Below are positions 1-64,000 of a DNA stretch of 64,000 nt, piece by piece. The number at the start of each line of letters is the position of its first letter. The first letter of the stretch is position 1. The position numbers and the translations under genes were made by a program. The notes under the pieces were generated by a model. It saw only the letters and a list, made by a program, of their open reading frames with translations, had not been told where the DNA came from and searched no databases. This stretch comes from Poseidonibacter antarcticus (lineage in GTDB: Bacteria > Campylobacterota > Campylobacteria > Campylobacterales > Arcobacteraceae), in NCBI RefSeq assembly GCF_003667345.1, contig NZ_RCWF01000004.1, positions 125,674 to 189,673 on the forward strand, given 5' to 3'.

Positions 1-1227
1 ACTATCAATATTTACTGTTGTTGTTGGTGCTGTTGTATCAATCAATGCGCTATCAGTCGTACTTGGTCCTATATTTCCTGCAATATCTGTAATTGTTGCA
101 GTAACAGTAATTATCTCACCCTCAGCAGGTGGAGTAAATGAAGTTGTTACATTTCCATTAGTAATATCTGTTGGCGTAATTACTATTGGAGTAGTTGTTG
201 TTCCATCTGTTACATTTACTGTATCCCCTGCTTCTACACCAGCTGGTAAATCTATTTGAACATCTACATTACCATCTAATTCTGTACCATTCAGTATTCC
301 ATCATTATTTATATCTTCTGTGATTGTTACTGCTGTTGGTGCTAGAGGTGGCGTTGTATCGATTGATGTATCTATAAGTGCGCTTTCTTCTCCCGTTTTA
401 CCTTCATTTCCTGAAGAATCAGTAATTGATGAAGTAATAGTAATCGTACTACCATTTTCAGGAGAAGTAAAACTAGTATCTACGTAACCATTATCAATAT
501 CAGTCTGTGTTAGTGTTATTGTTTGAGGAGTTGTTCCATCACTTACGTTTACTATATCACCAACTTTGGTATCTGTAGGAAGTGTTATTTTCACATCTAC
601 ATCACCAGATAATTCATTAGCATTAAGTATTCCATCATTATTTATATCTTCTATAAATGTAATTTTAGGAGCATCAGAAAGAGCAGAATTATCATCATCG
701 TCATGCAATGCTAAAGCAGCTATTCCACCTATTGCAAGTGCACCAAGAACATATGGCCACCAACCATATCCTGTATCAGCTACAGTTGGAGAAGACGTAG
801 CTACTGCCGCAACTGGAGTTCCACTTGAATATCCAAGACTACTATAAGAAGATTCTCCATCAATCATATTCATAGCAAGAAAATCAGTATTCCCTTCTTG
901 AGGGACAAGTTCATAATAGTTTCCATCTTCTGCTAGTCCAACTAAATTACCCATAGAATCATCATAATAATCCTCGATAATAATATCAGCTGTAGTATTA
1001 TCATCTGTAATTTCTTCTTCAATATCAAGTTTTATAAGAAGATCTTTTCCTTTTCGTGTAAGTAAAACTTGATTTGGAGCAACATTTGTTACAGAATCTC
1101 GTAGTTCATATTGAACTGATTTTTCTGCTTTTACTATTAAAGGATTTCCACTTTTACTAGTATCTACTGTAACATTTGAGATTTGACCTGTAAGATCTTT
1201 TGTTATAAATTGAAATAAATTTTGCAT
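1..1227 (-). CDS. Large Ig-repeat surface adhesin, BapA-type N-terminus (partial)
   Basis: This is the N-terminal 409 codons of a protein that continues past the left edge. It starts at ATG 1227 behind a clear AGGAGAG site. Residues 1-130 form a head resembling the BapA/Bap prefix domain (charged, with 'VLLTRKGKDLLIKLD' and an acidic 'DNTTADIIIEDYYDD'). A Ser/Gly/Thr-rich linker and one hydrophobic segment ('GWWPYVLGALAIGGIAALA') ending in HDDDD follow. After that come tandem Ig-like repeats of about 104-111 residues, each opening with 'EDINNDGILN'. There is no classical signal peptide, which fits type I secreted giant adhesins. I infer a cell-surface or biofilm adhesin. The OmpA-family gene just upstream is probably in the same transcript. 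The total length, the C-terminal secretion signal and any calcium-binding repeats lie outside the window. Confidence 0.85.
   Translation of the reverse strand, partial: MQNLFQFITKDLTGQISNVTVDTSKSGNPLIVKAEKSVQYELRDSVTNVAPNQVLLTRKGKDLLIKLDIEEEITDDNTTADIIIEDYYDDSMGNLVGLAEDGNYYELVPQEGNTDFLAMNMIDGESSYSSLGYSSGTPVAAVATSSPTVADTGYGWWPYVLGALAIGGIAALALHDDDDNSALSDAPKITFIEDINNDGILNANELSGDVDVKITLPTDTKVGDIVNVSDGTTPQTITLTQTDIDNGYVDTSFTSPENGSTITITSSITDSSGNEGKTGEESALIDTSIDTTPPLAPTAVTITEDINNDGILNGTELDGNVDVQIDLPAGVEAGDTVNVTDGTTTTPIVITPTDITNGNVTTSFTPPAEGEIITVTATITDIAGNIGPSTTDSALIDTTAPTTTVNIDS
28..669 (-). repeat. Tandem Ig-like coding repeats of the adhesin
   Basis: Two consecutive repeat units encode Ig-like modules, at 340-669 and 28-339, and a third begins at the left edge. 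Each starts at a conserved 'AP' followed by 'EDINNDGILN' and ends near 'ALIDT'. The DNA reading tccatcattatttatatctt recurs 333 bp apart (near 298 and 631). The units differ by a short linker insertion in the first. Such tandem coding repeats often vary in number by recombination. Confidence 0.75.
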
Positions 1228-1283
1228 TTTCTCTCCTAATAATTATTGTATTTTATTAAATGTTCATTATTCAATAATAATAT

Positions 1284-2102
1284 TTAGTATTCTATTACTA
1301 CCCTACGATCTGGTTGTAAACATTCAATTAGCGTTGAAGAATATTTACCTTTACAATTTGTTGTTACTGGTTCTTTTGAACCATGACCTTCAATTTTTAA
1401 TGGTAAATCTATACCATTTGTAATAAGATAATTAGCAACTGCTTCAGCACGATTAAAAGACAATTCTTCATTGTATTTATCACTTCCCAATCTATCTGTA
1501 TGTCCTATAATTTTAAGAGTTTTAACTTGATTAGGACACATAGCTATATCTCCAATTAATTCATCCATTAAAATCCGAGAAGAAGAACTTAATTCAGTAC
1601 TATCAAAAGCAAATAAACTATCTCCATCTAATACAAGTTTTGGAACATAACGATTTACGAGATTACTACTTATTTTAATACCATTAAGTTCCTCTTTTCC
1701 TTGAACACTATCAACAATAACAGGAAGAAAAATTTTATTTTTATCTTCTATTATTTTAATATATGTAATTGAATCTCTTGAAATTCCAACAGCTTGTAAA
1801 GCCCCTTTTCTTAAAGAATCTCCTCTTGATGCAACACGTAAATTAATACTACTACTGCATGCCTTTGCTTGAACATATTCACCTGGTAATAATGCTCCTA
1901 CAACATTATTATTAATAAAAATTAATGGGGTTTTTTGTATATTTTTACTATCTTCTCTATAAAATACAATCGATCCCTGGTTTATATTTACTTTAGCCCC
2001 ATCACTAATAGGTCCATGTAAAAGTTCCCCCGCCATACTATTTGTAAAAAAGCCTGTAAATATAATAAAACATATTATATTTAGTTTAAATTTTGAACTC
2101 AT
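1284..2102 (-). CDS. OmpA-family outer membrane protein
   Basis: This 272-aa protein begins with a signal peptide (residues 1-24, ending 'NSMAG'). The middle part is unrecognised. The C-terminal OmpA/MotB peptidoglycan-binding domain spans about residues 160-272, with the motif 'GHTDRLGS' at 200-207, 'FNRAEAV' near 217 and the terminal 'QPDRRVVIEY'. The start ATG 2102 follows AGGAGCTAAA. The gene ends 56 bp before the adhesin gene and is read in the same direction, so the two are probably co-transcribed. An OmpA protein next to a giant adhesin may anchor the secretion or display machinery to peptidoglycan; that role is inferred from context. Confidence 0.85.
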   Translation of the reverse strand: MSSKFKLNIICFIIFTGFFTNSMAGELLHGPISDGAKVNINQGSIVFYREDSKNIQKTPLIFINNNVVGALLPGEYVQAKACSSSINLRVASRGDSLRKGALQAVGISRDSITYIKIIEDKNKIFLPVIVDSVQGKEELNGIKISSNLVNRYVPKLVLDGDSLFAFDSTELSSSSRILMDELIGDIAMCPNQVKTLKIIGHTDRLGSDKYNEELSFNRAEAVANYLITNGIDLPLKIEGHGSKEPVTTNCKGKYSSTLIECLQPDRRVVIEY

Positions 2103-2282
2103 TTTAGCTCCTATATTAAGTTTAATATTAAAATACTTTATTATACAATTAAATAATAAATATATGGTGAGTAATCTTATAAAATAATATACATATGTGA
2201 GAGAATGTTATATTGTCGCGATAATAACTTATGTTTGTAAAGAAAAAGATATAGAGAGATTGAATATTTTAAGAAAAATTGC

Positions 2283-2317
2283 AATAGTTTGATATGAGAT
2301 ATCAAACTATTTTTTTA
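2283..2317 (+). terminator. Strong intrinsic terminator-like hairpin
   Basis: A perfect 13-bp stem (AATAGTTTGATAT / ATATCAAACTATT) with a GAG loop is followed by a T-run on the plus strand. No plus-strand gene lies upstream between 2103 and 2282. The structure may end an unannotated short transcript, or may serve the minus-strand LysE gene that stops at 2329. Confidence 0.6.
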
Positions 2318-2328
2318 GATTTATTATA

Positions 2329-2955
2329 TTAAGATAGTGCTAACCAAATACCAATACCCATCATTAATGTTCCTGCAATTTTATTTATAAATTTTACATT
2401 AGAGCTATTTTGTAATAATTTTCTTAATGTTTTTCCACCTGTTGCATAAATAATTAGACATGAAAATTCTAAAAGTAAAATCATAAAAATTAAAATAACT
2501 AATTGTGAAGTCATAGGTAGACTATCATCTATAAAAGGTGGTAAAAGTGCTACAAAAAATGCCCATCCTTTTGGATTAGCAATTGCTGTTATAAAGCCTT
2601 GCATTGCTAAGTTCTTTTTTGAAATACTATAATTACATTCATCAAGACTTAATGCCATTTTCCCACGTGAAAGCCACATTTGAATTCCAAGATAAATTAA
2701 ATATGCCCCACCACCATATTTAAGTACCAAAAAGATTGTTGGGTAATTAATCATTACAGTTGCAACTCCAACAACAGAAGATGTTGCAACAATAGCAACT
2801 CCAATTAATTCTCCATACATCATATAAAATGTTTTTTTCAATCCAATACTCATCCCCATACTAAGAGCTAGGGTCATACACATTCCAGGAGTTAATGAAA
2901 CGAGAAAAAAAGTAGGGATGAATACAGCAAGAAGTGCTAAGTTAATAAATTCCAA
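2329..2955 (-). CDS. LysE/RhtB-family amino-acid exporter
   Basis: This 208-aa inner-membrane protein has about six hydrophobic segments. The N-terminal pattern 'FLVSLTPGMCMTLALSMGMSIG' is the signature of the LysE/RhtB translocator family, which exports amino acids or homoserine-lactone-like compounds. 'ANPKGWAFFVALLPPFI' in the second half is also family-typical. The start is TTG 2955 behind AAGGATTATC; there is no ATG. The substrate cannot be told from sequence. The gene is read away from the small plus-strand gene at 3069. Confidence 0.88.
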   Translation of the reverse strand: MEFINLALLAVFIPTFFLVSLTPGMCMTLALSMGMSIGLKKTFYMMYGELIGVAIVATSSVVGVATVMINYPTIFLVLKYGGGAYLIYLGIQMWLSRGKMALSLDECNYSISKKNLAMQGFITAIANPKGWAFFVALLPPFIDDSLPMTSQLVILIFMILLLEFSCLIIYATGGKTLRKLLQNSSNVKFINKIAGTLMMGIGIWLALS

Positions 2956-3017
2956 GATAATCCTTATTTAAAAGATAATTATATACAAAAGATTATAAAA
3001 AAGTACATCAAAAAATC

Positions 3018-3023
3018 TATAAT
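3018..3023 (+). promoter_or_regulatory. Probable -10 box for the 129-aa gene
   Basis: TATAAT lies 46 bp before the start of the small secreted-protein gene. No -35 box is obvious, as is usual for main-sigma promoters in this phylum. Confidence 0.4.
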
Positions 3024-3068
3024 GATTCTAATTACAAATATTTCACAAAAAAAGAGTAAAGTTCTCTT

Positions 3069-3458
3069 ATGAAAAAAATATATATAATTTTAACTTTAAT
3101 GATACTTTCAATAACTCAAGTAAGTGCTTACACTGCAAAAATCAAAACTGCTCATGCAATTGGCATTTTTCATAAAAATGGTACAGGTGAGAATATTCAA
3201 CATTTAAGAAAAACAAAAGATGATTATAATGGCATTTGTTACTCAAAAATTGTAGTTTTTGGGAATTTACATAATATAAAGACAAGTGTAAATATAGGTA
3301 CTTCCATTGGTACTTTAGTAAAGACAATATCAATTTATAATAAACAAAAAATCAAAATTGCGGAAGAGCAAACATTTAAACATTATGGTGTTACGAAGGG
3401 ATATATTCAAGTAAAAGTTAATAATAAACTTTATGATTCAAAAGTATTTGTAAAGTGA
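3069..3458 (+). CDS. Small secreted protein of unknown function
   Basis: This 129-aa protein starts with a clear signal peptide ('MKKIYIILTLMILSITQVSA', cleavage after residue 20). The mature part of about 109 residues is basic and rich in Lys, Ile, Val and Thr, with one Cys, and looks like beta-strand repeats. No transmembrane segment follows the signal. I do not recognise the family. It stands alone: the genes on both sides are on the minus strand, and a TATAAT lies 46 bp upstream. It is probably periplasmic or exported. Confidence 0.6.
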   Translation: MKKIYIILTLMILSITQVSAYTAKIKTAHAIGIFHKNGTGENIQHLRKTKDDYNGICYSKIVVFGNLHNIKTSVNIGTSIGTLVKTISIYNKQKIKIAEEQTFKHYGVTKGYIQVKVNNKLYDSKVFVK

Positions 3459-3504
3459 TAAATTTTTAACTTTAATATAGAAATTTCAAAAAAAAATATA
3501 AACA

Positions 3505-3521
3505 TAGCATTAAAATAGCAT
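3505..3521 (+). promoter_or_regulatory. Tandem TAGCAT motif, third copy
   Basis: TAGCATTAAAATAGCAT is a direct repeat of TAGCA with an 11-bp period. It matches, at 15 of 16 positions, a 16-mer found on the minus strand upstream of both RHH cassettes (18838-18853 and 30949-30964). Here it sits just before an extended -10 box, so it may be a regulator site or an upstream promoter element. Confidence 0.45.
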
Positions 3522-3526
3522 TTTTA

Positions 3527-3535
3527 TGATATAAT
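3527..3535 (+). promoter_or_regulatory. Extended -10 promoter
   Basis: TGATATAAT is a perfect extended -10 element (TG, one base, TATAAT). No open reading frame with a ribosome site follows. A transcript would start near 3542. Confidence 0.5.
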
Positions 3536-3541
3536 TCTTGA

Positions 3542-3757
3542 AATAGAAGTTTTATCTATTATCTCTCCTTAGTAAAAAATTACGTAGCTGTAAAATTTTT
3601 TCAAGATAAAACTTCTCTTTACTACACATTCTTATAAAAAATCGAAATCTTTATAATGTTAAAATGATTTTATTTTTTAATATATTCTATTTTTTTTACT
3701 ATATAAAATCAAATGCGTGGACATAAAAAAAGGGAAGCTAAATAACTCCCTTTTTTT
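3542..3757 (+). ncRNA. Candidate small RNA of about 215 nt
   Basis: This is a gene-free stretch (3459-3783) with the layout of a small RNA gene. It has an extended -10 box at 3527-3535, a 12-bp inverted repeat (GAAGTTTTATCT at 3546-3557, AGATAAAACTTC at 3604-3615) enclosing a 46-nt loop, and an intrinsic terminator at 3725-3757. The only open frame inside is a ten-codon one at 3713 with no ribosome site. No known RNA family is recognised. It could also be the decayed leader of a lost gene. Confidence 0.35.
3725..3757. terminator. Bidirectional intrinsic terminator
   Basis: AAAAAAAGGGA and TCCCTTTTTTT form an 11-bp stem around an 11-nt loop, with runs suited to ending transcription in both directions. 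It would close the histidine kinase gene (minus) and any plus-strand transcript from 3542. Confidence 0.75.
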
Positions 3758-3783
3758 ATAAACAATTCTTTATTACACAAAAT

Positions 3784-6249
3784 TCAACCCATAGGTATTG
3801 AAATTATAAATATAGCTCCAGTATAATTTTTATTTTCATAAGAATAATTTTCATTATTAGCTTCAATTATTCCATCCATTCCTTTAACAATTAAATTATA
3901 AGTCATATGAAGTCCAATTCCTGTACCTTTTGATTGATGTTTAGTTGTGAAATAAGGTTCAAATATCTTAGGTAATATATCAATTGGTATTCCACCTGCA
4001 TTATCTTTTATTTTTATAATTACATTATTATCTTTAGTTAAAGTTGATATAAATATAAATTTATTTGTAATATTTCTTTCTTCTAAAGTATCTTTAGAAT
4101 TATTAAATATATTTATAAGACATTGAATAAGTTCATTTGGATAACCATACAAACTTATATCTTCTTGTATATCTAAAATCAAATTTATATTGTTATTTAT
4201 AATTTCACCTTTAACTAAAATTCTAAAGCTATCAATACAAGTACTTAGATTAAATATTACCTTTTTTCTATCACCATTTATAAAGTTCTTAAAATCATCA
4301 ATAGTTTTTGATAGATATTGTGCATTATTATTTATTTCTAAACAAGTTTCTTTAAAAAATTCATCTTTAAGTAAACCATGTTCTTTTTGCATTAGCATAC
4401 CCGTAGCACCTGTGGATATTATAGATAATGGCTGTCTCCATTGATGTGCAATATTTCCAATCATTTCTCCCATTGATGCCATTTTTTCAGATTTAAAAAG
4501 TTGTTCTTGAATATATAAATTTTTTTCTACTTCTTCTTTGATTTTTTCTGCTAGATTTTCATTTAATTTTTGTAAATCTTTTGTCTTCTTTTCAACAGCT
4601 ATTTTCAAATTATTATTTGCCATTTTTAAAATAAATTGTCTATATACAAAAAATAAAATCAACATTATTGAGATAATTAAAATCTGCCATATTAAATTAT
4701 AATCAATACGTTTTTCATATTTTATTGATATCCAATTATTTAATATTTCTTGTTGTTTTTTACTATCAATACTTTTTACAACTTTATCTAAAATATTAAA
4801 TAAATTTTTATCATCATTTCTAACTCCAATCCCAAGTGCCCAATTTTCTTCCAATTTACCTGCGATTTTAAGCTCGCCTCTTGATCCGCTTTGAAATTCG
4901 TGACTTATACTAGCAAGCGTTCCTATATATGCAAATAATTCACCCTTATTTACTCTTTTTAAACCATCTTCAATATTTTTAACTTCTATAATATTTAAAT
5001 TAGGATATTTATTTCTCAATATTTCAACAAAAGCATAATCTTTGGTTATTCCTACTTTTTTATTTTCAATAGCATCAATATTATCTATAAAGGGGACATC
5101 TATTTTCGTAGCAACAACTATTGGGATTTTTAAATATGGTGTAGTAAATTTTAAATATTCTTTTCGTTTTGGAGTTTCCATAGATAAAGATAGAATATCA
5201 CATTTTCTATCTTTTACATTTTTTATTGATTCATTCCATGTTTTTGTTTTTATTACTTTTATATCTATATTTAAAATATCCTCAAAAATCTTATAATAAT
5301 CTGCAGTTATACCAATATATTTACCGTTTTTATCAAACTTTTCAAATGGCATCCAATCAGGGTCAATACACATAGTAATCTGTTTTTTTTCTTTTAAATA
5401 TTGTCTTTGTGCATCTGTTAAATTAATATTATTTTTATTAGTTTTTTTTTCAATTTTTGCAGTAAACCATTTATTATATAGTACTTCTTTTTCTTCCCGT
5501 GAAATAGCTTTTATAGACTTGTTTATAATAGAAAATAAAACTTTATCTTCTTTTTTAACACCAATCCTTAAGTCTTCTTTTTTTATTATTTTACTATCAA
5601 GTTCATCAAGAATCTTTACATTAGTAAACCCACCACGTTTAATATGTTTTTGACCACTAATTAAATTATGAAATACAACATCAACTTTTCCATATAATAA
5701 TGCTTTTATCTTATTTCCTGAGTTTTCAAATTCGACAAGCTCAAAAAGTCCTAACGATTTAAGTACATCATAATAATAAATATCTTTTGTAATACCAATT
5801 TTCTTTCCTTTTAAAGATTCAAATCCTTTATAATTATTGATTTCTCCTTTTCTAGCAAAAATAACATTTGGTATTTCAAAATATGGTTTTGAAAAATTTG
5901 TAAAATCCTCTCTTTTTTTACTATAAGAAATAAAGTCTATTAAATCAATCTGTTTATTTTTAAATTTATTAAGTGTATTACTCCAATTATTCATTTGAAT
6001 TTTTATTTTTAATCCACTTTTTTTTATAATTAGATTTATATAATCATAAGAAAAACCTTTTATTTTTTTATTTTCTTCAAAACTAAAAGGATAATTATCA
6101 ACCATCATTCCTAAAATAAATGTATTAGATTCTATATATTTTTTTTCTATTTCTGTAAAGTTATTTTCTAATGTTACACTTTTATTTTCTACTTTATTAA
6201 ATGCTAATAAATTATATATTAATGCAATTAATAATATTAATTTTTTCAT
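3784..6249 (-). CDS. Sensor histidine kinase with two periplasmic solute-binding domains
   Basis: This 821-aa protein has a short signal segment and then two tandem SBP_bac_3 (PBPb) domains at about 38-265 and 290-510. One transmembrane helix follows near 528-546, then a coiled coil to about 590. The H-box 'GNIAHQWRQPL' has the phosphorylated His at 602. The ATPase has N-box Asn716/717, 'DNAGG' at 749-753 and 'GTGIGL' at 775-780. SBP_3 domains usually bind amino acids, so this is probably an inner-membrane sensor of external amino acids or related solutes. No response regulator is encoded beside it, so it is an orphan here. The two binding domains share the pattern 'KKVGITKDY', which suggests internal duplication. 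Confidence 0.92.
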   Translation of the reverse strand: MKKLILLIALIYNLLAFNKVENKSVTLENNFTEIEKKYIESNTFILGMMVDNYPFSFEENKKIKGFSYDYINLIIKKSGLKIKIQMNNWSNTLNKFKNKQIDLIDFISYSKKREDFTNFSKPYFEIPNVIFARKGEINNYKGFESLKGKKIGITKDIYYYDVLKSLGLFELVEFENSGNKIKALLYGKVDVVFHNLISGQKHIKRGGFTNVKILDELDSKIIKKEDLRIGVKKEDKVLFSIINKSIKAISREEKEVLYNKWFTAKIEKKTNKNNINLTDAQRQYLKEKKQITMCIDPDWMPFEKFDKNGKYIGITADYYKIFEDILNIDIKVIKTKTWNESIKNVKDRKCDILSLSMETPKRKEYLKFTTPYLKIPIVVATKIDVPFIDNIDAIENKKVGITKDYAFVEILRNKYPNLNIIEVKNIEDGLKRVNKGELFAYIGTLASISHEFQSGSRGELKIAGKLEENWALGIGVRNDDKNLFNILDKVVKSIDSKKQQEILNNWISIKYEKRIDYNLIWQILIISIMLILFFVYRQFILKMANNNLKIAVEKKTKDLQKLNENLAEKIKEEVEKNLYIQEQLFKSEKMASMGEMIGNIAHQWRQPLSIISTGATGMLMQKEHGLLKDEFFKETCLEINNNAQYLSKTIDDFKNFINGDRKKVIFNLSTCIDSFRILVKGEIINNNINLILDIQEDISLYGYPNELIQCLINIFNNSKDTLEERNITNKFIFISTLTKDNNVIIKIKDNAGGIPIDILPKIFEPYFTTKHQSKGTGIGLHMTYNLIVKGMDGIIEANNENYSYENKNYTGAIFIISIPMG

Positions 6250-6407
6250 TAGTAACCCTTAAGAATACAGCAATATTCGAATATAAACTAGTTTATGGTT
6301 TAGAAAGTATATCAATATACTACTTAATAACATAAGTATTTATATTAAAGTATATAAAAGAGAAGGGAAATAATTATTTAGATTTTACTTTTAGATTATT
6401 TTATATA

Positions 6408-6436
6408 TAGGCAGAAGTTTTTATAAAATCTGCCTA
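6408..6436 (-). terminator. Terminator-like hairpin after serS
   Basis: TAGGCAGA and TCTGCCTA pair across a 13-nt loop just beyond the serS stop codon. The T-run on the minus strand is weak. Confidence 0.45.
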
Positions 6437-6444
6437 ATATTTTA

Positions 6445-7689
6445 TTACATATATTTTTTAAGAACTTCTGGAATGCTTATACTTCCATCTTCATTTTGAT
6501 AGTTTTCCATAATTGCAACAAGTGTTCTACCTACTGCTAAGCTTGAACCATTTAAAGTATGAGTTAAAATATTTTTCTTACCATCTTTATATCTGATTTT
6601 TGCTCGTCTACTTTGAAATTCTTTTGTATTAGAAATTGATGATATTTCTCTATATTTATTTTGTCCTGGTAACCATACTTCTAGGTCAATAGTAGTAGCC
6701 GCTGAAAAACCTAAATCACCAGTACAAAGCTGTACTTTTTGGTGTGATAAGCCTAATGAAGTCAATAAATCACTTGCACAAGTAACCATTTTTTCAAATA
6801 CTTCTTCACTTTGTTCAGGTTTTGTAATGGCTACCATTTCAACTTTATCAAATTGGTGTTGTCTAATAAGTCCTCTTGTATCTCTACCTGCACTTCCTGC
6901 TTCTTTTCTAAAACAAGGAGTATAAGAAGTCATTAATTTTGGTAATTGCTCACTTGGAATAATTTCATCATTATAAAGGTTTGTTAAAACAACTTCAGCA
7001 GTTGGAATTAAATATAAATCTTCACCATCAATTTTGAATAAATCATCTTCAAATTTTGGAAGTTGACCTGTTCCTTGAAGTGTATTTGTATTTGCCATAA
7101 AAGGTAAATACCACTCTTCAAAACCTCTTTTAGTATTAAAATCAAGCATATAGTTTATTAAAGCTCTCTCCATTTTAGCAGCCTGCCCTCGCATTGCTAC
7201 AAATCTAGACTTAGCTAATTTTACACCTCTTGGAAAATCTAATGAACCATCTTTTTCACCTAAGTCCCAATGCTCTTTTGGAGTAAAAGAAAATTCAGGT
7301 TTTTTACCAATTATTTCTAATACAACATTTTCATTTTCATCAGCACCATTTGGAACACAATCATCAGGCATATTTGGAACACCTAAAGCAATAGCTGTTA
7401 GTTCATCTTCTAATACTCTAACCTCTTCTTCTAATACTTGTTTATTGTTTTTAAGTTCATTGATATTAGCTTGCAAAGGAGCAATATCTAATCCTTCTTT
7501 TTTATATCTTCCAAACTCTTTTGATAGTTTATTTTGCTCAGCTGTAACGTTTTCCATATCTTGTCGTTTTTGCTTTGCATTTTCTGAGATAGATTTTAAG
7601 TTGTCTAAAATTTCTTGTGAAACACCTTTTCTTTTTAAGGCATTTGCTATATTTTCAAAATCTTTTTGTAGTAGTTTTATATCAATCAT
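6445..7689 (-). CDS. serS: Seryl-tRNA synthetase
   Basis: This 414-aa class II synthetase charges tRNA-Ser with serine in the cytoplasm. The N-terminal coiled-coil arm (about residues 30-100) is followed by the catalytic core with motif 2 ('[26 protein letters not shown]', shown here only as its ends CFRKEAG and HQFDKVE) and motif 3 ('[12 protein letters not shown]'). I chose ATG 7689, giving [12 protein letters not shown], because this is where family members begin and AAAGAGA lies before it. An in-frame start ten codons upstream also exists. Length is normal. Confidence 0.95.
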
Positions 7690-7763
7690 CTTTTCTCTTT
7701 GTATTATAATTTTTTGCAATTATATCTAAAAATTGCTACAAAGAGATTAGATGTAAAAAAGTA

Positions 7764-7970
7764 TTATCCGTTCATTTCCATTTTAATTAAAACTTCGCCA
7801 TCTTCAAATACAGTTTTAAATATATGTTTATGGCAGAAATCTTCATTCATAATTGTACACATTTCATTTGCTTTTGCTAATGCTTCATCAACATCTTTAC
7901 ATTCTGTTTCTGTTTTAAAATCTGAGTTTTTAAAACATCCACATGCTCTTTCCATTCTTACTATTGTCAT
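7764..7970 (-). CDS. Small cysteine-rich protein, unknown function
   Basis: This 68-aa soluble protein starts at ATG 7970 directly behind a near-perfect AAGGAGATATTAAT ribosome site; an in-frame upstream ATG at 8006 lacks this support. It contains five cysteines, including 'ACGCF' near residue 10, 'ECKD', 'EMCT' and 'FCHKH', which could bind a metal. I do not recognise a named family. It sits alone between serS and the TAXI gene. Confidence 0.7.
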   Translation of the reverse strand: MTIVRMERACGCFKNSDFKTETECKDVDEALAKANEMCTIMNEDFCHKHIFKTVFEDGEVLIKMEMNG

Positions 7971-8089
7971 ATTAATATCTCCTTTATATTTTGCGAATTG
8001 TATCATAAAGATATTTTAATTATCTTTTCATAAGCTCTTACATAGCTTTTTATAAAAATTTGTATAAAATATAAATAAAAAGATTTCAA

Positions 8090-9385
8090 ATGAAAAAAAT
8101 CAAAAATAAACTTTTAACTGTTTCAATTCCTATTTTATTACTTATAATTGCATCATTTTATATCACTTCGCAATTTATACAACCAAGTCCTAAAAAAGAG
8201 TTTACAATTGCAACTGGTTCTAAAAATGGACAATACTATAAGACTGCTTTATTATATAAGGAAATATTAGAAAAACAAAAAGTAAAAGTGAATATTCTAA
8301 CTTCAAATGGATCCATTGATAATCTTAATTTAATTGAAAATAAAAAAGCTGATATGGCTTTTATCCAAAATGGTATTGATTACACAGAAAAAAATGTTTC
8401 AATAAAATCAATAGCTTCAACAAACTACGAACCTTTATGGATTTTTTACAAAAATGAAGGTTTTCAAATGGATTATATCCTTCAGTTAATTTCTAAGAAA
8501 ATATCCATAGGAGGAGAAGGAAGTGGTACTTTTGATTTAGCATCAAAAATATTATCAGATAATGAAATAAATAAAAATAACTCTAAACTATATAATTATT
8601 CAACACAAGAGGCAAAAAAGAAGTTATTAAAAGGAGATATTGATGCAATGTTCCTTGTTATATCACCTAATTCATCAATAGTAAAAGAGTTGCTAGAAAA
8701 CCCTAATATAAATTTATTTTCTTTTAAAAGAGCAAAAGCTTATAGTAGAAAATACAACTTTTTAGAATCTACACCTCTTTATGAAGGGACAATTGATTTA
8801 TATAAAAACTTACCATCTGAAAATATAAATTTATTATCAACAACTGCTACATTGGTTATAAGAAATGACTTTTCAGAAGAATTAACAAGACTTGTTTTAA
8901 AAAGTATAAAAGATATTCATGATAAAAAAGGTCTTTTTGAAAAAGAAAACCAATTTCCAAACTTGGATAATATTACAATTGAAGCAAATGAAGAAGCTCT
9001 AAGATATTATACTTATGGAGATACATGGCTAGAAAAGATATTTCCCTACTGGATTGCTTCAAATCTTGATAGGTTAAAAATACTTTTAATTCCTTTGATT
9101 ACACTTATGATTCCTCTTTTAAAAGGTGGTTTTCCACTTTATAGATGGAGTATTAGATCAAAAATATATAGATGGTACGATGAAGTTCAAGGACTTGATT
9201 TATCATTAGAGGGCTTAAAAACTAAAGAGGAACTAAAAAGAAAACTACTAGAAATTGAAGAATTAAAAAAAGAGATAAAAGATGAGACAAAAGTTCCACT
9301 ATCATATATGGGTGAATACTATGATTTAATTATGCATATTGAACTTATAATCTCAAAAATAAATCTAAAAATCACTACTAATTAA
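8090..9385 (+). CDS. TAXI-family TRAP-type solute-binding protein, membrane anchored
   Basis: This 431-aa protein has an N-terminal membrane segment (about 8-27) and a TAXI domain (about 37-290, with 'FTIATGSKNGQYYKTA' and 'ADMAFIQNGID'). A second hydrophobic segment follows near 328-350 ('LLIPLITLMIPLLKGG'), then a cytoplasmic charged tail. TAXI proteins normally deliver solutes such as glutamate to TRAP membrane subunits. No TRAP permease gene lies beside it, and the C-terminal membrane anchor makes it unlike a free periplasmic binding protein. It may be a sensor or scaffold rather than a transporter part; the ligand is unknown. Confidence 0.8.
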   Translation: MKKIKNKLLTVSIPILLLIIASFYITSQFIQPSPKKEFTIATGSKNGQYYKTALLYKEILEKQKVKVNILTSNGSIDNLNLIENKKADMAFIQNGIDYTEKNVSIKSIASTNYEPLWIFYKNEGFQMDYILQLISKKISIGGEGSGTFDLASKILSDNEINKNNSKLYNYSTQEAKKKLLKGDIDAMFLVISPNSSIVKELLENPNINLFSFKRAKAYSRKYNFLESTPLYEGTIDLYKNLPSENINLLSTTATLVIRNDFSEELTRLVLKSIKDIHDKKGLFEKENQFPNLDNITIEANEEALRYYTYGDTWLEKIFPYWIASNLDRLKILLIPLITLMIPLLKGGFPLYRWSIRSKIYRWYDEVQGLDLSLEGLKTKEELKRKLLEIEELKKEIKDETKVPLSYMGEYYDLIMHIELIISKINLKITTN

Positions 9386-9401
9386 TTTTAGGAACTTTAG
9401 A

Positions 9402-9407
9402 TATAAT
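9402..9407 (+). promoter_or_regulatory. Probable -10 box of trpS
   Basis: TATAAT lies 28 bp before the TTG start of trpS, just after the stop of the TAXI gene. Confidence 0.4.
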
Positions 9408-9434
9408 GACAAAAAAAACATAAGGAAGTAAATT

Positions 9435-10400
9435 TTGAGAATTTTATCGGGTATTCAACCATCAGGAATTATTCATATAGGAAACTATTTTGGAATGATT
9501 AAAAAGATGATTGAATCTCAAAATGACGGAGAATTATTTGCGTTTATTGCATCTTATCATGCATTAACATCAGTAAAGGATAAAGAATTTTTAGAAACAA
9601 ATACTTTTGAAGCAGCGGTTAACTTTTTAGCTTTAGGAATGGATCCAGAGAAATCAACATTTTGGGTACAGCACCATGTAAAAGAAGTACTAGAACTTTA
9701 CTGGATATTATCAAATAATACTTCAATGGGATTACTAGAACGTGCTCATTCATATAAAGATAAAACTTCAAAAGGAATAAGTGCAAATCATGGACTATTT
9801 TCTTATCCTGTATTAATGGCAGCAGATATTTTGGTATTTGATTCAAATATAGTACCAGTTGGAAAAGACCAAATTCAACATGTAGAAATGGCAAGAGATA
9901 TTGCAAATTCTATTAATCACGCATACAAAGAAGAGCTTTTTGTATTGCCACAAGCAAAAGTGGATGAAGTAGTTGCAACAGTTCCTGGAACTGATGGAGC
10001 TAAAATGTCTAAGTCTTATGGAAATACTATTGATATGTTTAATACAAAAAAGAAAATCAAAAAACAAGTAATGGGAATTGTAACAGATTCAAAAGGACTT
10101 GATGATGTTAAACAATGGGAAGATAATAATATCTATAAAATATCTGAATTATTTATGAATGAAGGTGAATTAAAAGATTTACAAAAAAGATTTGAAACAC
10201 CAGGTGAAGGTTATGGACATTTCAAGATAACATTACTTGAAAAAATCAATAACTATTTTGAACCGTATGAAGAAAAAAGAGCTCATTTATTAGAAAATCC
10301 TAAAGAAGTACATGAGATTTTAGCTTTTGGAGCTTCTAAAGCTTCTAAAATTGCTAGTGAAAAAATGAGAATTATTAGAGATGCAGTAGGTTTAATATAA
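9435..10400 (+). CDS. trpS: Tryptophanyl-tRNA synthetase
   Basis: This 321-aa class I synthetase charges tRNA-Trp with tryptophan. The HIGH-type motif is 'HIGN' at residues 14-17 and the KMSKS loop is exact at 190-194. It starts with TTG behind AAGGA; no ATG is better placed and the protein begins 'MRILSGIQPSG', as is usual for the family. A strong hairpin follows the stop. Confidence 0.96.
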   Translation: MRILSGIQPSGIIHIGNYFGMIKKMIESQNDGELFAFIASYHALTSVKDKEFLETNTFEAAVNFLALGMDPEKSTFWVQHHVKEVLELYWILSNNTSMGLLERAHSYKDKTSKGISANHGLFSYPVLMAADILVFDSNIVPVGKDQIQHVEMARDIANSINHAYKEELFVLPQAKVDEVVATVPGTDGAKMSKSYGNTIDMFNTKKKIKKQVMGIVTDSKGLDDVKQWEDNNIYKISELFMNEGELKDLQKRFETPGEGYGHFKITLLEKINNYFEPYEEKRAHLLENPKEVHEILAFGASKASKIASEKMRIIRDAVGLI

Positions 10401-10432
10401 TATAAAAGAGATTTTCTCTTTTATATTTTTTT
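10401..10432. terminator. Bidirectional terminator between trpS and a methyltransferase gene
   Basis: TATAAAAGAGA and TCTCTTTTATA form an 11-bp stem with a TTT loop and a T-run. It overlaps the last codons of the minus-strand methyltransferase gene. Confidence 0.75.
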
Positions 10433-11116
10433 ACAAATAAAGATTAATTTATCAGCATCTTCATCGCTGTGTAAATTAAACTCTCTTATTTCTTGAATTT
10501 CAAAGTTACATTTTTTTAATAATTTACTTAAAAACTCTTTTGAGTGATATTCTTGAATAATACTATCTTTTTCTTTTTTATATAAACCATCTTTATTTTT
10601 TTCAAAAAGTGTTATATCTGTTTGAAGTTTATTTTCTTCAAAAATCGCATCAATTCCTATAAATCTATCATCACTATCAATAGTTATACATCCTTGAGCA
10701 ATATTATCAAATCCAAAGTGTGAATTTACATCAAAGATAAAATATCCACCTTCATTTAAAACAAGGTTTGTTTCACTTATAAAAGTTTCTAAACCTTCAC
10801 TTGGAATATAGTTTAATACATCAAAAATAGCTGTTGCACAATCATATTTTTCTTTTACATCACAAAGTGTAATAGCTTTTGCATTTAAGTTTTTTTGCTC
10901 ACAAACTTTTATTTGTTCAACACTTAAATCAATTCCAAATGCTGTTTTATTATTGATTTTTAGATTATCTAAAAAATATCCTTGACCACATCCAATATCA
11001 ATAATATTATCAAGTTCATTCATCATTACAAATGCCATAAACTCTTTGTGTAAAGTATAAACCTCATCTTCAAAATCTAAGAAAGGTTCAACTTTTGAAT
11101 ATAATTCTAGACCCAT
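10421..11116 (-). CDS. Class I SAM-dependent methyltransferase
   Basis: This 231-aa cytoplasmic protein has a Rossmann methyltransferase fold. The SAM-binding motif I is 'IIDIGCGQGYFLDNL' near residue 38, the acidic 'GIDLSVEQI' follows and motif IV is 'CATAIFDVLNYIP'. The substrate cannot be told. Its start touches the hisG stop codon, so it is the last gene of the run 110-aa protein-coaX-hisG-methyltransferase. Confidence 0.85.
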   Translation of the reverse strand: MGLELYSKVEPFLDFEDEVYTLHKEFMAFVMMNELDNIIDIGCGQGYFLDNLKINNKTAFGIDLSVEQIKVCEQKNLNAKAITLCDVKEKYDCATAIFDVLNYIPSEGLETFISETNLVLNEGGYFIFDVNSHFGFDNIAQGCITIDSDDRFIGIDAIFEENKLQTDITLFEKNKDGLYKKEKDSIIQEYHSKEFLSKLLKKCNFEIQEIREFNLHSDEDADKLIFICKKI

Positions 11117-11724
11117 TATAATTGTGCTTCTATCTTTTCTTTTAAATTTAAGATTAAATCTTTTTTAGCATAAAATGAATTTTTATTAGCAATTAAATGT
11201 GCGCTACTTTCCATAATAGTAGGACCTACTTCAAGTCCATTTTGCTTCATTGTTTCACCAGTTTCTACAATATCAACAATGCAATCAGAAAGATTAACTA
11301 AAGGTGCTAATTCAATTGAACCATACAGTTTAATAATATCAACAGCCATTGCTTTTTCTTCAAAATATCTTTTTGCAATTTTTTCGTGTTTTGTAGCAAC
11401 TGTAATTTTACTTTTAGTCATATCAAGTTTTTCACCTTTTCTTAGACCAAAAGCAACTTTACATTTTCCTAATTGTAAATCAAGAAGTTTAATTAAATCG
11501 TATTCTTTTTCTTCAAGAACATCAAGTCCTACTACACCTAAATCAGCAGCACCATGCATTACATACGTTGGAACATCTTGATTTCTAACATTTAAAAATC
11601 TAAATCCAGCTTTTTCAAGTATTAACTTTCTATCTTCAAAAACAAACTTTTCTTCAAAAGCAGCTTCAAATTTATCCAAAGTTTCCTTTGCTATTCTTCC
11701 CTTAGGCAATGCAATTGTTAGCAT
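11116..11724 (-). CDS. hisG: ATP phosphoribosyltransferase, short form
   Basis: This 202-aa enzyme joins ATP and PRPP in the first step of histidine synthesis. It carries the family pattern 'TIALPKGRIAKET', 'GAADLGVVGLDVL' and the PRPP-loop region 'CIVDIVETGETMKQNGL'. It ends where the short form ends and has no C-terminal regulatory domain. Short-form HisG is known to need HisZ, which is not in this window. I chose ATG 11724 (AGGA spaced six bases) over the TTG one codon upstream. It overlaps the coaX end by 23 bp. Confidence 0.94.
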   Translation of the reverse strand: MLTIALPKGRIAKETLDKFEAAFEEKFVFEDRKLILEKAGFRFLNVRNQDVPTYVMHGAADLGVVGLDVLEEKEYDLIKLLDLQLGKCKVAFGLRKGEKLDMTKSKITVATKHEKIAKRYFEEKAMAVDIIKLYGSIELAPLVNLSDCIVDIVETGETMKQNGLEVGPTIMESSAHLIANKNSFYAKKDLILNLKEKIEAQL

Positions 11725-12337
11725 CAATAATCCTTTTCATATTTTCAAATATTAAATCTTTTTTATATACACTATTTTCAAAATATCCACTTAATAACTT
11801 TCCATCTCCACCTGTAAATATAATATTTTTATTTTTGCTCACTTCTTTGATGGGTAAAATGATAGATTTCATCATGGCATATTGTATAGCGTCTTTTGTT
11901 TGAAGCGGTATTTTATCTAAATTTATATCTTTTTCAAAATCAAATTTTAATTTTTTAGAAATTTTAGGATAAGTTTCGCTAAATGCTCTAAACCCTGGCA
12001 ATATAAAACCACCTTTATGCTTGCCTTTTTTCATAATATCAACTGTTATTGCACTTCCTGCATCAACAATTATTTCATCTTCACAAAATACACATGCAAT
12101 AGCTCTATCTGCGCCTAATCCTTGATATTGTGTTTCAAATTCTAAAACTTCTGTAATATCTTTGGCTTGAGGATTTATATCTAAAAGTTTTAACGTAGCT
12201 TTGTTATTAACTGATACATAATAAATATCATTTGTAAAAGAAGGTATTTCTTTATCAATATCATATTTTTTATGTTTTCCATTTATCAAAAAATGGAAAG
12301 TTGAATTTCCTATATCACATAAAATCAATATAAACAC
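11702..12337 (-). CDS. coaX: Type III pantothenate kinase
   Basis: This 211-aa enzyme phosphorylates pantothenate in the first step of coenzyme A synthesis. It has the ASKHA-fold motifs of CoaX: 'DIGNS' at residues 8-12, 'GADRA' at 75-79 and 'DAGSAITVD' at 92-100. It starts at GTG 12337 inside the end of the preceding gene and overlaps hisG at its own end, so translation of the three genes is probably coupled. The type III form is shorter than many homologs of about 250 residues, as is common in this phylum. Confidence 0.93.
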   Translation of the reverse strand: MFILILCDIGNSTFHFLINGKHKKYDIDKEIPSFTNDIYYVSVNNKATLKLLDINPQAKDITEVLEFETQYQGLGADRAIACVFCEDEIIVDAGSAITVDIMKKGKHKGGFILPGFRAFSETYPKISKKLKFDFEKDINLDKIPLQTKDAIQYAMMKSIILPIKEVSKNKNIIFTGGDGKLLSGYFENSVYKKDLIFENMKRIIDANNCIA

Positions 12338-12647
12338 TCCATTTGTTTTCTTTTAAGTAGGCTTTTGCTTTTGAGCATAAAGGACTTGATACTAATAAAA
12401 TTTTTTTCTTAAAATTATGTTCTAAGTGATTTGATAACTTATCGCAAAGTGCCATTAAATCATCTGCATTTTTTCTTATAAATCTACTTTTTGAATCTAC
12501 TATGAATATTGCATAATATTTTGAATCTACAGAAGTTGCATTATAAATTTTTATTTTTTTTCTTGAACCTAACTCTTTTGGAATTGTTTCATTTATTTGC
12601 TTAAATATAATATCTTTTTTTGTGAAATATGTAGTAAGTTCTTTCAA
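12315..12647 (-). CDS. Conserved hypothetical protein, about 110 aa
   Basis: I place the start at TTG 12647 because AAAAGG lies six bases before it; the open frame extends 11 codons further upstream. The protein is basic and soluble, with a beta-rich centre ('SKYYAIFIVDSKSRFI') and a helical stretch ('LMALCDKLSNHL'). I do not recognise the family. It overlaps coaX by 23 bp and so leads the coaX-hisG-methyltransferase run. Confidence 0.65.
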   Translation of the reverse strand: MKELTTYFTKKDIIFKQINETIPKELGSRKKIKIYNATSVDSKYYAIFIVDSKSRFIRKNADDLMALCDKLSNHLEHNFKKKILLVSSPLCSKAKAYLKENKWSVYIDFM

Positions 12648-12742
12648 TTTGTGCCTTTTAATTAAAAAAGAGTATATCAAATTAAGACTTTTATCTACTT
12701 ATTATTTTTTATACAAATAATTAACAAATTATTACAGCTTTT

Positions 12743-12751
12743 TGCTATAAT
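12743..12751 (+). promoter_or_regulatory. Extended -10 promoter of the ThrE pair
   Basis: TGCTATAAT is a perfect extended -10 box 29 bp before the first exporter gene. Confidence 0.55.
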
Positions 12752-12779
12752 TCGAAAAATTATCTATAAATGAAGTATT

Positions 12780-13553
12780 ATGTCAGAAATAACTAATCAA
12801 GAACAAACAAAAATTACTAGAGTACTTATTAAATCAGCAGCAATAATGTTAGAGTATGGAGCTGAAAGTATCTTAATAGAACAAACAGCCCAAAGACTAG
12901 GTAAAGCATTAGGCGTTGACTCTGTAGAGATGTCTTTAATTCCATCTGCTATTGTTTTAACTACATTAAATAATAACCATTCAGTAACTACAACAAGAAG
13001 TATTCATCACAAACCAATTAATATGTCAATAGTTTGTGTTATTCAAATGATGGTTATCGAAGTTGAAAAAAATAAACATGATTTTCAATACGTAAATGAA
13101 ACAATCAAAAATATAACACCAAATCTTTATAATAGATGGCTAATTGTTTTTATGGTTGGATTTGCCTGTGCATCTTTTGCTATTTTACAAGGTGGAGATG
13201 TTAGTGCATTTTTTATTACTTTTATAGTTGCATGTATTGCTATGTTTATTAGACAAGAATTAAATAAAAAAAGATTTATGATGATTCTAACTTTTGGTAT
13301 TACATCTTTTCTTGCCACAATTTTAGGAAGTAGTATAATGCTTTTTCAACATACAGACACGCCAAATATTGTTTTAGCTTCTAGTGTATTGCTTTTAGTT
13401 CCTGGTTTCCCTTTTATAAACTCTTTTTTAGATGCACTAAAAGGTTATTTGAGTATGGGTTGGGGACGTTGGCTACAAGCTACAATATTAACAGTTGCAT
13501 CTTCAATGGGTATTGTTTTAGCAATGTCTGTTTTAAATATAAAAGGTTGGTAA
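12780..13553 (+). CDS. Threonine/serine exporter, ThrE large part
   Basis: This 257-aa membrane protein matches the N-terminal cytoplasmic domain plus first membrane block of ThrE (DUF1212). The soluble part (about 1-115) contains 'LLEYGAESILIEQTAQRLG'-like ThrE features such as 'EYGAESILIEQT' and 'VEMSLIPSAIVLT'. Five or so membrane helices follow, with 'LVPGFPFINSFLDALKGY'. The partner gene starts one base after its stop codon. Together they equal a full-length ThrE, which exports threonine and serine by proton exchange. Confidence 0.85.
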   Translation: MSEITNQEQTKITRVLIKSAAIMLEYGAESILIEQTAQRLGKALGVDSVEMSLIPSAIVLTTLNNNHSVTTTRSIHHKPINMSIVCVIQMMVIEVEKNKHDFQYVNETIKNITPNLYNRWLIVFMVGFACASFAILQGGDVSAFFITFIVACIAMFIRQELNKKRFMMILTFGITSFLATILGSSIMLFQHTDTPNIVLASSVLLLVPGFPFINSFLDALKGYLSMGWGRWLQATILTVASSMGIVLAMSVLNIKGW

Positions 13554-13554
13554 A

Positions 13555-14025
13555 ATGATGATTATTATATTAAATATCTTATTGAAATCTATTTTTGCAA
13601 GTGTTGCTTCAACTGGTTTTGCAATGCTTTTTAATGTTCCAAAAGCAACACTTAAATACTGTGCTTTAGGTGGAGGAATTACTTATATTATTAGAAATGT
13701 ATCTATGCAAATGGGTCTTTCAATTGTTTTATCAACATTTATAGCTGCAGCTTGTATTGGATTTATTACATTAAAATGGTCAAAAAAGTTTTTAGTTCCT
13801 CGACCTGTTTATTCAGTTGCTTCTATTATTCCTATGATTCCTGGGACCTTTGCATTTACAGCTATGATTTCTCTAGTTGATATGAATACGCATGGTGTTA
13901 CTCCTGAATTAATAGAAATATTTATTGAAAATGCTTTAAAAGCCTTATCTATTTTAGGTGCAATTACATTTGGATTGGCACTTACTTCTTTATATTATAT
14001 GAGATTAAATAGACCTGTTGTTTGA
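13555..14025 (+). CDS. Threonine/serine exporter, ThrE small part
   Basis: This 156-aa membrane protein with about four helices corresponds to the C-terminal half of ThrE (DUF3815, ThrE_2). 'VASIIPMIPGTFAFTAMISL' repeats the conserved pattern of the first half. It lies one base behind the larger subunit gene and is clearly co-translated. A two-gene ThrE is common in proteobacteria, so this is not a frameshift. Confidence 0.85.
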   Translation: MMIIILNILLKSIFASVASTGFAMLFNVPKATLKYCALGGGITYIIRNVSMQMGLSIVLSTFIAAACIGFITLKWSKKFLVPRPVYSVASIIPMIPGTFAFTAMISLVDMNTHGVTPELIEIFIENALKALSILGAITFGLALTSLYYMRLNRPVV

Positions 14026-14030
14026 TAATA

Positions 14031-14064
14031 TAGATAAATTAATTTTTTAAGATTAATTTATCTA
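14031..14064. terminator. Bidirectional terminator between ThrE pair and YjiH gene
   Basis: TAGATAAATTAAT and ATTAATTTATCTA form a perfect 13-bp stem with an 8-nt loop between two converging genes. Confidence 0.65.
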
Positions 14065-14080
14065 ATATTTTATATCATAA

Positions 14081-15493
14081 CTAAAATATTATATGTGCAA
14101 AAATTGCAATAATAGGTAGTGAAATAATAGTTCTTAAAAGAAAAATCATTAATAATTGAATAAAATTAACAGGTATTTTTGTACCTAAAATTAATCCTCC
14201 AACTTCTGACATATAAATTAATTGAGATACAGATAAACATGCTATTACAAATCTAGTTAGATCTGATTCAATAGATGCCCCAATAATTGCAGGTAAAAAC
14301 ATATCTGCAAAACCAACCATAATTGTTTTTGACATTTCTACAGCATCTGGAATATTAAGTAACTCAAGAAATGGAATAAATGGCATACCAAGGTAAGTAA
14401 ATAAGTCTGTTTCTTCTGCAACTATAAGTCCTAATGTACCAATAGCCATTACAACAGGTAATACTCCTATCCACATATCTAAAACATTTTTAAATCCATC
14501 ATTTAAAAATGAAAAGAAACTTGGACTTTTTTCTGCTCGTTGAGCTGCTTTTTGTAATCCATAAGTAAAAAGTGTTTTTCCTTTTGGAAGTGTTTCATGA
14601 TCTCTATCAAGATTATCTTTTATATAAACATTATCAATCTTAGATAAAGGCATTAAACGAGGTATAATAAAAGCACAAGCGATACCACATAAGGCAACAA
14701 CACCTACCATATGCATAAAATAGCTCTCAAGTTTAACTTGTGAAATAACAACCAAGCAAAAAGTAATTGATACAGCAGAGAAACTTGTTGCAATAACAGC
14801 GGCTTCTCTTTTTGTATAAAATCCACTTTCAAGTTGTTTATTTGTTAATAAAACACCAATAGTCCCATCACCCAACCAAGAAGTTAAACAATCCACTGAT
14901 GATCTACCTGGTAAACCAAATAAAGGTCTCATAACCTTACTTAACAATACTCCTACAAATTCTAATAAACCAAAATCAAGAATTAACGGTAATAATACTC
15001 CAGCTAAGAAAAATACTATAAATAAAACTGGCATTAAATCATTTAATAGTAAGCCTCCTGTATTACTTGAAAAAATGATTTCATAATCATATTTTAAATA
15101 AGTAACTAAAACAAAAAATGCACCAAGTACTCTAGTTGATGCCCAAAAAAGTGAAACATTAAATAAATTATTTAGAAATACATTTTTTATAATAAAAGAT
15201 GGTTTAAAAATCTTTGTATATAAAGTACCAACAAGAGTTGTCATTATCGAAATAACAACAAACAAAGGTAATAATTCACCTAGAAAAGATTGTATATAAT
15301 CTTTTATTACAGCAATAGGGATTGTAAATCCCTTAGCATAACTTACAAACTCACCATCAATGTATGCAAGAGGAAATATAAATATCATTATTCCAATCAT
15401 TGAAGGAATGAAAAACTTTAAAAATTTATTTGCAGTAAGAATATATTCTTTTTCTTCTAAGAACTGCGCTTGTGTATTAATATTTGATTTCAT
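14081..15493 (-). CDS. YjiH-family membrane protein (nucleoside-recognition/Gate domain)
   Basis: This 470-aa inner-membrane protein has about ten hydrophobic segments. It contains the Gate/nucleoside-recognition pattern 'LTSWLGDGTIGVLLTN' and, near the C-terminus, 'VGFADMFLPAIIG' and 'YMSEVGGLILGTKIPVN', all seen in YjiH proteins. Their transport function is not settled. Here it is the last gene after ornithine cyclodeaminase and arginase, with only 38 bp before it. I therefore infer a transporter for arginine, ornithine or a related breakdown product. Confidence 0.82.
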   Translation of the reverse strand: MKSNINTQAQFLEEKEYILTANKFLKFFIPSMIGIMIFIFPLAYIDGEFVSYAKGFTIPIAVIKDYIQSFLGELLPLFVVISIMTTLVGTLYTKIFKPSFIIKNVFLNNLFNVSLFWASTRVLGAFFVLVTYLKYDYEIIFSSNTGGLLLNDLMPVLFIVFFLAGVLLPLILDFGLLEFVGVLLSKVMRPLFGLPGRSSVDCLTSWLGDGTIGVLLTNKQLESGFYTKREAAVIATSFSAVSITFCLVVISQVKLESYFMHMVGVVALCGIACAFIIPRLMPLSKIDNVYIKDNLDRDHETLPKGKTLFTYGLQKAAQRAEKSPSFFSFLNDGFKNVLDMWIGVLPVVMAIGTLGLIVAEETDLFTYLGMPFIPFLELLNIPDAVEMSKTIMVGFADMFLPAIIGASIESDLTRFVIACLSVSQLIYMSEVGGLILGTKIPVNFIQLLMIFLLRTIISLPIIAIFAHIIF

Positions 15494-15531
15494 ATAATTT
15501 CCTTTTATTTTTAAACTAAATCATTAAAATA

Positions 15532-16491
15532 TTAATAATTGCTTAATAGAGAATGTGTAACTTTCTCTAGAATCTTAAATATTCGTGTAGAATCATCTTT
15601 TGAATTATTATAAAGTGGATTAATCTCTGCCATTTCCCAACAACATACTTTCTCATTCTTTATTAATTCTATATTCAACTGCATTGCCTGTTCATACGAT
15701 AATCCATTATTCGCTGGAGTTCCTGTTCCTGGCACATATAATGGATCAACACTATCTACATCAAATGAAACATATATATGGTCACAATATTCAAGCTTTT
15801 TAAATATCTCTTCTACTGTTGGTCCTATTCCTTTATGTGTTATTTCTTCTACTGTATATAAAGGTATTTTATGTTTTTTAATTAAGGCCATTTCTTCTTT
15901 TTGGTAATCTCTTACTGCACAAAAAACTATATTTTCAGTTTTTATTGATCCTTCATCTGAAGCCATAAATTTTAATTTATTCCAATATTCTATTTCTTTA
16001 TCTGTTAATTCATTCTTTTGACATTCTATATTATCTATTGCACAAGCCATGGCTAATGGCATTCCGTGCATATTTCCTGAACCACTTGTATATGGAGAAT
16101 GTATATCTGCATGTGCATCGATATATACAACTCCTATTTCTGAATTTGGATGTGCCATTTTTAGTCCATGCATTGTTCCTGCACAACTTGAGTGATCTCC
16201 TGCTAAAATAATTGGAAACTTTTTATCTTCTCTAAGTTCTTTAACTTTATATGCCAAACTTGAAATTATTGAATCAATTTTATCTGCATGTTTTGCATGT
16301 TTAAATTCAGATGCTATATCACTTTGATTCTCATCTCCAATACTTTCTATTTGTAATTTTTCATAATATTCAGAGTTTAATTCTTTTGAAGATTTTCTTA
16401 AAGCATCAATCCCTAAAGATGCTCCCTTTCTATGTCCTGCTATATCAGAATATACTTCTACTACTTTTACATTTTTTGATGTTTCTAACAT
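15532..16491 (-). CDS. rocF: Arginase (ureohydrolase family)
   Basis: This 319-aa enzyme would hydrolyse arginine to ornithine and urea in the cytoplasm. The manganese ligands of the ureohydrolase fold are all visible: 'GDH' at 98-100, 'DAHADIH' at 125-131 and 'DVDSVDP' at 244-250. Agmatinase is the other possibility, but the next-door ornithine cyclodeaminase favours arginase. The start ATG overlaps the stop of that gene (TAATG). No urease genes are in the window, so the fate of urea is unknown. Confidence 0.85.
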   Translation of the reverse strand: MLETSKNVKVVEVYSDIAGHRKGASLGIDALRKSSKELNSEYYEKLQIESIGDENQSDIASEFKHAKHADKIDSIISSLAYKVKELREDKKFPIILAGDHSSCAGTMHGLKMAHPNSEIGVVYIDAHADIHSPYTSGSGNMHGMPLAMACAIDNIECQKNELTDKEIEYWNKLKFMASDEGSIKTENIVFCAVRDYQKEEMALIKKHKIPLYTVEEITHKGIGPTVEEIFKKLEYCDHIYVSFDVDSVDPLYVPGTGTPANNGLSYEQAMQLNIELIKNEKVCCWEMAEINPLYNNSKDDSTRIFKILEKVTHSLLSNY

Positions 16492-17504
16492 TATTTTGCC
16501 TCCACTAAAGAAAATAAATTCTTTACATTATCTAATTGAGGAATAAAGTTCATTTCTTTACCAATTTTTAATTCATTTGATAAATCATAAATTAATCTTA
16601 AAACAGAATAGTCTTCTATTGCAAATCCTACTGAATCAAAAACAATTGTTCCATGAGTATCAACATTAATATTTTTCTCACCTCTTATAATTTCATATAA
16701 TTCTGGACAAGTAAAATCTTTAGCTAATTGTTGTATTTCACCTTCAATTTTACATTGCTCTAAAAATTCACATACTACTGTTGAAGATTCTATAAGTTCT
16801 TTTTGAATTTCTGTTTTACCTGGGCAATCTCCACCTATTCCATTAATATAAACATCACCTTCTATCATATCTTTTGTTAGGACTGTTTGATATCTTTTAT
16901 CTGCTGTACAAGTGGTAATAATATCTGCACCCTTAGCTGCATCTTTTGAATCTTTACATCTTATAATTCTTATATCAAACTGTTTCATATTATTTTCAAA
17001 TTTATCCATAGCTTTAGGATCTGTATCAAAATATCTAACTTCTTTTAAATCAAATATTTGACTAAATGCTAAGTATTGAAATTCACTTTGAGAACCTGTT
17101 CCAATAAGTGTTAGAACTTTTGAATCTTTTTTTGCTAAGTATTTTGCTGCCATTGCTGAGTTTGCAGCTGTTCTAAATGCTGTTAGAAGTGTCATTTCAC
17201 TAAACATTAAAGGTTCACCAGTACTAACTTCTGATAGTTGACCTGTTGCCATTACTGTCATTTTATTTTGTGCTGGGTTTTTTGGATGTCCATTTACATA
17301 TTTAAACGTATATAATTTATTATTTGATATTGGCATTAATTCTATTACTCCACCATCCACATGATTTGCAACCCTTGGTGTTTTATCAAAACTTTCCCAA
17401 TTTGAATAATCTTCTTCTAATGTTTTTATCAACATTGAATAAAATTTTTTATATCCTATTGTTTCTACTATACTTTTTATATCTTCTATTTCTAATACTT
17501 TCAT
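16491..17504 (-). CDS. Ornithine cyclodeaminase (mu-crystallin family)
   Basis: This 337-aa NAD-dependent enzyme would convert ornithine to proline and ammonia. The family features are 'YTFKYVNGHPKNPAQNKMT' (substrate region near residue 68), 'TAFRTAANSAMAAKYL' near 110 and the Rossmann 'LIGTGSQSEFQ' near 135. Length is typical. With arginase downstream and PutA in the neighbouring operon it completes arginine to glutamate. An unusually long leader (about 300 bp) with a structured element and two mini reading frames precedes it, so regulation at the RNA level is likely. Confidence 0.9.
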   Translation of the reverse strand: MKVLEIEDIKSIVETIGYKKFYSMLIKTLEEDYSNWESFDKTPRVANHVDGGVIELMPISNNKLYTFKYVNGHPKNPAQNKMTVMATGQLSEVSTGEPLMFSEMTLLTAFRTAANSAMAAKYLAKKDSKVLTLIGTGSQSEFQYLAFSQIFDLKEVRYFDTDPKAMDKFENNMKQFDIRIIRCKDSKDAAKGADIITTCTADKRYQTVLTKDMIEGDVYINGIGGDCPGKTEIQKELIESSTVVCEFLEQCKIEGEIQQLAKDFTCPELYEIIRGEKNINVDTHGTIVFDSVGFAIEDYSVLRLIYDLSNELKIGKEMNFIPQLDNVKNLFSLVEAK

Positions 17505-17545
17505 TTATTATTCCTTTTTATTTTGAGTGATTGTATTAACGACAT
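17501..17545 (-). CDS. Possible 14-codon leader peptide before ornithine cyclodeaminase
   Basis: MSLIQSLKIKRNNK starts at ATG 17545 behind a strong AAAAGGAAAGAAGT site and ends with a TGA that overlaps the ATG of the cyclodeaminase gene (ATGA). This arrangement would couple translation of the two. It has no obvious run of one regulatory amino acid. It could be a chance frame. Confidence 0.3.
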   Translation of the reverse strand: MSLIQSLKIKRNNK

Positions 17546-17640
17546 ATACTTCTTTCCTTTTATTTAAATTTAAATAGTAAGGATTGTCATTTTTTGATTG
17601 GTAATATCATGTATTAGGAAGATATAGAATTTATTTGTTT

Positions 17641-17681
17641 CACTTTTAATCCTTTAAATTAATTAGTTTTTTAATAAATTT
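17641..17681 (-). pseudogene. putA-like start region remnant
   Basis: This 41-bp segment, ending in a GTG behind AAAGGATTAAAA, matches the segment that ends in the real putA start codon (25234-25274) at 36 of 41 positions without gaps. The frame from the GTG closes after nine codons (MKQINSISS). It is best read as a duplicated putA translation start that lost its gene, or as a second leader peptide. Confidence 0.4.
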
Positions 17682-17765
17682 AAGGTAGCGTTACAGTACA
17701 GATTTGTCTGTTAGAAGGGAAAGGATGCACCGCCAAGTAACTCCTTTCCCTTTGCTTCTTAAATT
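17677..17765 (-). promoter_or_regulatory. Structured leader element B (before ornithine cyclodeaminase)
   Basis: Read on the minus strand, an 8-bp closing stem (AATTTAAG / CTTAAATT) encloses two hairpins. The first is a perfect 11-bp stem (17715-17725 with 17742-17752) whose 16-nt loop holds TTACTTGGCGG. The second is ACAGA-CAAA-TCTGT. The same core, hairpin order and downstream sequence recur before putA (25276-25348). It is probably a cis-acting RNA; I do not recognise a known riboswitch class. Confidence 0.5.
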
Positions 17766-17805
17766 AACCAGTAATACTTAATCTTTTGAAAATATTATTT
17801 TCAAT

Positions 17806-18447
17806 TTATTTCTTTTCAATTACATAACAACCTACACTCCATTCTCCTATATTTTCAATTATATTTACTTCTCCACCAATAAATTTAGTATTTATTTTCT
17901 CGTATTTTGAAGAGGTTTCATCAAAAGCAATTAATAATTCATTTATTCTTTCTTTTGCTTTAATTCTTGCTTTATTAGAAATATCTAAATAAAAAGCAAA
18001 AATTGCATATTCCAAAGTTGAATCTGATATAATTTTACACATAGTTTCTATATCATTTAAATACTCTTCTTTTACATTTCTTACTCCGTTTCGCACAGAA
18101 ATAATAACTTTAGCAATAGAGTCTCGATTTGTCTCATGATCAAATCTTTCATCAAGTGTAATACAAAAAGTTCTATCTGCAATTTCTTTATTTTTCATAA
18201 ATGATTTATATTCATCTGGATTTGAAAGGGAATATTTTAATGTATCTGCAATTGTTGCATCAATAAATATCTCAGGTAAAATACTTAGTTTTGATATTTC
18301 TTGTGAAATATGAATTGATAAAAAATTACTAGGGGCATAAGAAAGATATAGTTCTTCCCCTGTCCATAATGAAAAATTCTTTCTTGCATTTAAAATACCT
18401 TTTTGTACACTTTGCAAGACTTCTTTTTTTTCTGGGAAAGGATTCAT
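17806..18447 (-). CDS. Unknown protein, partner of RHH protein (copy A)
   Basis: This 213-aa soluble protein has no signal peptide or membrane segment. I do not recognise the family. It is a clear paralog of the 219-aa protein at 29902-30561; shared blocks are 'PEIFIDATIAD', 'TLDERF', 'RNGVRN', 'YAIFAF', 'LDISN' and 'IENIGEW..GCY.IE'. The last block carries the one cysteine common to both C-termini. It starts two bases after the stop of the RHH gene, so the two are translated together. I infer a regulatory partner or sensor for the RHH protein; an enzyme of amino-acid metabolism is also possible. Confidence 0.75.
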   Translation of the reverse strand: MNPFPEKKEVLQSVQKGILNARKNFSLWTGEELYLSYAPSNFLSIHISQEISKLSILPEIFIDATIADTLKYSLSNPDEYKSFMKNKEIADRTFCITLDERFDHETNRDSIAKVIISVRNGVRNVKEEYLNDIETMCKIISDSTLEYAIFAFYLDISNKARIKAKERINELLIAFDETSSKYEKINTKFIGGEVNIIENIGEWSVGCYVIEKK

Positions 18448-18449
18448 AT

Positions 18450-18686
18450 TTATCTAACCTTTGTATAGTTTTCATCAACTTCTTGAACAAGACCACTTTC
18501 AAGAAAGATATCTTCAATTAACTTATTTTTTGAAATATTTAATGACTTACTTAAAGTATATAAAGCATCATCAATATTTTCATCTATTTTAATACTTAAT
18601 TGAACAACTTTTTTCTTTTTTTTAGTTACTGAATTTTTATCTATTACTCGTTGAATAACTACTCTATCATTATTTCGTAATGCCAT
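18450..18686 (-). CDS. Small RHH-like DNA-binding protein (copy A)
   Basis: This 78-aa protein has a basic N-terminal arm (KKKKK near residue 22), then a strand-helix-helix pattern: 'VVQLSIKID' (strand), 'ENIDDALYTLSKSLN' (helix 1) and 'SKNKLIEDIFLES' (helix 2). This is the ribbon-helix-helix layout of CopG/Arc-type regulators. The paralog at 30561-30797 is nearly the same through 'LSKSLNISKNKLIEDI'. ATG 18686 follows AGGATTACA. A perfect 29-bp palindrome ends 15 bp upstream, which fits autoregulation. It heads the operon leading to ornithine cyclodeaminase. Confidence 0.78.
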   Translation of the reverse strand: MALRNNDRVVIQRVIDKNSVTKKKKKVVQLSIKIDENIDDALYTLSKSLNISKNKLIEDIFLESGLVQEVDENYTKVR

Positions 18687-18701
18687 TGTAATCCTAATAT
18701 T

Positions 18702-18730
18702 TTTTAGTAATACTAGTAGTATTACTAAAA
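18702..18730. promoter_or_regulatory. 29-bp perfect palindrome, probable RHH operator A
   Basis: Two perfect 14-bp arms (TTTTAGTAATACTA) surround a single central G. It contains repeated TAGTA units, as RHH operators often do, and lies between the presumed promoter and the RHH start at 18686. Confidence 0.65.
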
Positions 18731-18837
18731 TTTGATTTAATATTTTTGCACAGTTAAAATTAAAATAAACTTAAAAAATAAGCCTAATTATCTATCTTTT
18801 AAGCTAATTTAATGAAATTTCTAAAATAAAGTACAAA

Positions 18838-18853
18838 TGCTACTTTAATGCTA
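18838..18853 (-). promoter_or_regulatory. Tandem TAGCA motif upstream of cassette A
   Basis: The minus strand reads TAGCATTAAAGTAGCA, two TAGCA units 11 bp apart. The identical 16-mer lies before cassette B; in both cases its near end is exactly 152 bp from the RHH ATG. Confidence 0.5.
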
Positions 18854-18959
18854 TTTTAGAGTAATTTATGAAAAATTAATAGTTTATTTTATTTTATATT
18901 TTTTAGTAAGAAATAAGCAAAATTTATAAGATAAAATTTGCTTATTTTTATTTAATAGA

Positions 18960-19790
18960 CTAGTTAATTACTTGATGTAATTTAGAACATTCAGACAGTG
19001 AAATATCAGAATCAATATTATTAACAATTTCTTGATGACTATAAATCCGTGCATTATAAACATAGATAAATAATTCATCACCTTTTTTTAGAAAGTTTCT
19101 TTTTCCAAATTGGCTATATGCAGTAGCACCAGATGCAATTAATATTCCTTTTGCATCTTTAGCATTAGTCATAAATTGACTTATCTCTTCCAATGGTCCG
19201 CAATCTTCTTGAGTATTAAACTTATCAATCATCCAATCTTTTAATTGAGTAAAAAAATATGAATAAGATTTAACTGCAGAAATAGTTCCATAATTATGGA
19301 TTTTTCCATCTCTTTTTATAAAAGAAGAAAGATGATATTTACTTAAAATTCCATTTTCTGTAAAGTTATCAATTTTGATAAACTCTTTTGAAATACCTTT
19401 TGTATTACTTCCCCAATTTTTCTTTGTACTTAACTTTTTACCATCTTGTACTCTTAAAGAACAGTCATTAAAAGCTGAAACATATCGAGGAATGATATCT
19501 ATTACTTTTTTATTTTCATAAATAAAATCACAAATTAGTCCAACTTCTGGTTCTGCTTGAATTTTATCTTCTTCTCTATTATGAGTTGAAATAGTTTTAT
19601 CAGATATTGGGTAAGTGCTTAAAAAAGAATCATGTCCTTTTATATAAAAAGGAAATAAACCTTTGGGAGCATCTTTTTCTTCTGTTTCTATAACAGAGAA
19701 TTCATCAGCTTCTCCTGCTTCACCTAAATGTCCTGCAAAATTTCCTGCAACCGCAAATCCTAAATAATCTTTTAAATCATTTAATTGCAT
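18960..19790 (-). CDS. DUF5718-like protein of unknown function
   Basis: This 276-aa soluble protein resembles the DUF5718 family, with the N-terminal pattern 'GFAVAGNFAGHLGEAGEA' at about residues 10-27 and 'APKGLFPFYIKGHDSFL'. No catalytic motif is known to me. I chose ATG 19790 because AAAGGA lies before it and the protein then starts just before the conserved glycine-rich block; the open frame extends 21 codons further. It overlaps the end of the glutamate-synthase-like gene by 14 bp, so the two are co-translated. Confidence 0.72.
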   Translation of the reverse strand: MQLNDLKDYLGFAVAGNFAGHLGEAGEADEFSVIETEEKDAPKGLFPFYIKGHDSFLSTYPISDKTISTHNREEDKIQAEPEVGLICDFIYENKKVIDIIPRYVSAFNDCSLRVQDGKKLSTKKNWGSNTKGISKEFIKIDNFTENGILSKYHLSSFIKRDGKIHNYGTISAVKSYSYFFTQLKDWMIDKFNTQEDCGPLEEISQFMTNAKDAKGILIASGATAYSQFGKRNFLKKGDELFIYVYNARIYSHQEIVNNIDSDISLSECSKLHQVIN

Positions 19791-21501
19791 CTGATTTTCC
19801 TTTATTCTTCTTAATTGAAATTCTTCGCTCAAATAACTCATCCATATCATCATGAATTATTGAATCTATATCTAAAAATATTAATTTATCTTTATTTAAC
19901 TCTTTTACATTTTTTAAACCCATAACAGCAAGTAAACTTTTCATACTTTTTAAAACATTTGCATGATAATTTCTTACATATTCTGAGTGTTTTTTTACAA
20001 AGTAATATTTTCTTTTTTTAATATCTTGAGTTGCAAGTCCTACAGGACATTGATGTTCACCTGCACCTGAGCAATATCGAGCTCTAATACATCCAGCACT
20101 CATCATAAATCCACGTGCTATTTGCACGAAATCAGCTCCAAGACTTAAAGTAATAATTACATCATCAGGAGTAAGGATTTTTCCACTAGCACTTATTCGC
20201 ACTTTGTCTCTAACACCATAATCTTTTAATACCTTATCAACTAAATATAAAGCATCTCTAATATCCATACCAATTCTCTCCATCATATCTAATGGTGCTG
20301 TAGCACTTCCACCACTTCCACCATCAATAGAAATATAATCAGGGAAAGACAAACCTAAATCAGATCTTCTTTTAATCTCTTTTGCAATTGGAACTATATT
20401 ATTATAATCAGAGATTACAATTTTAATACCAACTGGTTTTCCTGAAGCTTTTTGAAGTTCACCAATAAAATCAAATAACTCTTCTGTTGTATTTGCATAT
20501 GGAAATCTATTTGGAGAGAATGCATCTTTATTTGCTTCTATATTTCTATAATATGCAATTGATGGAGTTACTTTTTTTGCAATTAGTTTTCCACCTGTTT
20601 GCTTTGAACCTTGTGCTATTTTTATTTCAGTCATTTTACAAAAGCTCATTTGTTTTTTATAACGTTCCATATCAAATTTACCATCTTTTGTTCTTACACC
20701 ATAAAGTCCAGAACTAATTTGTAATATAATATCTGCCATTTCTTCTGGAACATCTTTAGGAAAGTTTTCAAGAGGGGCATCCCAATTTGGTCTATAAAAG
20801 CATTCTTTATCTTTATTAAAAACATAGGTATCTGCTTCTAAATCTTTTTTAAATACAAGTTTTCTATAAAAATCTACAGCAACAGGTTCATTAAAAAATA
20901 TTTTTGCTAATCTAAATATTTTATGTTCTAAAGCATTTCCTTCAACTTCTTTCATATATTTTTTATCATATTTATAATGAGTTACAAAAAAGTTAGTTGT
21001 TAATCCACCCTCACCTGAATTAATAGGAAATCCTCCCATTTTTGCACCATATACAAATGCTCGTGTACCTTCAGGTGAAATTGATCCATCACTCATAGGA
21101 GCTCTAGCAATTACAGAATTAGATATAAAAGGTGTTCTTCTATTTTCACCAAATGTAACAGAAAAATCATTATCCACTTCATTATCATTTAAAACAATAT
21201 TCGTATGTCTTAGCATAAACTTTGGTTTAGGTAATGGTTGAGCGGGTGAAAAAGAAGAGAAATTAATTTTATCTCTTGCTGCATTATAAACCCAATCTAA
21301 TTTATCCATAGATTCGTAAAATTTTTCATCCCCAAAATATTGTCGAAAAGGTTCTCTAAACTCTTGAAAGACAAATCTCAATCTCCCAATTATTGGATAG
21401 TTTACTAATATTTGATGTGTTCTTTGTACATATTTATCATGTATATACCATGCAAGTATAATTATTATTAAACTTAAGAATATTGTTATTCCAGTTGTCA
21501 T
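19777..21501 (-). CDS. FMN-binding glutamate-synthase-domain protein, membrane anchored
   Basis: This 574-aa protein has one N-terminal membrane helix (about 4-22) and a GltS (FMN, glutamate synthase central) domain with 'ISIDGGSGGSATAPL', 'RISASGKILTPDDV' and the cysteine cluster 'CIRARYCSGAGEHQCPVG', which in this family binds a 3Fe-4S centre. It lacks the N-terminal glutamine amidotransferase of true GltB. Such stand-alone proteins have an uncertain role; amino-acid oxidation or a glutamate-linked redox reaction is plausible next to putA, which ends in glutamate. ATG 21501 follows AGGACATAAT. Confidence 0.88.
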   Translation of the reverse strand: MTTGITIFLSLIIIILAWYIHDKYVQRTHQILVNYPIIGRLRFVFQEFREPFRQYFGDEKFYESMDKLDWVYNAARDKINFSSFSPAQPLPKPKFMLRHTNIVLNDNEVDNDFSVTFGENRRTPFISNSVIARAPMSDGSISPEGTRAFVYGAKMGGFPINSGEGGLTTNFFVTHYKYDKKYMKEVEGNALEHKIFRLAKIFFNEPVAVDFYRKLVFKKDLEADTYVFNKDKECFYRPNWDAPLENFPKDVPEEMADIILQISSGLYGVRTKDGKFDMERYKKQMSFCKMTEIKIAQGSKQTGGKLIAKKVTPSIAYYRNIEANKDAFSPNRFPYANTTEELFDFIGELQKASGKPVGIKIVISDYNNIVPIAKEIKRRSDLGLSFPDYISIDGGSGGSATAPLDMMERIGMDIRDALYLVDKVLKDYGVRDKVRISASGKILTPDDVIITLSLGADFVQIARGFMMSAGCIRARYCSGAGEHQCPVGLATQDIKKRKYYFVKKHSEYVRNYHANVLKSMKSLLAVMGLKNVKELNKDKLIFLDIDSIIHDDMDELFERRISIKKNKGKSDAIK

Positions 21502-21576
21502 ATTATGTCCTAATTGATTTTATTTTTTTAAGATTGTTTATATAAAAAGTAGTATGGAATTAAAAGTATATTATTC

Positions 21577-21631
21577 AAAGCTTGCAGCCTATTCATAAAT
21601 TCAGGAAGCATATTTTTAGACTGCAAGATTT
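21577..21631. other. Hairpin with unusual spaced stem between putA and the GltS-like gene
   Basis: CTTGCAG (21581-21587) pairs perfectly with CTGCAAG (21621-21627) around a 33-nt loop, with three further A-T pairs after one mismatch. It sits 76 bp before the start of the GltS-like gene. It may be a leader structure or a processing site; it matches no RNA family I know. Confidence 0.3.
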
Positions 21632-21634
21632 AAA

Positions 21635-21661
21635 TAATAAGAGAGATAAACTCTCTTATTA
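21635..21661. terminator. Terminator-like hairpin after putA
   Basis: TAATAAGAGAG and CTCTCTTATTA form an 11-bp stem with a 5-nt loop five bases past the putA stop codon. The U-run is weak. Confidence 0.55.
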
Positions 21662-21666
21662 AAATA

Positions 21667-24600
21667 TTACTTTAATCCTCTAGCACCAATATTTCCATAT
21701 CTATGGAATGAGTGTGAGATTGATTGCTCAATAAAGTAGTTAAGAAGTTCTAATCTTCCTTCCATCATTGGTTTAGCTCTTACTATAAATGTTAAAGTAT
21801 CAGCAGATTTTTTAAATACATTTTGTGGTACTTTTGATATATCTGAATAAATTACTCTATCAAATTTATCCATAATCTTAATCATTTCATCATTTGTTTG
21901 AATAACTAATCCATCTCTTGGTCCAAATAACTCTTGGGCATTTGCTAAGAATGATTGTATTTCATCATTATTTTCAATTGAAACTTTAAATCTAACACCT
22001 GATACTTTAGCTGCTAATATTCTTGAAACTACTTCAAATAATGTATCCTCACTTGATACTCTTATTAGTACATTATCTAAAGGTAAGTATCTAAAGTTAT
22101 TATCTTCACCTCGAACTTTTGAATAATCTTTAGATTGTGAAAATTCATTTTCAAAGTTTTCATAATATGATTGTAAAGCCACAGATAATTTTTCAAAATC
22201 TTGCTTTTCATTTTGAACTTTTGCACAATTTTCAATAAATCTTGTCAAATCTGTATTATATTTTTTTGCAACTTTTGGAGTTTTTGTTTCTTTTACTTCA
22301 ATAAATTGAGTGATATAATTATAGAAACCTGCTTTTCTTCCTGCACCAATTGCTGATTTTCCCATTCCACCAAATGGTTGTCTTAATACAATTGCACCTG
22401 TTGTTCCTCTATTTACATAAAGGTTACCAGCTTTAAGGTTTTCTTTCCAATATGTTACTTCTCTTTCATCTAATGATTCAATTCCTGAAGTTAATCCATA
22501 ACCAGTTTCATTTACAATTTTCACTGCATGTTTTAAATCACTTGCTCTCATAACTGCTAAGACAGGACCAAATAGCTCATTCATATGAATAAAGTTACCT
22601 TCTTCAACTCCCCATTTTATTGATGGTTTTAGCATATAAGGATTATTATTTTCAAAAGATGGTTTTAAAGCCCATGTTTCATTTCCTTCAAGCTCATTAA
22701 TAGCACGTTCTAGGTTACCACTTACTTTATTTGCTAATGTTCCAATTCTATTTTTAAAGTCCCAAATAGAACCCACATTCATAGAAGAAGCAGTATCTAT
22801 TAAAGCTTTTTTAAATGATGCATCATTATAAACTTCATCTTCTAAAACTAAAAGTGAAGTAGCAGAACATTTTTGACCTGAGTTTCCAAATGCACTTTGA
22901 CATACATTTTTAACTGCTTGTTCTCTATCTGCCATATTAGTAACAATAGTTGCATCTTTTCCACCAGTTTCAGCTGATAAGAATAAATCATTTCTAGCTT
23001 TTAACATAGCACTTGCTGTATCTTCTCCACCTGTTAAAATTAAGAAATCAACATCTTTATTAGGAATTAAATACTCACCTGCTAATTCACCTGGACAAGG
23101 AAGGAATTGTAAAGTATTTTTTGAAATTCCAGCTTCCCAAAAACATTTACACATTTCATAAGCACAAAGTGCAGCAGCAGATGCTGGTTTAATAATTACT
23201 GTATTTCCAGCTGCTAATGAAGCAGAAACTCCACCAACTGGAATGGCAATAGGGAAATTCCAAGGAGGAACAACTACACCAACACCTTTACCTTTTACAC
23301 TTAAATTCTCATATCCATCAAAGTGTCTAACAGCATGAGAATAGAACTCAATAAAATCAATTGCTTCTGATACTTCCACATCAGTTTCTGTAAATACTTT
23401 ACCAACTTCAGCAGCTGCAACACCTATTAAATCATCTCTTTTTTCTCTAAACTTAATTGCAGCAGCTTTTAGTGCTTCATGTCTTTGTTCATTTGTTAAA
23501 TCTCTCCAACCATCTATATCAGCCTTTGCAACTTCAACAGCTTTTTGAATATCTTCTTTTGTAGCAAGTGCAAATCTTCCTGCTAAGATACCATCTTCAA
23601 ATTGTGATTTATCAATAGCATCATAAATTTTTCTCTCACCAATTAACTCAACTCCACCAATAACAACAGGTGCAATTGTATGAACAGTATTTTTAGTATT
23701 TTTCCATTTTTTTACAATATTTTTTGCCCATACTTGATTTTTTTCTAAAATAAAATCAGTATCAGCTTCAGCATGGTAAGAGTTTGTATCATAAGATGAA
23801 TTTGAGAAATCTTCCCATTTTTCATCTAATCTATTTTGTGTTCTTTTTGCACCTACGAAAGATGTTTTTTCAACTTCAAAAGATTCTCTAAAAAGTTTCT
23901 CTTGCATTTTCCAATTACTTGAACCAACAGTTAATCCAAATGAATATCTAATAAAGTTATCAGGTCCTGTATTTTCATCAAGTCTTCGAACTAAATATGC
24001 AATTGCATTAGTAAACTGTTCTTTTGATGCAGTTGGTGCGTATAAAATTACACTTTTAGAAATCTCTTTTACAGCAAGTCTTGCTGCATCACTCATACCT
24101 TCTAACATTTCTATTGTATGAAACTCACTTGTTCCAAATTCTTGTGCAAGAGTTGTTGCATAAGCTTGATCAAAAAGGTTATGCGAAGCAGTTCCTATAT
24201 GCATAAATGGTGCATTTTCTTTTAAAAGTGCATATCTTGCCATTCTTTTATAGTTTGAATCTGTATCTGCTTTGTCAATGTATGTAACCATTTCCCAATG
24301 TTTTTGAGAGGCTTCTGTTTCTTCCATTTCCATATTAGCACCTTTTACAAGTCTAAACTTAATAGCAGATCCACCATTTTTTACTCTATTTCTTGCCCAA
24401 TCACATAAATCTTTTTGCCAAAGGTGTGAATCTGGTAAGTAAGCTTGTAATACAATTCCTGCATAATAATTTTTAAATTGAGGTTTTTCTAATGTTTTTT
24501 TGAATACTTCAACTGTAATTGCTAAATCTCTATACTCTTCCATATCAAGATTAATAAACTTATCTCTTTTTTCACCTGAATTTGTTGTATATTGATTTTT

Positions 24601-25236
24601 TTGTGCTGCTTCATAAATTTTTGTAAGTTTTTCAACTAATACTTCAACTACATTATCAAAATTTAAAGGATTTATTTGTGAAAAAATAGTAGATATTTTA
24701 ATAGAAATATAATCAACATTAGGATTTTCTAATGCTTTTATATATTTTTCCATTCGCTCACTAGCTTCTTCTTCACCAAGAACAACTTCTCCAATTAGAT
24801 TAATATTTACTCTAGTACCTTCTGCTTTTCTTTTTTGAAGATGTGCATTAAAAATATCATCTTCACCTTTAATTACAACAGTTTTTGTATCTTCTCTAAT
24901 TTGATTTACAAATAAAGGAACAGAAATATTTGGTAAATATTTACCTATATTTTGGAATAAATATAAAAGTGTTTTATCTTTTGTTGTAAAGAAATGTGCC
25001 ATTCCATGTTTTTCTAATAAAAAACATATTTGGTCAGCAATTCTAGCATTTGATTGTGCTCTAAAACATTGATCCATTAACTCTATTAAAAGTGCTTTAT
25101 CTTTGGGATGCTCAAGCATCTTATTCATTTTTACATAGAATTCTCTATCAAAATCACTTACTAACTGTGTTGCTCTATTTTGCCATTTTTCAGCTAGTTT
25201 TACTGCTGAATTTATAAGTTCTTGTTCTTTTTTCAT
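21667..25236 (-). CDS. putA: Bifunctional proline dehydrogenase / P5C dehydrogenase
   Basis: This 1189-aa enzyme oxidises proline to glutamate in two steps, using FAD and then NAD. The proline dehydrogenase barrel fills about residues 75-470. The aldehyde dehydrogenase part (about 540-1000) has 'LSAETGGKDAT' with its catalytic glutamate and 'GNSGQKCSATS' with catalytic Cys790. A further C-terminal region of about 200 residues follows. It starts directly with the dehydrogenase part and has no N-terminal RHH DNA-binding domain, unlike trifunctional E. coli PutA (about 1320 aa). A structured leader (25276-25348) precedes it and the liv genes are just upstream. Confidence 0.97.
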   Translation of the reverse strand: MKKEQELINSAVKLAEKWQNRATQLVSDFDREFYVKMNKMLEHPKDKALLIELMDQCFRAQSNARIADQICFLLEKHGMAHFFTTKDKTLLYLFQNIGKYLPNISVPLFVNQIREDTKTVVIKGEDDIFNAHLQKRKAEGTRVNINLIGEVVLGEEEASERMEKYIKALENPNVDYISIKISTIFSQINPLNFDNVVEVLVEKLTKIYEAAQKNQYTTNSGEKRDKFINLDMEEYRDLAITVEVFKKTLEKPQFKNYYAGIVLQAYLPDSHLWQKDLCDWARNRVKNGGSAIKFRLVKGANMEMEETEASQKHWEMVTYIDKADTDSNYKRMARYALLKENAPFMHIGTASHNLFDQAYATTLAQEFGTSEFHTIEMLEGMSDAARLAVKEISKSVILYAPTASKEQFTNAIAYLVRRLDENTGPDNFIRYSFGLTVGSSNWKMQEKLFRESFEVEKTSFVGAKRTQNRLDEKWEDFSNSSYDTNSYHAEADTDFILEKNQVWAKNIVKKWKNTKNTVHTIAPVVIGGVELIGERKIYDAIDKSQFEDGILAGRFALATKEDIQKAVEVAKADIDGWRDLTNEQRHEALKAAAIKFREKRDDLIGVAAAEVGKVFTETDVEVSEAIDFIEFYSHAVRHFDGYENLSVKGKGVGVVVPPWNFPIAIPVGGVSASLAAGNTVIIKPASAAALCAYEMCKCFWEAGISKNTLQFLPCPGELAGEYLIPNKDVDFLILTGGEDTASAMLKARNDLFLSAETGGKDATIVTNMADREQAVKNVCQSAFGNSGQKCSATSLLVLEDEVYNDASFKKALIDTASSMNVGSIWDFKNRIGTLANKVSGNLERAINELEGNETWALKPSFENNNPYMLKPSIKWGVEEGNFIHMNELFGPVLAVMRASDLKHAVKIVNETGYGLTSGIESLDEREVTYWKENLKAGNLYVNRGTTGAIVLRQPFGGMGKSAIGAGRKAGFYNYITQFIEVKETKTPKVAKKYNTDLTRFIENCAKVQNEKQDFEKLSVALQSYYENFENEFSQSKDYSKVRGEDNNFRYLPLDNVLIRVSSEDTLFEVVSRILAAKVSGVRFKVSIENNDEIQSFLANAQELFGPRDGLVIQTNDEMIKIMDKFDRVIYSDISKVPQNVFKKSADTLTFIVRAKPMMEGRLELLNYFIEQSISHSFHRYGNIGARGLK

Positions 25237-25275
25237 TTTAAATCCTTAAAATTAATTTGTTTTTAAATAAATTTC

Positions 25276-25348
25276 AAGTAGCTTAGTGCCAGGCTTTTGG
25301 TCTGAGATTGAGGGGAGATGCCGCCAAGTAAATTCCCTCAAGCTACTT
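25276..25348 (-). promoter_or_regulatory. Structured leader element A (before putA)
   Basis: A perfect 9-bp closing stem (AAGTAGCTT / AAGCTACTT) encloses a GAGGG/CCCTC hairpin whose loop carries TTTACTTGGCGGCATC, then a small CAG/CTG hairpin with loop ACCAAAAGC. TTGG in the first loop could pair with CCAA in the second. The 3' end lies 40 bp from the putA ATG and 19 bp after the livF stop. It shares core, order and downstream sequence with element B, so a cis-regulatory RNA is likely; a terminator role for the liv genes is the alternative. Confidence 0.55.
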
Positions 25349-25366
25349 TTCTTCAACGTTTTTTAA

Positions 25367-26089
25367 CTAATGTTTTTTTCCTAAATATGCTTCTTGAATT
25401 GTTTTAGAATTTAATAACTCATCAGCTGTTCCTTCATGTGTAATTTTCCCAACTTCTAAAACATAAGCCCTATCAGCTAATTTTAAGGCTGCTTTTGCAT
25501 TTTGTTCTACTAATAAAACAGTCACACCAGATGACGCGATTTCTTTAACTGCTTTAAAAATAGCTTTAATTAGAATCGGAGCAAGTCCTAAAGATGGTTC
25601 ATCAAGGATTAATAGCTTTGGTTTAGACATAATTGCTCTACCAATTGCTAACATTTGTTGCTCACCACCTGAAAGTGTTCCTGCAAGCTGTTTTTTTCGC
25701 TCTTTAAGTCGTGGCAAGATGTCATAAATCCATTCTAATGTTTCTTTATCATGATCTTTTAATGTATAAGCACCCATCATTAGATTTTCTTCTACTGTTA
25801 AAATTCCAAATACTCTTCGTCCTTCTGGTGAATGAGACATACCTAAAGATACAATATCATGAGCTTCACATTTAGTAATATCATTTTTATCAAAAACAAT
25901 ACTTCCTGATTTTGGTTTTAAAAGACCAGATATAGTTTGTAAAGTTGTAGTTTTCCCAGCACCATTAGCACCTAAAATAGTAACCACTTCACCACGTTTA
26001 ACATGAAGACTAATACCTTTAATAGCAGAAATTGCTCCATAAGATACATGAAGGTCTTTTACATCTAATAATATTTCATTATTTACCAT
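25367..26089 (-). CDS. livF: Branched-chain-type amino-acid ABC transporter ATPase
   Basis: This 240-aa ATPase energises the LIV-type importer. Walker A is 'GANGAGKTT' near residue 38, the signature is 'LSGGEQQM' and Walker B is 'LLILDEPSLGLAP'. Its length and the 'SPEGRRVFGILTVEENL' segment are typical of LivF. Its ATG overlaps the livG stop. The substrate need not be leucine; with putA next, proline or a mix of neutral amino acids is possible. Confidence 0.93.
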   Translation of the reverse strand: MVNNEILLDVKDLHVSYGAISAIKGISLHVKRGEVVTILGANGAGKTTTLQTISGLLKPKSGSIVFDKNDITKCEAHDIVSLGMSHSPEGRRVFGILTVEENLMMGAYTLKDHDKETLEWIYDILPRLKERKKQLAGTLSGGEQQMLAIGRAIMSKPKLLILDEPSLGLAPILIKAIFKAVKEIASSGVTVLLVEQNAKAALKLADRAYVLEVGKITHEGTADELLNSKTIQEAYLGKKH

Positions 26090-26868
26090 TACGCTTCCTC
26101 CTCATCGTCATCTGTTCCAATATATGCTTCAATAACTCTTGGATCATCTTGAACAAATTCTGGTAAACCTTGAGAAATTTCTTTTCCAAAGTTAATAACA
26201 GTAATATAATCTGTTAATTTCATTACCATTTCCATATCATGTTCAATCATCATAATTCCAAGACCCATTTCTTTAATCTTTAAAATTATATTTGTTAACT
26301 CAATTGTTTCATTTTCATTAAGTCCCGCTGCTGGTTCATCTAAGATTAAAATCTCAGGATCTGCAGCTAATGCTCTAGCCATTTCAATTTTTCTTTGGTT
26401 ACCGTAAGACAAATCTCCTGCTGGAGTATCTGCATATGCACTTAAACCAAAAAATTCCATTAGTTCTTCAACTTTTTTCCAACAATTTAATTCATCTTTT
26501 CTATAAGCAGATGTATGAATAATTGAGTGATACCATTTTTGTTTTGACTTTGTATGAGTTCCTGCAATAATATTCTCAGCAACACTCATTTCTTTAAATA
26601 ATCTAATATTTTGGAATGTTCTTAAAACTCCTCTTTGAGCAATTTTATAAGGTTGCATTCCTGTAATATCTTCACCTTTATATTTAATAGTTCCTTTTTC
26701 AGGAGTATAAATACCTGTTACACAGTTAAAAAGTGTAGTTTTCCCAGCCCCATTTGGACCAATAATTCCATAAATTTGACCAGGTTTTACTTTAATTGTT
26801 AAATCATCAATTGCAACTAAACCGTGGAACAATTTTGAAACATTTTCAATCTCTAATACATATTTCAT
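26089..26868 (-). CDS. livG: Branched-chain-type amino-acid ABC transporter ATPase
   Basis: This 259-aa ATPase has Walker A 'GPNGAGKTT', signature 'LSYGNQRKIEMARAL', Walker B 'ILILDEPAAGLN' and the LivG-typical 'GVLRTFQNIRLFKEMSV'. An acidic 'DDDEEEA' ends the protein. It overlaps livM and livF by single bases, so the five genes form one translation-coupled unit. Confidence 0.93.
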   Translation of the reverse strand: MKYVLEIENVSKLFHGLVAIDDLTIKVKPGQIYGIIGPNGAGKTTLFNCVTGIYTPEKGTIKYKGEDITGMQPYKIAQRGVLRTFQNIRLFKEMSVAENIIAGTHTKSKQKWYHSIIHTSAYRKDELNCWKKVEELMEFFGLSAYADTPAGDLSYGNQRKIEMARALAADPEILILDEPAAGLNENETIELTNIILKIKEMGLGIMMIEHDMEMVMKLTDYITVINFGKEISQGLPEFVQDDPRVIEAYIGTDDDEEEA

Positions 26869-27830
26869 TATTTACTCCCTTTTTTAGCTACATTTTTCTT
26901 TAAAAATTTTGGGATATTTCCAAATTTTGCTGGCCATACACCATTTGGTCTTAAAATCATAGTTAATACCATTGCCGCACCAAAAATTAAATATCTTGAT
27001 TCTTTAAACTCTGTAAATAACTCAGGTAATACAAACATTACAAAAGTTCCTATTATAATTCCAGGAAGTGAAGCAGATCCACCAACTAAAACAATAGCAA
27101 AGAACATAACAGATTGCATAAAGTTAAATGACTCAGGACTAACTGCTGAATACTGAATAGCAAATACAGCACCCGCAGCACCTGCAATTGCCGCACCTAA
27201 AGCAAAGGCAAATAATTTGTAATATGAGATATTAATTCCCATTGATTTTGCTGCTATTTCATTTTTATTTATATAATATAATGCTCGTCCATACTTTGAA
27301 GTATCAAGGTTTCTAATAATTAATAATGTAACTAATAATAAACCAAAGGCAATATAATAAATTGCTGTATCAGAGAATAATTCATATCCAAAAACTCTTA
27401 CAACATCAATTCCAAAGATACCATTTGGACCACCTGTTAAACCAAATACATCATTTGATAAAACTTGTTCAAAAATAATATTAAATCCAATAGTAGCAAC
27501 TAGTAAATAATCACCTCTTAAATGAATGATTGGACCAGCTAGTAATATTGAAAAAATTACTGGAACAATAATTGCAAAAGGAAGAGTATAAATAATCTCC
27601 ATTCCAAAATGTACATTTAAAATAGCCGTTGTATATGCACCCATACCAAAGAAAATAGCATGACCCATATTGAAGATTCCTGCTCGTCCTAGAATAATAT
27701 CTTGAGAAAAAGCAACAACTGCAAATACTAAAAATGTAATACCAATACTTAACCACGCTGAGTCAACTAAAAACGGAAAAACTGCCATGATAGCTATAAA
27801 AGCTACGGCTGTAAGTGTAGTTTTATTCAT
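26868..27830 (-). CDS. livM: Branched-chain-type amino-acid ABC transporter permease
   Basis: This 320-aa inner-membrane protein has about nine hydrophobic segments and the LivM pattern 'GRAGIFNMGHAIFFGMGAYTTA' (only its ends are distinctive: GRAGIFNMGH and GAYTTA) plus 'RALYYINKNEIAAKSMGIN'. It pairs with LivH to form the channel. Start and stop overlap the neighbouring liv genes. Confidence 0.93.
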   Translation of the reverse strand: MNKTTLTAVAFIAIMAVFPFLVDSAWLSIGITFLVFAVVAFSQDIILGRAGIFNMGHAIFFGMGAYTTAILNVHFGMEIIYTLPFAIIVPVIFSILLAGPIIHLRGDYLLVATIGFNIIFEQVLSNDVFGLTGGPNGIFGIDVVRVFGYELFSDTAIYYIAFGLLLVTLLIIRNLDTSKYGRALYYINKNEIAAKSMGINISYYKLFAFALGAAIAGAAGAVFAIQYSAVSPESFNFMQSVMFFAIVLVGGSASLPGIIIGTFVMFVLPELFTEFKESRYLIFGAAMVLTMILRPNGVWPAKFGNIPKFLKKNVAKKGSK

Positions 27831-28732
27831 TATACTTTCTCCGCCGTTTTTTCACCAAGTAATCCAGTTGGTCTTATAATTAAAATTACTATAAGTAAAA
27901 TAAATGTAAATGTTTCAGCCCATTCAGTTGAAATATAACCTGAAATCATTGCATTGAATAATCCAAGTAAAAGGCCACCTAGCATTGCTCCTGGAATTGA
28001 ACCAATTCCGCCAATAATTGCAGCGATAAATGCATTTAATCCATAAAGCCAACCCATATCAAATGTTAGACCTCTATAATAAATACCAATAAATAAACCA
28101 CCAATTGCTCCAAGCATAGAACCCACAACAAAAATAATTACAATGATTCTATTAACATTAATACCCATTAACTTTGCAGCATCTTGATCTATTGCAGTTG
28201 CACGAATAGCCGTACCCATTTTTGTTTTATTAATAAATGTATAAAGTGCTATCATTAAAACAGCTGATAAGGCTAAAATCACTACTTGTGTAAATGAAAT
28301 AATTACACCACCAAAATTCCAAGAAGTTGCGGGGAATACGTCAGCTGGAAAAATTTCCATATTAGGACCCCATATCAACATAATTGCATTTTGTATTACT
28401 AAAGAAGCTCCAAGTGCTGAAACAACAGCACTTAACCTTGGTGCCGTTCTTAAAGGTCTGTATGCAAGACGCTCAAGAAGAACACCCACAAAAGCTACAA
28501 CTATTGCTGTTAAAGAAAATACTATTACAATATTTACTAAAGACAATGCATTTGAACCATAAAATTGAGTAAAAATAGTAAGTCCTACATAAGCAGAAAA
28601 GGCAACAAGGTCACCGTGTGCGAAGTTAATTAACTTCATCACACCGTAAACCATTGTATAACCTAAAGCTACTAATGCATATAAACTTCCTACTGTTAAA
28701 CCATTAATTAACTGTTGAAGAAAAGTATCCAT
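27830..28732 (-). CDS. livH: Branched-chain-type amino-acid ABC transporter permease
   Basis: This 300-aa permease has about eight membrane segments and the LivH patterns 'QQLINGLTVGSLYALVALGY', 'MKLINFAHGDL' and 'AFIAAIIGGIGSIPGA'. It is encoded 13 bp after the binding-protein gene. Confidence 0.94.
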   Translation of the reverse strand: MDTFLQQLINGLTVGSLYALVALGYTMVYGVMKLINFAHGDLVAFSAYVGLTIFTQFYGSNALSLVNIVIVFSLTAIVVAFVGVLLERLAYRPLRTAPRLSAVVSALGASLVIQNAIMLIWGPNMEIFPADVFPATSWNFGGVIISFTQVVILALSAVLMIALYTFINKTKMGTAIRATAIDQDAAKLMGINVNRIIVIIFVVGSMLGAIGGLFIGIYYRGLTFDMGWLYGLNAFIAAIIGGIGSIPGAMLGGLLLGLFNAMISGYISTEWAETFTFILLIVILIIRPTGLLGEKTAEKV

Positions 28733-28745
28733 TATTTAACCTTAT

Positions 28746-29870
28746 TTATTCAGAAACTACTGATTTTGTACCATCATTCTTCATTTTATAAACAACGAAT
28801 TTAGCACCAACTCTTTCACCATCTTCTCTAATGTTAAAAGGACCTGTAATTCCTGGAAAATCTTTCATATCATTTCTAATATAATCAGAAATTTTCTTAG
28901 TATCAAAAGATTTAGTTTTTTCAACACCTTCAATAATCGCTCTTAATCCATCTGCATTTGTAACTGGCCAAATTGATGGAGGATTCATTTTAAATTCTGC
29001 TTTATAAGCTGCAAGATATTTTTTTGCTACTTCGTAAGGTAAAATTTCTGGAGTTGGGAAGTTAATTAAAACAGTACCTTCAGCAGATTTACCAGCTAAT
29101 TTATAGAAATCAGGATTATCATTTGAATCACCACCAACAAAATCAGCATCAATTCGTAATTGTGTTTGTTGAGCTTTTAATAATCCACCATCAGTATAAT
29201 AACCTGAATAATAAATTACATCTGGTTTCATAGCTTTAACTTTTGTTAACATTGCTGTAAAGTTTTGAGTACCTGATTTGATTTTCCCTCTAAATACTAC
29301 ATTTCCACCAAGAGCTTTAATTGAAGCTTCTGTAGCATCTCCTAAACCTTCTGAATAAGAAGAATAATCAGATAAAACTACAATATTCTTATATTTTTTA
29401 GTATTTACCATATATTCAGCTGTAAAATCACTTTGTGCAGAATTTGGAAATGAGTTTCTAAAGAAAGTCCAATATTTTCTTTTAATTAAAGCATCACTTG
29501 TACCATCACTTGTTTGTAAAACTTTATTTCTATAGTATGTAGTTTGAGCAGCTTCAGTTGCTCCTGAAGTATATGAACCAATTACAGCAATAACACCAGC
29601 ATTAACTAACTTTTTAGCACAAACCGCAGCTTTTTGAGCTTTTGCTTCATCATCACAAGTAACAACTTCAATTTGTTTACCTAAAAGTCCACCTTGGGCA
29701 TTTTTTTCTGCAACAATTAACTTAACAAAGTTTTCAATACTTTGACCTTCATTTGCATACTTTCCAGTAATTGGTGCTTGAACACCTATTTTAACAGTAT
29801 CCGCAGCAATTAGTGAACTAGCAACAATTGCACTTAGTGCTAATGCACCTGATAATTTTTTTAAATTCAT
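28746..29870 (-). CDS. livK: LIV-type ABC transporter substrate-binding protein
   Basis: This 374-aa periplasmic protein has a signal peptide (residues 1-22, 'SALALSAIVASSLIAA') and a Peripla_BP_6 fold with 'VKIGVQAPITGKYANEGQS', 'VVTCDDEAKAQKAAVCAKKL' and 'VIGSYTSGATEAA'. It is the first transporter gene and lies only 31 bp after the 219-aa cassette gene, so it is probably transcribed with it. The ligand is not determined by sequence. Confidence 0.92.
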   Translation of the reverse strand: MNLKKLSGALALSAIVASSLIAADTVKIGVQAPITGKYANEGQSIENFVKLIVAEKNAQGGLLGKQIEVVTCDDEAKAQKAAVCAKKLVNAGVIAVIGSYTSGATEAAQTTYYRNKVLQTSDGTSDALIKRKYWTFFRNSFPNSAQSDFTAEYMVNTKKYKNIVVLSDYSSYSEGLGDATEASIKALGGNVVFRGKIKSGTQNFTAMLTKVKAMKPDVIYYSGYYTDGGLLKAQQTQLRIDADFVGGDSNDNPDFYKLAGKSAEGTVLINFPTPEILPYEVAKKYLAAYKAEFKMNPPSIWPVTNADGLRAIIEGVEKTKSFDTKKISDYIRNDMKDFPGITGPFNIREDGERVGAKFVVYKMKNDGTKSVVSE

Positions 29871-29901
29871 TTTTTCTCCTTAGTTTGAATTAAATTTTAG
29901 T

Positions 29902-30561
29902 TTATATTGTAGGCTCAATAATATAACAACCTACACACCATTCACCGATATTTTCGATTTTTTTGATGTCGCCTCCTTTAAAACTTGATTTTAAATTTTT
30001 ATATGAATAGACTATTTCATCAAATGCTTCAATAATCTCTTCTAATCTTTTTTCACTTTTTTTTCTTGCAGTATTTGAAATATCTAGGAAAAAAGCAAAA
30101 ATAGCATAATCCAATGATGATTCATCTGCTTTATCTCTTTGAAGTAATTTACACATTTTATGAATATCATTTTTATATTCAATTTGTGCATTTCTTACAC
30201 CATTTCTAATGCTCATTATCACTTTTGAAATTGAATCATTGTCACCTTTATGCTCAAATCTCTCATCAAGAGTTAAACATACTACATCTTGTACAATATT
30301 GTGTTCTTTCATAAACCATTTAACTGCATCTCTTTTTGGTAAAGAACATCTTAGTATATCAGCAATTGTTGCATCTATGAAAATTTCTGGTGCATTTTGC
30401 AATTTTGCAATTTCTTGAGATACATGAATTGTTAAAAATTTTGGAGGTCCATAAGATAAAAATAATTCATCTGAAGTCCAATTAGTATAATTTTCTTTAG
30501 CAATTGTAATTCCTTTTATAACAGAATCAACAATTTTATCTTGGCTTGGGAACTTATGCAT
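29902..30561 (-). CDS. Unknown protein, partner of RHH protein (copy B)
   Basis: This 219-aa soluble protein is a paralog of the 213-aa protein at 17806-18447, alike at roughly half of positions by eye and longer by a short insert ('QRDKADE') after the middle. Conserved acidic and aromatic blocks include 'PEIFIDATIAD', 'LTLDERF' and 'GEWCVGCYIIE'. No domain is recognised. Its ATG overlaps the RHH stop (TAATG). It precedes livK in the same direction, so it belongs to the operon of the amino-acid importer. Confidence 0.75.
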   Translation of the reverse strand: MHKFPSQDKIVDSVIKGITIAKENYTNWTSDELFLSYGPPKFLTIHVSQEIAKLQNAPEIFIDATIADILRCSLPKRDAVKWFMKEHNIVQDVVCLTLDERFEHKGDNDSISKVIMSIRNGVRNAQIEYKNDIHKMCKLLQRDKADESSLDYAIFAFFLDISNTARKKSEKRLEEIIEAFDEIVYSYKNLKSSFKGGDIKKIENIGEWCVGCYIIEPTI

Positions 30562-30797
30562 TAGTATTCCTCACCTAAATAATTTTCATCAACTTCTTGT
30601 ATGATTCCACTTTCAAAAAGAATATCTTCAATAAGTTTATTTTTAGAAATATTTAATGACTTACTTAATATTAAAAGTGCTTTATCTAATCTTTTATCTA
30701 TTTTAACAGTAAGTTGAGAAATTTCTTTCTTATTACCTTTGATATGATTGTTAATTACCTTTTGAATAACTGATCTTTTATTTTTTTGTTTCGCCAT
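30561..30797 (-). CDS. Small RHH-like DNA-binding protein (copy B)
   Basis: This 78-aa protein is a paralog of the one at 18450-18686. After a basic arm comes 'ISQLTVKID' (strand), 'KRLDKALLILSKSLN' (helix) and 'SKNKLIEDILFES' (helix), the ribbon-helix-helix layout. The strand that would contact DNA differs slightly from copy A (QLTVKIDKR against QLSIKIDEN), which may give a different operator preference. A 53-bp imperfect palindrome lies just upstream. It heads the liv-putA run. Confidence 0.78.
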   Translation of the reverse strand: MAKQKNKRSVIQKVINNHIKGNKKEISQLTVKIDKRLDKALLILSKSLNISKNKLIEDILFESGIIQEVDENYLGEEY

Positions 30798-30810
30798 TTG
30801 TATATCTTCT

Positions 30811-30863
30811 TTACTAATTATATTTAGGTAGTACTTTTTGTACTACTATATTTTCTTTAGTAA
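30811..30863. promoter_or_regulatory. 53-bp imperfect palindrome, probable RHH operator B
   Basis: A perfect core (GTAGTAC, five T, GTACTAC at 30828-30846) is flanked by outer arms TTACTAA (30811) and TTAGTAA (ending 30863). It lies 14 bp before the RHH start and shares TAGTA units with operator A. Confidence 0.6.
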
Positions 30864-30948
30864 TTATTTCTAATATAAACTTAATTAAAACTTACAATAA
30901 TAACATATTTAGTATATAAAATAAACAATTTTATAAAAAACCTTAATT

Positions 30949-30964
30949 TGCTACTTTAATGCTA
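30949..30964 (-). promoter_or_regulatory. Tandem TAGCA motif upstream of cassette B
   Basis: The minus strand reads TAGCATTAAAGTAGCA, identical over all 16 bases to the copy at 18838-18853 and at the same 152-bp distance from the RHH start codon. Confidence 0.5.
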
Positions 30965-30993
30965 CTTTTCTATTGTTTTTTGATAATTTAAAT

Positions 30994-31875
30994 TTATTTA
31001 GAAGTTTTAATTTGCTGTATTATTAGACCAATAATAATAGTAGATAATCCAATGATAGTAGATATATATATTTCTTCACCAATTATAAAATATATAAAAA
31101 TTAAAGATATAAATGGAGAAATAAAAATAAGATTTGCAATTTTAGCTGTTGATATTGCACTTTGCATTGCCTTTAGCCAAAAGAAAAAAGTTAAACCCAT
31201 CTCAAAGACACCTACATATATTGCTGCGATTAAACCTGATAAAGAAGGAATTTCTAAGGGTTGAGTTAATAAAAAGAAAATTACTATTATAGGAAGTGAT
31301 AATATAAAGTTAGAAAATAAACCAACTATTGGGTCAACCTTTGCTTTAGTATTTAATATCCAATACATAGACCATAATATTGTAGAAAAGAGTGCTAATA
31401 AAACCCCATTAATATCAGAAAAATTAAGAGAAAAAGGCTCACCTTTTGTTGAAATAATTAATACACCAAAATAACAAATAATACCTGCAACAATATCACT
31501 TAGTGTAATTTTTTGTTTTAAAAAAATGACTGAAAGATAAGTTAACATCAATGCCCAAGTATAATTTATAGCTTGTGCTTCTTGAGCAGGAAGAATATCA
31601 TACGCTTTAAATAAAACTATATAATATAAAAAAGGATTAATTATTCCAAGAAGTAGTATTATTTTTAGATTTGATTTAATATGATTTTTTACATCATTCA
31701 TTTTTTTTTGATAAGTAATAATACTAAAAAGAATAATTGTTGAACTAAAAGTAGCATAAAGAACTAGTTCATAAGGGCTTAAGTATTGTAAAGCAATTTT
31801 AAATGCAGTTGCTACTGTAGACCAAAAAAAGATTGCAGTTAAGGCATATTTATATGCTAAAGATTGAGATTGGAT
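30994..31875 (-). CDS. EamA/DMT-family transporter with no standard start codon at its N-terminus
   Basis: The frame encodes a ten-helix EamA drug/metabolite transporter of about 293 residues. The first helices ('YALTAIFFWSTVATAFKIAL') are coded between 31702 and 31860, yet this stretch has no ATG, GTG or TTG in frame. The first ATG is at 31701, inside the protein, and would give a 235-aa protein lacking the first helices. The frame runs back to the DedA stop codon (31885-31887) and is in the DedA frame. Possible starts are ATC 31875 or another ATN codon, coupled to DedA termination; a lost start codon is the alternative. Confidence 0.65.
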   Translation of the reverse strand: MQSQSLAYKYALTAIFFWSTVATAFKIALQYLSPYELVLYATFSSTIILFSIITYQKKMNDVKNHIKSNLKIILLLGIINPFLYYIVLFKAYDILPAQEAQAINYTWALMLTYLSVIFLKQKITLSDIVAGIICYFGVLIISTKGEPFSLNFSDINGVLLALFSTILWSMYWILNTKAKVDPIVGLFSNFILSLPIIVIFFLLTQPLEIPSLSGLIAAIYVGVFEMGLTFFFWLKAMQSAISTAKIANLIFISPFISLIFIYFIIGEEIYISTIIGLSTIIIGLIIQQIKTSK

Positions 31876-31884
31876 ACTTTTACT

Positions 31885-32484
31885 TTATTTTTTATTTTTA
31901 ATCTTTTTATAATACCAAAAACCTAGTATTGCTAATAAAAATAAAACTGTTATTATGATATATCTTAAATACTCTTTTATTAAAGCTTGATTATCACCTA
32001 AAAAATATCCTAAAAGTGTTAAAATCACAACCCAAATAGCAGCACCTAAAGTTGTATATATCGAAAAAGTCAATAAATTCATCCTTGCAAGTCCAGCTGG
32101 AAATGAAATATATTGTCGAACAGCAGGAATTAGTCTTCCTGAAAAAGTAGAAATATGTCCATGTGATTTGAAGAAATCTTCCATTTGTTTAATAGTTTCT
32201 TCTTTTATAAAAAAGTATTTACCATATTTAATTAAAAATTTTCTTCCAAATTTAACTGCTAAAAAATAGTTAAATAATGCGCCACTAAGTGAGCCTGCAA
32301 TACCACACAAAATAACAATGTAAATATTCATTTCACCTTTAAAAACTAGATAACCAGCAGGTATCATAACAACTTCTGAAGGAAAAGGGAAAAAAGAACT
32401 TTCCAAAAACATCATAATAAAAATACCAATATAGCCTAAACTACCAACAGTTTGGACAATAAAGTCAACAATATCATGAAGCAT
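31885..32484 (-). CDS. DedA-family membrane protein
   Basis: This 199-aa inner-membrane protein has the DedA/SNARE-associated pattern: '[20 protein letters not shown]' near residue 27, '[20 protein letters not shown]' and '[22 protein letters not shown]'. These proteins act in lipid flipping and envelope homeostasis. ATG 32484 follows AAGGTGTCTT. A basic tail ends the protein. Confidence 0.9.
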
Positions 32485-32493
32485 AAGACACCT

Positions 32494-33015
32494 TTATTTA
32501 ATTAAATTTTTCCATTTTAAAATAGAATCATTTATAAGCTGAAATATCTTTTCTTCACTAGGTTCTATTTCATCAAAATAATCTGATACGATTTTTAGTA
32601 TATAAAAGTCTTGAATATTTTCTTTACAAGTTTGTTTAAAGAATTCTGCTTGTTTATCAACAAGTAAGGTATCTAAGTTTTCATCAGTTTGCAATGCTTT
32701 CTCAATAGTAGTAACATTTGCAAAATTAAGTCCAGAAATAAATCTATTAGTACAAAAAAGTGTTCCTAATGCAATTGAACCATCACTACATGATGCAATA
32801 CTTAAATCAAATGCTTTAGAAATTTGGAAGTTTTTAAATATATAATTTAAAGATTCTAATATTTTTTCTTTACTTACAGCAGAAACTATAAGTATTAAAT
32901 CATCATTAGAATAAATTGTATTTTTGTGTGGGTTAGTTAATTCTTTTAAATTAAAAAAATTAACTATAGGTTGAGCTTCATTTAAAGAAGTAGTATGAAT
33001 TAATATTTTGGACAT
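32494..33015 (-). CDS. Nucleoside phosphorylase/nucleosidase-like protein
   Basis: This 173-aa protein resembles a shortened purine nucleosidase (MTA/SAH or futalosine hydrolase superfamily): 'SKILIHTTSLNEAQPIVNFF' at the start, 'SIASCSDGSIALGTLF' for the core strand and a C-terminal 'DFYILKIVSDYFDE'. It is shorter than usual members (about 230 aa) and the catalytic Glu/Asp pair is not obvious. The start is uncertain: ATG 33015 or TTG 33027, neither with a good ribosome site. Substrate unknown. Confidence 0.6.
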   Translation of the reverse strand: MSKILIHTTSLNEAQPIVNFFNLKELTNPHKNTIYSNDDLILIVSAVSKEKILESLNYIFKNFQISKAFDLSIASCSDGSIALGTLFCTNRFISGLNFANVTTIEKALQTDENLDTLLVDKQAEFFKQTCKENIQDFYILKIVSDYFDEIEPSEEKIFQLINDSILKWKNLIK

Positions 33016-33050
33016 ATTAATCAACAATAGAGCCTAAGCTCTAAAGTTTA

Positions 33051-33407
33051 CTATCTTTTAAGTTCTTTAATTCTTGCAGCTTTTCCTCTTAATCCTCTTA
33101 AGTAATGTAATTTAGCTCTTCTTACTCTACCTCTTCTTAATACTTCAAAAGTTTTAATTGAATCAGAGAATAATGGGAAGATTCTTTCAACACCAACAGA
33201 GTTAGCACCAATTTTTCTTACATTGAAAGTTGCAGAAACACCTTCACCATGTCTTGCAATTACGATACCTTCGTAAGTTTGAACTCTTTGTTTTTCACCT
33301 TCTTTAATCTCAATACCAAGTCTTACTGTATCACCTGCTCTAAATTGAGGGATTTCTTTTGACTCTATTTGTGCTGTTTCGAAACTAGCAATATATCTAT
33401 TTTTCAT
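33051..33407 (-). CDS. rplS: 50S ribosomal protein L19
   Basis: This 118-aa protein of the large subunit has the L19 hallmark '[20 protein letters not shown]', '[18 protein letters not shown]' and '[20 protein letters not shown]'. Its start overlaps the trmD stop by four bases. A TAGAGC/GCTCTA hairpin follows the stop. Confidence 0.97.
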
Positions 33408-34081
33408 CGTTTTTCCTTGTTAGGTCTATAATATTTTGTCTTACACTTGGACATGTGGTTTTTTAAGTCGGAAATTTTACTATGATTTCCCTTTAGAAAT
33501 TCTTTAACGACACTTAAATTTTGGAAAATTTCAGGTTTAGCAAAAGATGGTGCTTCTAAAAGTTGATTTTCATAACTCTCAACGTCTAAGGATTGGGCGT
33601 TTCCAAGAACTCCTTTAACATTTCTAGAAATTGCATCAGACATTATTAAAGATGGTAATTCTCCACCTGTTAATACAAATTCTCCAACAGAAAATACTTC
33701 ATTTGCATACTTTTCTATGACTCTTTCATCAATTCCTTCATATCTTCCACTTACAAAAACTATGTTTTTTTTCTTTGCTAATCGCTTAGCATCATTTTGC
33801 CTAAAAACTTTCGCAGCAGCTAATGGAAAAATAATATAAGCATCTTCATTTTCTTCTTTAATTTTATCTAAACAATCAAATAAAGGTTGGCAAGTCATAA
33901 GCATTCCTGCTCCACCACCTACCATTTGTTTATCAACTTTTAAATGTTTATTTGTGGTAAAATCTCTAGGATTATAAAATTCATAAGATATAAAATTTGA
34001 ATCAACTGCTCTTTTTAGAATTGAGTCTTGAAAATATGGCTCTACTAAATTTGGGAAAAGTGTAACAAATGTAAACTTCAA
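33404..34081 (-). CDS. trmD: tRNA (guanine-N1-)-methyltransferase
   Basis: This 225-aa SPOUT enzyme makes m1G37 in tRNAs. The knot region shows '[17 protein letters not shown]' and '[19 protein letters not shown]'. It starts with TTG 34081. It is followed by rplS, as in most bacteria, but rpsP and rimM, which usually precede it, are missing here; upstream is a divergent unknown gene. Confidence 0.95.
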
Positions 34082-34186
34082 AATAAAATCTACCTTTTTT
34101 ATTGGAATAATACCATATTTCCTTTTATTTATAATTAAGCATTAATGATTTAAACTTCGCAATAAATTTTATATTAAGGTTTTTCT

Positions 34187-34531
34187 TTGAAACTACTAAA
34201 TGGTTTTGGTAAAAAGTATTTTTCATTATCTGCAATACAAGCTTACTCATTAGCTACACAATTGCATAGTGTAATTACATCTACAAAAAATCATATAAAT
34301 AAAAAATCTTTACTATCTTTTGAAAATGATGATGAGGAAGAAGCTCCTCCAAGTTTACAAGAGAATCTATTACTATGTCTTGTACTAAATAAAAAACCGT
34401 GTCATTGTGAATGCTTCTTTAGAAGAAGAACTGCACTAGCTATTACACTATTTAAATTTATCCCAAGATGTCCATTTTATAATACTTTTTTCGCTTTTAG
34501 AAGAACAGGCGTACACCCTCCTTTTGCATAA
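34187..34531 (+). CDS. Unknown 114-aa protein before metE
   Basis: The frame starts with TTG 34187 six bases behind AAGG and has no ATG. The N-terminal half is ordinary and helical. The acidic 'ENDDEEEAPPS' follows, and the C-terminus is rich in Cys, Phe and Arg ('PCHCECFFRRR', 'RCPFYNTFFAFRRTG', ending 'VHPPFA'). The four cysteines could bind metal. It lies 75 bp before metE on the same strand. I do not recognise a family; a chance frame cannot be excluded. Confidence 0.5.
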   Translation: MKLLNGFGKKYFSLSAIQAYSLATQLHSVITSTKNHINKKSLLSFENDDEEEAPPSLQENLLLCLVLNKKPCHCECFFRRRTALAITLFKFIPRCPFYNTFFAFRRTGVHPPFA

Positions 34532-34606
34532 TTTAATTTAAATTTTAAAAAATAAATCAAAACAAAACTATACAAAAAAATAAATTATTAATAACAAGGA
34601 TTAGTT

Positions 34607-36883
34607 ATGCAAAAAAATTATGTACTAGGATTTCCAAGAATTGGAGAAAAAAGAGAACTTAAGAAAGTTTTAGAAAAATATTGGTCAAAACAAGTAGACT
34701 TTAGTGAAGTTAAATATGTAGCACAACAGTTAAAAAAAAGACACTGGAATTATCAGAAAAAAGCAAATGTTGATTTTATATCATCAAATGATTTCTCATA
34801 TTATGACAATATGTTAGATACTACTATTCTTTTAGGAGCAATTCCAAAAAGATTTGAAAACCTTAAAGATGAAGAATTATATTTTGCAATGGCAAGAGGA
34901 AATGATAATTGTGTAGCAATGGAAATGACAAAATGGTTTAATACAAACTACCATTATATAGTTCCAGAAATTTCAAAAGATACAACTTTTAAATTAAATA
35001 GTAAAAAAGTAATAGAAGAATACAAAGAAGCAAAAGAATTAGGAATAAAAACTAAAATCAATTTGATCGGTGCAATTACATATTTAGGACTTTCTAATAA
35101 TCTTGATAATAGTGATAAATTTTCACATATAAATAATGTAGTTGAAGTATATAAAGAATTATTATCTCAAATATCTGAACTTGAAGATGATGGAGAAATT
35201 GTAGTTCAATTCGATGAACCATTATTTGTAAAAGATTTAGATTCAAAAGTTTTATCATTAATAAAAAGAGTTTATGATGTTTTAGCAAATGTTTCATCAA
35301 ATATTAAAGTTGTTGTTTCTACATATTTTGAGCATTCAAATGAAGCTAGTAAAATATTAGTAAACACTCCAATTTGGGCTCTTGGACTAGATTTTATTCA
35401 TGGAAGTAAAAACATTGAAGCTTTAGAATTTATTAAAAATTCAAATAAAGTTTTAATAGCAGGTGTTATTGATGGAAGAAATATCTGGAAAAGTAATTTT
35501 GAAGAAAAAGTAGAACTTCTTGAAGAAATTTCAAAAGTTATAAATAAAGACAATATTATAGTTTCAACATCATCATCTTTATTACATGTTCCATTTACTT
35601 TAAGTTATGAAGAAAAATTAGATACTGAAATAAAATCTTGGTTAGCATTCGCAACTGAAAAATTAAAAGAGTTATCACTTATTTCAAAACAATTTTTTGG
35701 TTTAAACTTAACTTTAGAAGAAAGTTCAAGTATAAAAAGAAATATTGAAGAAAATAAACAAAGAAAAATTTCAACAAAAATTCATAATATTAAAATTCAA
35801 AAAGAATTAGAAGATTTAAAAGTCTTTCAAAGAGTTGATAAATTTGAAGACAGAATAAAAGTTCAAAGAGAATTTTTTAAATATGATTTCTTAACAACTA
35901 CAACTATTGGTTCATTTCCTCAAACTCCACAAATTAGAGAAAATAGAAAAAGTTATAAAGCTAATCTTATTTCAAAAGATACATATGAAGAAGAAATAAA
36001 AAAATATATTGATGATTGTATTTCATTTCAAGATGAAATAGGATTAGATGTTTTAGTTCATGGAGAGCCTGAAAGAAATGATATGGTTGAATATTTTGGT
36101 GAAATGTTAGATGGTTTTGCATTTACACAAAATGCTTGGGTTCAATCTTATGGAAGTAGATGTGTAAAACCACCTTTAATTTATGGAGACATAAATAGAG
36201 AAAATCCAATGACAGTTGAATGGATTAAATACGCACAAAGTAAAACAAAAAAAATAGTAAAAGGAATGTTAACAGGTCCTGTTACAATTTTAAACTGGTC
36301 TTTTGTAAGAGATGATAAACCAAGAAGTCAAGTTGCACAACAAATTGCACTTGCTATTTCAAAAGAAGTTGATGATTTACAAAATGCAGGAATTAAAATG
36401 ATTCAAGTTGATGAAGCAGCATTTAAAGAAGGTTATCCATTAAGAATTGAAAATATCAAAACTTATGAACAATGGGCAGTTGATAACTTCAAACTTAGTA
36501 TTTCACCCGCAAAAATTGATACACAAATTCATACACACATGTGTTATAGTGAATTTAATGACATTATTAAAACTATAGAAGCTATGGATGCAGATGTAAT
36601 TTCAATTGAAACAGCAAGAAGTGGAAATAGACTTTTAAAAATATTTAAAGAAGTAGGTTATAAACAAGAAGTAGGTCCTGGTATTTATGATATTCATAGC
36701 CCAAGAGTTCCGAGTGTAAAAGAAATGGTAAATCAAATTGAAGAATTATTAGAAGTTTTACCAAAAGAACAATTATGGATAAACCCAGATTGTGGATTAA
36801 AAACAAGAAAATGGCCAGAAGTAAAACAAAGTTTAAAGAATATGGTTGAAGCGGTACAAATTGTTAAAAAAACAAATTACTAG
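34607..36883 (+). CDS. metE: Cobalamin-independent methionine synthase
   Basis: This 758-aa enzyme transfers the methyl group from methyl-tetrahydrofolate to homocysteine to give methionine. It is a double barrel of normal length. The zinc ligands are all present with the E. coli spacing: His644, Cys646, Glu668 and Cys729. The start ATG follows AAGGATTAGTT. No B12 riboswitch or MET box is visible upstream. Confidence 0.97.
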   Translation: MQKNYVLGFPRIGEKRELKKVLEKYWSKQVDFSEVKYVAQQLKKRHWNYQKKANVDFISSNDFSYYDNMLDTTILLGAIPKRFENLKDEELYFAMARGNDNCVAMEMTKWFNTNYHYIVPEISKDTTFKLNSKKVIEEYKEAKELGIKTKINLIGAITYLGLSNNLDNSDKFSHINNVVEVYKELLSQISELEDDGEIVVQFDEPLFVKDLDSKVLSLIKRVYDVLANVSSNIKVVVSTYFEHSNEASKILVNTPIWALGLDFIHGSKNIEALEFIKNSNKVLIAGVIDGRNIWKSNFEEKVELLEEISKVINKDNIIVSTSSSLLHVPFTLSYEEKLDTEIKSWLAFATEKLKELSLISKQFFGLNLTLEESSSIKRNIEENKQRKISTKIHNIKIQKELEDLKVFQRVDKFEDRIKVQREFFKYDFLTTTTIGSFPQTPQIRENRKSYKANLISKDTYEEEIKKYIDDCISFQDEIGLDVLVHGEPERNDMVEYFGEMLDGFAFTQNAWVQSYGSRCVKPPLIYGDINRENPMTVEWIKYAQSKTKKIVKGMLTGPVTILNWSFVRDDKPRSQVAQQIALAISKEVDDLQNAGIKMIQVDEAAFKEGYPLRIENIKTYEQWAVDNFKLSISPAKIDTQIHTHMCYSEFNDIIKTIEAMDADVISIETARSGNRLLKIFKEVGYKQEVGPGIYDIHSPRVPSVKEMVNQIEELLEVLPKEQLWINPDCGLKTRKWPEVKQSLKNMVEAVQIVKKTNY

Positions 36884-36903
36884 AGCTAAATGCTCTAGTA
36901 ATT
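36875..36903 (+). terminator. Terminator-like hairpin of metE
   Basis: AATTACTAGAGC and GCTCTAGTAATT pair in a 12-bp stem that includes the metE stop codon. The T-run is weak. Confidence 0.5.
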
Positions 36904-36981
36904 AATAATTTTCCCTAAAGCTTTAATTATGATAAAACATATTTTAGGTAAAATTGCGAAACTAAAATAAGAAAAGAAAAT

Positions 36982-38187
36982 ATGATTACATTAAATGACA
37001 TAAAAGAAGCGAAAAAAAGATTAACAGGAACTGTTTTAACTACACCTTTAGTTAAGGCTCCTATTTTAAGTAATGATTTAGAGGCACAAATATATTTAAA
37101 AGAGGATAACTTACAACTTACAGGAAGTTTTAAAATTCGAGGTGCTTTTAATAAATTAGCAATGATGGATGACAGCAGAAGAAAAAATGGTGTGGTTGCA
37201 GCTAGTGCAGGAAACCATGCACAAGGTTTAGCCTTTGCTGCAAAACATTTCGATTGTGAAGCAACTATTTTTATGCCAGAAGCTACTCCCCTTACAAAAG
37301 TAAGTGGTGTAAAATCTTATGGTGCAAAAGTAGTTTTAATAGGTGAGAATTTTGATGAAGCATACGCAAATGCTACAAAATTTGCAGAAGAAAATCATAA
37401 AGAGTTTATTCACCCATTTGCTGATGATGCTGTAATTGCAGGTCAAGGAACAATTGCCTTAGAGATTTTAGAAAAAATTGAAGATATGGAACATATAATT
37501 GTTCCAATTGGTGGTGGTGGTCTAATTTCAGGAATTGCAATTGCTGCAAAGGAAATAAATCCAAATATAAAAATTACAGGTGTTGTTGCATCAGGTGCAC
37601 GAGGTATGAAAGAATCTTTTGAAGCTAGAATGCCTATTGATTCAGCATCAGTTAAAACAATCGCAGATGGAATTGCAGTTCGTGATGTAACTCCAAAACT
37701 ATTAGACTTTATATTAGAATATGTAGATGATATTGTAGAAGTAAGTGATAATGAAACTGCTAATGCAATTTTATTCTTACTTGAAAAACATAAACTTGTT
37801 GTTGAAGGTGCAGGAGCAGTTGCAACTGCTGCAATTATGCATAATAAAGTTGATATAAAAGATCAAAAAGTTTGTGCAATTGTAAGTGGTGGGAATATTG
37901 ACGTTACAATGTTATCTCTTATCATTGATAAAGGTTTAGTAAAATCTTTTAGAAAAATGAATCTAATCGTAACACTTATGGATAAACCAGGTGCATTAAT
38001 GCATTTAACAAATGTATTTGATGAGTGTTCTACAAATATTGTACAAATAGATTATGATAGAAACTCCGTAAAACTGGAGTTTGGTGAAGCACATGTAATA
38101 ATTGCACTTGAAACTAAAGGTGATGAACATCAAAAAGCTATTAGAGAACATTTGAAACAAAATGGCTATAGATTCAAACAAATTTAA
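36982..38187 (+). CDS. ilvA: Threonine ammonia-lyase
   Basis: This 401-aa PLP enzyme deaminates threonine to 2-oxobutanoate for isoleucine synthesis. The PLP lysine is Lys51 in 'TGSFKIRGAF'. The glycine loop 'PIGGGGLISGIA' and a C-terminal ACT domain ('NLIVTLMDKPGALMHLTNVF', about 325-401) are visible. The single ACT domain and 400-aa length match the TdcB-like, ACT-bearing form common in this phylum rather than the 514-aa E. coli IlvA. Confidence 0.93.
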   Translation: MITLNDIKEAKKRLTGTVLTTPLVKAPILSNDLEAQIYLKEDNLQLTGSFKIRGAFNKLAMMDDSRRKNGVVAASAGNHAQGLAFAAKHFDCEATIFMPEATPLTKVSGVKSYGAKVVLIGENFDEAYANATKFAEENHKEFIHPFADDAVIAGQGTIALEILEKIEDMEHIIVPIGGGGLISGIAIAAKEINPNIKITGVVASGARGMKESFEARMPIDSASVKTIADGIAVRDVTPKLLDFILEYVDDIVEVSDNETANAILFLLEKHKLVVEGAGAVATAAIMHNKVDIKDQKVCAIVSGGNIDVTMLSLIIDKGLVKSFRKMNLIVTLMDKPGALMHLTNVFDECSTNIVQIDYDRNSVKLEFGEAHVIIALETKGDEHQKAIREHLKQNGYRFKQI

Positions 38188-38278
38188 ATTAATTTAAAAT
38201 CTTTATATACTTTTTAGATAATAAATCATATAATAGGTAGATAATTTAGTATTGAGAAACAAAAAAAAAAGGAAGAAA

Positions 38279-38965
38279 ATGGAAGGAAGACTATTTACGT
38301 TCTTGGGATCAATTGGTGGTCACGGTCAAGAATGGATCATCTTATCACACTTTGTCCTAGTGATAGGAATAGTATTTTTAATAGCACGATCAGCTACAAA
38401 AAGATTACAACTAGTACCTAGTGGTTCACAAAATGTAATGGAAGCATTCATTTCTGGAATCATTGCTATGGGTGCTGATACTATGGGTGAAACAAATGCT
38501 AGAAGATATTTACCATTAATTGGTTCTTTGGCAATAGTTATATTTGTTAGTAATATGATTGGAGTTATTCCAGGATTTGAAGCACCTACTAGTAACATCA
38601 ACTTTACTTTATCACTTGCATTAATAGTATTTATTTACTATAACTATGTAGGTATTAAAATAAATGGTTTCTTTAACTACTTTAAACATTTTATGGGGCC
38701 AATGCCTGTATTAGCACCATTAATGTTTCCTATTGAAATAATTTCTCATATATCAAGAATTATTTCATTATCATTCAGACTTTTTGGTTCAATTAGAGGT
38801 GATGATATGTTCCTAATGGTACTTTTAATGTTAGTACCTTGGTTATTACCTCTTCCTGGGTTCTTCTTATTAACTGCTTTTGGTGTCCTACAAGCATTTA
38901 TCTTCAGTATATTAACTTATGTTTATATTGCTGGATCTGTTATGATGGCAGAGGAAGATCACTAG
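38279..38965 (+). CDS. atpB: ATP synthase subunit a
   Basis: This 228-aa membrane subunit forms the proton half-channels of F1Fo ATP synthase. It has five or six helices and the essential arginine region 'HISRIISLSFRLFGSIRGDDM'-type motif (visible as 'SLSFRLFGSIRGDD'). I chose ATG 38279 behind AAAAGGAAGAAA; an in-frame upstream start lacks support. It stands apart from the other ATP synthase genes, as in Campylobacter. Confidence 0.95.
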   Translation: MEGRLFTFLGSIGGHGQEWIILSHFVLVIGIVFLIARSATKRLQLVPSGSQNVMEAFISGIIAMGADTMGETNARRYLPLIGSLAIVIFVSNMIGVIPGFEAPTSNINFTLSLALIVFIYYNYVGIKINGFFNYFKHFMGPMPVLAPLMFPIEIISHISRIISLSFRLFGSIRGDDMFLMVLLMLVPWLLPLPGFFLLTAFGVLQAFIFSILTYVYIAGSVMMAEEDH

Positions 38966-38988
38966 AACTTTTAGTTTTCTTAATATTT

Positions 38989-39021
38989 AAAAGGGATGAG
39001 TTTTTACTCATCCCTTTTTTT
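38989..39021 (+). terminator. Intrinsic terminator of atpB
   Basis: AAAAGGGATGAG and CTCATCCCTTTT form a 12-bp stem with loop TTTTTA and a T-run. Confidence 0.85.
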
Positions 39022-39066
39022 ATGTCTAAATATTATATACAATCAATAAAATAAGGAATTGCACAA

Positions 39067-39633
39067 ATGAAAAACGAGTTAAAAACTTATTTAATAACTG
39101 ATCCTAAATACTATACAAATAATACAAATCAATTTAAAAAAAATCTAACAAAAGCCTTAGAAAAAAATAAAGTAGATATAGCTTGTTTTAGAGATAAACA
39201 ATCTTCTAACATTGAAGAATTAGCATCTATTTTTGTTGAAGTTTGTAAAAGTTTTAAAATAGAAAAAATACTAATAAATAGCAATTTAACATTAGCAAAA
39301 GATTTGAAAGCAACAGGAATTCACCTAAATTCTAAACAATTTAATAAAATAAAAGAAGCAAAAGATTTAGGCTTATTTGTAATTATATCTTGTCATAATA
39401 AAGAAGATATAGAAAAAGCAAAAGATTTAAATGTAGATGCTATTTCATATTCTCCTGTATTTAGAACTCCAAATAAAGGTGAACTATTAGGAATAAAAAA
39501 GTTTGAAGAAGTAGTAAATTTATATAAAGATATGAATATAATTGCATTAGGTGGAATTATAAATGATAAAGAAATAGCGCAGATAAAGAAAACAAAAGCC
39601 TATGCTTTTGCTTCAATTAGATATTTTATTTAA
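39067..39633 (+). CDS. Thiamine phosphate synthase / TenI-like protein
   Basis: This 188-aa protein has the ThiE/TenI barrel. 'YLITDPKYY' opens it, 'KILINSNLTLAKDLKATGIHL' covers the pyrimidine-side loop, and 'DAISYSPVFRTPNKG' and 'IIALGGIINDKEI' close it. Several catalytic residues of true ThiE, such as the second phosphate-binding glycines near the C-terminus, are weak, so it may be TenI-like. It converges on the helicase gene and overlaps its end by four bases. Confidence 0.8.
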   Translation: MKNELKTYLITDPKYYTNNTNQFKKNLTKALEKNKVDIACFRDKQSSNIEELASIFVEVCKSFKIEKILINSNLTLAKDLKATGIHLNSKQFNKIKEAKDLGLFVIISCHNKEDIEKAKDLNVDAISYSPVFRTPNKGELLGIKKFEEVVNLYKDMNIIALGGIINDKEIAQIKKTKAYAFASIRYFI

Positions 39634-42362
39634 ACCTCATCAATTAAAATCTCATCTTGTTTTAAATAAACTATATATGAGAAAACTTCTTCTGTTTTAA
39701 ATATCTCTTTTATAGCTTTTTTATAAAAACTTACCTGAGAAATATGTTCATCAGATTTCTCTCTTGTTGTTTTATAATCAATGATATAATACTTATCATC
39801 TTTAAATAAAAGTAAATCAATGATTTTTATTTCACCATTGTATACCAAAGATTGCTCACTTATAAACTTCGAATCACATACTATTTCATTAAATATTTTA
39901 TTTTGTAATAATCTTGAAATTCTATTAGCAATATTAATAAAATCATTTTTATCTAAATAGTTTGAATATCTAGTTTTAACTAAATTTAAACAATAATCTA
40001 ATTCATCTAAAGTAAATTCATTCATCATTTCAAGACAAAAGTGTGTTGCAATTCCAAAATACTTAGAGTGTAATCTATTATTATCTAAATCTTTTTCTTT
40101 TGTTATTTGTGTTTCTTGCTGACCTAAGTCCATTGGATTATAAACAATTTTTTCACTTTCTTGGAAATTTTTTGAAACATTTGTACTTTCAACTATTTGA
40201 CCAAGAGTTAATGCTTTCATACTTAAAATATCAAATACTGATGATTTCTCTTTTTTGAAAATTATCATATTGTTTTTTGCTCTAGTTAATGCTACATATA
40301 AAATATTTATTTCGTCTTCAAAACTCAAAGCTTTTTCTTTTGCAATTGCTTGTGCATACTGTTTATTATAATTTTCATAACCTTTTATTTTATAAAAGAT
40401 ATTTTTTAATACAACACTATCATATTCAAAAAGAAGTGAACTTTTATCAGAGTTCTTTCTTTTTATTCTATCAAGTAAGATTACAGTATTAAATTCCAAT
40501 CCTTTTGATTTAAATATTGTTAGTATTTGTAAACCAGATGATTCACTATTTACCATAACTGCATCTAGTTTATCTATCTCATAAACGAAATCTACAATAT
40601 TATTATAAACAGTACTACACTCTATAAATTTAACAACATTTTCATCAATGATTTTTAGTGTTGTTGCTATTTCTTTTATAATCTCTTGAACAGATTTTTT
40701 ATTAACATCAAAATTTATATCTAATTTACTTAATACTTTTTTACCAATTAATGCATTTAAATTTTCTTGATATATCTCTTCTTTAAAATAAATATATTTA
40801 ATTGCATTTATTACAGCTTTTACATTTTCTTGATTTATTAATTTAGATGTCATTTCTGTTGATATTTTCAAAGATGGAAACTTATCCTTTAAGTAGTTAT
40901 ACATATCTAAAACATCTGAATTTGTATAAGTTAAAATTGCTATATCATTTGAATTAACACCTTGTTTAATCAATGATGCAATTTTTGAAGCAACTGTTTT
41001 AAACTTTTCATCTTCCTCTAACTCTTTATCAACAACAACTTCAACAAAACCACCTTTTCTAATTGATAACTGATCATAATATTCATAAGAAGGTAAATTT
41101 ACAAATAGTGAATTTACAAAATTTATTACATTTTCACAAGATCTATAATTTGTATTTAAAACTTCAACTTCTAAGGATTTATTTGTATTTGCCACATAAT
41201 CAAAAAGTTCTCTTTTCCCACCTCTGAATCTATAAATAGATTGTTTAGTATCACCTACATAAAAAAATGTTTTGAATTTTGTTTGATCACCTGATAATGC
41301 TTCTTTTATTAAAGGTTCTAAAATTTTATATTGTAACAGTGAAGTATCTTGAAACTCATCCATTAATATATGTGAAAACTTGGAATCAAGTCTAAAGTAT
41401 AAAAACTCTTTATCTATTTTTGAAGATAGTAATTCATATACTAAATTTGAAATATCATTAAACTCTAAATAGTTTTTATTTTTATTAAATGATAATTTAA
41501 AATTTTTAAACATTAAATACAATTCAAAAAGCTTACTTAAACTATATCCAGCACGAAGTTTGTAATAAAGCCCTATTTCTTCTTTTACTTTAAAAAAATA
41601 ATTCTCCAAGGTTTCATTTGAGCATTTTTTAAAATATGAATAATCACTTAATGTCTCTTTTCCCAACCAAGTTTTTACAAACAATTCATCAAAGTTTTCA
41701 AAATCTACTGCTTTTTTAGCAGAATTACTTGCAATTTCACAGTTTAAAATCGCTTCTTTTATTTTATAAGCACTTAATAATACTTGTTCTTTTTGAACAT
41801 TTATTAGCTTTGAATCAATATTTACAATTTCAATGTTTTCATTCTTTTCAAGTAAATTTTTAAATAAATCAAAAATAGAATTAAATTTCTTTTTCTCATA
41901 TATTGAAAAATCTATTAAAGCATCAAATTGTTTAGAATCAAGTGATTGCAAAAACTTCATAGATAAAGCTTCAATATCATCTTCTTTAATTTCAAAATCA
42001 TCTGATATTCCAATATATCCACAAAATTCTCGTAGGATGTTATTGATAAATTTATCAATAGTAAAAATTGCTAAACTTGCATTTGTAAATGATTTTACTA
42101 AAAGATTCTTTTTCCCTAATATTTGTTTTTTAGAAAGTAAAGATTCTTTAATAATTGCATTTAAATATGCTTCATCATCACCTAAAGTTAAAAGAGTATT
42201 ATAAATTCTTTCACTCATTTCATTTGCAGCTTTATTTGTAAATGTAAGTGTTAATATTTCATTGGGTTTTGCATCTAATAATAACAAGGTTATATATCTT
42301 ACAGTAAGTGCAAATGTTTTACCAGAACCAGCGCTGGCTTTTAGTGCTAAATAATTTTTCAT
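39630..42362 (-). CDS. AddA/RecB-like helicase-nuclease
   Basis: This 910-aa protein of double-strand break repair has a UvrD-type helicase with Walker A 'ASAGSGKT' at residues 9-16, motif II 'ILMDEFQDTS', 'GDTKQSIYRFRGG' and 'ILYVALTRAKNN'. A C-terminal PD-(D/E)XK nuclease domain shows 'KIIDLLLF' and 'YYIIDYKTTRE'. I chose ATG 42362, giving MKNYLALKASAGSGKT; an upstream ATG at 42377 is equally open and neither has a good ribosome site. Its AddB-like partner is not in the window. Confidence 0.9.
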   Translation of the reverse strand: MKNYLALKASAGSGKTFALTVRYITLLLLDAKPNEILTLTFTNKAANEMSERIYNTLLTLGDDEAYLNAIIKESLLSKKQILGKKNLLVKSFTNASLAIFTIDKFINNILREFCGYIGISDDFEIKEDDIEALSMKFLQSLDSKQFDALIDFSIYEKKKFNSIFDLFKNLLEKNENIEIVNIDSKLINVQKEQVLLSAYKIKEAILNCEIASNSAKKAVDFENFDELFVKTWLGKETLSDYSYFKKCSNETLENYFFKVKEEIGLYYKLRAGYSLSKLFELYLMFKNFKLSFNKNKNYLEFNDISNLVYELLSSKIDKEFLYFRLDSKFSHILMDEFQDTSLLQYKILEPLIKEALSGDQTKFKTFFYVGDTKQSIYRFRGGKRELFDYVANTNKSLEVEVLNTNYRSCENVINFVNSLFVNLPSYEYYDQLSIRKGGFVEVVVDKELEEDEKFKTVASKIASLIKQGVNSNDIAILTYTNSDVLDMYNYLKDKFPSLKISTEMTSKLINQENVKAVINAIKYIYFKEEIYQENLNALIGKKVLSKLDINFDVNKKSVQEIIKEIATTLKIIDENVVKFIECSTVYNNIVDFVYEIDKLDAVMVNSESSGLQILTIFKSKGLEFNTVILLDRIKRKNSDKSSLLFEYDSVVLKNIFYKIKGYENYNKQYAQAIAKEKALSFEDEINILYVALTRAKNNMIIFKKEKSSVFDILSMKALTLGQIVESTNVSKNFQESEKIVYNPMDLGQQETQITKEKDLDNNRLHSKYFGIATHFCLEMMNEFTLDELDYCLNLVKTRYSNYLDKNDFINIANRISRLLQNKIFNEIVCDSKFISEQSLVYNGEIKIIDLLLFKDDKYYIIDYKTTREKSDEHISQVSFYKKAIKEIFKTEEVFSYIVYLKQDEILIDEV

Positions 42363-42458
42363 AAAAGAATCATACAACAGTAAAAATTATAATCGTATAT
42401 ATTTACCCTATTCTTTTTGTATTTTAATAACTCTTTTCCCCATTAAGATAGATTTAGA

Positions 42459-42464
42459 TATAAT
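42459..42464 (+). promoter_or_regulatory. Probable -10 box of argB
   Basis: TATAAT lies 34 bp before the argB start, between divergent genes. Confidence 0.45.
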
Positions 42465-42497
42465 CACTACCTTTAAAAAACATTCACAGGAAATATT

Positions 42498-43403
42498 ATG
42501 CAAAATAAACATCAAAAAGTACAAATTTTACTTGATGCTATTCCTTATATTAAAAAATTCAACGGAAAAATTATTGTAATCAAATATGGTGGCTCTGCTC
42601 AAACAAGCCCAGAATTACAAGAAAAATTTGCTGAAGATATAGTTTTACTTTCACTTGTTGGATTTAAGCCAGTTATCGTTCATGGTGGAGGTGCAAGAAT
42701 CTCAGAATTACTAAAAAAACTTGATATTAAATCAGAATTTATAAATGGTCATAGAGTTACTTCAAAAGAAACTATGAAAGTTGTAGAAATGGTTCTTTCA
42801 GGTGAGATAAATAAAAATATTACTTCACTATTAAACTATCATGGAGCTAAAGCTATTGGTCTTTCAGGTAAAGATTCGGCAATAATCAAAGCAAAAGCAA
42901 AAGATGATGGAAAGTTCGGGTTTACAGGTGAAATTACTGAAATTAATGGTGAATTAATCAAAAATCTTGTTAAAGAAGGTTTTATTCCTGTAATTGCACC
43001 AATTGCAGATAGTTTAGAACCAAATCACCCTGGTTTTAATATCAATGCTGATTTTGCAGCTTCAAAAGTAGCAGCAGCATTAGGTGCACAAAAAGTTTTA
43101 TTTTTAACAGATACAGTTGGTGTCTTAGATAAAGAAGGAACATTATTAACAACACTTGATAAAGAAGCTGTTGACAAATACAAAGAAGATGGCACAATAG
43201 CTGGAGGAATGATTCCAAAAGTTGATTCTTGTATTGAAGCAATTCACGATGGCGTTAATAAAGCCCATATTATTGATGGTAGAGTTGAACACTCGATTTT
43301 ACTAGAATTATTTACAAAAGATGGAATTGGAACACAATTTTTAAGAAGAGATAATCCTAATAATGGGATTGATATGAATAAATTAATAAATGATGAAATA
43401 TAG
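42498..43403 (+). CDS. argB: Acetylglutamate kinase
   Basis: This 301-aa enzyme phosphorylates N-acetylglutamate in arginine synthesis. Family motifs are 'VIKYGGSAQ' near residue 27, 'VIVHGGGARISELL' near 65, 'GLSGKDSAII' and 'GGMIPKVDSC'. The cell therefore appears to make arginine as well as degrade it. It is followed by thrC after 19 bp in the same direction. Confidence 0.95.
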   Translation: MQNKHQKVQILLDAIPYIKKFNGKIIVIKYGGSAQTSPELQEKFAEDIVLLSLVGFKPVIVHGGGARISELLKKLDIKSEFINGHRVTSKETMKVVEMVLSGEINKNITSLLNYHGAKAIGLSGKDSAIIKAKAKDDGKFGFTGEITEINGELIKNLVKEGFIPVIAPIADSLEPNHPGFNINADFAASKVAAALGAQKVLFLTDTVGVLDKEGTLLTTLDKEAVDKYKEDGTIAGGMIPKVDSCIEAIHDGVNKAHIIDGRVEHSILLELFTKDGIGTQFLRRDNPNNGIDMNKLINDEI

Positions 43404-43422
43404 ACTATTTTAAGGAATAAAA

Positions 43423-44904
43423 ATGAATTTTATTGAAACAAGAGGAAACGATGGTATAAAACCTCAAGAAGTACCATTTAGTGAAGCTATTTTAAATCCT
43501 AGTGCTTCTTTTGGTGGATTATATGTACCTAAAGAATTACCAAGTTTAGAAAAAGATTTTATACAAAATCATGTAAACAAAAGTTATAAACAATTAGCTT
43601 ATGATATTTTAAAAGCATTTGAAATTGATATTGATGAAAAAGAAATAAATAAAGCATTAGACTTATATGACAATTTTGATGATGCATCAAATCCTTGTCC
43701 TGTAGTAAAAGTAAAAGATGATTTATTTGTACATGAACAATATCACGGTCCTACTCGTGCTTTTAAAGATATGGCATTACAACCTTTTGGTTCAATTCTA
43801 AGCTCAATTGCACAAAAAAGAAATGAAAACTATCTTATTCTTGCTGCAACTTCTGGGGACACAGGTCCAGCTGCTCTTAATACTTTTAAAAATAAAAGTA
43901 ATATCCAAGTAGCTTGTCTTTATCCAGATGGAGGAACTAGTGATGTTCAAAGATTACAAATGGTTTGTGAAGATGGAAAGAACCTAAAAGTGATTGGAAT
44001 AAAAGGAAATTTTGATGATGCTCAAAGTGCATTAAAAAATCTTCTAGCCTCAAAAAGTTTTAAAGATGATTTACAAAAACATGGTATTAAACTTAGTGCT
44101 GCTAACTCTGTAAACTTTGGAAGAATTATTTTCCAAATAATTTATCATTTCTGGTCATATATCCAATTGTTAAAACAAGAAGAAATTACAATGGGTGAAA
44201 AAATCTATTTAGTAGTACCTTCTGGAAACTTTGGAAATGTATTAGGAGCATTTTATGCAAAAGCAATGGGCGTTCCTGTTGAAAAATTCTTAGTTGCATC
44301 AAATGAAAACAATATCTTAACACAATGGATTAATACAGGTATTTATGATATTAGAGGTAAAGAATTAAAACTTACTAAATCTCCTGCAATGGATATTTTA
44401 AAATCATCAAATATTGAAAGAGTTATGTATTCATTATATGGAGCAAAAAGAACTAAAGAATTATTAGAAGATTTAAATCAAAATAATATATTTGAAATGA
44501 CAAAAGAAGAAACATCAAAACTTCAAGAACAATTTTCAGCTATAAATTCTGATGATGCTTATGGTCAAAAAATTATCAAAGAGTTTTTGGATGATGGATA
44601 TTTAATGGATCCACACACAGCAACTTGTTTAAAAGCTTATGAAGAATTAAGACAAAAAGATTTAAAAACAGTAATATATTCAACAGCTGAATGGACTAAA
44701 TTTTCACCAACTGTTTTAAATTCATTAAAACAAGATAATATTAAATATTCTGATAAAGATGCATTAGATGAAATTTCATCAAAATATAATGCCAATTTAC
44801 CACAAAGTATTAAAGATTTATTTAACTCAAAAATAAATCATGATTTAATTATCAATAAAGAAGATATAGAATCTCAAATCGTAAAATTTATTAAAGAATC
44901 ATAA
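43423..44904 (+). CDS. thrC: Threonine synthase
   Basis: This 493-aa PLP enzyme makes threonine from phosphohomoserine. The PLP lysine is Lys115 in 'GPTRAFKDMALQ'. 'ATSGDTGPAAL' and 'VPSGNFGNVLGAFYAKAMG' bind the phosphate. It is the long form, with the N-terminal 'ETRGND'. A strong terminator follows. Confidence 0.96.
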   Translation: MNFIETRGNDGIKPQEVPFSEAILNPSASFGGLYVPKELPSLEKDFIQNHVNKSYKQLAYDILKAFEIDIDEKEINKALDLYDNFDDASNPCPVVKVKDDLFVHEQYHGPTRAFKDMALQPFGSILSSIAQKRNENYLILAATSGDTGPAALNTFKNKSNIQVACLYPDGGTSDVQRLQMVCEDGKNLKVIGIKGNFDDAQSALKNLLASKSFKDDLQKHGIKLSAANSVNFGRIIFQIIYHFWSYIQLLKQEEITMGEKIYLVVPSGNFGNVLGAFYAKAMGVPVEKFLVASNENNILTQWINTGIYDIRGKELKLTKSPAMDILKSSNIERVMYSLYGAKRTKELLEDLNQNNIFEMTKEETSKLQEQFSAINSDDAYGQKIIKEFLDDGYLMDPHTATCLKAYEELRQKDLKTVIYSTAEWTKFSPTVLNSLKQDNIKYSDKDALDEISSKYNANLPQSIKDLFNSKINHDLIINKEDIESQIVKFIKES

Positions 44905-44922
44905 CCATCTCTAATAATTAAG

Positions 44923-44956
44923 AAAATACACATTATTGTAATAATGTGTATTTTTT
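44923..44956 (+). terminator. Intrinsic terminator of thrC
   Basis: AAAATACACATTATT and AATAATGTGTATTTT form a 15-bp stem with a very short loop and a trailing T-run. Confidence 0.75.
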
Positions 44957-45022
44957 CCTCAAATAATAGCATTAGCATAACAATTATACACATAAGTCAA
45001 TTCATTTTAAGAAAAAAGAGAA

Positions 45023-45028
45023 TATAAT
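45023..45028 (+). promoter_or_regulatory. Probable -10 box of petABC
   Basis: TATAAT lies 36 bp before petA. A short direct repeat of TAGCAT (44968-44979 area) lies further upstream and resembles, with different spacing, the tandem motif at 3505. Confidence 0.4.
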
Positions 45029-45063
45029 CAGTAGATTTTAATTAAAAAAAAAGGAAGCTAAAT

Positions 45064-45570
45064 ATGTCTAATAAAACTAATAGACGAGATTTTCTTGGTT
45101 ATTCATTCGCTGCAGTTGCTGCAGTTGGTGGTGCTGCGTCGCTTGTTGGTATGAAACAAGCTTGGGATCCTCTTCCAAGTGTTCTTTCTGGTGGATTTAC
45201 AACAGTTGATCTTGCTCCAATAAAAGCTGGTACGCCAGAAACTTTTGTATGGAGAGGGAAACCAGTATTTGTACTTAAAAAAAGTGCAGAAATGGATAAA
45301 TCTGAAAGAGATTTAATAATCGGAGAAGATAGATTCATTGTTGCAATTGGATTATGTACACACCTAGGTTGTATTCCAGCGTGGAAAGATAGTATGTGGA
45401 AATGTGCATGTCACGGGGGAGAGTATAATTCAAGTGCGAAACAAACTTTCGGTCCTCCACCAAGACCTCTTGACGTACCTCCATTTAAAGTAGATGGTAC
45501 TAAACTTGTACTAGGTGAAACTGGTCCTGAGTATAATGCAATTTCTGCTTTTGTAGCAACACAAGCATAG
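45064..45570 (+). CDS. petA: Cytochrome bc1 Rieske iron-sulfur subunit
   Basis: This 168-aa subunit has a twin-arginine leader ('NRRDFLGYSFAA') that also anchors it in the membrane. The 2Fe-2S ligands are in 'CTHLGC' (Cys98, His100) and 'CACHGG' (Cys114, His117), with Cys103 and Cys116 placed for the disulfide. It passes electrons from menaquinol to cytochrome c1. First gene of petABC. Confidence 0.96.
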   Translation: MSNKTNRRDFLGYSFAAVAAVGGAASLVGMKQAWDPLPSVLSGGFTTVDLAPIKAGTPETFVWRGKPVFVLKKSAEMDKSERDLIIGEDRFIVAIGLCTHLGCIPAWKDSMWKCACHGGEYNSSAKQTFGPPPRPLDVPPFKVDGTKLVLGETGPEYNAISAFVATQA

Positions 45571-45582
45571 GAAAGGAACAAT

Positions 45583-46833
45583 ATGGCAAAATTTGAAAAA
45601 GCAAACTCTGTTGGTGAGTGGTTAGACCAAAGATTAAATCTTACGACATTCAATAAAGTTATGATGACTGAATATTGGATTCCAAAAGATATTAACTTTC
45701 TATGGGCGATGGGTGTTTTATTAGCAACTACTTTTGGTATTTTAATTATCTCTGGTATCTTCTTAATGATGTATTACAAACCAGATATTGGTTTAGCATT
45801 TGATTCTGTTAACTACACAATTATGCAAGAAGTTGCATTTGGTTGGTTATTTAGACATATGCATGGTGTTGCAGCTTCTGTTGTATTCTTAATTATTTAT
45901 ATTCATATGTTTACAGGTATCTACTATGGTTCTTATAAACAAGGTAGAGAAATGATTTGGATTTCAGGTATGTTATTATTTATGACATTCTCTGCTGCTG
46001 GATTCTCTGGATATATGTTACCATGGGGACAAATGTCTTACTGGGCTGCTATGGTTATTACTAACCTTTTTGGTGGAGTTCCTGTAATTGGTGATGCTTT
46101 AGTTGTATGGATTAGAGGTGACTTTAATGTTGCTGATGCTACATTAACTAGATTCTTTATGTTACATGTATTTCTTTTACCTATTACTATAATGGGTATT
46201 ATTGGTTTACACTTCTATACATTAAGAGTTCCTCATGTAAATAATCAAAATTCTGAAGAATTTGATTTTGATGAAGAAGCTGAAAAATATTTAGCTGGAA
46301 ATAAAAGAGAGTCAAAAGTTATTCCTTTCTGGCCTGTATTTATTTCTAAAGATTTAGCTGTTTTAGGTATATTCTTAATCTTCTATTTCTATTTAGTATT
46401 CTTCCATTATGATTTTGCTATGGATCCAGTTAACTTTGATCCTGCTAATAATATGGTTACACCAGCTCATATTTATCCTGAGTGGTATTTCTTATGGTCA
46501 TATGAAGTATTAAGAGGGTTCTTCTTTGATATAGCTGGAGTTAAAGCATTTGATGTTGGTTTAATTGCATTTGCATTTGCCAATGTTATTTTCTTATTAT
46601 TACCTTGGTTAGATAGAGATCCTGCAATTTTACCAGCACACAAAAGACCAATATTCTTTATTTGGTTCTGGATATTAATGGCGGATTTAATCGTATTAAC
46701 TGTATATGGTAAATTACCTCCAACAGGTACAAATGCATGGGTTGGATTCTTTGCAGCAGTAGCATTTATTCTTCTGTTCTTAGTTTTACCTATTGTTACA
46801 AAAATTGACGCTAAGAAAAGGGGAGCATTATAA
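45583..46833 (+). CDS. petB: Cytochrome b subunit of the bc1 complex
   Basis: This 416-aa membrane subunit has eight or more helices. The heme-binding His residues lie in 'FRHMHGVAASVVF' and in 'MLHVFLLPITIMGIIGLHFY'. The quinol-site motif is 'HIYPEWYFLWSYEVLR' (the PEWY sequence). It overlaps petC by one base (TAATG). Confidence 0.96.
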   Translation: MAKFEKANSVGEWLDQRLNLTTFNKVMMTEYWIPKDINFLWAMGVLLATTFGILIISGIFLMMYYKPDIGLAFDSVNYTIMQEVAFGWLFRHMHGVAASVVFLIIYIHMFTGIYYGSYKQGREMIWISGMLLFMTFSAAGFSGYMLPWGQMSYWAAMVITNLFGGVPVIGDALVVWIRGDFNVADATLTRFFMLHVFLLPITIMGIIGLHFYTLRVPHVNNQNSEEFDFDEEAEKYLAGNKRESKVIPFWPVFISKDLAVLGIFLIFYFYLVFFHYDFAMDPVNFDPANNMVTPAHIYPEWYFLWSYEVLRGFFFDIAGVKAFDVGLIAFAFANVIFLLLPWLDRDPAILPAHKRPIFFIWFWILMADLIVLTVYGKLPPTGTNAWVGFFAAVAFILLFLVLPIVTKIDAKKRGAL

Positions 46834-47717
46834 TGAGAGAATTAAAAATACTAGCAGTAGTAGTAGCTTTAACGCTTATTACTTACTGGGGAGTTGAGCC
46901 ATTTGCTCACTCTCAAATGCACCCACACGTTGAAGCAGCAGATTTTGAATTTGAAAATGTAAAAGAAGATATATCTGATATTACAGCTTTAACAGGAAAT
47001 GCAGCAGCAGGTGAAGTTTTAGTAACTACAAACTGTACAGCTTGTCATGCTATTAAAGTTAAGGGATTCCCTGAAGTTATGGATCATGCAAGTGCAGCAG
47101 CAGCTTATGGTGTTACTCCACCTGATTTAAGTACAGCTGGAAAATTATATGATGCTTCTTATTTAGCAGCATTTATTAAAAATCCTGCAAAAGCGTCTAT
47201 GGTTGAACATAAATTTGTAGACGGACGTGCTCATCCAATGCCAGCTTATAACTGGATGCAACCACAAGAAATTGCAGATATGGTAGCATTTTTACAATCA
47301 ATTGCTCCAGAAGAGATGACAAATAAAGAAGTATTTACTAATGCTTGTCAAAGATGTCACTCTATTAAATATGCAGATATGAAAAATGGTACAATGGCTG
47401 CATATACACCTGATGAAAACATCAAATCATACATGGGGAAAATTCCACCAGATTTATCTCAAATGATTAGATCAAGAGGACACGAATACTTAGAAACATT
47501 TATTAATGACCCTCAAAAACATCTTGAAGGTACAGCAATGCCTAGAGTTGGATTAACTGAAGCTTCACAAGAACAAGTTGTATCATACTTAGAAGATATT
47601 GGTGATTCTAAAAAAGCACAAAGAGAAGAATTAGGACCTAAATTCTTAATCTATCTTGTGATTTTTGCTATATTTGCTTTCCTATGGAAAGGTTCTAAAT
47701 GGAGAGATGTTCACTAG
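46833..47717 (+). CDS. petC: Di-heme cytochrome c1 subunit
   Basis: This 294-aa subunit has an N-terminal membrane anchor and a C-terminal helix ('FLIYLVIFAIFAFLWKG'). Two heme c sites are present: CTACH at 68-72 and CQRCH at 172-176, so it is the di-heme form typical of Campylobacterota. Likely axial methionines lie in 'AHPMPAY' and 'GTAMPRVG'. It ends the petABC operon. Confidence 0.95.
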   Translation: MRELKILAVVVALTLITYWGVEPFAHSQMHPHVEAADFEFENVKEDISDITALTGNAAAGEVLVTTNCTACHAIKVKGFPEVMDHASAAAAYGVTPPDLSTAGKLYDASYLAAFIKNPAKASMVEHKFVDGRAHPMPAYNWMQPQEIADMVAFLQSIAPEEMTNKEVFTNACQRCHSIKYADMKNGTMAAYTPDENIKSYMGKIPPDLSQMIRSRGHEYLETFINDPQKHLEGTAMPRVGLTEASQEQVVSYLEDIGDSKKAQREELGPKFLIYLVIFAIFAFLWKGSKWRDVH

Positions 47718-47738
47718 AACTTCTTTTCATTAGACAAT

Positions 47739-47778
47739 AAAAAAGGCTTAGAAGTAAAAACTTCTAAGCCTTTTTTTT
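47739..47778. terminator. Intrinsic terminator of petABC
   Basis: AAAAAAGGCTTAGAAG and CTTCTAAGCCTTTTTT form a 16-bp stem with loop TAAAAA. It also suits the converging rsmE gene. Confidence 0.88.
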
Positions 47779-47798
47779 TACTTAATAAAAATATATAT

Positions 47799-48470
47799 TT
47801 AGATTAGTATTTTAGCACTAGCACTTAAAATTGCAGTTTCACTTCGTAAAATAATATTAGACTTAAATCCTACAATATTATCTTTATTAAAAGTAAATCT
47901 TTCATCTTGTGAAAAACCACCCTCGCAACCAATAACTAAAGTTTTAATATCTGTTTTTTTATCATCAATTGATGTTTTTGAAAAATCAAGAAAATATACA
48001 TTTTCATTTTTTTCTAAAAATTCTTCTAATGAGTTTACTACTTCTAATTTTATAATACTTGATCTTCCACATTGAGAAGAAGAGTTTATTAATATTTTTT
48101 CTAACTTCTCAAAATTTACTTTGAAATTCTTTTGAGAATATTCACAATAAACAAAAGTAATTTTATCAACTCCTAATTCATTTAAAGAAGCTAAATACTT
48201 CTCCACAGTTTTAGGATCAACTAAACACCAAGCTATATGAAGTTTATTATCATTTTGAATAATTTTCTCTTCTTGTGAAATTAAATTAAATCTTGCAGTT
48301 TTTCTATCTATAGAATTTAGTTTATATAAATAAATCAAATTATCTTTTAAATTCCTAAAATATATTTCATCGTTTATTTTATGCCGTCTTGCTTTTATTA
48401 AATATTTATATGTATCATCACTTATTTCTAAGAATTCATTTCCACAGTTAATATCAAAAGTAAATTGCAT
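47799..48470 (-). CDS. rsmE: 16S rRNA m3U1498 methyltransferase
   Basis: This 223-aa SPOUT enzyme methylates 16S rRNA. 'YLIKARRHKINDEIYFRN' belongs to the PUA-like N-terminus, and the knot region holds 'VIGCEGGFSQDERF' and 'LRSETAILSASAKIL'. Its ATG touches the stop of the upstream membrane-protein gene. Confidence 0.93.
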   Translation of the reverse strand: MQFTFDINCGNEFLEISDDTYKYLIKARRHKINDEIYFRNLKDNLIYLYKLNSIDRKTARFNLISQEEKIIQNDNKLHIAWCLVDPKTVEKYLASLNELGVDKITFVYCEYSQKNFKVNFEKLEKILINSSSQCGRSSIIKLEVVNSLEEFLEKNENVYFLDFSKTSIDDKKTDIKTLVIGCEGGFSQDERFTFNKDNIVGFKSNIILRSETAILSASAKILI

Positions 48471-48874
48471 TAAAACACTTTACTAATTAAGTAAATTGAA
48501 GTAATCACAGAAATTTCAATTATATATATTTTTTTAGCATATTTATAAAATTCTTCTTGTGCTTTTACATCAGCAAATTTAATAACTCTCATTTTTTTAT
48601 ATCTTTTAATTTCAATTACAAGCAAAAATATTGAAGCAGGAATCATTAAAAATATAGTTACACTCATAACTTGTGCATAAAAAGCAACTATTGTCCCTGT
48701 GTAAATTACTATCGCATTTGTTAAGTGATATAAAGGAGTCATAGCTTTTAATCTTTTAGCTAATTTTATGAACTCTTTTTGTGTTAGTACTGAATATAAA
48801 TTAAATAGCATAACTGCTAAAAAAAAGTATATTACATAGACGTGTGTAGTGATTGCACTTTGCATTAATTCCAT
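48470..48874 (-). CDS. Small membrane protein of unknown function
   Basis: This 134-aa protein has four hydrophobic helices (about 10-30, 52-70, 74-92 and 115-132) with a charged loop 'EIKRYKKMRVIKFADVKAQEEFYKYAKK' between the third and fourth (given here by its ends EIKRYKK and YKYAKK). No domain is recognised. It is co-translated with rsmE. Confidence 0.7.
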   Translation of the reverse strand: MELMQSAITTHVYVIYFFLAVMLFNLYSVLTQKEFIKLAKRLKAMTPLYHLTNAIVIYTGTIVAFYAQVMSVTIFLMIPASIFLLVIEIKRYKKMRVIKFADVKAQEEFYKYAKKIYIIEISVITSIYLISKVF

Positions 48875-48957
48875 TATTGTTTATCTCTCTTTTAAAAATT
48901 TTCGCTATTATAGCTAACTTGTCATAAGATTTTATCTTAATTAAAAAAAGGAATAAA

Positions 48958-50193
48958 ATGGCCATTAGTGTTAATGAAACTTTAGATATTATTTCAAATA
49001 TTCAAACAACTTTAAAATACGAAATCATAGCTATTGAAGATGCTCAAAATAGAGTTTGCGCTCAAGATATAATCGCAACGAGTTCATTACCAAAATTTAA
49101 TAATTCGGCAATGGATGGATATGCAATAATTTATGCTGATAAAGGTAATGAATTAGAAATAATTGATACTATTTTTGCAGGTGATAATAATCACACACAA
49201 TTAGAAAAAAACACTTGTATTAAAATAATGACAGGTGCAAGAGTTCCAGAAAATACTACAGCTATTATTCCTAAAGAAGATATACAAATATTAAATGATA
49301 AAAAAATAAAAATATTAGAAAATGAATTAGAATATGTAAAAAAATTACAACATATAAAATTTATTGGCGAAGATATAAAAATAGGTGAAAAACTAATTAA
49401 TATAGGAGATGAACTGAACTTTGCAAAAATTACACTACTTGCAAGTCAAGGGATATCTCATATAAAAGTATATAAAAAACCTAAAATTGTGGTTTTTTCA
49501 AGTGGTGAAGAATTAAAACTTCATTATGAAAAAATAGAAGATCACCAAATATATAATTCAAATACCCCTACTTTTATTGCACGTGCAAAAGAGTTAGGAT
49601 GTGATGTAACATTTATAGGTCAAGCAAAAGATACAATTGGATCTATTAAAGAATTAGTACTTAATTCACTAGATGCTGATTTAATTATTACTTCAGGTGG
49701 TGTATCAGTTGGCGATGCTGATTTCACAAAAGAAGCTTTTAATGAATTAAATATGAAAACATTGATAGATGGAATTATGGTAAAACCAGGGAAACCTACA
49801 GTTTTTGGGAAAATAAATAATACCTATATTTTAAATCTTCCTGGAAATCCTCTTGCATCCTCGTTGATTTTTGAATTATTTGGTAAAATACTAATTCAAA
49901 AACTTTTAGGATCAAATGAAATAAATCCAAGTTTTATAGAAACAAAAATTAATAAAGATTTTAAAATAAAAAAAGGAAGAATTACAATAATTCCAGGGAT
50001 ATTTGATGGACAAACTTTTTCTATATCAGAAAAAAGATCACCAGGAATGGTTTCAATTTTAGCCAAATGTAATTCATTAATAGTATTAAATGAAAATGTA
50101 GAATATTTATCAAAAGATTCTACTGTAAAAATATTACCAATAAACTGGAAATTTTTCAGTAAAGAAAAAAAGGACTTTTTAACATATGAGTAA
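48958..50193 (+). CDS. moeA: Molybdopterin molybdenumtransferase
   Basis: This 411-aa enzyme inserts molybdate into molybdopterin. The MoeA pattern is complete: 'FNNSAMDGYAI', 'IMTGARVPENTTAIIPKED', 'VVFSSGEELK', 'TSGGVSVGDADFTKE' and 'LNLPGNPLASSLIFE'. It overlaps queC by eight bases, so molybdenum cofactor and queuosine genes share a transcript here. Confidence 0.95.
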   Translation: MAISVNETLDIISNIQTTLKYEIIAIEDAQNRVCAQDIIATSSLPKFNNSAMDGYAIIYADKGNELEIIDTIFAGDNNHTQLEKNTCIKIMTGARVPENTTAIIPKEDIQILNDKKIKILENELEYVKKLQHIKFIGEDIKIGEKLINIGDELNFAKITLLASQGISHIKVYKKPKIVVFSSGEELKLHYEKIEDHQIYNSNTPTFIARAKELGCDVTFIGQAKDTIGSIKELVLNSLDADLIITSGGVSVGDADFTKEAFNELNMKTLIDGIMVKPGKPTVFGKINNTYILNLPGNPLASSLIFELFGKILIQKLLGSNEINPSFIETKINKDFKIKKGRITIIPGIFDGQTFSISEKRSPGMVSILAKCNSLIVLNENVEYLSKDSTVKILPINWKFFSKEKKDFLTYE

Positions 50194-50866
50194 AGAAGTA
50201 AAGAAAAAAGCTATATGTATTTTAAGTGGAGGTATGGATTCTACTCTATCTTCATATATAGCTAAGAAAGATGGTTATGAAATAATTGCAGTTCATTATA
50301 ACTATGGACAAAGAACAGAAAAAAAAGAATTAGAAGCATTTAGAAAAATTTGTGAAGATTTAGAAATTTTAAATAAATATGAAATAGATATTCCATTTTT
50401 TACACAAATTGGAGCATCTGCTTTAACAGATGAATCTATTGATGTTCCAATTAATGGTGTTGAAAGTGGTGTTCCTATTACTTACGTACCTTTTAGAAAT
50501 GGTATTTTTCTTTCAATTACAGCAGCAATTGCAGAAAAAGAAGAAGCTAGTGCCATGTATATAGGAGTTGTTCAAGAAGATAGCTCTGGTTATCCTGATT
50601 GTACAGAAGAATTTATAGCTGATATTACAAAAGCAATAAACCAAGGTACAAAAGAGACAACAAATATTGAGATTAAAACTCCTCTTGTACATTTAACTAA
50701 AATGCAAATTGTTCAATATGCAAAAGAGTTAAATATTCCATTAGAGCACACTTGGTCTTGTTATAAAGAAAGCGAAAAAGCATGTGGTGTTTGTGATTCA
50801 TGTAGATTAAGACTAAATGGATTTAAACTTGCAAATATAAAAGATCCAATTACTTATAAAGAATAA
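50186..50866 (+). CDS. queC: 7-cyano-7-deazaguanine synthase
   Basis: This 226-aa ATP-dependent enzyme makes preQ0, the queuosine precursor. The PP-loop 'SGGMDS' lies at 14-19. Four cysteines that bind zinc are at 192, 200, 203 and 206 ('CYKESEKACGVCDSC'). queD and queE follow directly, giving three consecutive steps of preQ0 synthesis. Confidence 0.96.
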   Translation: MSKEVKKKAICILSGGMDSTLSSYIAKKDGYEIIAVHYNYGQRTEKKELEAFRKICEDLEILNKYEIDIPFFTQIGASALTDESIDVPINGVESGVPITYVPFRNGIFLSITAAIAEKEEASAMYIGVVQEDSSGYPDCTEEFIADITKAINQGTKETTNIEIKTPLVHLTKMQIVQYAKELNIPLEHTWSCYKESEKACGVCDSCRLRLNGFKLANIKDPITYKE

Positions 50867-50868
50867 AA

Positions 50869-51402
50869 ATGCATTGGAAAATATCAAAAGAATTTGACTT
50901 CTGTTATGGACATAGAGTTTGGTCTCAAACTTTAAATACTGAATTTTCATTAGATGGATGTTTAAAGTGTAGACATTTACATGGACATCAAGGAAAAATT
51001 CTAGTTTATTTAGAAGCAAATGAATTAAAAGATGGAATGGTTACTGATTTTAAACATCTAAATTGGTTTAAAAAGTTTATTGATGATGTACTTGATCACA
51101 AATTTATTTTAGATATAAATGACCCACTTTTTGAAACATTAATTCCAAATGTTTCAAAAACTGAATTAATAGCTTTTGAAGAAGGTTATTCAATTATTGA
51201 TTTAACAAAATTTGCAAATGATAAAATTCATTTACAAGAACTTTATGAAGGTTATGTAATTGTTGATTTTATTCCAACAAGTGAAAATTTATCAGCTTGG
51301 TTTTTAAAAATTGTTCAAAAGAAAATGGATAAATTAAATGTAAAAGTTTCACATATAGAATTTTTAGAAACACCAAAAAGTAAAAGCACATTTTATGCTT
51401 GA
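50869..51402 (+). CDS. queD: 6-carboxytetrahydropterin synthase
   Basis: This 177-aa enzyme forms 6-carboxytetrahydropterin in queuosine synthesis. Zinc ligands are His15 ('CYGHRV') and His38/His40 ('HLHGH'). It is longer than the 120-aa E. coli enzyme, with inserts around 'GCLKCR' and in the middle, which is common in this phylum. It overlaps queE by eight bases. Confidence 0.93.
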   Translation: MHWKISKEFDFCYGHRVWSQTLNTEFSLDGCLKCRHLHGHQGKILVYLEANELKDGMVTDFKHLNWFKKFIDDVLDHKFILDINDPLFETLIPNVSKTELIAFEEGYSIIDLTKFANDKIHLQELYEGYVIVDFIPTSENLSAWFLKIVQKKMDKLNVKVSHIEFLETPKSKSTFYA

Positions 51403-52159
51403 AATAAATGAAATATTCGGTCCAACAATTCAAGGTGAAGGAAAATTAGTAGGAACGCCTTCTATTTTTATTAGGTTTGGAAAATGCAATTTTAATTGTG
51501 TTGGTTTTAATGTAGAGTATGAAACACCAAGTGGAATTAAAAAATGTGGTTGTGACTCATTTTATGCAGTTGATAAAGAGTTTAAAAACTCTTGGACAAA
51601 TTACAAATCTTATGAAGAAATAGTAAGTGAAGTAAACAAATTAACATTAAAATCATCTAATCATTATAAAATTGATATTGTAATAACAGGAGGAGAACCT
51701 CTTTTATATTGGAATAAACAAGAATTTCAAAAACTTTTAAAACATTATATTGAAGATGGACATCAAGTTACAATAGAAACAAATGCTTCTTTAAATCTTA
51801 ATTTTACTCAAGATTATCAAAAAAAGATAATCTTTTCAATGAGCGTAAAACTTAGTAACTCTCTAGAATCTCTAAAGAAAAGAGTTAACTATGAAACATT
51901 AAGAAAAATTTTAAAAGAAACTCAAAACTCTTATTTAAAATTTGTTATTGATACAAAAATCTTAGAAGAAGCAAAAAATGAGATTCAAACAATTTTGAAA
52001 AATATTCCTAAAGTAAAAGTATACTTAATGCCTCTTGGAGATACAGCAAGTAGCATAAATGATAATTGTGAAGAAGTAATTCAATTAGCAATAGATTATG
52101 GATATATATATTCTGATAGATTACATATTCGAGTTTGGGATAATAAAAGGGGCGTGTAG
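51395..52159 (+). CDS. queE: 7-carboxy-7-deazaguanine synthase
   Basis: This 254-aa radical SAM enzyme forms the deazapurine ring. Cysteines at 31, 35, 51 and 53 ('CNFNCVGFNVEY' and 'KCGCDSFY') show the expanded, non-CxxxCxxC cluster loop known in some QueE. 'IVITGGEPLLYW' binds SAM. It is the last gene of moeA-queC-queD-queE. Confidence 0.93.
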   Translation: MLEINEIFGPTIQGEGKLVGTPSIFIRFGKCNFNCVGFNVEYETPSGIKKCGCDSFYAVDKEFKNSWTNYKSYEEIVSEVNKLTLKSSNHYKIDIVITGGEPLLYWNKQEFQKLLKHYIEDGHQVTIETNASLNLNFTQDYQKKIIFSMSVKLSNSLESLKKRVNYETLRKILKETQNSYLKFVIDTKILEEAKNEIQTILKNIPKVKVYLMPLGDTASSINDNCEEVIQLAIDYGYIYSDRLHIRVWDNKRGV

Positions 52160-52160
52160 A

Positions 52161-52166
52161 TATAAT
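52161..52166 (+). promoter_or_regulatory. Probable -10 box of fabG
   Basis: TATAAT directly follows the queE stop codon, 56 bp before fabG. Confidence 0.4.
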
Positions 52167-52221
52167 ACACAACTTATGTAAGATTTATCTTACTACTATT
52201 AAATTTTAATAAAGGACAAAA

Positions 52222-52965
52222 ATGAATTTTACAGGTTCAAATGTATTAGTTACAGGCGCAAGTCGTGGAATTGGTGCTCAAATAGCTAAAACTTTAGCTA
52301 CTTATGGATTAAAAGTTTGGATAAATTATAGAAGTGGAGCAGAAGCTGCTGAAAAAATCAAAGATGAAATTGAAACAGCAGGTGGAAAAGCTGCAATAAT
52401 TAAAGCTGATGTTACAAATGAAGAAGAGTTTGTAGCTGCTATTAAAACAATAGTTGATGCAGATGGAGAAATTTCTTATTTAGTTAATAATGCTGGTATT
52501 ACAAAAGATAAATTAGCATTGAGAATGAGTGTTCAAGATTTTAACGATGTAATCAATGCAAACTTAACATCTACATTTATAGGATGTAAAGCTTCATTAA
52601 AATTTATGGGTAAAAAAAGATTTGGTTCAATTGTGAATATCTCTTCAATCGTTGGTGAAATGGGAAATGCTGGTCAAACTAATTATGCTGCATCTAAAGG
52701 TGGAGTTAATGCTATGACTAAATCATTTGCTAAAGAAGCAGCACCAAGAGGTATTAGATATAATGCGGTTACTCCTGGATTTATACAAACTGATATGACA
52801 AATGAGTTAAAAGATGAAGTTAAAGCAGAGTATGAAAAAAATATTCCTTTATCAAGATTTGGTCAAGCTAGTGAAATTGCAGATGCTGTTGCTTTTCTTT
52901 TAAGTGACCATTCATCTTATATTACTGGAGAGATTTTAAAAGTAAATGGTGGTCTATACGTTTAA
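52222..52965 (+). CDS. fabG: 3-oxoacyl-ACP reductase
   Basis: This 247-aa short-chain dehydrogenase reduces 3-oxoacyl-ACP with NADPH in fatty acid synthesis. It shows 'GASRGIG' for the cofactor, 'NNAGIT', catalytic 'YAASKGG' and 'LKVNGGLYV' at the end. acpP, fabF and accA follow. Confidence 0.96.
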   Translation: MNFTGSNVLVTGASRGIGAQIAKTLATYGLKVWINYRSGAEAAEKIKDEIETAGGKAAIIKADVTNEEEFVAAIKTIVDADGEISYLVNNAGITKDKLALRMSVQDFNDVINANLTSTFIGCKASLKFMGKKRFGSIVNISSIVGEMGNAGQTNYAASKGGVNAMTKSFAKEAAPRGIRYNAVTPGFIQTDMTNELKDEVKAEYEKNIPLSRFGQASEIADAVAFLLSDHSSYITGEILKVNGGLYV

Positions 52966-53021
52966 TAAAATTTACGTATTAATAAATTTTTATAATTTAA
53001 AAGACTTTTTAAAATCTTTTT

Positions 53022-53030
53022 TGTTATAAT
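53022..53030 (+). promoter_or_regulatory. Extended -10 promoter of acpP
   Basis: TGTTATAAT is a perfect extended -10 box 31 bp before acpP, as expected for a highly expressed gene. Confidence 0.6.
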
Positions 53031-53060
53031 ACTAAGACAATTTTATAAAAGGAATTAAAT

Positions 53061-53291
53061 ATGGCATTATTAGAAGATGTAATAGAAGTTGTAGTTGAGC
53101 AATTAGATTGTGATGCGGCAGAAGTAAAAGAGGATTCAAAATTTATTGAAGACTTAGGTGCAGATTCACTAGACGTTGTTGAGTTAGTTATGGCTTTAGA
53201 AGAAAAATTTGATATTGAAATCCCTGATGAAGATGCAGAAGGTATTTTAACAGTATCAGATGCTTTAAAATACATCGAAAATAACGCGTAA
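53061..53291 (+). CDS. acpP: Acyl carrier protein
   Basis: This 76-aa acidic protein carries the growing fatty acyl chain on a phosphopantetheine arm attached to Ser36 in '[17 protein letters not shown]'. Length and helix layout are standard. It has its own strong promoter. Confidence 0.97.
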
Positions 53292-53416
53292 TTTTCACGC
53301 TTAAAATAGGAAACTAGGAAACTGGTCTTCTATTTTTAAATTTATCTTATTGAGTTTTTTAATATAAAATTGAATAATTTAAATAAATTAATAATTAATT
53401 GGACGGAGTAGATTTA

Positions 53417-54673
53417 ATGAAAAGAGTAGTTATAACTGGATTAGGAACTATCAATTCAATAGGGCATAATGTTGAAGATTCATTTAAAGCTGTTGTTGCT
53501 GGTGAATGTGGTATTGATACAATCACACTATTTGATATAGAACAATTCCCTGTAAAAATAGCTGGTGAAGTTAAAAACTTTGACCCTACAACTGTAATGG
53601 ATAAAAAAGAAGTAAAGAAAGCTGACAGATTTATTCAACTAGGTATTAAAGCAGCTAAAGAAGCTATGATGGATTGTGGTTTAGCTGGTGAAGATGGAAA
53701 AGTATCAGCAGCTGATGCTAATAGATTTGGTGTTATTTCAGCTTCTGGAATTGGTGGTTTATCTACAATTGAAAAAAACTCTGTTGTATGTAATACTAGA
53801 GGACCTAGAAGAATTTCACCATTTTTTATTCCTTCATCTTTAGTGAATATGCTAAGTGGATTTATTTCAATTGAACATGGATTAAAAGGTCCATCATTAT
53901 CTCATGTAACAGCTTGTGCAGCTTCTACTCATGCTCTTAATGATGCAGTTAAAACTATTTCACTTAATGGTGCTGATAGAATTTTAGTTGTTGGTGCTGA
54001 GAGTGCTATTTGTGGTGCTGGAATGGGTGGTTTTGCTGCTATGAAAGCATTATCTACAAGAAACGATGATCCAAAAACTGCTTCAAGACCATTTGATATA
54101 GATAGAGATGGATTTGTTATGGGAGAAGGTTCAGGTGCACTTGTAGTTGAAACATTAGATTCAGCATTAGCACGTGACGCTAAAATTTATTGTGAAATTA
54201 TTGGTTTTGGTGAATCAGCAGATGCTAATCATATTACAGCTCCTGTAATGGATGGACCTTTAAGAGCAATGCAAGCAGCAGTAGCAATGGCAAGTGCTAA
54301 TCTTGGTGAAGATGTAAAAATTGATTATATTAATTCTCATGGTACATCAACTCCTGTTGGAGATGTAAATGAAGCACAAGCAATTGTTGAATTATTTAAT
54401 GGTGTAGAAAATTGTCCACCTGTTACTTCAACAAAAGGTCAAATTGGTCATTGTTTAGGAGCAGCTGGCGCTATTGAAGCTATATTTGCAATTAAAGCAT
54501 TAAATGAAGGAATTATTCCTCCAACAATTAATATTAAAAATCAAGATCCTGAATGTCCTTTAGATTGCGTTCCTGATACTGCTAGAAAAGTAGAACTAAC
54601 TACGGTTATGAGTAATAACTTTGGTTTTGGTGGAACAAATGGTTCAGTGATTTTTAAAAAGTATGAAGCATAA
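53417..54673 (+). CDS. fabF: 3-oxoacyl-ACP synthase II
   Basis: This 418-aa condensing enzyme extends acyl-ACP. The catalytic Cys167 is in 'VTACAASTHAL', with His in 'NSHGTSTPVGD' and in 'GQIGHCLGAAGA'. I chose ATG 53417 (MKRVVITGLG), behind GGAG, rather than a start six codons upstream. The tail 'NNFGFGGTNGSVIF' is typical. Confidence 0.97.
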   Translation: MKRVVITGLGTINSIGHNVEDSFKAVVAGECGIDTITLFDIEQFPVKIAGEVKNFDPTTVMDKKEVKKADRFIQLGIKAAKEAMMDCGLAGEDGKVSAADANRFGVISASGIGGLSTIEKNSVVCNTRGPRRISPFFIPSSLVNMLSGFISIEHGLKGPSLSHVTACAASTHALNDAVKTISLNGADRILVVGAESAICGAGMGGFAAMKALSTRNDDPKTASRPFDIDRDGFVMGEGSGALVVETLDSALARDAKIYCEIIGFGESADANHITAPVMDGPLRAMQAAVAMASANLGEDVKIDYINSHGTSTPVGDVNEAQAIVELFNGVENCPPVTSTKGQIGHCLGAAGAIEAIFAIKALNEGIIPPTINIKNQDPECPLDCVPDTARKVELTTVMSNNFGFGGTNGSVIFKKYEA

Positions 54674-54692
54674 TAAATAAAATATGATTATT

Positions 54693-54726
54693 AAAAAAGA
54701 GTTAGTTTACACTAGCTCTTTTTTTT
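54693..54726 (+). terminator. Intrinsic terminator of fabF
   Basis: AAAAAAGAGTTAGT and ACTAGCTCTTTTTT pair (one G-T wobble) around loop TTAC. accA starts 17 bp further, so it may have its own promoter or depend on readthrough. Confidence 0.75.
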
Positions 54727-54742
54727 ATGATAAAGGAAAAAT

Positions 54743-55684
54743 TTGGCAACTTATTTAGAATTCGAAGATAAGATAAAAAAAATAGAAGATGATATCATAA
54801 TAGCAAGAACAAAAGCTGATGAACCTGCAGTTGAAATCTTAGAAAAAAAACTTGAAAAAGAAGTTGAAAAAACTTTTAAAAATTTAAGTGACTATCAAAA
54901 ACTTCAATTAGCACGTCACCCTGATCGACCTTATGCAATGGATTATATCAATGGTTTATTGACTAATGCTTATGAAATCCATGGAGATAGACATTATGTA
55001 GATGATACTGCAATTGTATGTTATCTTGGATATATCAATAATCAAAAAGTTATGGTTATTGGAGAGCAAAAAGGAAGAGGTACTAAAGATAAATTATATA
55101 GAAATTTTGGAATGCCAAATCCAGAAGGATACAGAAAAGCATTAAGAGCTGCAAAAATGGCAGAAAAATTTCAAATTCCTATTCTTATGTTAGTTGATAC
55201 TCCGGGTGCATATCCAGGATTAGGAGCTGAAGAGAGAAATCAAAGTGAAGCAATCGCTAGAAACTTATGTGAATTTGCTGATTTAACAACACCTACAGTA
55301 TCAATTGTAATTGGTGAAGGTGGTTCAGGTGGAGCATTAGCGATTTCTATTGCTGATAAACTTGCAATGATGAGATACTCAGTATATGCTGTAATTTCAC
55401 CTGAAGGTTGTTCTGCAATTTTATGGAGTGATTCTACAAAAGTTGAAACAGCTGCAAATGCATTAAAGATTACATCTGATAATCTAAAAGAATTAAATTT
55501 AGTTGATGATATAATTAATGAACCATTAATTGGTGCTCATAGACAAAAAGAAGAAGCTATTAGAGCTTTAGGTGAATATTTTATTACTTCTGTTAATGAA
55601 TTAAAATTATTAACAGCAGAAGAAAGACATGAAAAAAAATATGCAAAAATCATGGCTTTAGGATCTTTTCACGAAGATAAATAA
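54743..55684 (+). CDS. accA: Acetyl-CoA carboxylase carboxyltransferase subunit alpha
   Basis: This 313-aa subunit transfers the carboxyl group to acetyl-CoA. '[14 protein letters not shown]' and '[15 protein letters not shown]' open the carboxyltransferase fold, with '[23 protein letters not shown]' shown by its parts DTPGAYPG and EERNQSEA, and '[12 protein letters not shown]'. The start is TTG 54743 behind AAAGGA. Confidence 0.96.
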
Positions 55685-55687
55685 ATC

Positions 55688-55714
55688 TAAACTTGTAGTT
55701 AAACTACAAGTTTA
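55688..55714. terminator. Bidirectional hairpin between accA and HIT gene
   Basis: TAAACTTGTAG and CTACAAGTTTA form an 11-bp stem with a 5-nt loop between two converging genes. Confidence 0.65.
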
Positions 55715-56044
55715 TTATCTAACTAGACGACCTACTTTTTCTCCACCTAATAAATGAAAATGTAAATGAGGAACTTCTTGTCCTCCATCCTCTCCAATAT
55801 TTGTAATTAATCTATAACCACTTTTTCTAATTTCTAATTTAGAAGCTACTTTATGAATAAACTCTGTCATACTTGCCATAATTTTTGGAGGTATTACATC
55901 AAATGAATCATAATGCTCTTTTGGGATAATTAATACATGAATCTTTCTTGCTGGATTTATATCATTAAATGCTAAAAAATTTTCATCTTCTAATATCGTT
56001 TGATTTGGTATTTCACCTTTTACAATTTTACAAAATATACACAT
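55715..56044 (-). CDS. HIT-family nucleotide-binding protein
   Basis: This 109-aa histidine-triad protein has the motif 'HLHFHLLGG' with His93, His95 and His97. The N-terminal 'CIFCKIVKGEIPNQ' has the paired cysteines of the zinc-bearing HINT branch. Such proteins hydrolyse nucleoside phosphoramidates or similar adenylates. It is divergent from pheS, as in Campylobacter. Confidence 0.93.
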   Translation of the reverse strand: MCIFCKIVKGEIPNQTILEDENFLAFNDINPARKIHVLIIPKEHYDSFDVIPPKIMASMTEFIHKVASKLEIRKSGYRLITNIGEDGGQEVPHLHFHLLGGEKVGRLVR

Positions 56045-56103
56045 TGTTTTTCCTTGAATTTAAATCATAAATAATTATAACCAAACTCTAATAAATCTTT
56101 AAG

Positions 56104-56109
56104 TATAAT
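56104..56109 (+). promoter_or_regulatory. Probable -10 box of pheST
   Basis: TATAAT lies 65 bp before pheS in the gap between divergent genes. Confidence 0.4.
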
Positions 56110-56173
56110 CGCAAGCATATAGAAATAGAATAATTAAAATTATTCGATATTATTCATAAAAATAGGAGATATA

Positions 56174-57166
56174 GTGACAGAGTTGATTGAAAAAATAAGC
56201 AATGCAGCCTCACTTGAAGAGTTAGAAAACCTTAGAATAGAAACACTTGGTAAAAAAGGTATTTTAACTTTAGAGTTTGCAAAAATGAAAAGTATTCCAA
56301 ATGAAGAAAAAAAAGCTTTTGCTCAAAACCTAAATGAACAAAAAGCAAAAATTACTAATGCGATTGAAGATAGAAAAGTAATTCTAGAAAAAGAAGCATT
56401 AAATAAAAAACTTCAAAATGAAAAGATTGATGTAACAAGATTTAATAATGAATTATCTTGTGGAGCAACACATCCTGTAGTTGAAACTATGGATAGAATT
56501 GTTACATATTTTCAAAACTTAAACTTTGCAGTGGAAGTTGGTCCTTTGGTTGAAGATGATTTTCATAACTTTGAAGCATTAAATTTACCGAAATATCATC
56601 CTGCACGTGATATGCAAGATACTTTTTATAACAAAGATTACACTCTATTAAGAACACATACATCACCTGTTCAAATTAGAACAATGTTAAAACAAAATAC
56701 ACCTATTAGAATGATAGCTCCAGGGACAGTATTTAGACGTGATTTTGATATTACTCATACACCAATGTTCCACCAAATTGAAGCATTAGTTGTTGATGAA
56801 GCTGATAAAATCTCATTTGCAAACTTAAAACACGTATTAGTAGAATTTTTACAACATATGTTTGGGGATGTAGAAGTTAGATTTAGACCATCATTTTTCC
56901 CATTTACTGAACCATCAGCTGAAGTTGATATTTCATGTGTATTCTGTAAAGGTGAAGGATGTAGAGTTTGTTCGCATACAGGATGGCTTGAAGTTTTAGG
57001 TTGTGGTGTTGTTGATCAAAATGTATTCAAAGCAGTTGGCTATGAAAATAAATCTGGTTATGCATTTGGATTAGGTGTTGAAAGATTTGCAATGCTTATA
57101 CACAATATTGGAGATTTAAGATCATTATTTGAAAGTGATACAAGATTATTAGGACAGTTTAGATGA
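56174..57166 (+). CDS. pheS: Phenylalanyl-tRNA synthetase alpha subunit
   Basis: This 330-aa class II subunit holds the active site. '[15 protein letters not shown]', 'RDMQDTFYN', '[14 protein letters not shown]' and the C-terminal '[19 protein letters not shown]' (motif 3) are visible. The start is GTG 56174 behind AGGAGATATA. It overlaps pheT by four bases. Confidence 0.97.
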
Positions 57167-59484
57167 TTATTACAAGAACTTGGATAGAAGAATTTATTGA
57201 TATTAAAGATATCTCAACTGATGATATTTGCAAAACATTAAACTCAATTGGACTAGAAGTAGATAGTTTAGAACAAATTTCAATTGCACCAAAAGTAGTT
57301 GTTGGAAAAGTTTTAGAAAAAGTTAAACATCCAGATGCTGATAAATTAAATATTTGTCAAGTTGATATTGGTACTGAAATAGTACAAATTGTTTGTGGTG
57401 CAAAAAATGTAGATGCAGGACAATTTGTACCAGTTGCAACTGTTGGATGTAGATTATCTGCTGATTTTAAAATCAAAAAAGCAAAACTTAGAGGTGTTGA
57501 TTCAATCGGAATGATTTGTTCGTCAACTGAACTAGGTTTAGCAAAACTTAATGATGGTATTTTAGAATTAGATGACTCAATTGGTGAATTAGTACTTGGT
57601 CGAGAGTTAAGTGAATATAAACTTTTAAATGATGATATTATTGAAATAGAATTAACAGCAAATAGAGGTGATTGTTTAAGTATAAATGGAGTTGCTAGAG
57701 AACTTAGTGCTTATTATAATATTCCAATGTATTCTTTTGAAAATAAAATTACTTATAATGAACTTGGAATTGGACAAATTTTAGAAATACAAGCTAAAAA
57801 TATTGATTCATCTTTAACTTTTAAAGCAATAGATTTAAAAACTTATAAATTAGATTTAATATCAAAATTAAGAACTGCAATAATTGGGAAATATGAAGAG
57901 AATAATGATCTTCAAAACTCATTAACTTATGCAACACATTGTACTGGAGTTTTATTAAATGCTTACTCTAAAAATCAAGCTAAAGAAGATAATACTTTAA
58001 GTCTTTTTGAAATTAAAAAAGATGAAAATGGTTTTGATACTGTTTATGGAAAAGAACAATTAAGTACTATTTGTATTGATCATAAAAAAGTAGATTTAAA
58101 TGATACAACATTTATTGTTGAAGCATCATATATAAATCCAGAAAAACTTTGTATGCAAGTATTTGAAACAAAAATATCAACAGGTGATGTTTATTATAAA
58201 TCATCTCGTGGTTCAGAACCTGATATTCATTATGGAATTGATTATCTAACAACTTTCCTTTCAACACATGGAGCTTCAATATATAAAGGAAATGAATCAT
58301 TTATTGAAGATAGTCAAAAAGCAACATTGGATATTACTATGAATAAAGTAAATTCAATAATTGGTCAAGAAATACCAGAATTAGAAGTTGAAAGAATATT
58401 AAGTTCACTAGGTTTTGAAGTAAAAAATGGTTTAAATGATATATTAAACGTTAAAATTCCATTTTTTAGACATGATATAAAAAATATTGCAGATGTAACT
58501 GAAGAGATTGTAAGAATTGTTGGTATTGATAATATTAAAGCAAAACCTTTAGCAATTGATGAAGTAAATAGAATTAACCATACAACAAATGATTTAGTTA
58601 AAAAGAATAAATTAAGACTTAAAGCTTGTGAAAATGGATTTAATGAAACATTAACTTATGTATTTGCATCTAGAGAAAATTTAGAAAAATATTCTTTTCC
58701 TGTTGTAAAAGAAGAACTAGATATATTAAATCCAATTGTAAAAGAATTAAATACGTATAGAACTACTATGCTTTTAAATTTACTTGAAGCTTGTGCTAGT
58801 AACTATAAAATTGGTGCAAAATCTACTTCATTCTTTGAAATTGGAACAATATTTGATGTTAATAGAAATGAATCTAAAGCAATTTCTTTTATTCAAACAG
58901 GTGCAGGTGAATTAGAAGATGTAAAAAATGCTGGTAAACCTCAAAATATTGACTTATTCAAATTTGCAAAGAAAATTTTAAATACAATTGGGAAATTTGA
59001 TTTAGAGCCAATGACAAAAATTGAAAATGATTTTATTCATCCATATCAAAATGCAAATGTAATTGTTGATGGAGAAATTATTGGATTTATTTCTAAAGTA
59101 CATCCAAGTGTATGTGAAGATTATGATTTATCAGATACATTTGTTGCACAAATTGATTTTGATTTAATTAAAAATGATTTAGTTAAAACATCAGGTTATT
59201 CAAAATTCCAAGCATCAAAAAAAGATTTAAGCATAATTGCACCAAAAACATTAGCTTATAAAGAAATCAAAGATGTAATCAATTCTTTAAATGATACAAA
59301 TATTAAACAATATAATTTAATTGATATTTATAATGATGAAAATTTAGGTGAACATGAAAGTTTAACAATTAGATTTGTTTTACAAAATGATGAAAAAACA
59401 ATGGAAGAAGAAGATATAACTAATTCTATGAATAATATTTTACAAGCTCTAGAAACAAAACTTTCAATTGGTTTAAGACAATAA
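57163..59484 (+). CDS. pheT: Phenylalanyl-tRNA synthetase beta subunit
   Basis: This 773-aa subunit has an N-terminal tRNA-binding OB domain ('[20 protein letters not shown]'), the B3/B4 editing region, the B5 domain and a C-terminal ferredoxin-fold anticodon-binding domain ('[20 protein letters not shown]'). Length is standard. It works as an alpha2-beta2 tetramer with PheS. Confidence 0.97.
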
Positions 59485-59514
59485 AAATATAAGATAATTA
59501 AAAAAAGGCAAAAA

Positions 59515-60792
59515 GTGGAAAAATTTAGTATAAAAAAACTAGACAAGGCATTTGATATTGAGATTGACTCAATTGCAAGTGATAAATCAATATCTCATAG
59601 ATGTGCAATGTTTTCACTTTTTTCTGATAAAACATCTTATATCAAGAATTATTTAACAGCTGAAGATACATTAAATACACTTAGTATTGTTGAGCAATTA
59701 GGTGCAAAAATTAAAAGAAATGGGTCTAGTGTTGAAATAACTCCAACTTCAAAATTAACTGAACCAAAAGATGTTTTAGATTGTGGAAATTCTGGAACTG
59801 CAATGAGATTATTTTGTGGTCTTCTAGCATCAGTAGATGGAGCTTTTACCTTAGTTGGTGATAAGTATTTAATGAATAGACCAATGAGTAGAGTTGCAAA
59901 TCCTCTAAGAAGTATTGGTGCTTTAATTGATGGTAGAGAAAATGGCAATAAAGCCCCATTATTTATAAGAGGAGTGAAAGAATTAACTCCTTTTTCTTAT
60001 CATTCACCAGTTGATTCAGCTCAAGTAAAATCAGCAATGATACTAGCAGCCTTAAGAGCAACAGGAATTTGTAAATATAAAGAAAATGAATTAACAAGAG
60101 ACCATACTGAACGAATGTTAAAAGGTATGGGTGCAAAACTTGTCAATGATAAAAATGGTTTTATAAACATACATCCATTAACAGGTACATTAAAACCTTT
60201 AAATATTACAGTACCAACTGATCCCTCATCTGCTTTTTTCTTTGCTCTTGCAGCTGCTATTACAAAAGATTCACGCGTTTTAATCAAAAATGTAACTCTA
60301 AACCCAACAAGAATCGAAGCATATCATGTTTTAAAAAGAATGGGAGTAATAGTAAACTTTATTGAAAAAGAAAATGTTTATGAACCAATAGGTGATATAG
60401 AAGTTATTAACAATGAATTAAATGCTGTTAATGTAAGTGAAAACATTTCATGGTTAATTGATGAACTTCCTGCTCTTTCTATTGCTATGAGTTTAGCAAA
60501 AGGTAAATCAACAGTATCAAATGCAAAAGAATTAAGAGTAAAAGAATCAGATCGAATAACTGCAGTAGTAAGTAATTTAAAGCTTTGTGGTGTTGATTAT
60601 AAAGAATATGAAGATGGTTATGAAATTAATGGTGGTAAAATCCAAAAAGCAGTTATTAATTCATCAGGTGATCATAGAATTGCAATGAGTTTTGCAATTG
60701 CAGGATTAAATAGTGATATGGAAATTGAAGATACACAATGCATTGATACATCATTTCCAAACTTTAAAGAGATTTTAGACTCTTTATATTAA
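59515..60792 (+). CDS. aroA: EPSP synthase
   Basis: This 425-aa enzyme makes 5-enolpyruvylshikimate-3-phosphate in the shikimate pathway. It shows '[13 protein letters not shown]', '[16 protein letters not shown]', '[15 protein letters not shown]' and '[11 protein letters not shown]'. The start is GTG 59515. It is followed by ispH and rpsA, a conserved order in this phylum. Confidence 0.96.
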
Positions 60793-60872
60793 GAACAACT
60801 CGTTGTTTCTTTAGGATTTACTTCTTTTGTTGGAATTTATTTTCATTGTAAAAAGAAGTTATTAAATACAAA

Positions 60873-60898
60873 GTCCCTTAGAAATTGGGACAATTTTT
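60873..60898 (+). other. Short hairpin just before ispH
   Basis: GTCCC and GGGAC pair around a 9-nt loop, then AATTTTT, 19 bp before the ispH start. It looks like a weak terminator or attenuator between aroA and ispH; the stem is only five pairs. Confidence 0.3.
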
Positions 60899-60909
60899 AA
60901 GGATAAAGA

Positions 60910-61743
60910 ATGAAAGTTAAATTAGCTTCAAATTACGGATTCTGTTTTGGTGTTAAAAGGGCAATTAAAATTGCTGAATCATATGAAAACTCATCAACAA
61001 TGGGTCCATTAATACATAATCAAGATGAAATAAATAGATTAAGAAATGATTTCAATGTTGGGCTTTATGAAAATTTAGAAGATATAAAAGACAACGATAC
61101 TGTAATAATTAGAACACATGGTATTCCAAAAAATGATTTAAAAAACTTAAGAAAACAAAATGTGAAAGTAATAAATGCAACTTGTCCTTTTGTAACAACA
61201 CCACAACAAATAGTTAAAAAAATGTCAAAAGAAGAGTATTCTATTCTTATATTTGGTGATGCAGATCATCCTGAAGTTAAAGGTGTTCAATCTTATGGAG
61301 AAGACCAAGAGGATGTTCATATTGTATTAGAACCATCTGATCTAGAAAACATAGAATTCAAATATTCAAAAATTGCAACAGTTGCACAAACAACTAAAAA
61401 GAAAGAAAAATATTTAGAAATTGTAAACTCATTAATATTAAAAAAGAAAGAAGTTAGAGTTTTTAATACCATTTGTGATGCAACTTTTGAGAACCAAGAT
61501 GCAGCAAGAGAACTATCAAATCAAGTTGATGTAATGGTAGTAATTGGTGGAAAAAATTCTTCAAATACAAAACAATTACATTCTATCTGTAAAGAGAATT
61601 GTGAAGATTCATACTTAATTGAAAATGAAGAAGAGATCAATAAAGAATGGTTTACAAATAAAAAATTATGTGGTATAACTGCGGGTGCCTCGACTCCAGA
61701 TTGGATTATTCAACAGGTAGTTAACACTATAGAAAAAGTATGA
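60910..61743 (+). CDS. ispH: 4-hydroxy-3-methylbut-2-enyl diphosphate reductase
   Basis: This 277-aa iron-sulfur enzyme makes the two isoprenoid precursors IPP and DMAPP in the last step of the MEP pathway. The three cluster cysteines are Cys12 ('GFCFGVKRA'), Cys92 ('NATCPFV') and Cys189 ('NTICDAT'). 'GITAGASTPDWIIQ' ends the fold. Confidence 0.97.
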   Translation: MKVKLASNYGFCFGVKRAIKIAESYENSSTMGPLIHNQDEINRLRNDFNVGLYENLEDIKDNDTVIIRTHGIPKNDLKNLRKQNVKVINATCPFVTTPQQIVKKMSKEEYSILIFGDADHPEVKGVQSYGEDQEDVHIVLEPSDLENIEFKYSKIATVAQTTKKKEKYLEIVNSLILKKKEVRVFNTICDATFENQDAARELSNQVDVMVVIGGKNSSNTKQLHSICKENCEDSYLIENEEEINKEWFTNKKLCGITAGASTPDWIIQQVVNTIEKV

Positions 61744-61768
61744 TTAAATAATTTAAGTATTCTTTTTG

Positions 61769-61774
61769 TATAAT
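61769..61774 (+). promoter_or_regulatory. Probable -10 box of rpsA
   Basis: TATAAT, preceded by TG, lies 38 bp before rpsA. Confidence 0.5.
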
Positions 61775-61811
61775 CGTGAACTAAATAAAACGGATAATAT
61801 GAAGGAATAAA

Positions 61812-63464
61812 ATGGGTATCGATGATATTGATTTAGGCGAAGATTTTAATTTTGAGCAAATGCTTAACGAATCTTTTGAGAACGCTGAGAACAACTCTGT
61901 AGTAGATGGTGTAATTGTAGAAATTTCTGGTGACAGAGTTTTAGTTGACGTTGGTCAAAAAGTTGAAGGTCAGATTTATATATCTGAAATCACAACTAAT
62001 GGTGAAGTAAAATTCAAAGAGGGTGATACAATCCCTGTAATGTTAATGGGAAGTAGAGGGGAAAGACCTAATATTTCACATAAAAAAGTTCTTCAAAAAG
62101 AAAAATTTGACGCATTTGTTAAATTACATGGTGAAGATATTGAAAATGTAACAATTGAAGGTAAAATCATTTCTGTTAAACCAAGAGGTGGATTTATAAT
62201 TGAAGATGAAGATGGTTGTGAATATTTCATGCCTATGGCTCAATCTTACTTAAAAGCAATTGGTGCTGTTGGTAAAAAAGTTAAAGCTAAAGTTTTAAAA
62301 GTAAACGAAGCACAAAATTCAATTATAGTTTCTAGAAAGAAATTAATTGAAGAAGGTAAAGCTCTTAAAGATTCTAGAGTTGCTGCTATCTTAGAAAAAA
62401 ATGAACCAGTTAATGGTATCATTAAAAAAATCACTTCTTATGGAATGTTTGTAGATTTAGATGGAATTGACGGTTTAGTTAATTACAATGAAATATCTTA
62501 CAAAGGTCCTGTAAATCCTGCTAACTATTACAATGAAGGTGACGAAGTTACTGTAGTTGTATTATCATATGATAAAGCAAAACAACATTTATCATTATCA
62601 ATTAAAGCTGCGCTTTCTAACCCTTGGGAAGAAATTAAAGATGAATTAGATGTAGGTGATACAATTACTGTTACTGTTTCTAACTTTGAATCTTACGGTG
62701 CGTTTGTTGATTTAGGAAATGATATAGAAGGTTTATTACATATTTCTGAAATTTCATGGAATAAAAATGTAAAAAATCCAAAAGAATTATTAACTTTAAA
62801 TGAAGAAATTAATGTTGAAGTAATTGAATTAAATGTTGATGCAAAAAGATTAAGAGTATCTTTAAAAAATTTACAAGAAAAACCTTTCGCAAAATTCACA
62901 AAAGAACATAAAGTAGGTGAAATAATCACTGGTAAAATAGCTACATTAACTGACTTTGGTGCATTTGTTACTATTGGTGATGTTGATGGATTATTACATA
63001 ATGAAGAAGCTTCATGGGAAACTAATGCAAAATGTAAAGCCTTATTCAAAAAAGGTGATGAAGTAGAAGTTAAAATTATCAAAATTGATAGAGAAAAAGA
63101 AAATATTTCATTATCAGTAAAAGAAATTGCTGATTCTCCTGCTAAAAAATTCCAAGAAACTCATAAAGTTGGTGATATAGTTAAAGGAATTGTTAAAGAT
63201 GCAAAAGATTTCGGTGTATTTATTAAATTAGAAGATAATTTAGATGGATTAATCAGAAATGAAGATGTTGAACCATTAGTAATTGAAGAAATTAAAAGTG
63301 GCGATGAAATTGAAGCTGTAATTGTAAATATTGATACTAAAAGAAATAGAGTTAGATTATCAGTTAAAAGATTAGAGCAACAACAAGAAAGAGAAGTTCT
63401 TAAAGCAGTTAATGACACTTCATCTATGACTTTAGGCGATTTATTAAAAGATCAAATTAAATAA
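61812..63464 (+). CDS. rpsA: 30S ribosomal protein S1
   Basis: This 550-aa RNA-binding protein brings mRNA to the small ribosomal subunit. About six S1 repeats are visible; repeated marks are 'GVIVEISGDRVLVDVG', 'ITSYGMFVDLDGIDGLVNYNEIS', 'FESYGAFVDLGNDIEGLLHISEI', 'LTDFGAFVTIGDVDGLLHNEE' and 'AKDFGVFIKLEDNLDGLIRNED', given here as short cores such as YGMFVDL, YGAFVDL, FGAFVTI and FGVFIKL. The start follows GAAGGAATAAA. Confidence 0.96.
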   Translation: MGIDDIDLGEDFNFEQMLNESFENAENNSVVDGVIVEISGDRVLVDVGQKVEGQIYISEITTNGEVKFKEGDTIPVMLMGSRGERPNISHKKVLQKEKFDAFVKLHGEDIENVTIEGKIISVKPRGGFIIEDEDGCEYFMPMAQSYLKAIGAVGKKVKAKVLKVNEAQNSIIVSRKKLIEEGKALKDSRVAAILEKNEPVNGIIKKITSYGMFVDLDGIDGLVNYNEISYKGPVNPANYYNEGDEVTVVVLSYDKAKQHLSLSIKAALSNPWEEIKDELDVGDTITVTVSNFESYGAFVDLGNDIEGLLHISEISWNKNVKNPKELLTLNEEINVEVIELNVDAKRLRVSLKNLQEKPFAKFTKEHKVGEIITGKIATLTDFGAFVTIGDVDGLLHNEEASWETNAKCKALFKKGDEVEVKIIKIDREKENISLSVKEIADSPAKKFQETHKVGDIVKGIVKDAKDFGVFIKLEDNLDGLIRNEDVEPLVIEEIKSGDEIEAVIVNIDTKRNRVRLSVKRLEQQQEREVLKAVNDTSSMTLGDLLKDQIK

Positions 63465-63482
63465 TATATAGGATTAGTTTAA

Positions 63483-64000
63483 ATGAATAAATACACAATC
63501 GTAGTTTGTGACCATATACATGAAGACGGATTAAATATTTTAAAAAATACTGAAGATGTTAATTATGTATATGCAGCAGATATTGATAAAAATGAACTTT
63601 TAAATGTAATTAAAGATGCAGATGTAGCAATTACTAGATCATCAACTACTGTTGATGAAAAGTTTTTAAATGCAGCTGTTAATCTAAAAGCGATTATTAG
63701 AGCTGGTGTTGGATATGATAATGTTGATATGGAAGGTTGTAGCAAAAGAGGAATCATTGCTATGAACGTTCCAACAGCGAATACAATCGCAGCAGTTGAA
63801 TTAACAATGGCCCATATGTTATCTTGTATGAGAAAGTTTCCGTATGCACACAATCAACTTAAAAATGAAAGAATTTGGAAAAGAGAAGATTGGTATGGAA
63901 ATGAACTTTTTGGTAAAAAATTAGGTGTTATTGGTTTTGGTAACATTGGACATAGAGTTGCATTAAGAGCTAAATCATTTGAAATGGATGTAGTAACATA
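63483..64000 (+). CDS. serA: D-3-phosphoglycerate dehydrogenase (partial)
   Basis: The first 172 codons are in the window; the rest runs off the right edge. The enzyme begins serine synthesis by oxidising 3-phosphoglycerate. 'VVCDHIHEDGLNIL' opens it, 'IIRAGVGYDNVDMEG' is the substrate region, 'NVPTANTIAAVELTMAHML' follows and the NAD-binding 'LGVIGFGNIGHRVA' starts near residue 143. ATG 63483 lies 18 bp after the rpsA stop. Position after rpsA matches other Campylobacterota. Confidence 0.92.
   Translation, partial: MNKYTIVVCDHIHEDGLNILKNTEDVNYVYAADIDKNELLNVIKDADVAITRSSTTVDEKFLNAAVNLKAIIRAGVGYDNVDMEGCSKRGIIAMNVPTANTIAAVELTMAHMLSCMRKFPYAHNQLKNERIWKREDWYGNELFGKKLGVIGFGNIGHRVALRAKSFEMDVVT

Follow-up and report, generated by a model that had tools for sequence, protein, structure and literature searches.

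The putA leader of Poseidonibacter antarcticus carries a small structured element, here called the type-A RNA, which is almost certainly a real regulatory RNA. The best explanation is that it acts in cis on the putA mRNA as an ON switch of translation and is most likely a proline riboswitch, with ornithine or another metabolite of the arginine/proline pathway as the second choice; a probability of about 0.5 is assigned to this reading as a whole. The window analyzed is a 64,000-nucleotide stretch of contig NZ_RCWF01000004.1, and all genes and RNA elements located in it below lie on the minus strand.

The type-A RNA at the livF-putA junction

The first copy of the RNA (copy 1; 25276-25348, minus-strand sequence AAGUAGCUUGAGGGAAUUUACUUGGCGGCAUCUCCCCUCAAUCUCAGACCAAAAGCCUGGCACUAAGCUACUU; 59.3 bits against a model that includes this sequence) lies in the gap between livF and putA. 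It begins about 18 nt past livF, whose stop is at ~25367, and the end of its closing stem is 39 nt upstream of the putA ATG (25236), in agreement with the roughly 40 bp originally predicted. Family scans identify putA (21667-25236) as proline dehydrogenase / glutamate-semialdehyde dehydrogenase and find no RHH regulatory domain in the window's protein. Upstream of the motif lie the livKHMGF amino-acid ABC transporter genes (25367-29870), of which livK is named from a family scan and livF, livG, livH, and livM from reading of the translations. Of 11 putA regions compared, 10 show the liv-putA synteny, and the gene order suggests that putA is co-transcribed with the upstream transporter genes.

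The RNA is drawn as a three-way junction of stems P1, P2, and P3. In copy 1 the closing stem P1 has 9 bp (AAGUAGCUU, 25348-25340, with AAGCUACUU, 25284-25276), of which 7 bp are conserved. The P2 hairpin (25310-25339) has a 5-bp stem, GAGGG (25339-25335) with CCCUC (25314-25310), and a loop (25315-25334) that contains UUUACUUGGCGGCAUC and the core ACUUGGCGG (25321-25329). P3 (~25285-25303) is weak and imperfect in this copy and covaries strongly across the family. All the parts proposed for copy 1, namely a closing stem of 9 bp, a hairpin bearing the core in its loop, and a small further hairpin, are therefore present in its sequence. The folding energy of copy 1 is no better than that of shuffled sequences (z -0.12) and is uninformative; consequently, the evidence for the RNA must be comparative.

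Because RNAalifold, applied to a MAFFT alignment, misplaced P2 through the placement of gaps, the structure was set by hand and the members were then realigned with the model. Among the 30 members (28 putA leaders and two second copies), 90.3% of stem cells are standard pairs, and double compensatory changes are seen in 12 of the 19 pairs. The covariation is 0.316, compared with 0.133 in shuffled alignments and at most 0.125 with slid partners, and none of 500 shuffles reaches any of the structure measures. In the MAFFT alignment, which was not fitted to the structure, covariation is 0.274 vs 0.164, and the count of pair types is not above that of the shuffles. Taken by stem, 92.9% of cells are paired in P1, 91.6% in P2 (double changes in 4/6 pairs), and 85.8% in P3 (double changes in 6/6 pairs). 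By column counts over the 30 sequences, the core ACUUGGCGG has six invariant positions out of nine, with 93-97% conservation at the remaining three; an A in J3/1 and an AA in the P3 loop are further invariant unpaired bases. Like a riboswitch, then, the type-A element has a covarying leader structure and highly conserved unpaired nucleotides that could serve as a binding site. At the level of sequence comparison, the three-stem structure and its core can be regarded as established.

One part of the original prediction, a pseudoknot between TTGG and CCAA in the two loops, did not survive this comparison: the P3-loop CCAA is found in only 1 of the 30 sequences and is thus a coincidence of copy 1. 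Other core-to-P3 pseudoknots (e.g., CUU/AAG) were considered and rejected, since several members lack AAG and no covariation is seen among the loop bases.

Distribution and a second copy

PutA is encoded in 49 of the 104 genomes of the window's family. When the putA upstream regions were read in 30 of these 49, the type-A element, with different stems, was found in 21. A covariance model, R1, run over the 104 family genomes gave matches in 33; 28 of these have E<=1e-8, and all 28 lie directly upstream of putA (28 of the 49 putA-bearing genomes), as expected if the core precedes putA in relatives. Matches of R1 to its own training sequences are expected by construction, and the independent evidence is instead the structure common to putA leaders that were picked by protein homology. 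Of the five weak matches, the one in G110 lies away from putA and looks like chance; the other four, all at putA, are eroded copies. A pattern search in relatives for the exact core gave one real match in another genome, the others being chance matches. Searches with R1 in 399 genomes of the order and with a refined model, R2, in 397 genomes of the phylum found the type-A RNA only in the window's family, with the proviso that these samples were scored with stricter filters and weak matches may be lost. Thus, the RNA appears confined to one family, though putA is common in others.

In the putA leaders of L019, L021, L025, and L029, mostly of genus g14, the core has been lost. In L021 and L025 the leader is now a plain hairpin in which CUACU is still paired, and in some of the core-less leaders a UCCUUAA lying upstream is able to base-pair with the Shine-Dalgarno (SD) sequence. 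These leaders may represent natural variants of the switch.

A second copy of the RNA is found at 17681-17762 (45.9 bits), with a 10-bp P2 (17743-17752/17715-17724) and the same core as copy 1 (17730-17738). A relative upstream of ornithine cyclodeaminase (OCD) had been noted; it is indeed present, and the covariation of the motif is real, but this second copy occurs in two genomes only, that of the window and G002, and in G002 the first gene is ctlX. There the order after copy 2 is ctlX (citrulline hydrolase, NF046062), OCD, arginase, and transporter. In the window the operon (14081-17504) consists of OCD (16491-17504), an arginase-family gene (15532-16491), and a membrane transporter-like gene (14081-15493), OCD coming first after copy 2 because ctlX has been reduced to a remnant. 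Copy 2 itself adjoins a short ORF rather than ctlX or OCD directly. The remnant, MSLIQSLKIKRNNK* (MSLIQS...), is seen at ~17507-17546, and the intact gene is found in G002 (L334 13554-14480). Since OCD orthologues in other genomes lack a type-A RNA, copy 2 is probably a recent duplication, perhaps made together with its RHH-like and hyp213 neighbors. Just upstream of copy 2, a near-perfect dyad, TTGAAAATAATATTTTCAA (17786-17804, minus strand), is a possible operator.

A predicted translational switch and its competitors

In all 30 leaders, the end of P1 is 36-39 nt from the start codon. The SD region, AAUUUUAAG(GA), has in most members a complement in the 3' strand of P1, CUACUUAAAAUU. In the window, where the SD of putA is AAGGA (25243-25247), the predicted minimum for the tail folded with the P1 5' strand left off is an alternative, anti-SD hairpin (25245-25278) in which CUUGAAAUU (25278-25270) pairs with AAUUUUAAG (25253-25245). 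P1 and this stem overlap by three bases, the CUU of the P1 3' strand (25276-25284). The probability-weighted pairing of the P1 3' strand with the SD region is 6.6, compared with 2.9 in linker shuffles. When 29 sequences are taken, including those of a sister family, f20, 86.5% of the cells of the anti-SD stem are paired vs at most 70% with slid partners, and a U-A pair is exchanged for C-G between the window's family and f20. Covariation is in modest excess (7 cells vs 3.1), a value reached by 7 of 500 shuffles. For the A/U-rich linker, RNAalifold predicts no consensus fold that is stable, so that the support for the anti-SD stem comes from folds of single sequences and from counts of pairs. 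Furthermore, this stem, itself A/U-rich, is broken or replaced in some members: L050 and L059 lack it, as does genus g12, in which an AGUA past the SD is complementary to UACU of P1. The shifted SDs of copy 2 and of L045/L047 still pair (CC/GG, CU.CUU/AAGAG). By reading, no U-run follows P1 or P3 in the 30 leaders, making intrinsic termination unlikely. A competing stem between the P1 3' strand and the SD thus gives moderate support to an expression platform coupled to the aptamer.

These features suggest the following model. Without ligand, the P1 3' strand (CUUAAAAUU) would pair with AAUUUUAAG and mask the SD AAGGA. A ligand bound at the junction and the ACUUGGCGG loop would allow P1 (AAGUAG/CUACUU) to close; the anti-SD stem would then lose CUU, and the ribosome could load on putA. 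Since closure of P1 would free the SD, the switch would be an ON switch, a direction that fits a catabolic gene. As far as comparison of leaders can establish them, the gene association, the constant spacing between P1 and the start codon, and an anti-SD stem that competes with P1 appear established; we infer that the trigger is a small molecule, and likewise its identity and the ON direction.

The associated genes belong to one pathway, putA in 28 genomes and ctlX-OCD-arginase in 2, and the type-A RNA is probably a metabolite riboswitch. Proline is the substrate of putA, and by the ctlX-OCD-arginase route ornithine is channeled into proline. The best candidate at putA is proline; ornithine would make sense at both operons. 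It would be odd for proline to induce OCD, a proline maker, and given a riboswitch, the chance that proline is its ligand is put a little below even. The narrowness of the motif, which is found in one family, also speaks against the favored explanation.

Other readings have to be set against a proline-sensing switch. An RNA with a short invariant hairpin loop, which is typical of protein sites, might be bound by a protein that controls putA translation with no direct role for a metabolite, and there are neighbors that could encode such a protein. An RHH-like/hyp219 pair (30561-30797/29902-30561) precedes livK-putA, and a paralogous RHH-like/hyp213 pair (18450-18686/17806-18447) directly precedes copy 2. 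The RHH-like small protein has a weak Pfam match to ribbon-helix-helix in its G002 copy, and hyp219 and hyp213 have no significant family match; Pfam recognizes no RNA-binding domain in any of these proteins. In addition, hyp219 relatives are also found without the RNA (in G023, and as a similar C-terminus in G157), and the three-way junction, constrained core, and competing anti-SD stem look more like an aptamer with its platform, leaving protein control unlikely. It is judged less likely still that the RNA, lying between the two genes livF and putA, serves in mRNA processing or stability, setting their relative expression and sensing nothing. Such a role would suit a position inside a presumed polycistronic liv-putA transcript, ~18 nt past livF, and the plain CUACU hairpins of L021 and L025; a plain stabilizer, however, needs no invariant core, no second copy at arginine/proline genes, and no mutual exclusion with a putative operator (see below).

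Translation within the leader itself could also set the balance between P1 and the anti-SD stem, through the reading of, or stalling on, a mini-ORF (M-A-V-x-P...) that starts at the UUG of the core behind an SD-like GAGGGG in P2. In 30/30 members the 5' arm of P2 is rich in purines and resembles an SD, the initial codons of most translate as M-A-V-x-P[LS], and two variants of the core (GCG to GCA, GCC) are synonymous. Known devices of this type, the speFL ornithine leader and amino-acid leader peptides, need a conserved leader peptide. Here the start is UUG in 29 members and CUG in one, never AUG or GUG, and the A and C that precede it are invariant; the peptide varies from 6 to 28 codons, neither its stop nor the later sequence is conserved, and the Pro codon follows from the P2 C-run. 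In the 30 leaders, a conserved start, frame, and stop were not found, nor, by reading, was an intrinsic terminator before the gene. A leader-peptide device is accordingly considered improbable, slightly more so than a processing element. Finally, loop UGGC is complementary to a 3'-GCCA end, as though a T-box-like tRNA sensor read the acceptor end with UUGGC. The loop is UUGCC in two sequences, ~75 nt leaves no space for a canonical specifier domain, there is no Rfam T-box match, and the T-box combination of a UGGN bulge with a specifier domain was not found; a tRNA sensor is thus very improbable.

Possible exchange of putA controls and relation to known systems

In family f20, the livF-putA junction holds a different leader, type B, with a P1 closing stem and further stems inside it; it was noted upstream of putA in L348, L351, L363, L365, L367, and L346. 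Type B resembles type A in its place at the livF-putA junction, its P1, its homologous linker, and an anti-SD stem in the same register, but has another P2 loop core (CCCCGC[AU]AAAAGUG) and another P3. A type-B model, R3, gave strong matches in nine genomes, all in f20, with putA downstream in 9/9 and livF upstream in 8/8 where the contig reaches. The type-B P1 covaries, and the leader has no Rfam match. Searched with the type-A model, type-B leaders give only chance-level matches; type-A loci have no strong match to the type-B model, the best one being in the window (E 0.011, within a gene, at 19134). In L377, the type-B leader is separated from the putA SD by a ~300-bp insertion with terminal inverted repeats (GGGCACCTCTAA...TTAGAGGTGCCC; ~1564-1860).

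Reading of 58 putA upstream regions from 57 genomes revealed an operator-like repeat, GTA[CG]TAC-N4-6-GTA[CGT]TAC, in 15 RNA-less regions (14 genomes), 31-88 nt upstream of putA, and in 0/27 regions with RNA A or B, in genomes that are related rather than independent and in the same sequences in which the pattern was noticed before counting. The chance of such a repeat is ~1.5% per 400 nt. As one form of it, GTACTACTTTTAGTACTAC is seen upstream of putA in L340, L341, L350, L353, L356-L359, L018, and others. The mutual exclusion favors a regulatory role for the RNA, and RNA and operator may be two interchangeable controls of putA. A more far-reaching hypothesis, which must be considered doubtful, is that type A is the first natural proline riboswitch class and that the differently cored f20 RNA shares its platform, two aptamers having been swapped and having replaced a transcription-factor operator. 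A different core on the same platform, together with the exclusion of RNA and operator, would show exchange of RNA and protein sensors at one gene, which is a rare view. Moreover, so small an orphan aptamer (~75 nt), with its strong metabolic hint, lends itself directly to testing in vitro.

To our knowledge, no natural riboswitch for proline or ornithine has been described. In a literature search, the phrase "proline riboswitch" appeared in no paper, and neither a putA RNA nor an ornithine riboswitch was mentioned by name. The original view that the RNA belongs to no known class is upheld by Rfam 15, which gives no match above the curated threshold in the window and only chance-level matches to diverse type-A members. 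One paper reports a screen of Arcobacter sp. L intergenic regions in which most Arcobacter-only motifs were left unnamed (PMC6429828). An earlier, unnamed listing of the type-A motif among those is possible.

The type-A RNA is like the glycine, lysine, and glutamine (glnA/Downstream-peptide) riboswitches in being a compact metabolite-gene leader with covarying stems, and like known amino-acid riboswitches in joining a conserved core to a gene-control platform. It differs from them in its architecture, with no Rfam 15 match at or below the gathering score, and in its gene set, that of proline/ornithine catabolism. With speFL it has in common the leader control of an arginine/ornithine-pathway operon, but it lacks a conserved peptide. 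In enterobacteria, the RHH domain of PutA provides transcription-factor control of putA. In Caulobacter, PutR is reported to control putA (PMC6168545). Compared with such transcription-factor control, the gene is the same and proline is the natural inducer, but the control element here is an RNA; in RNA-less genomes, the operator-like repeat is often present at putA instead. The type-A RNA is regarded as a new orphan class rather than a new kind of system.
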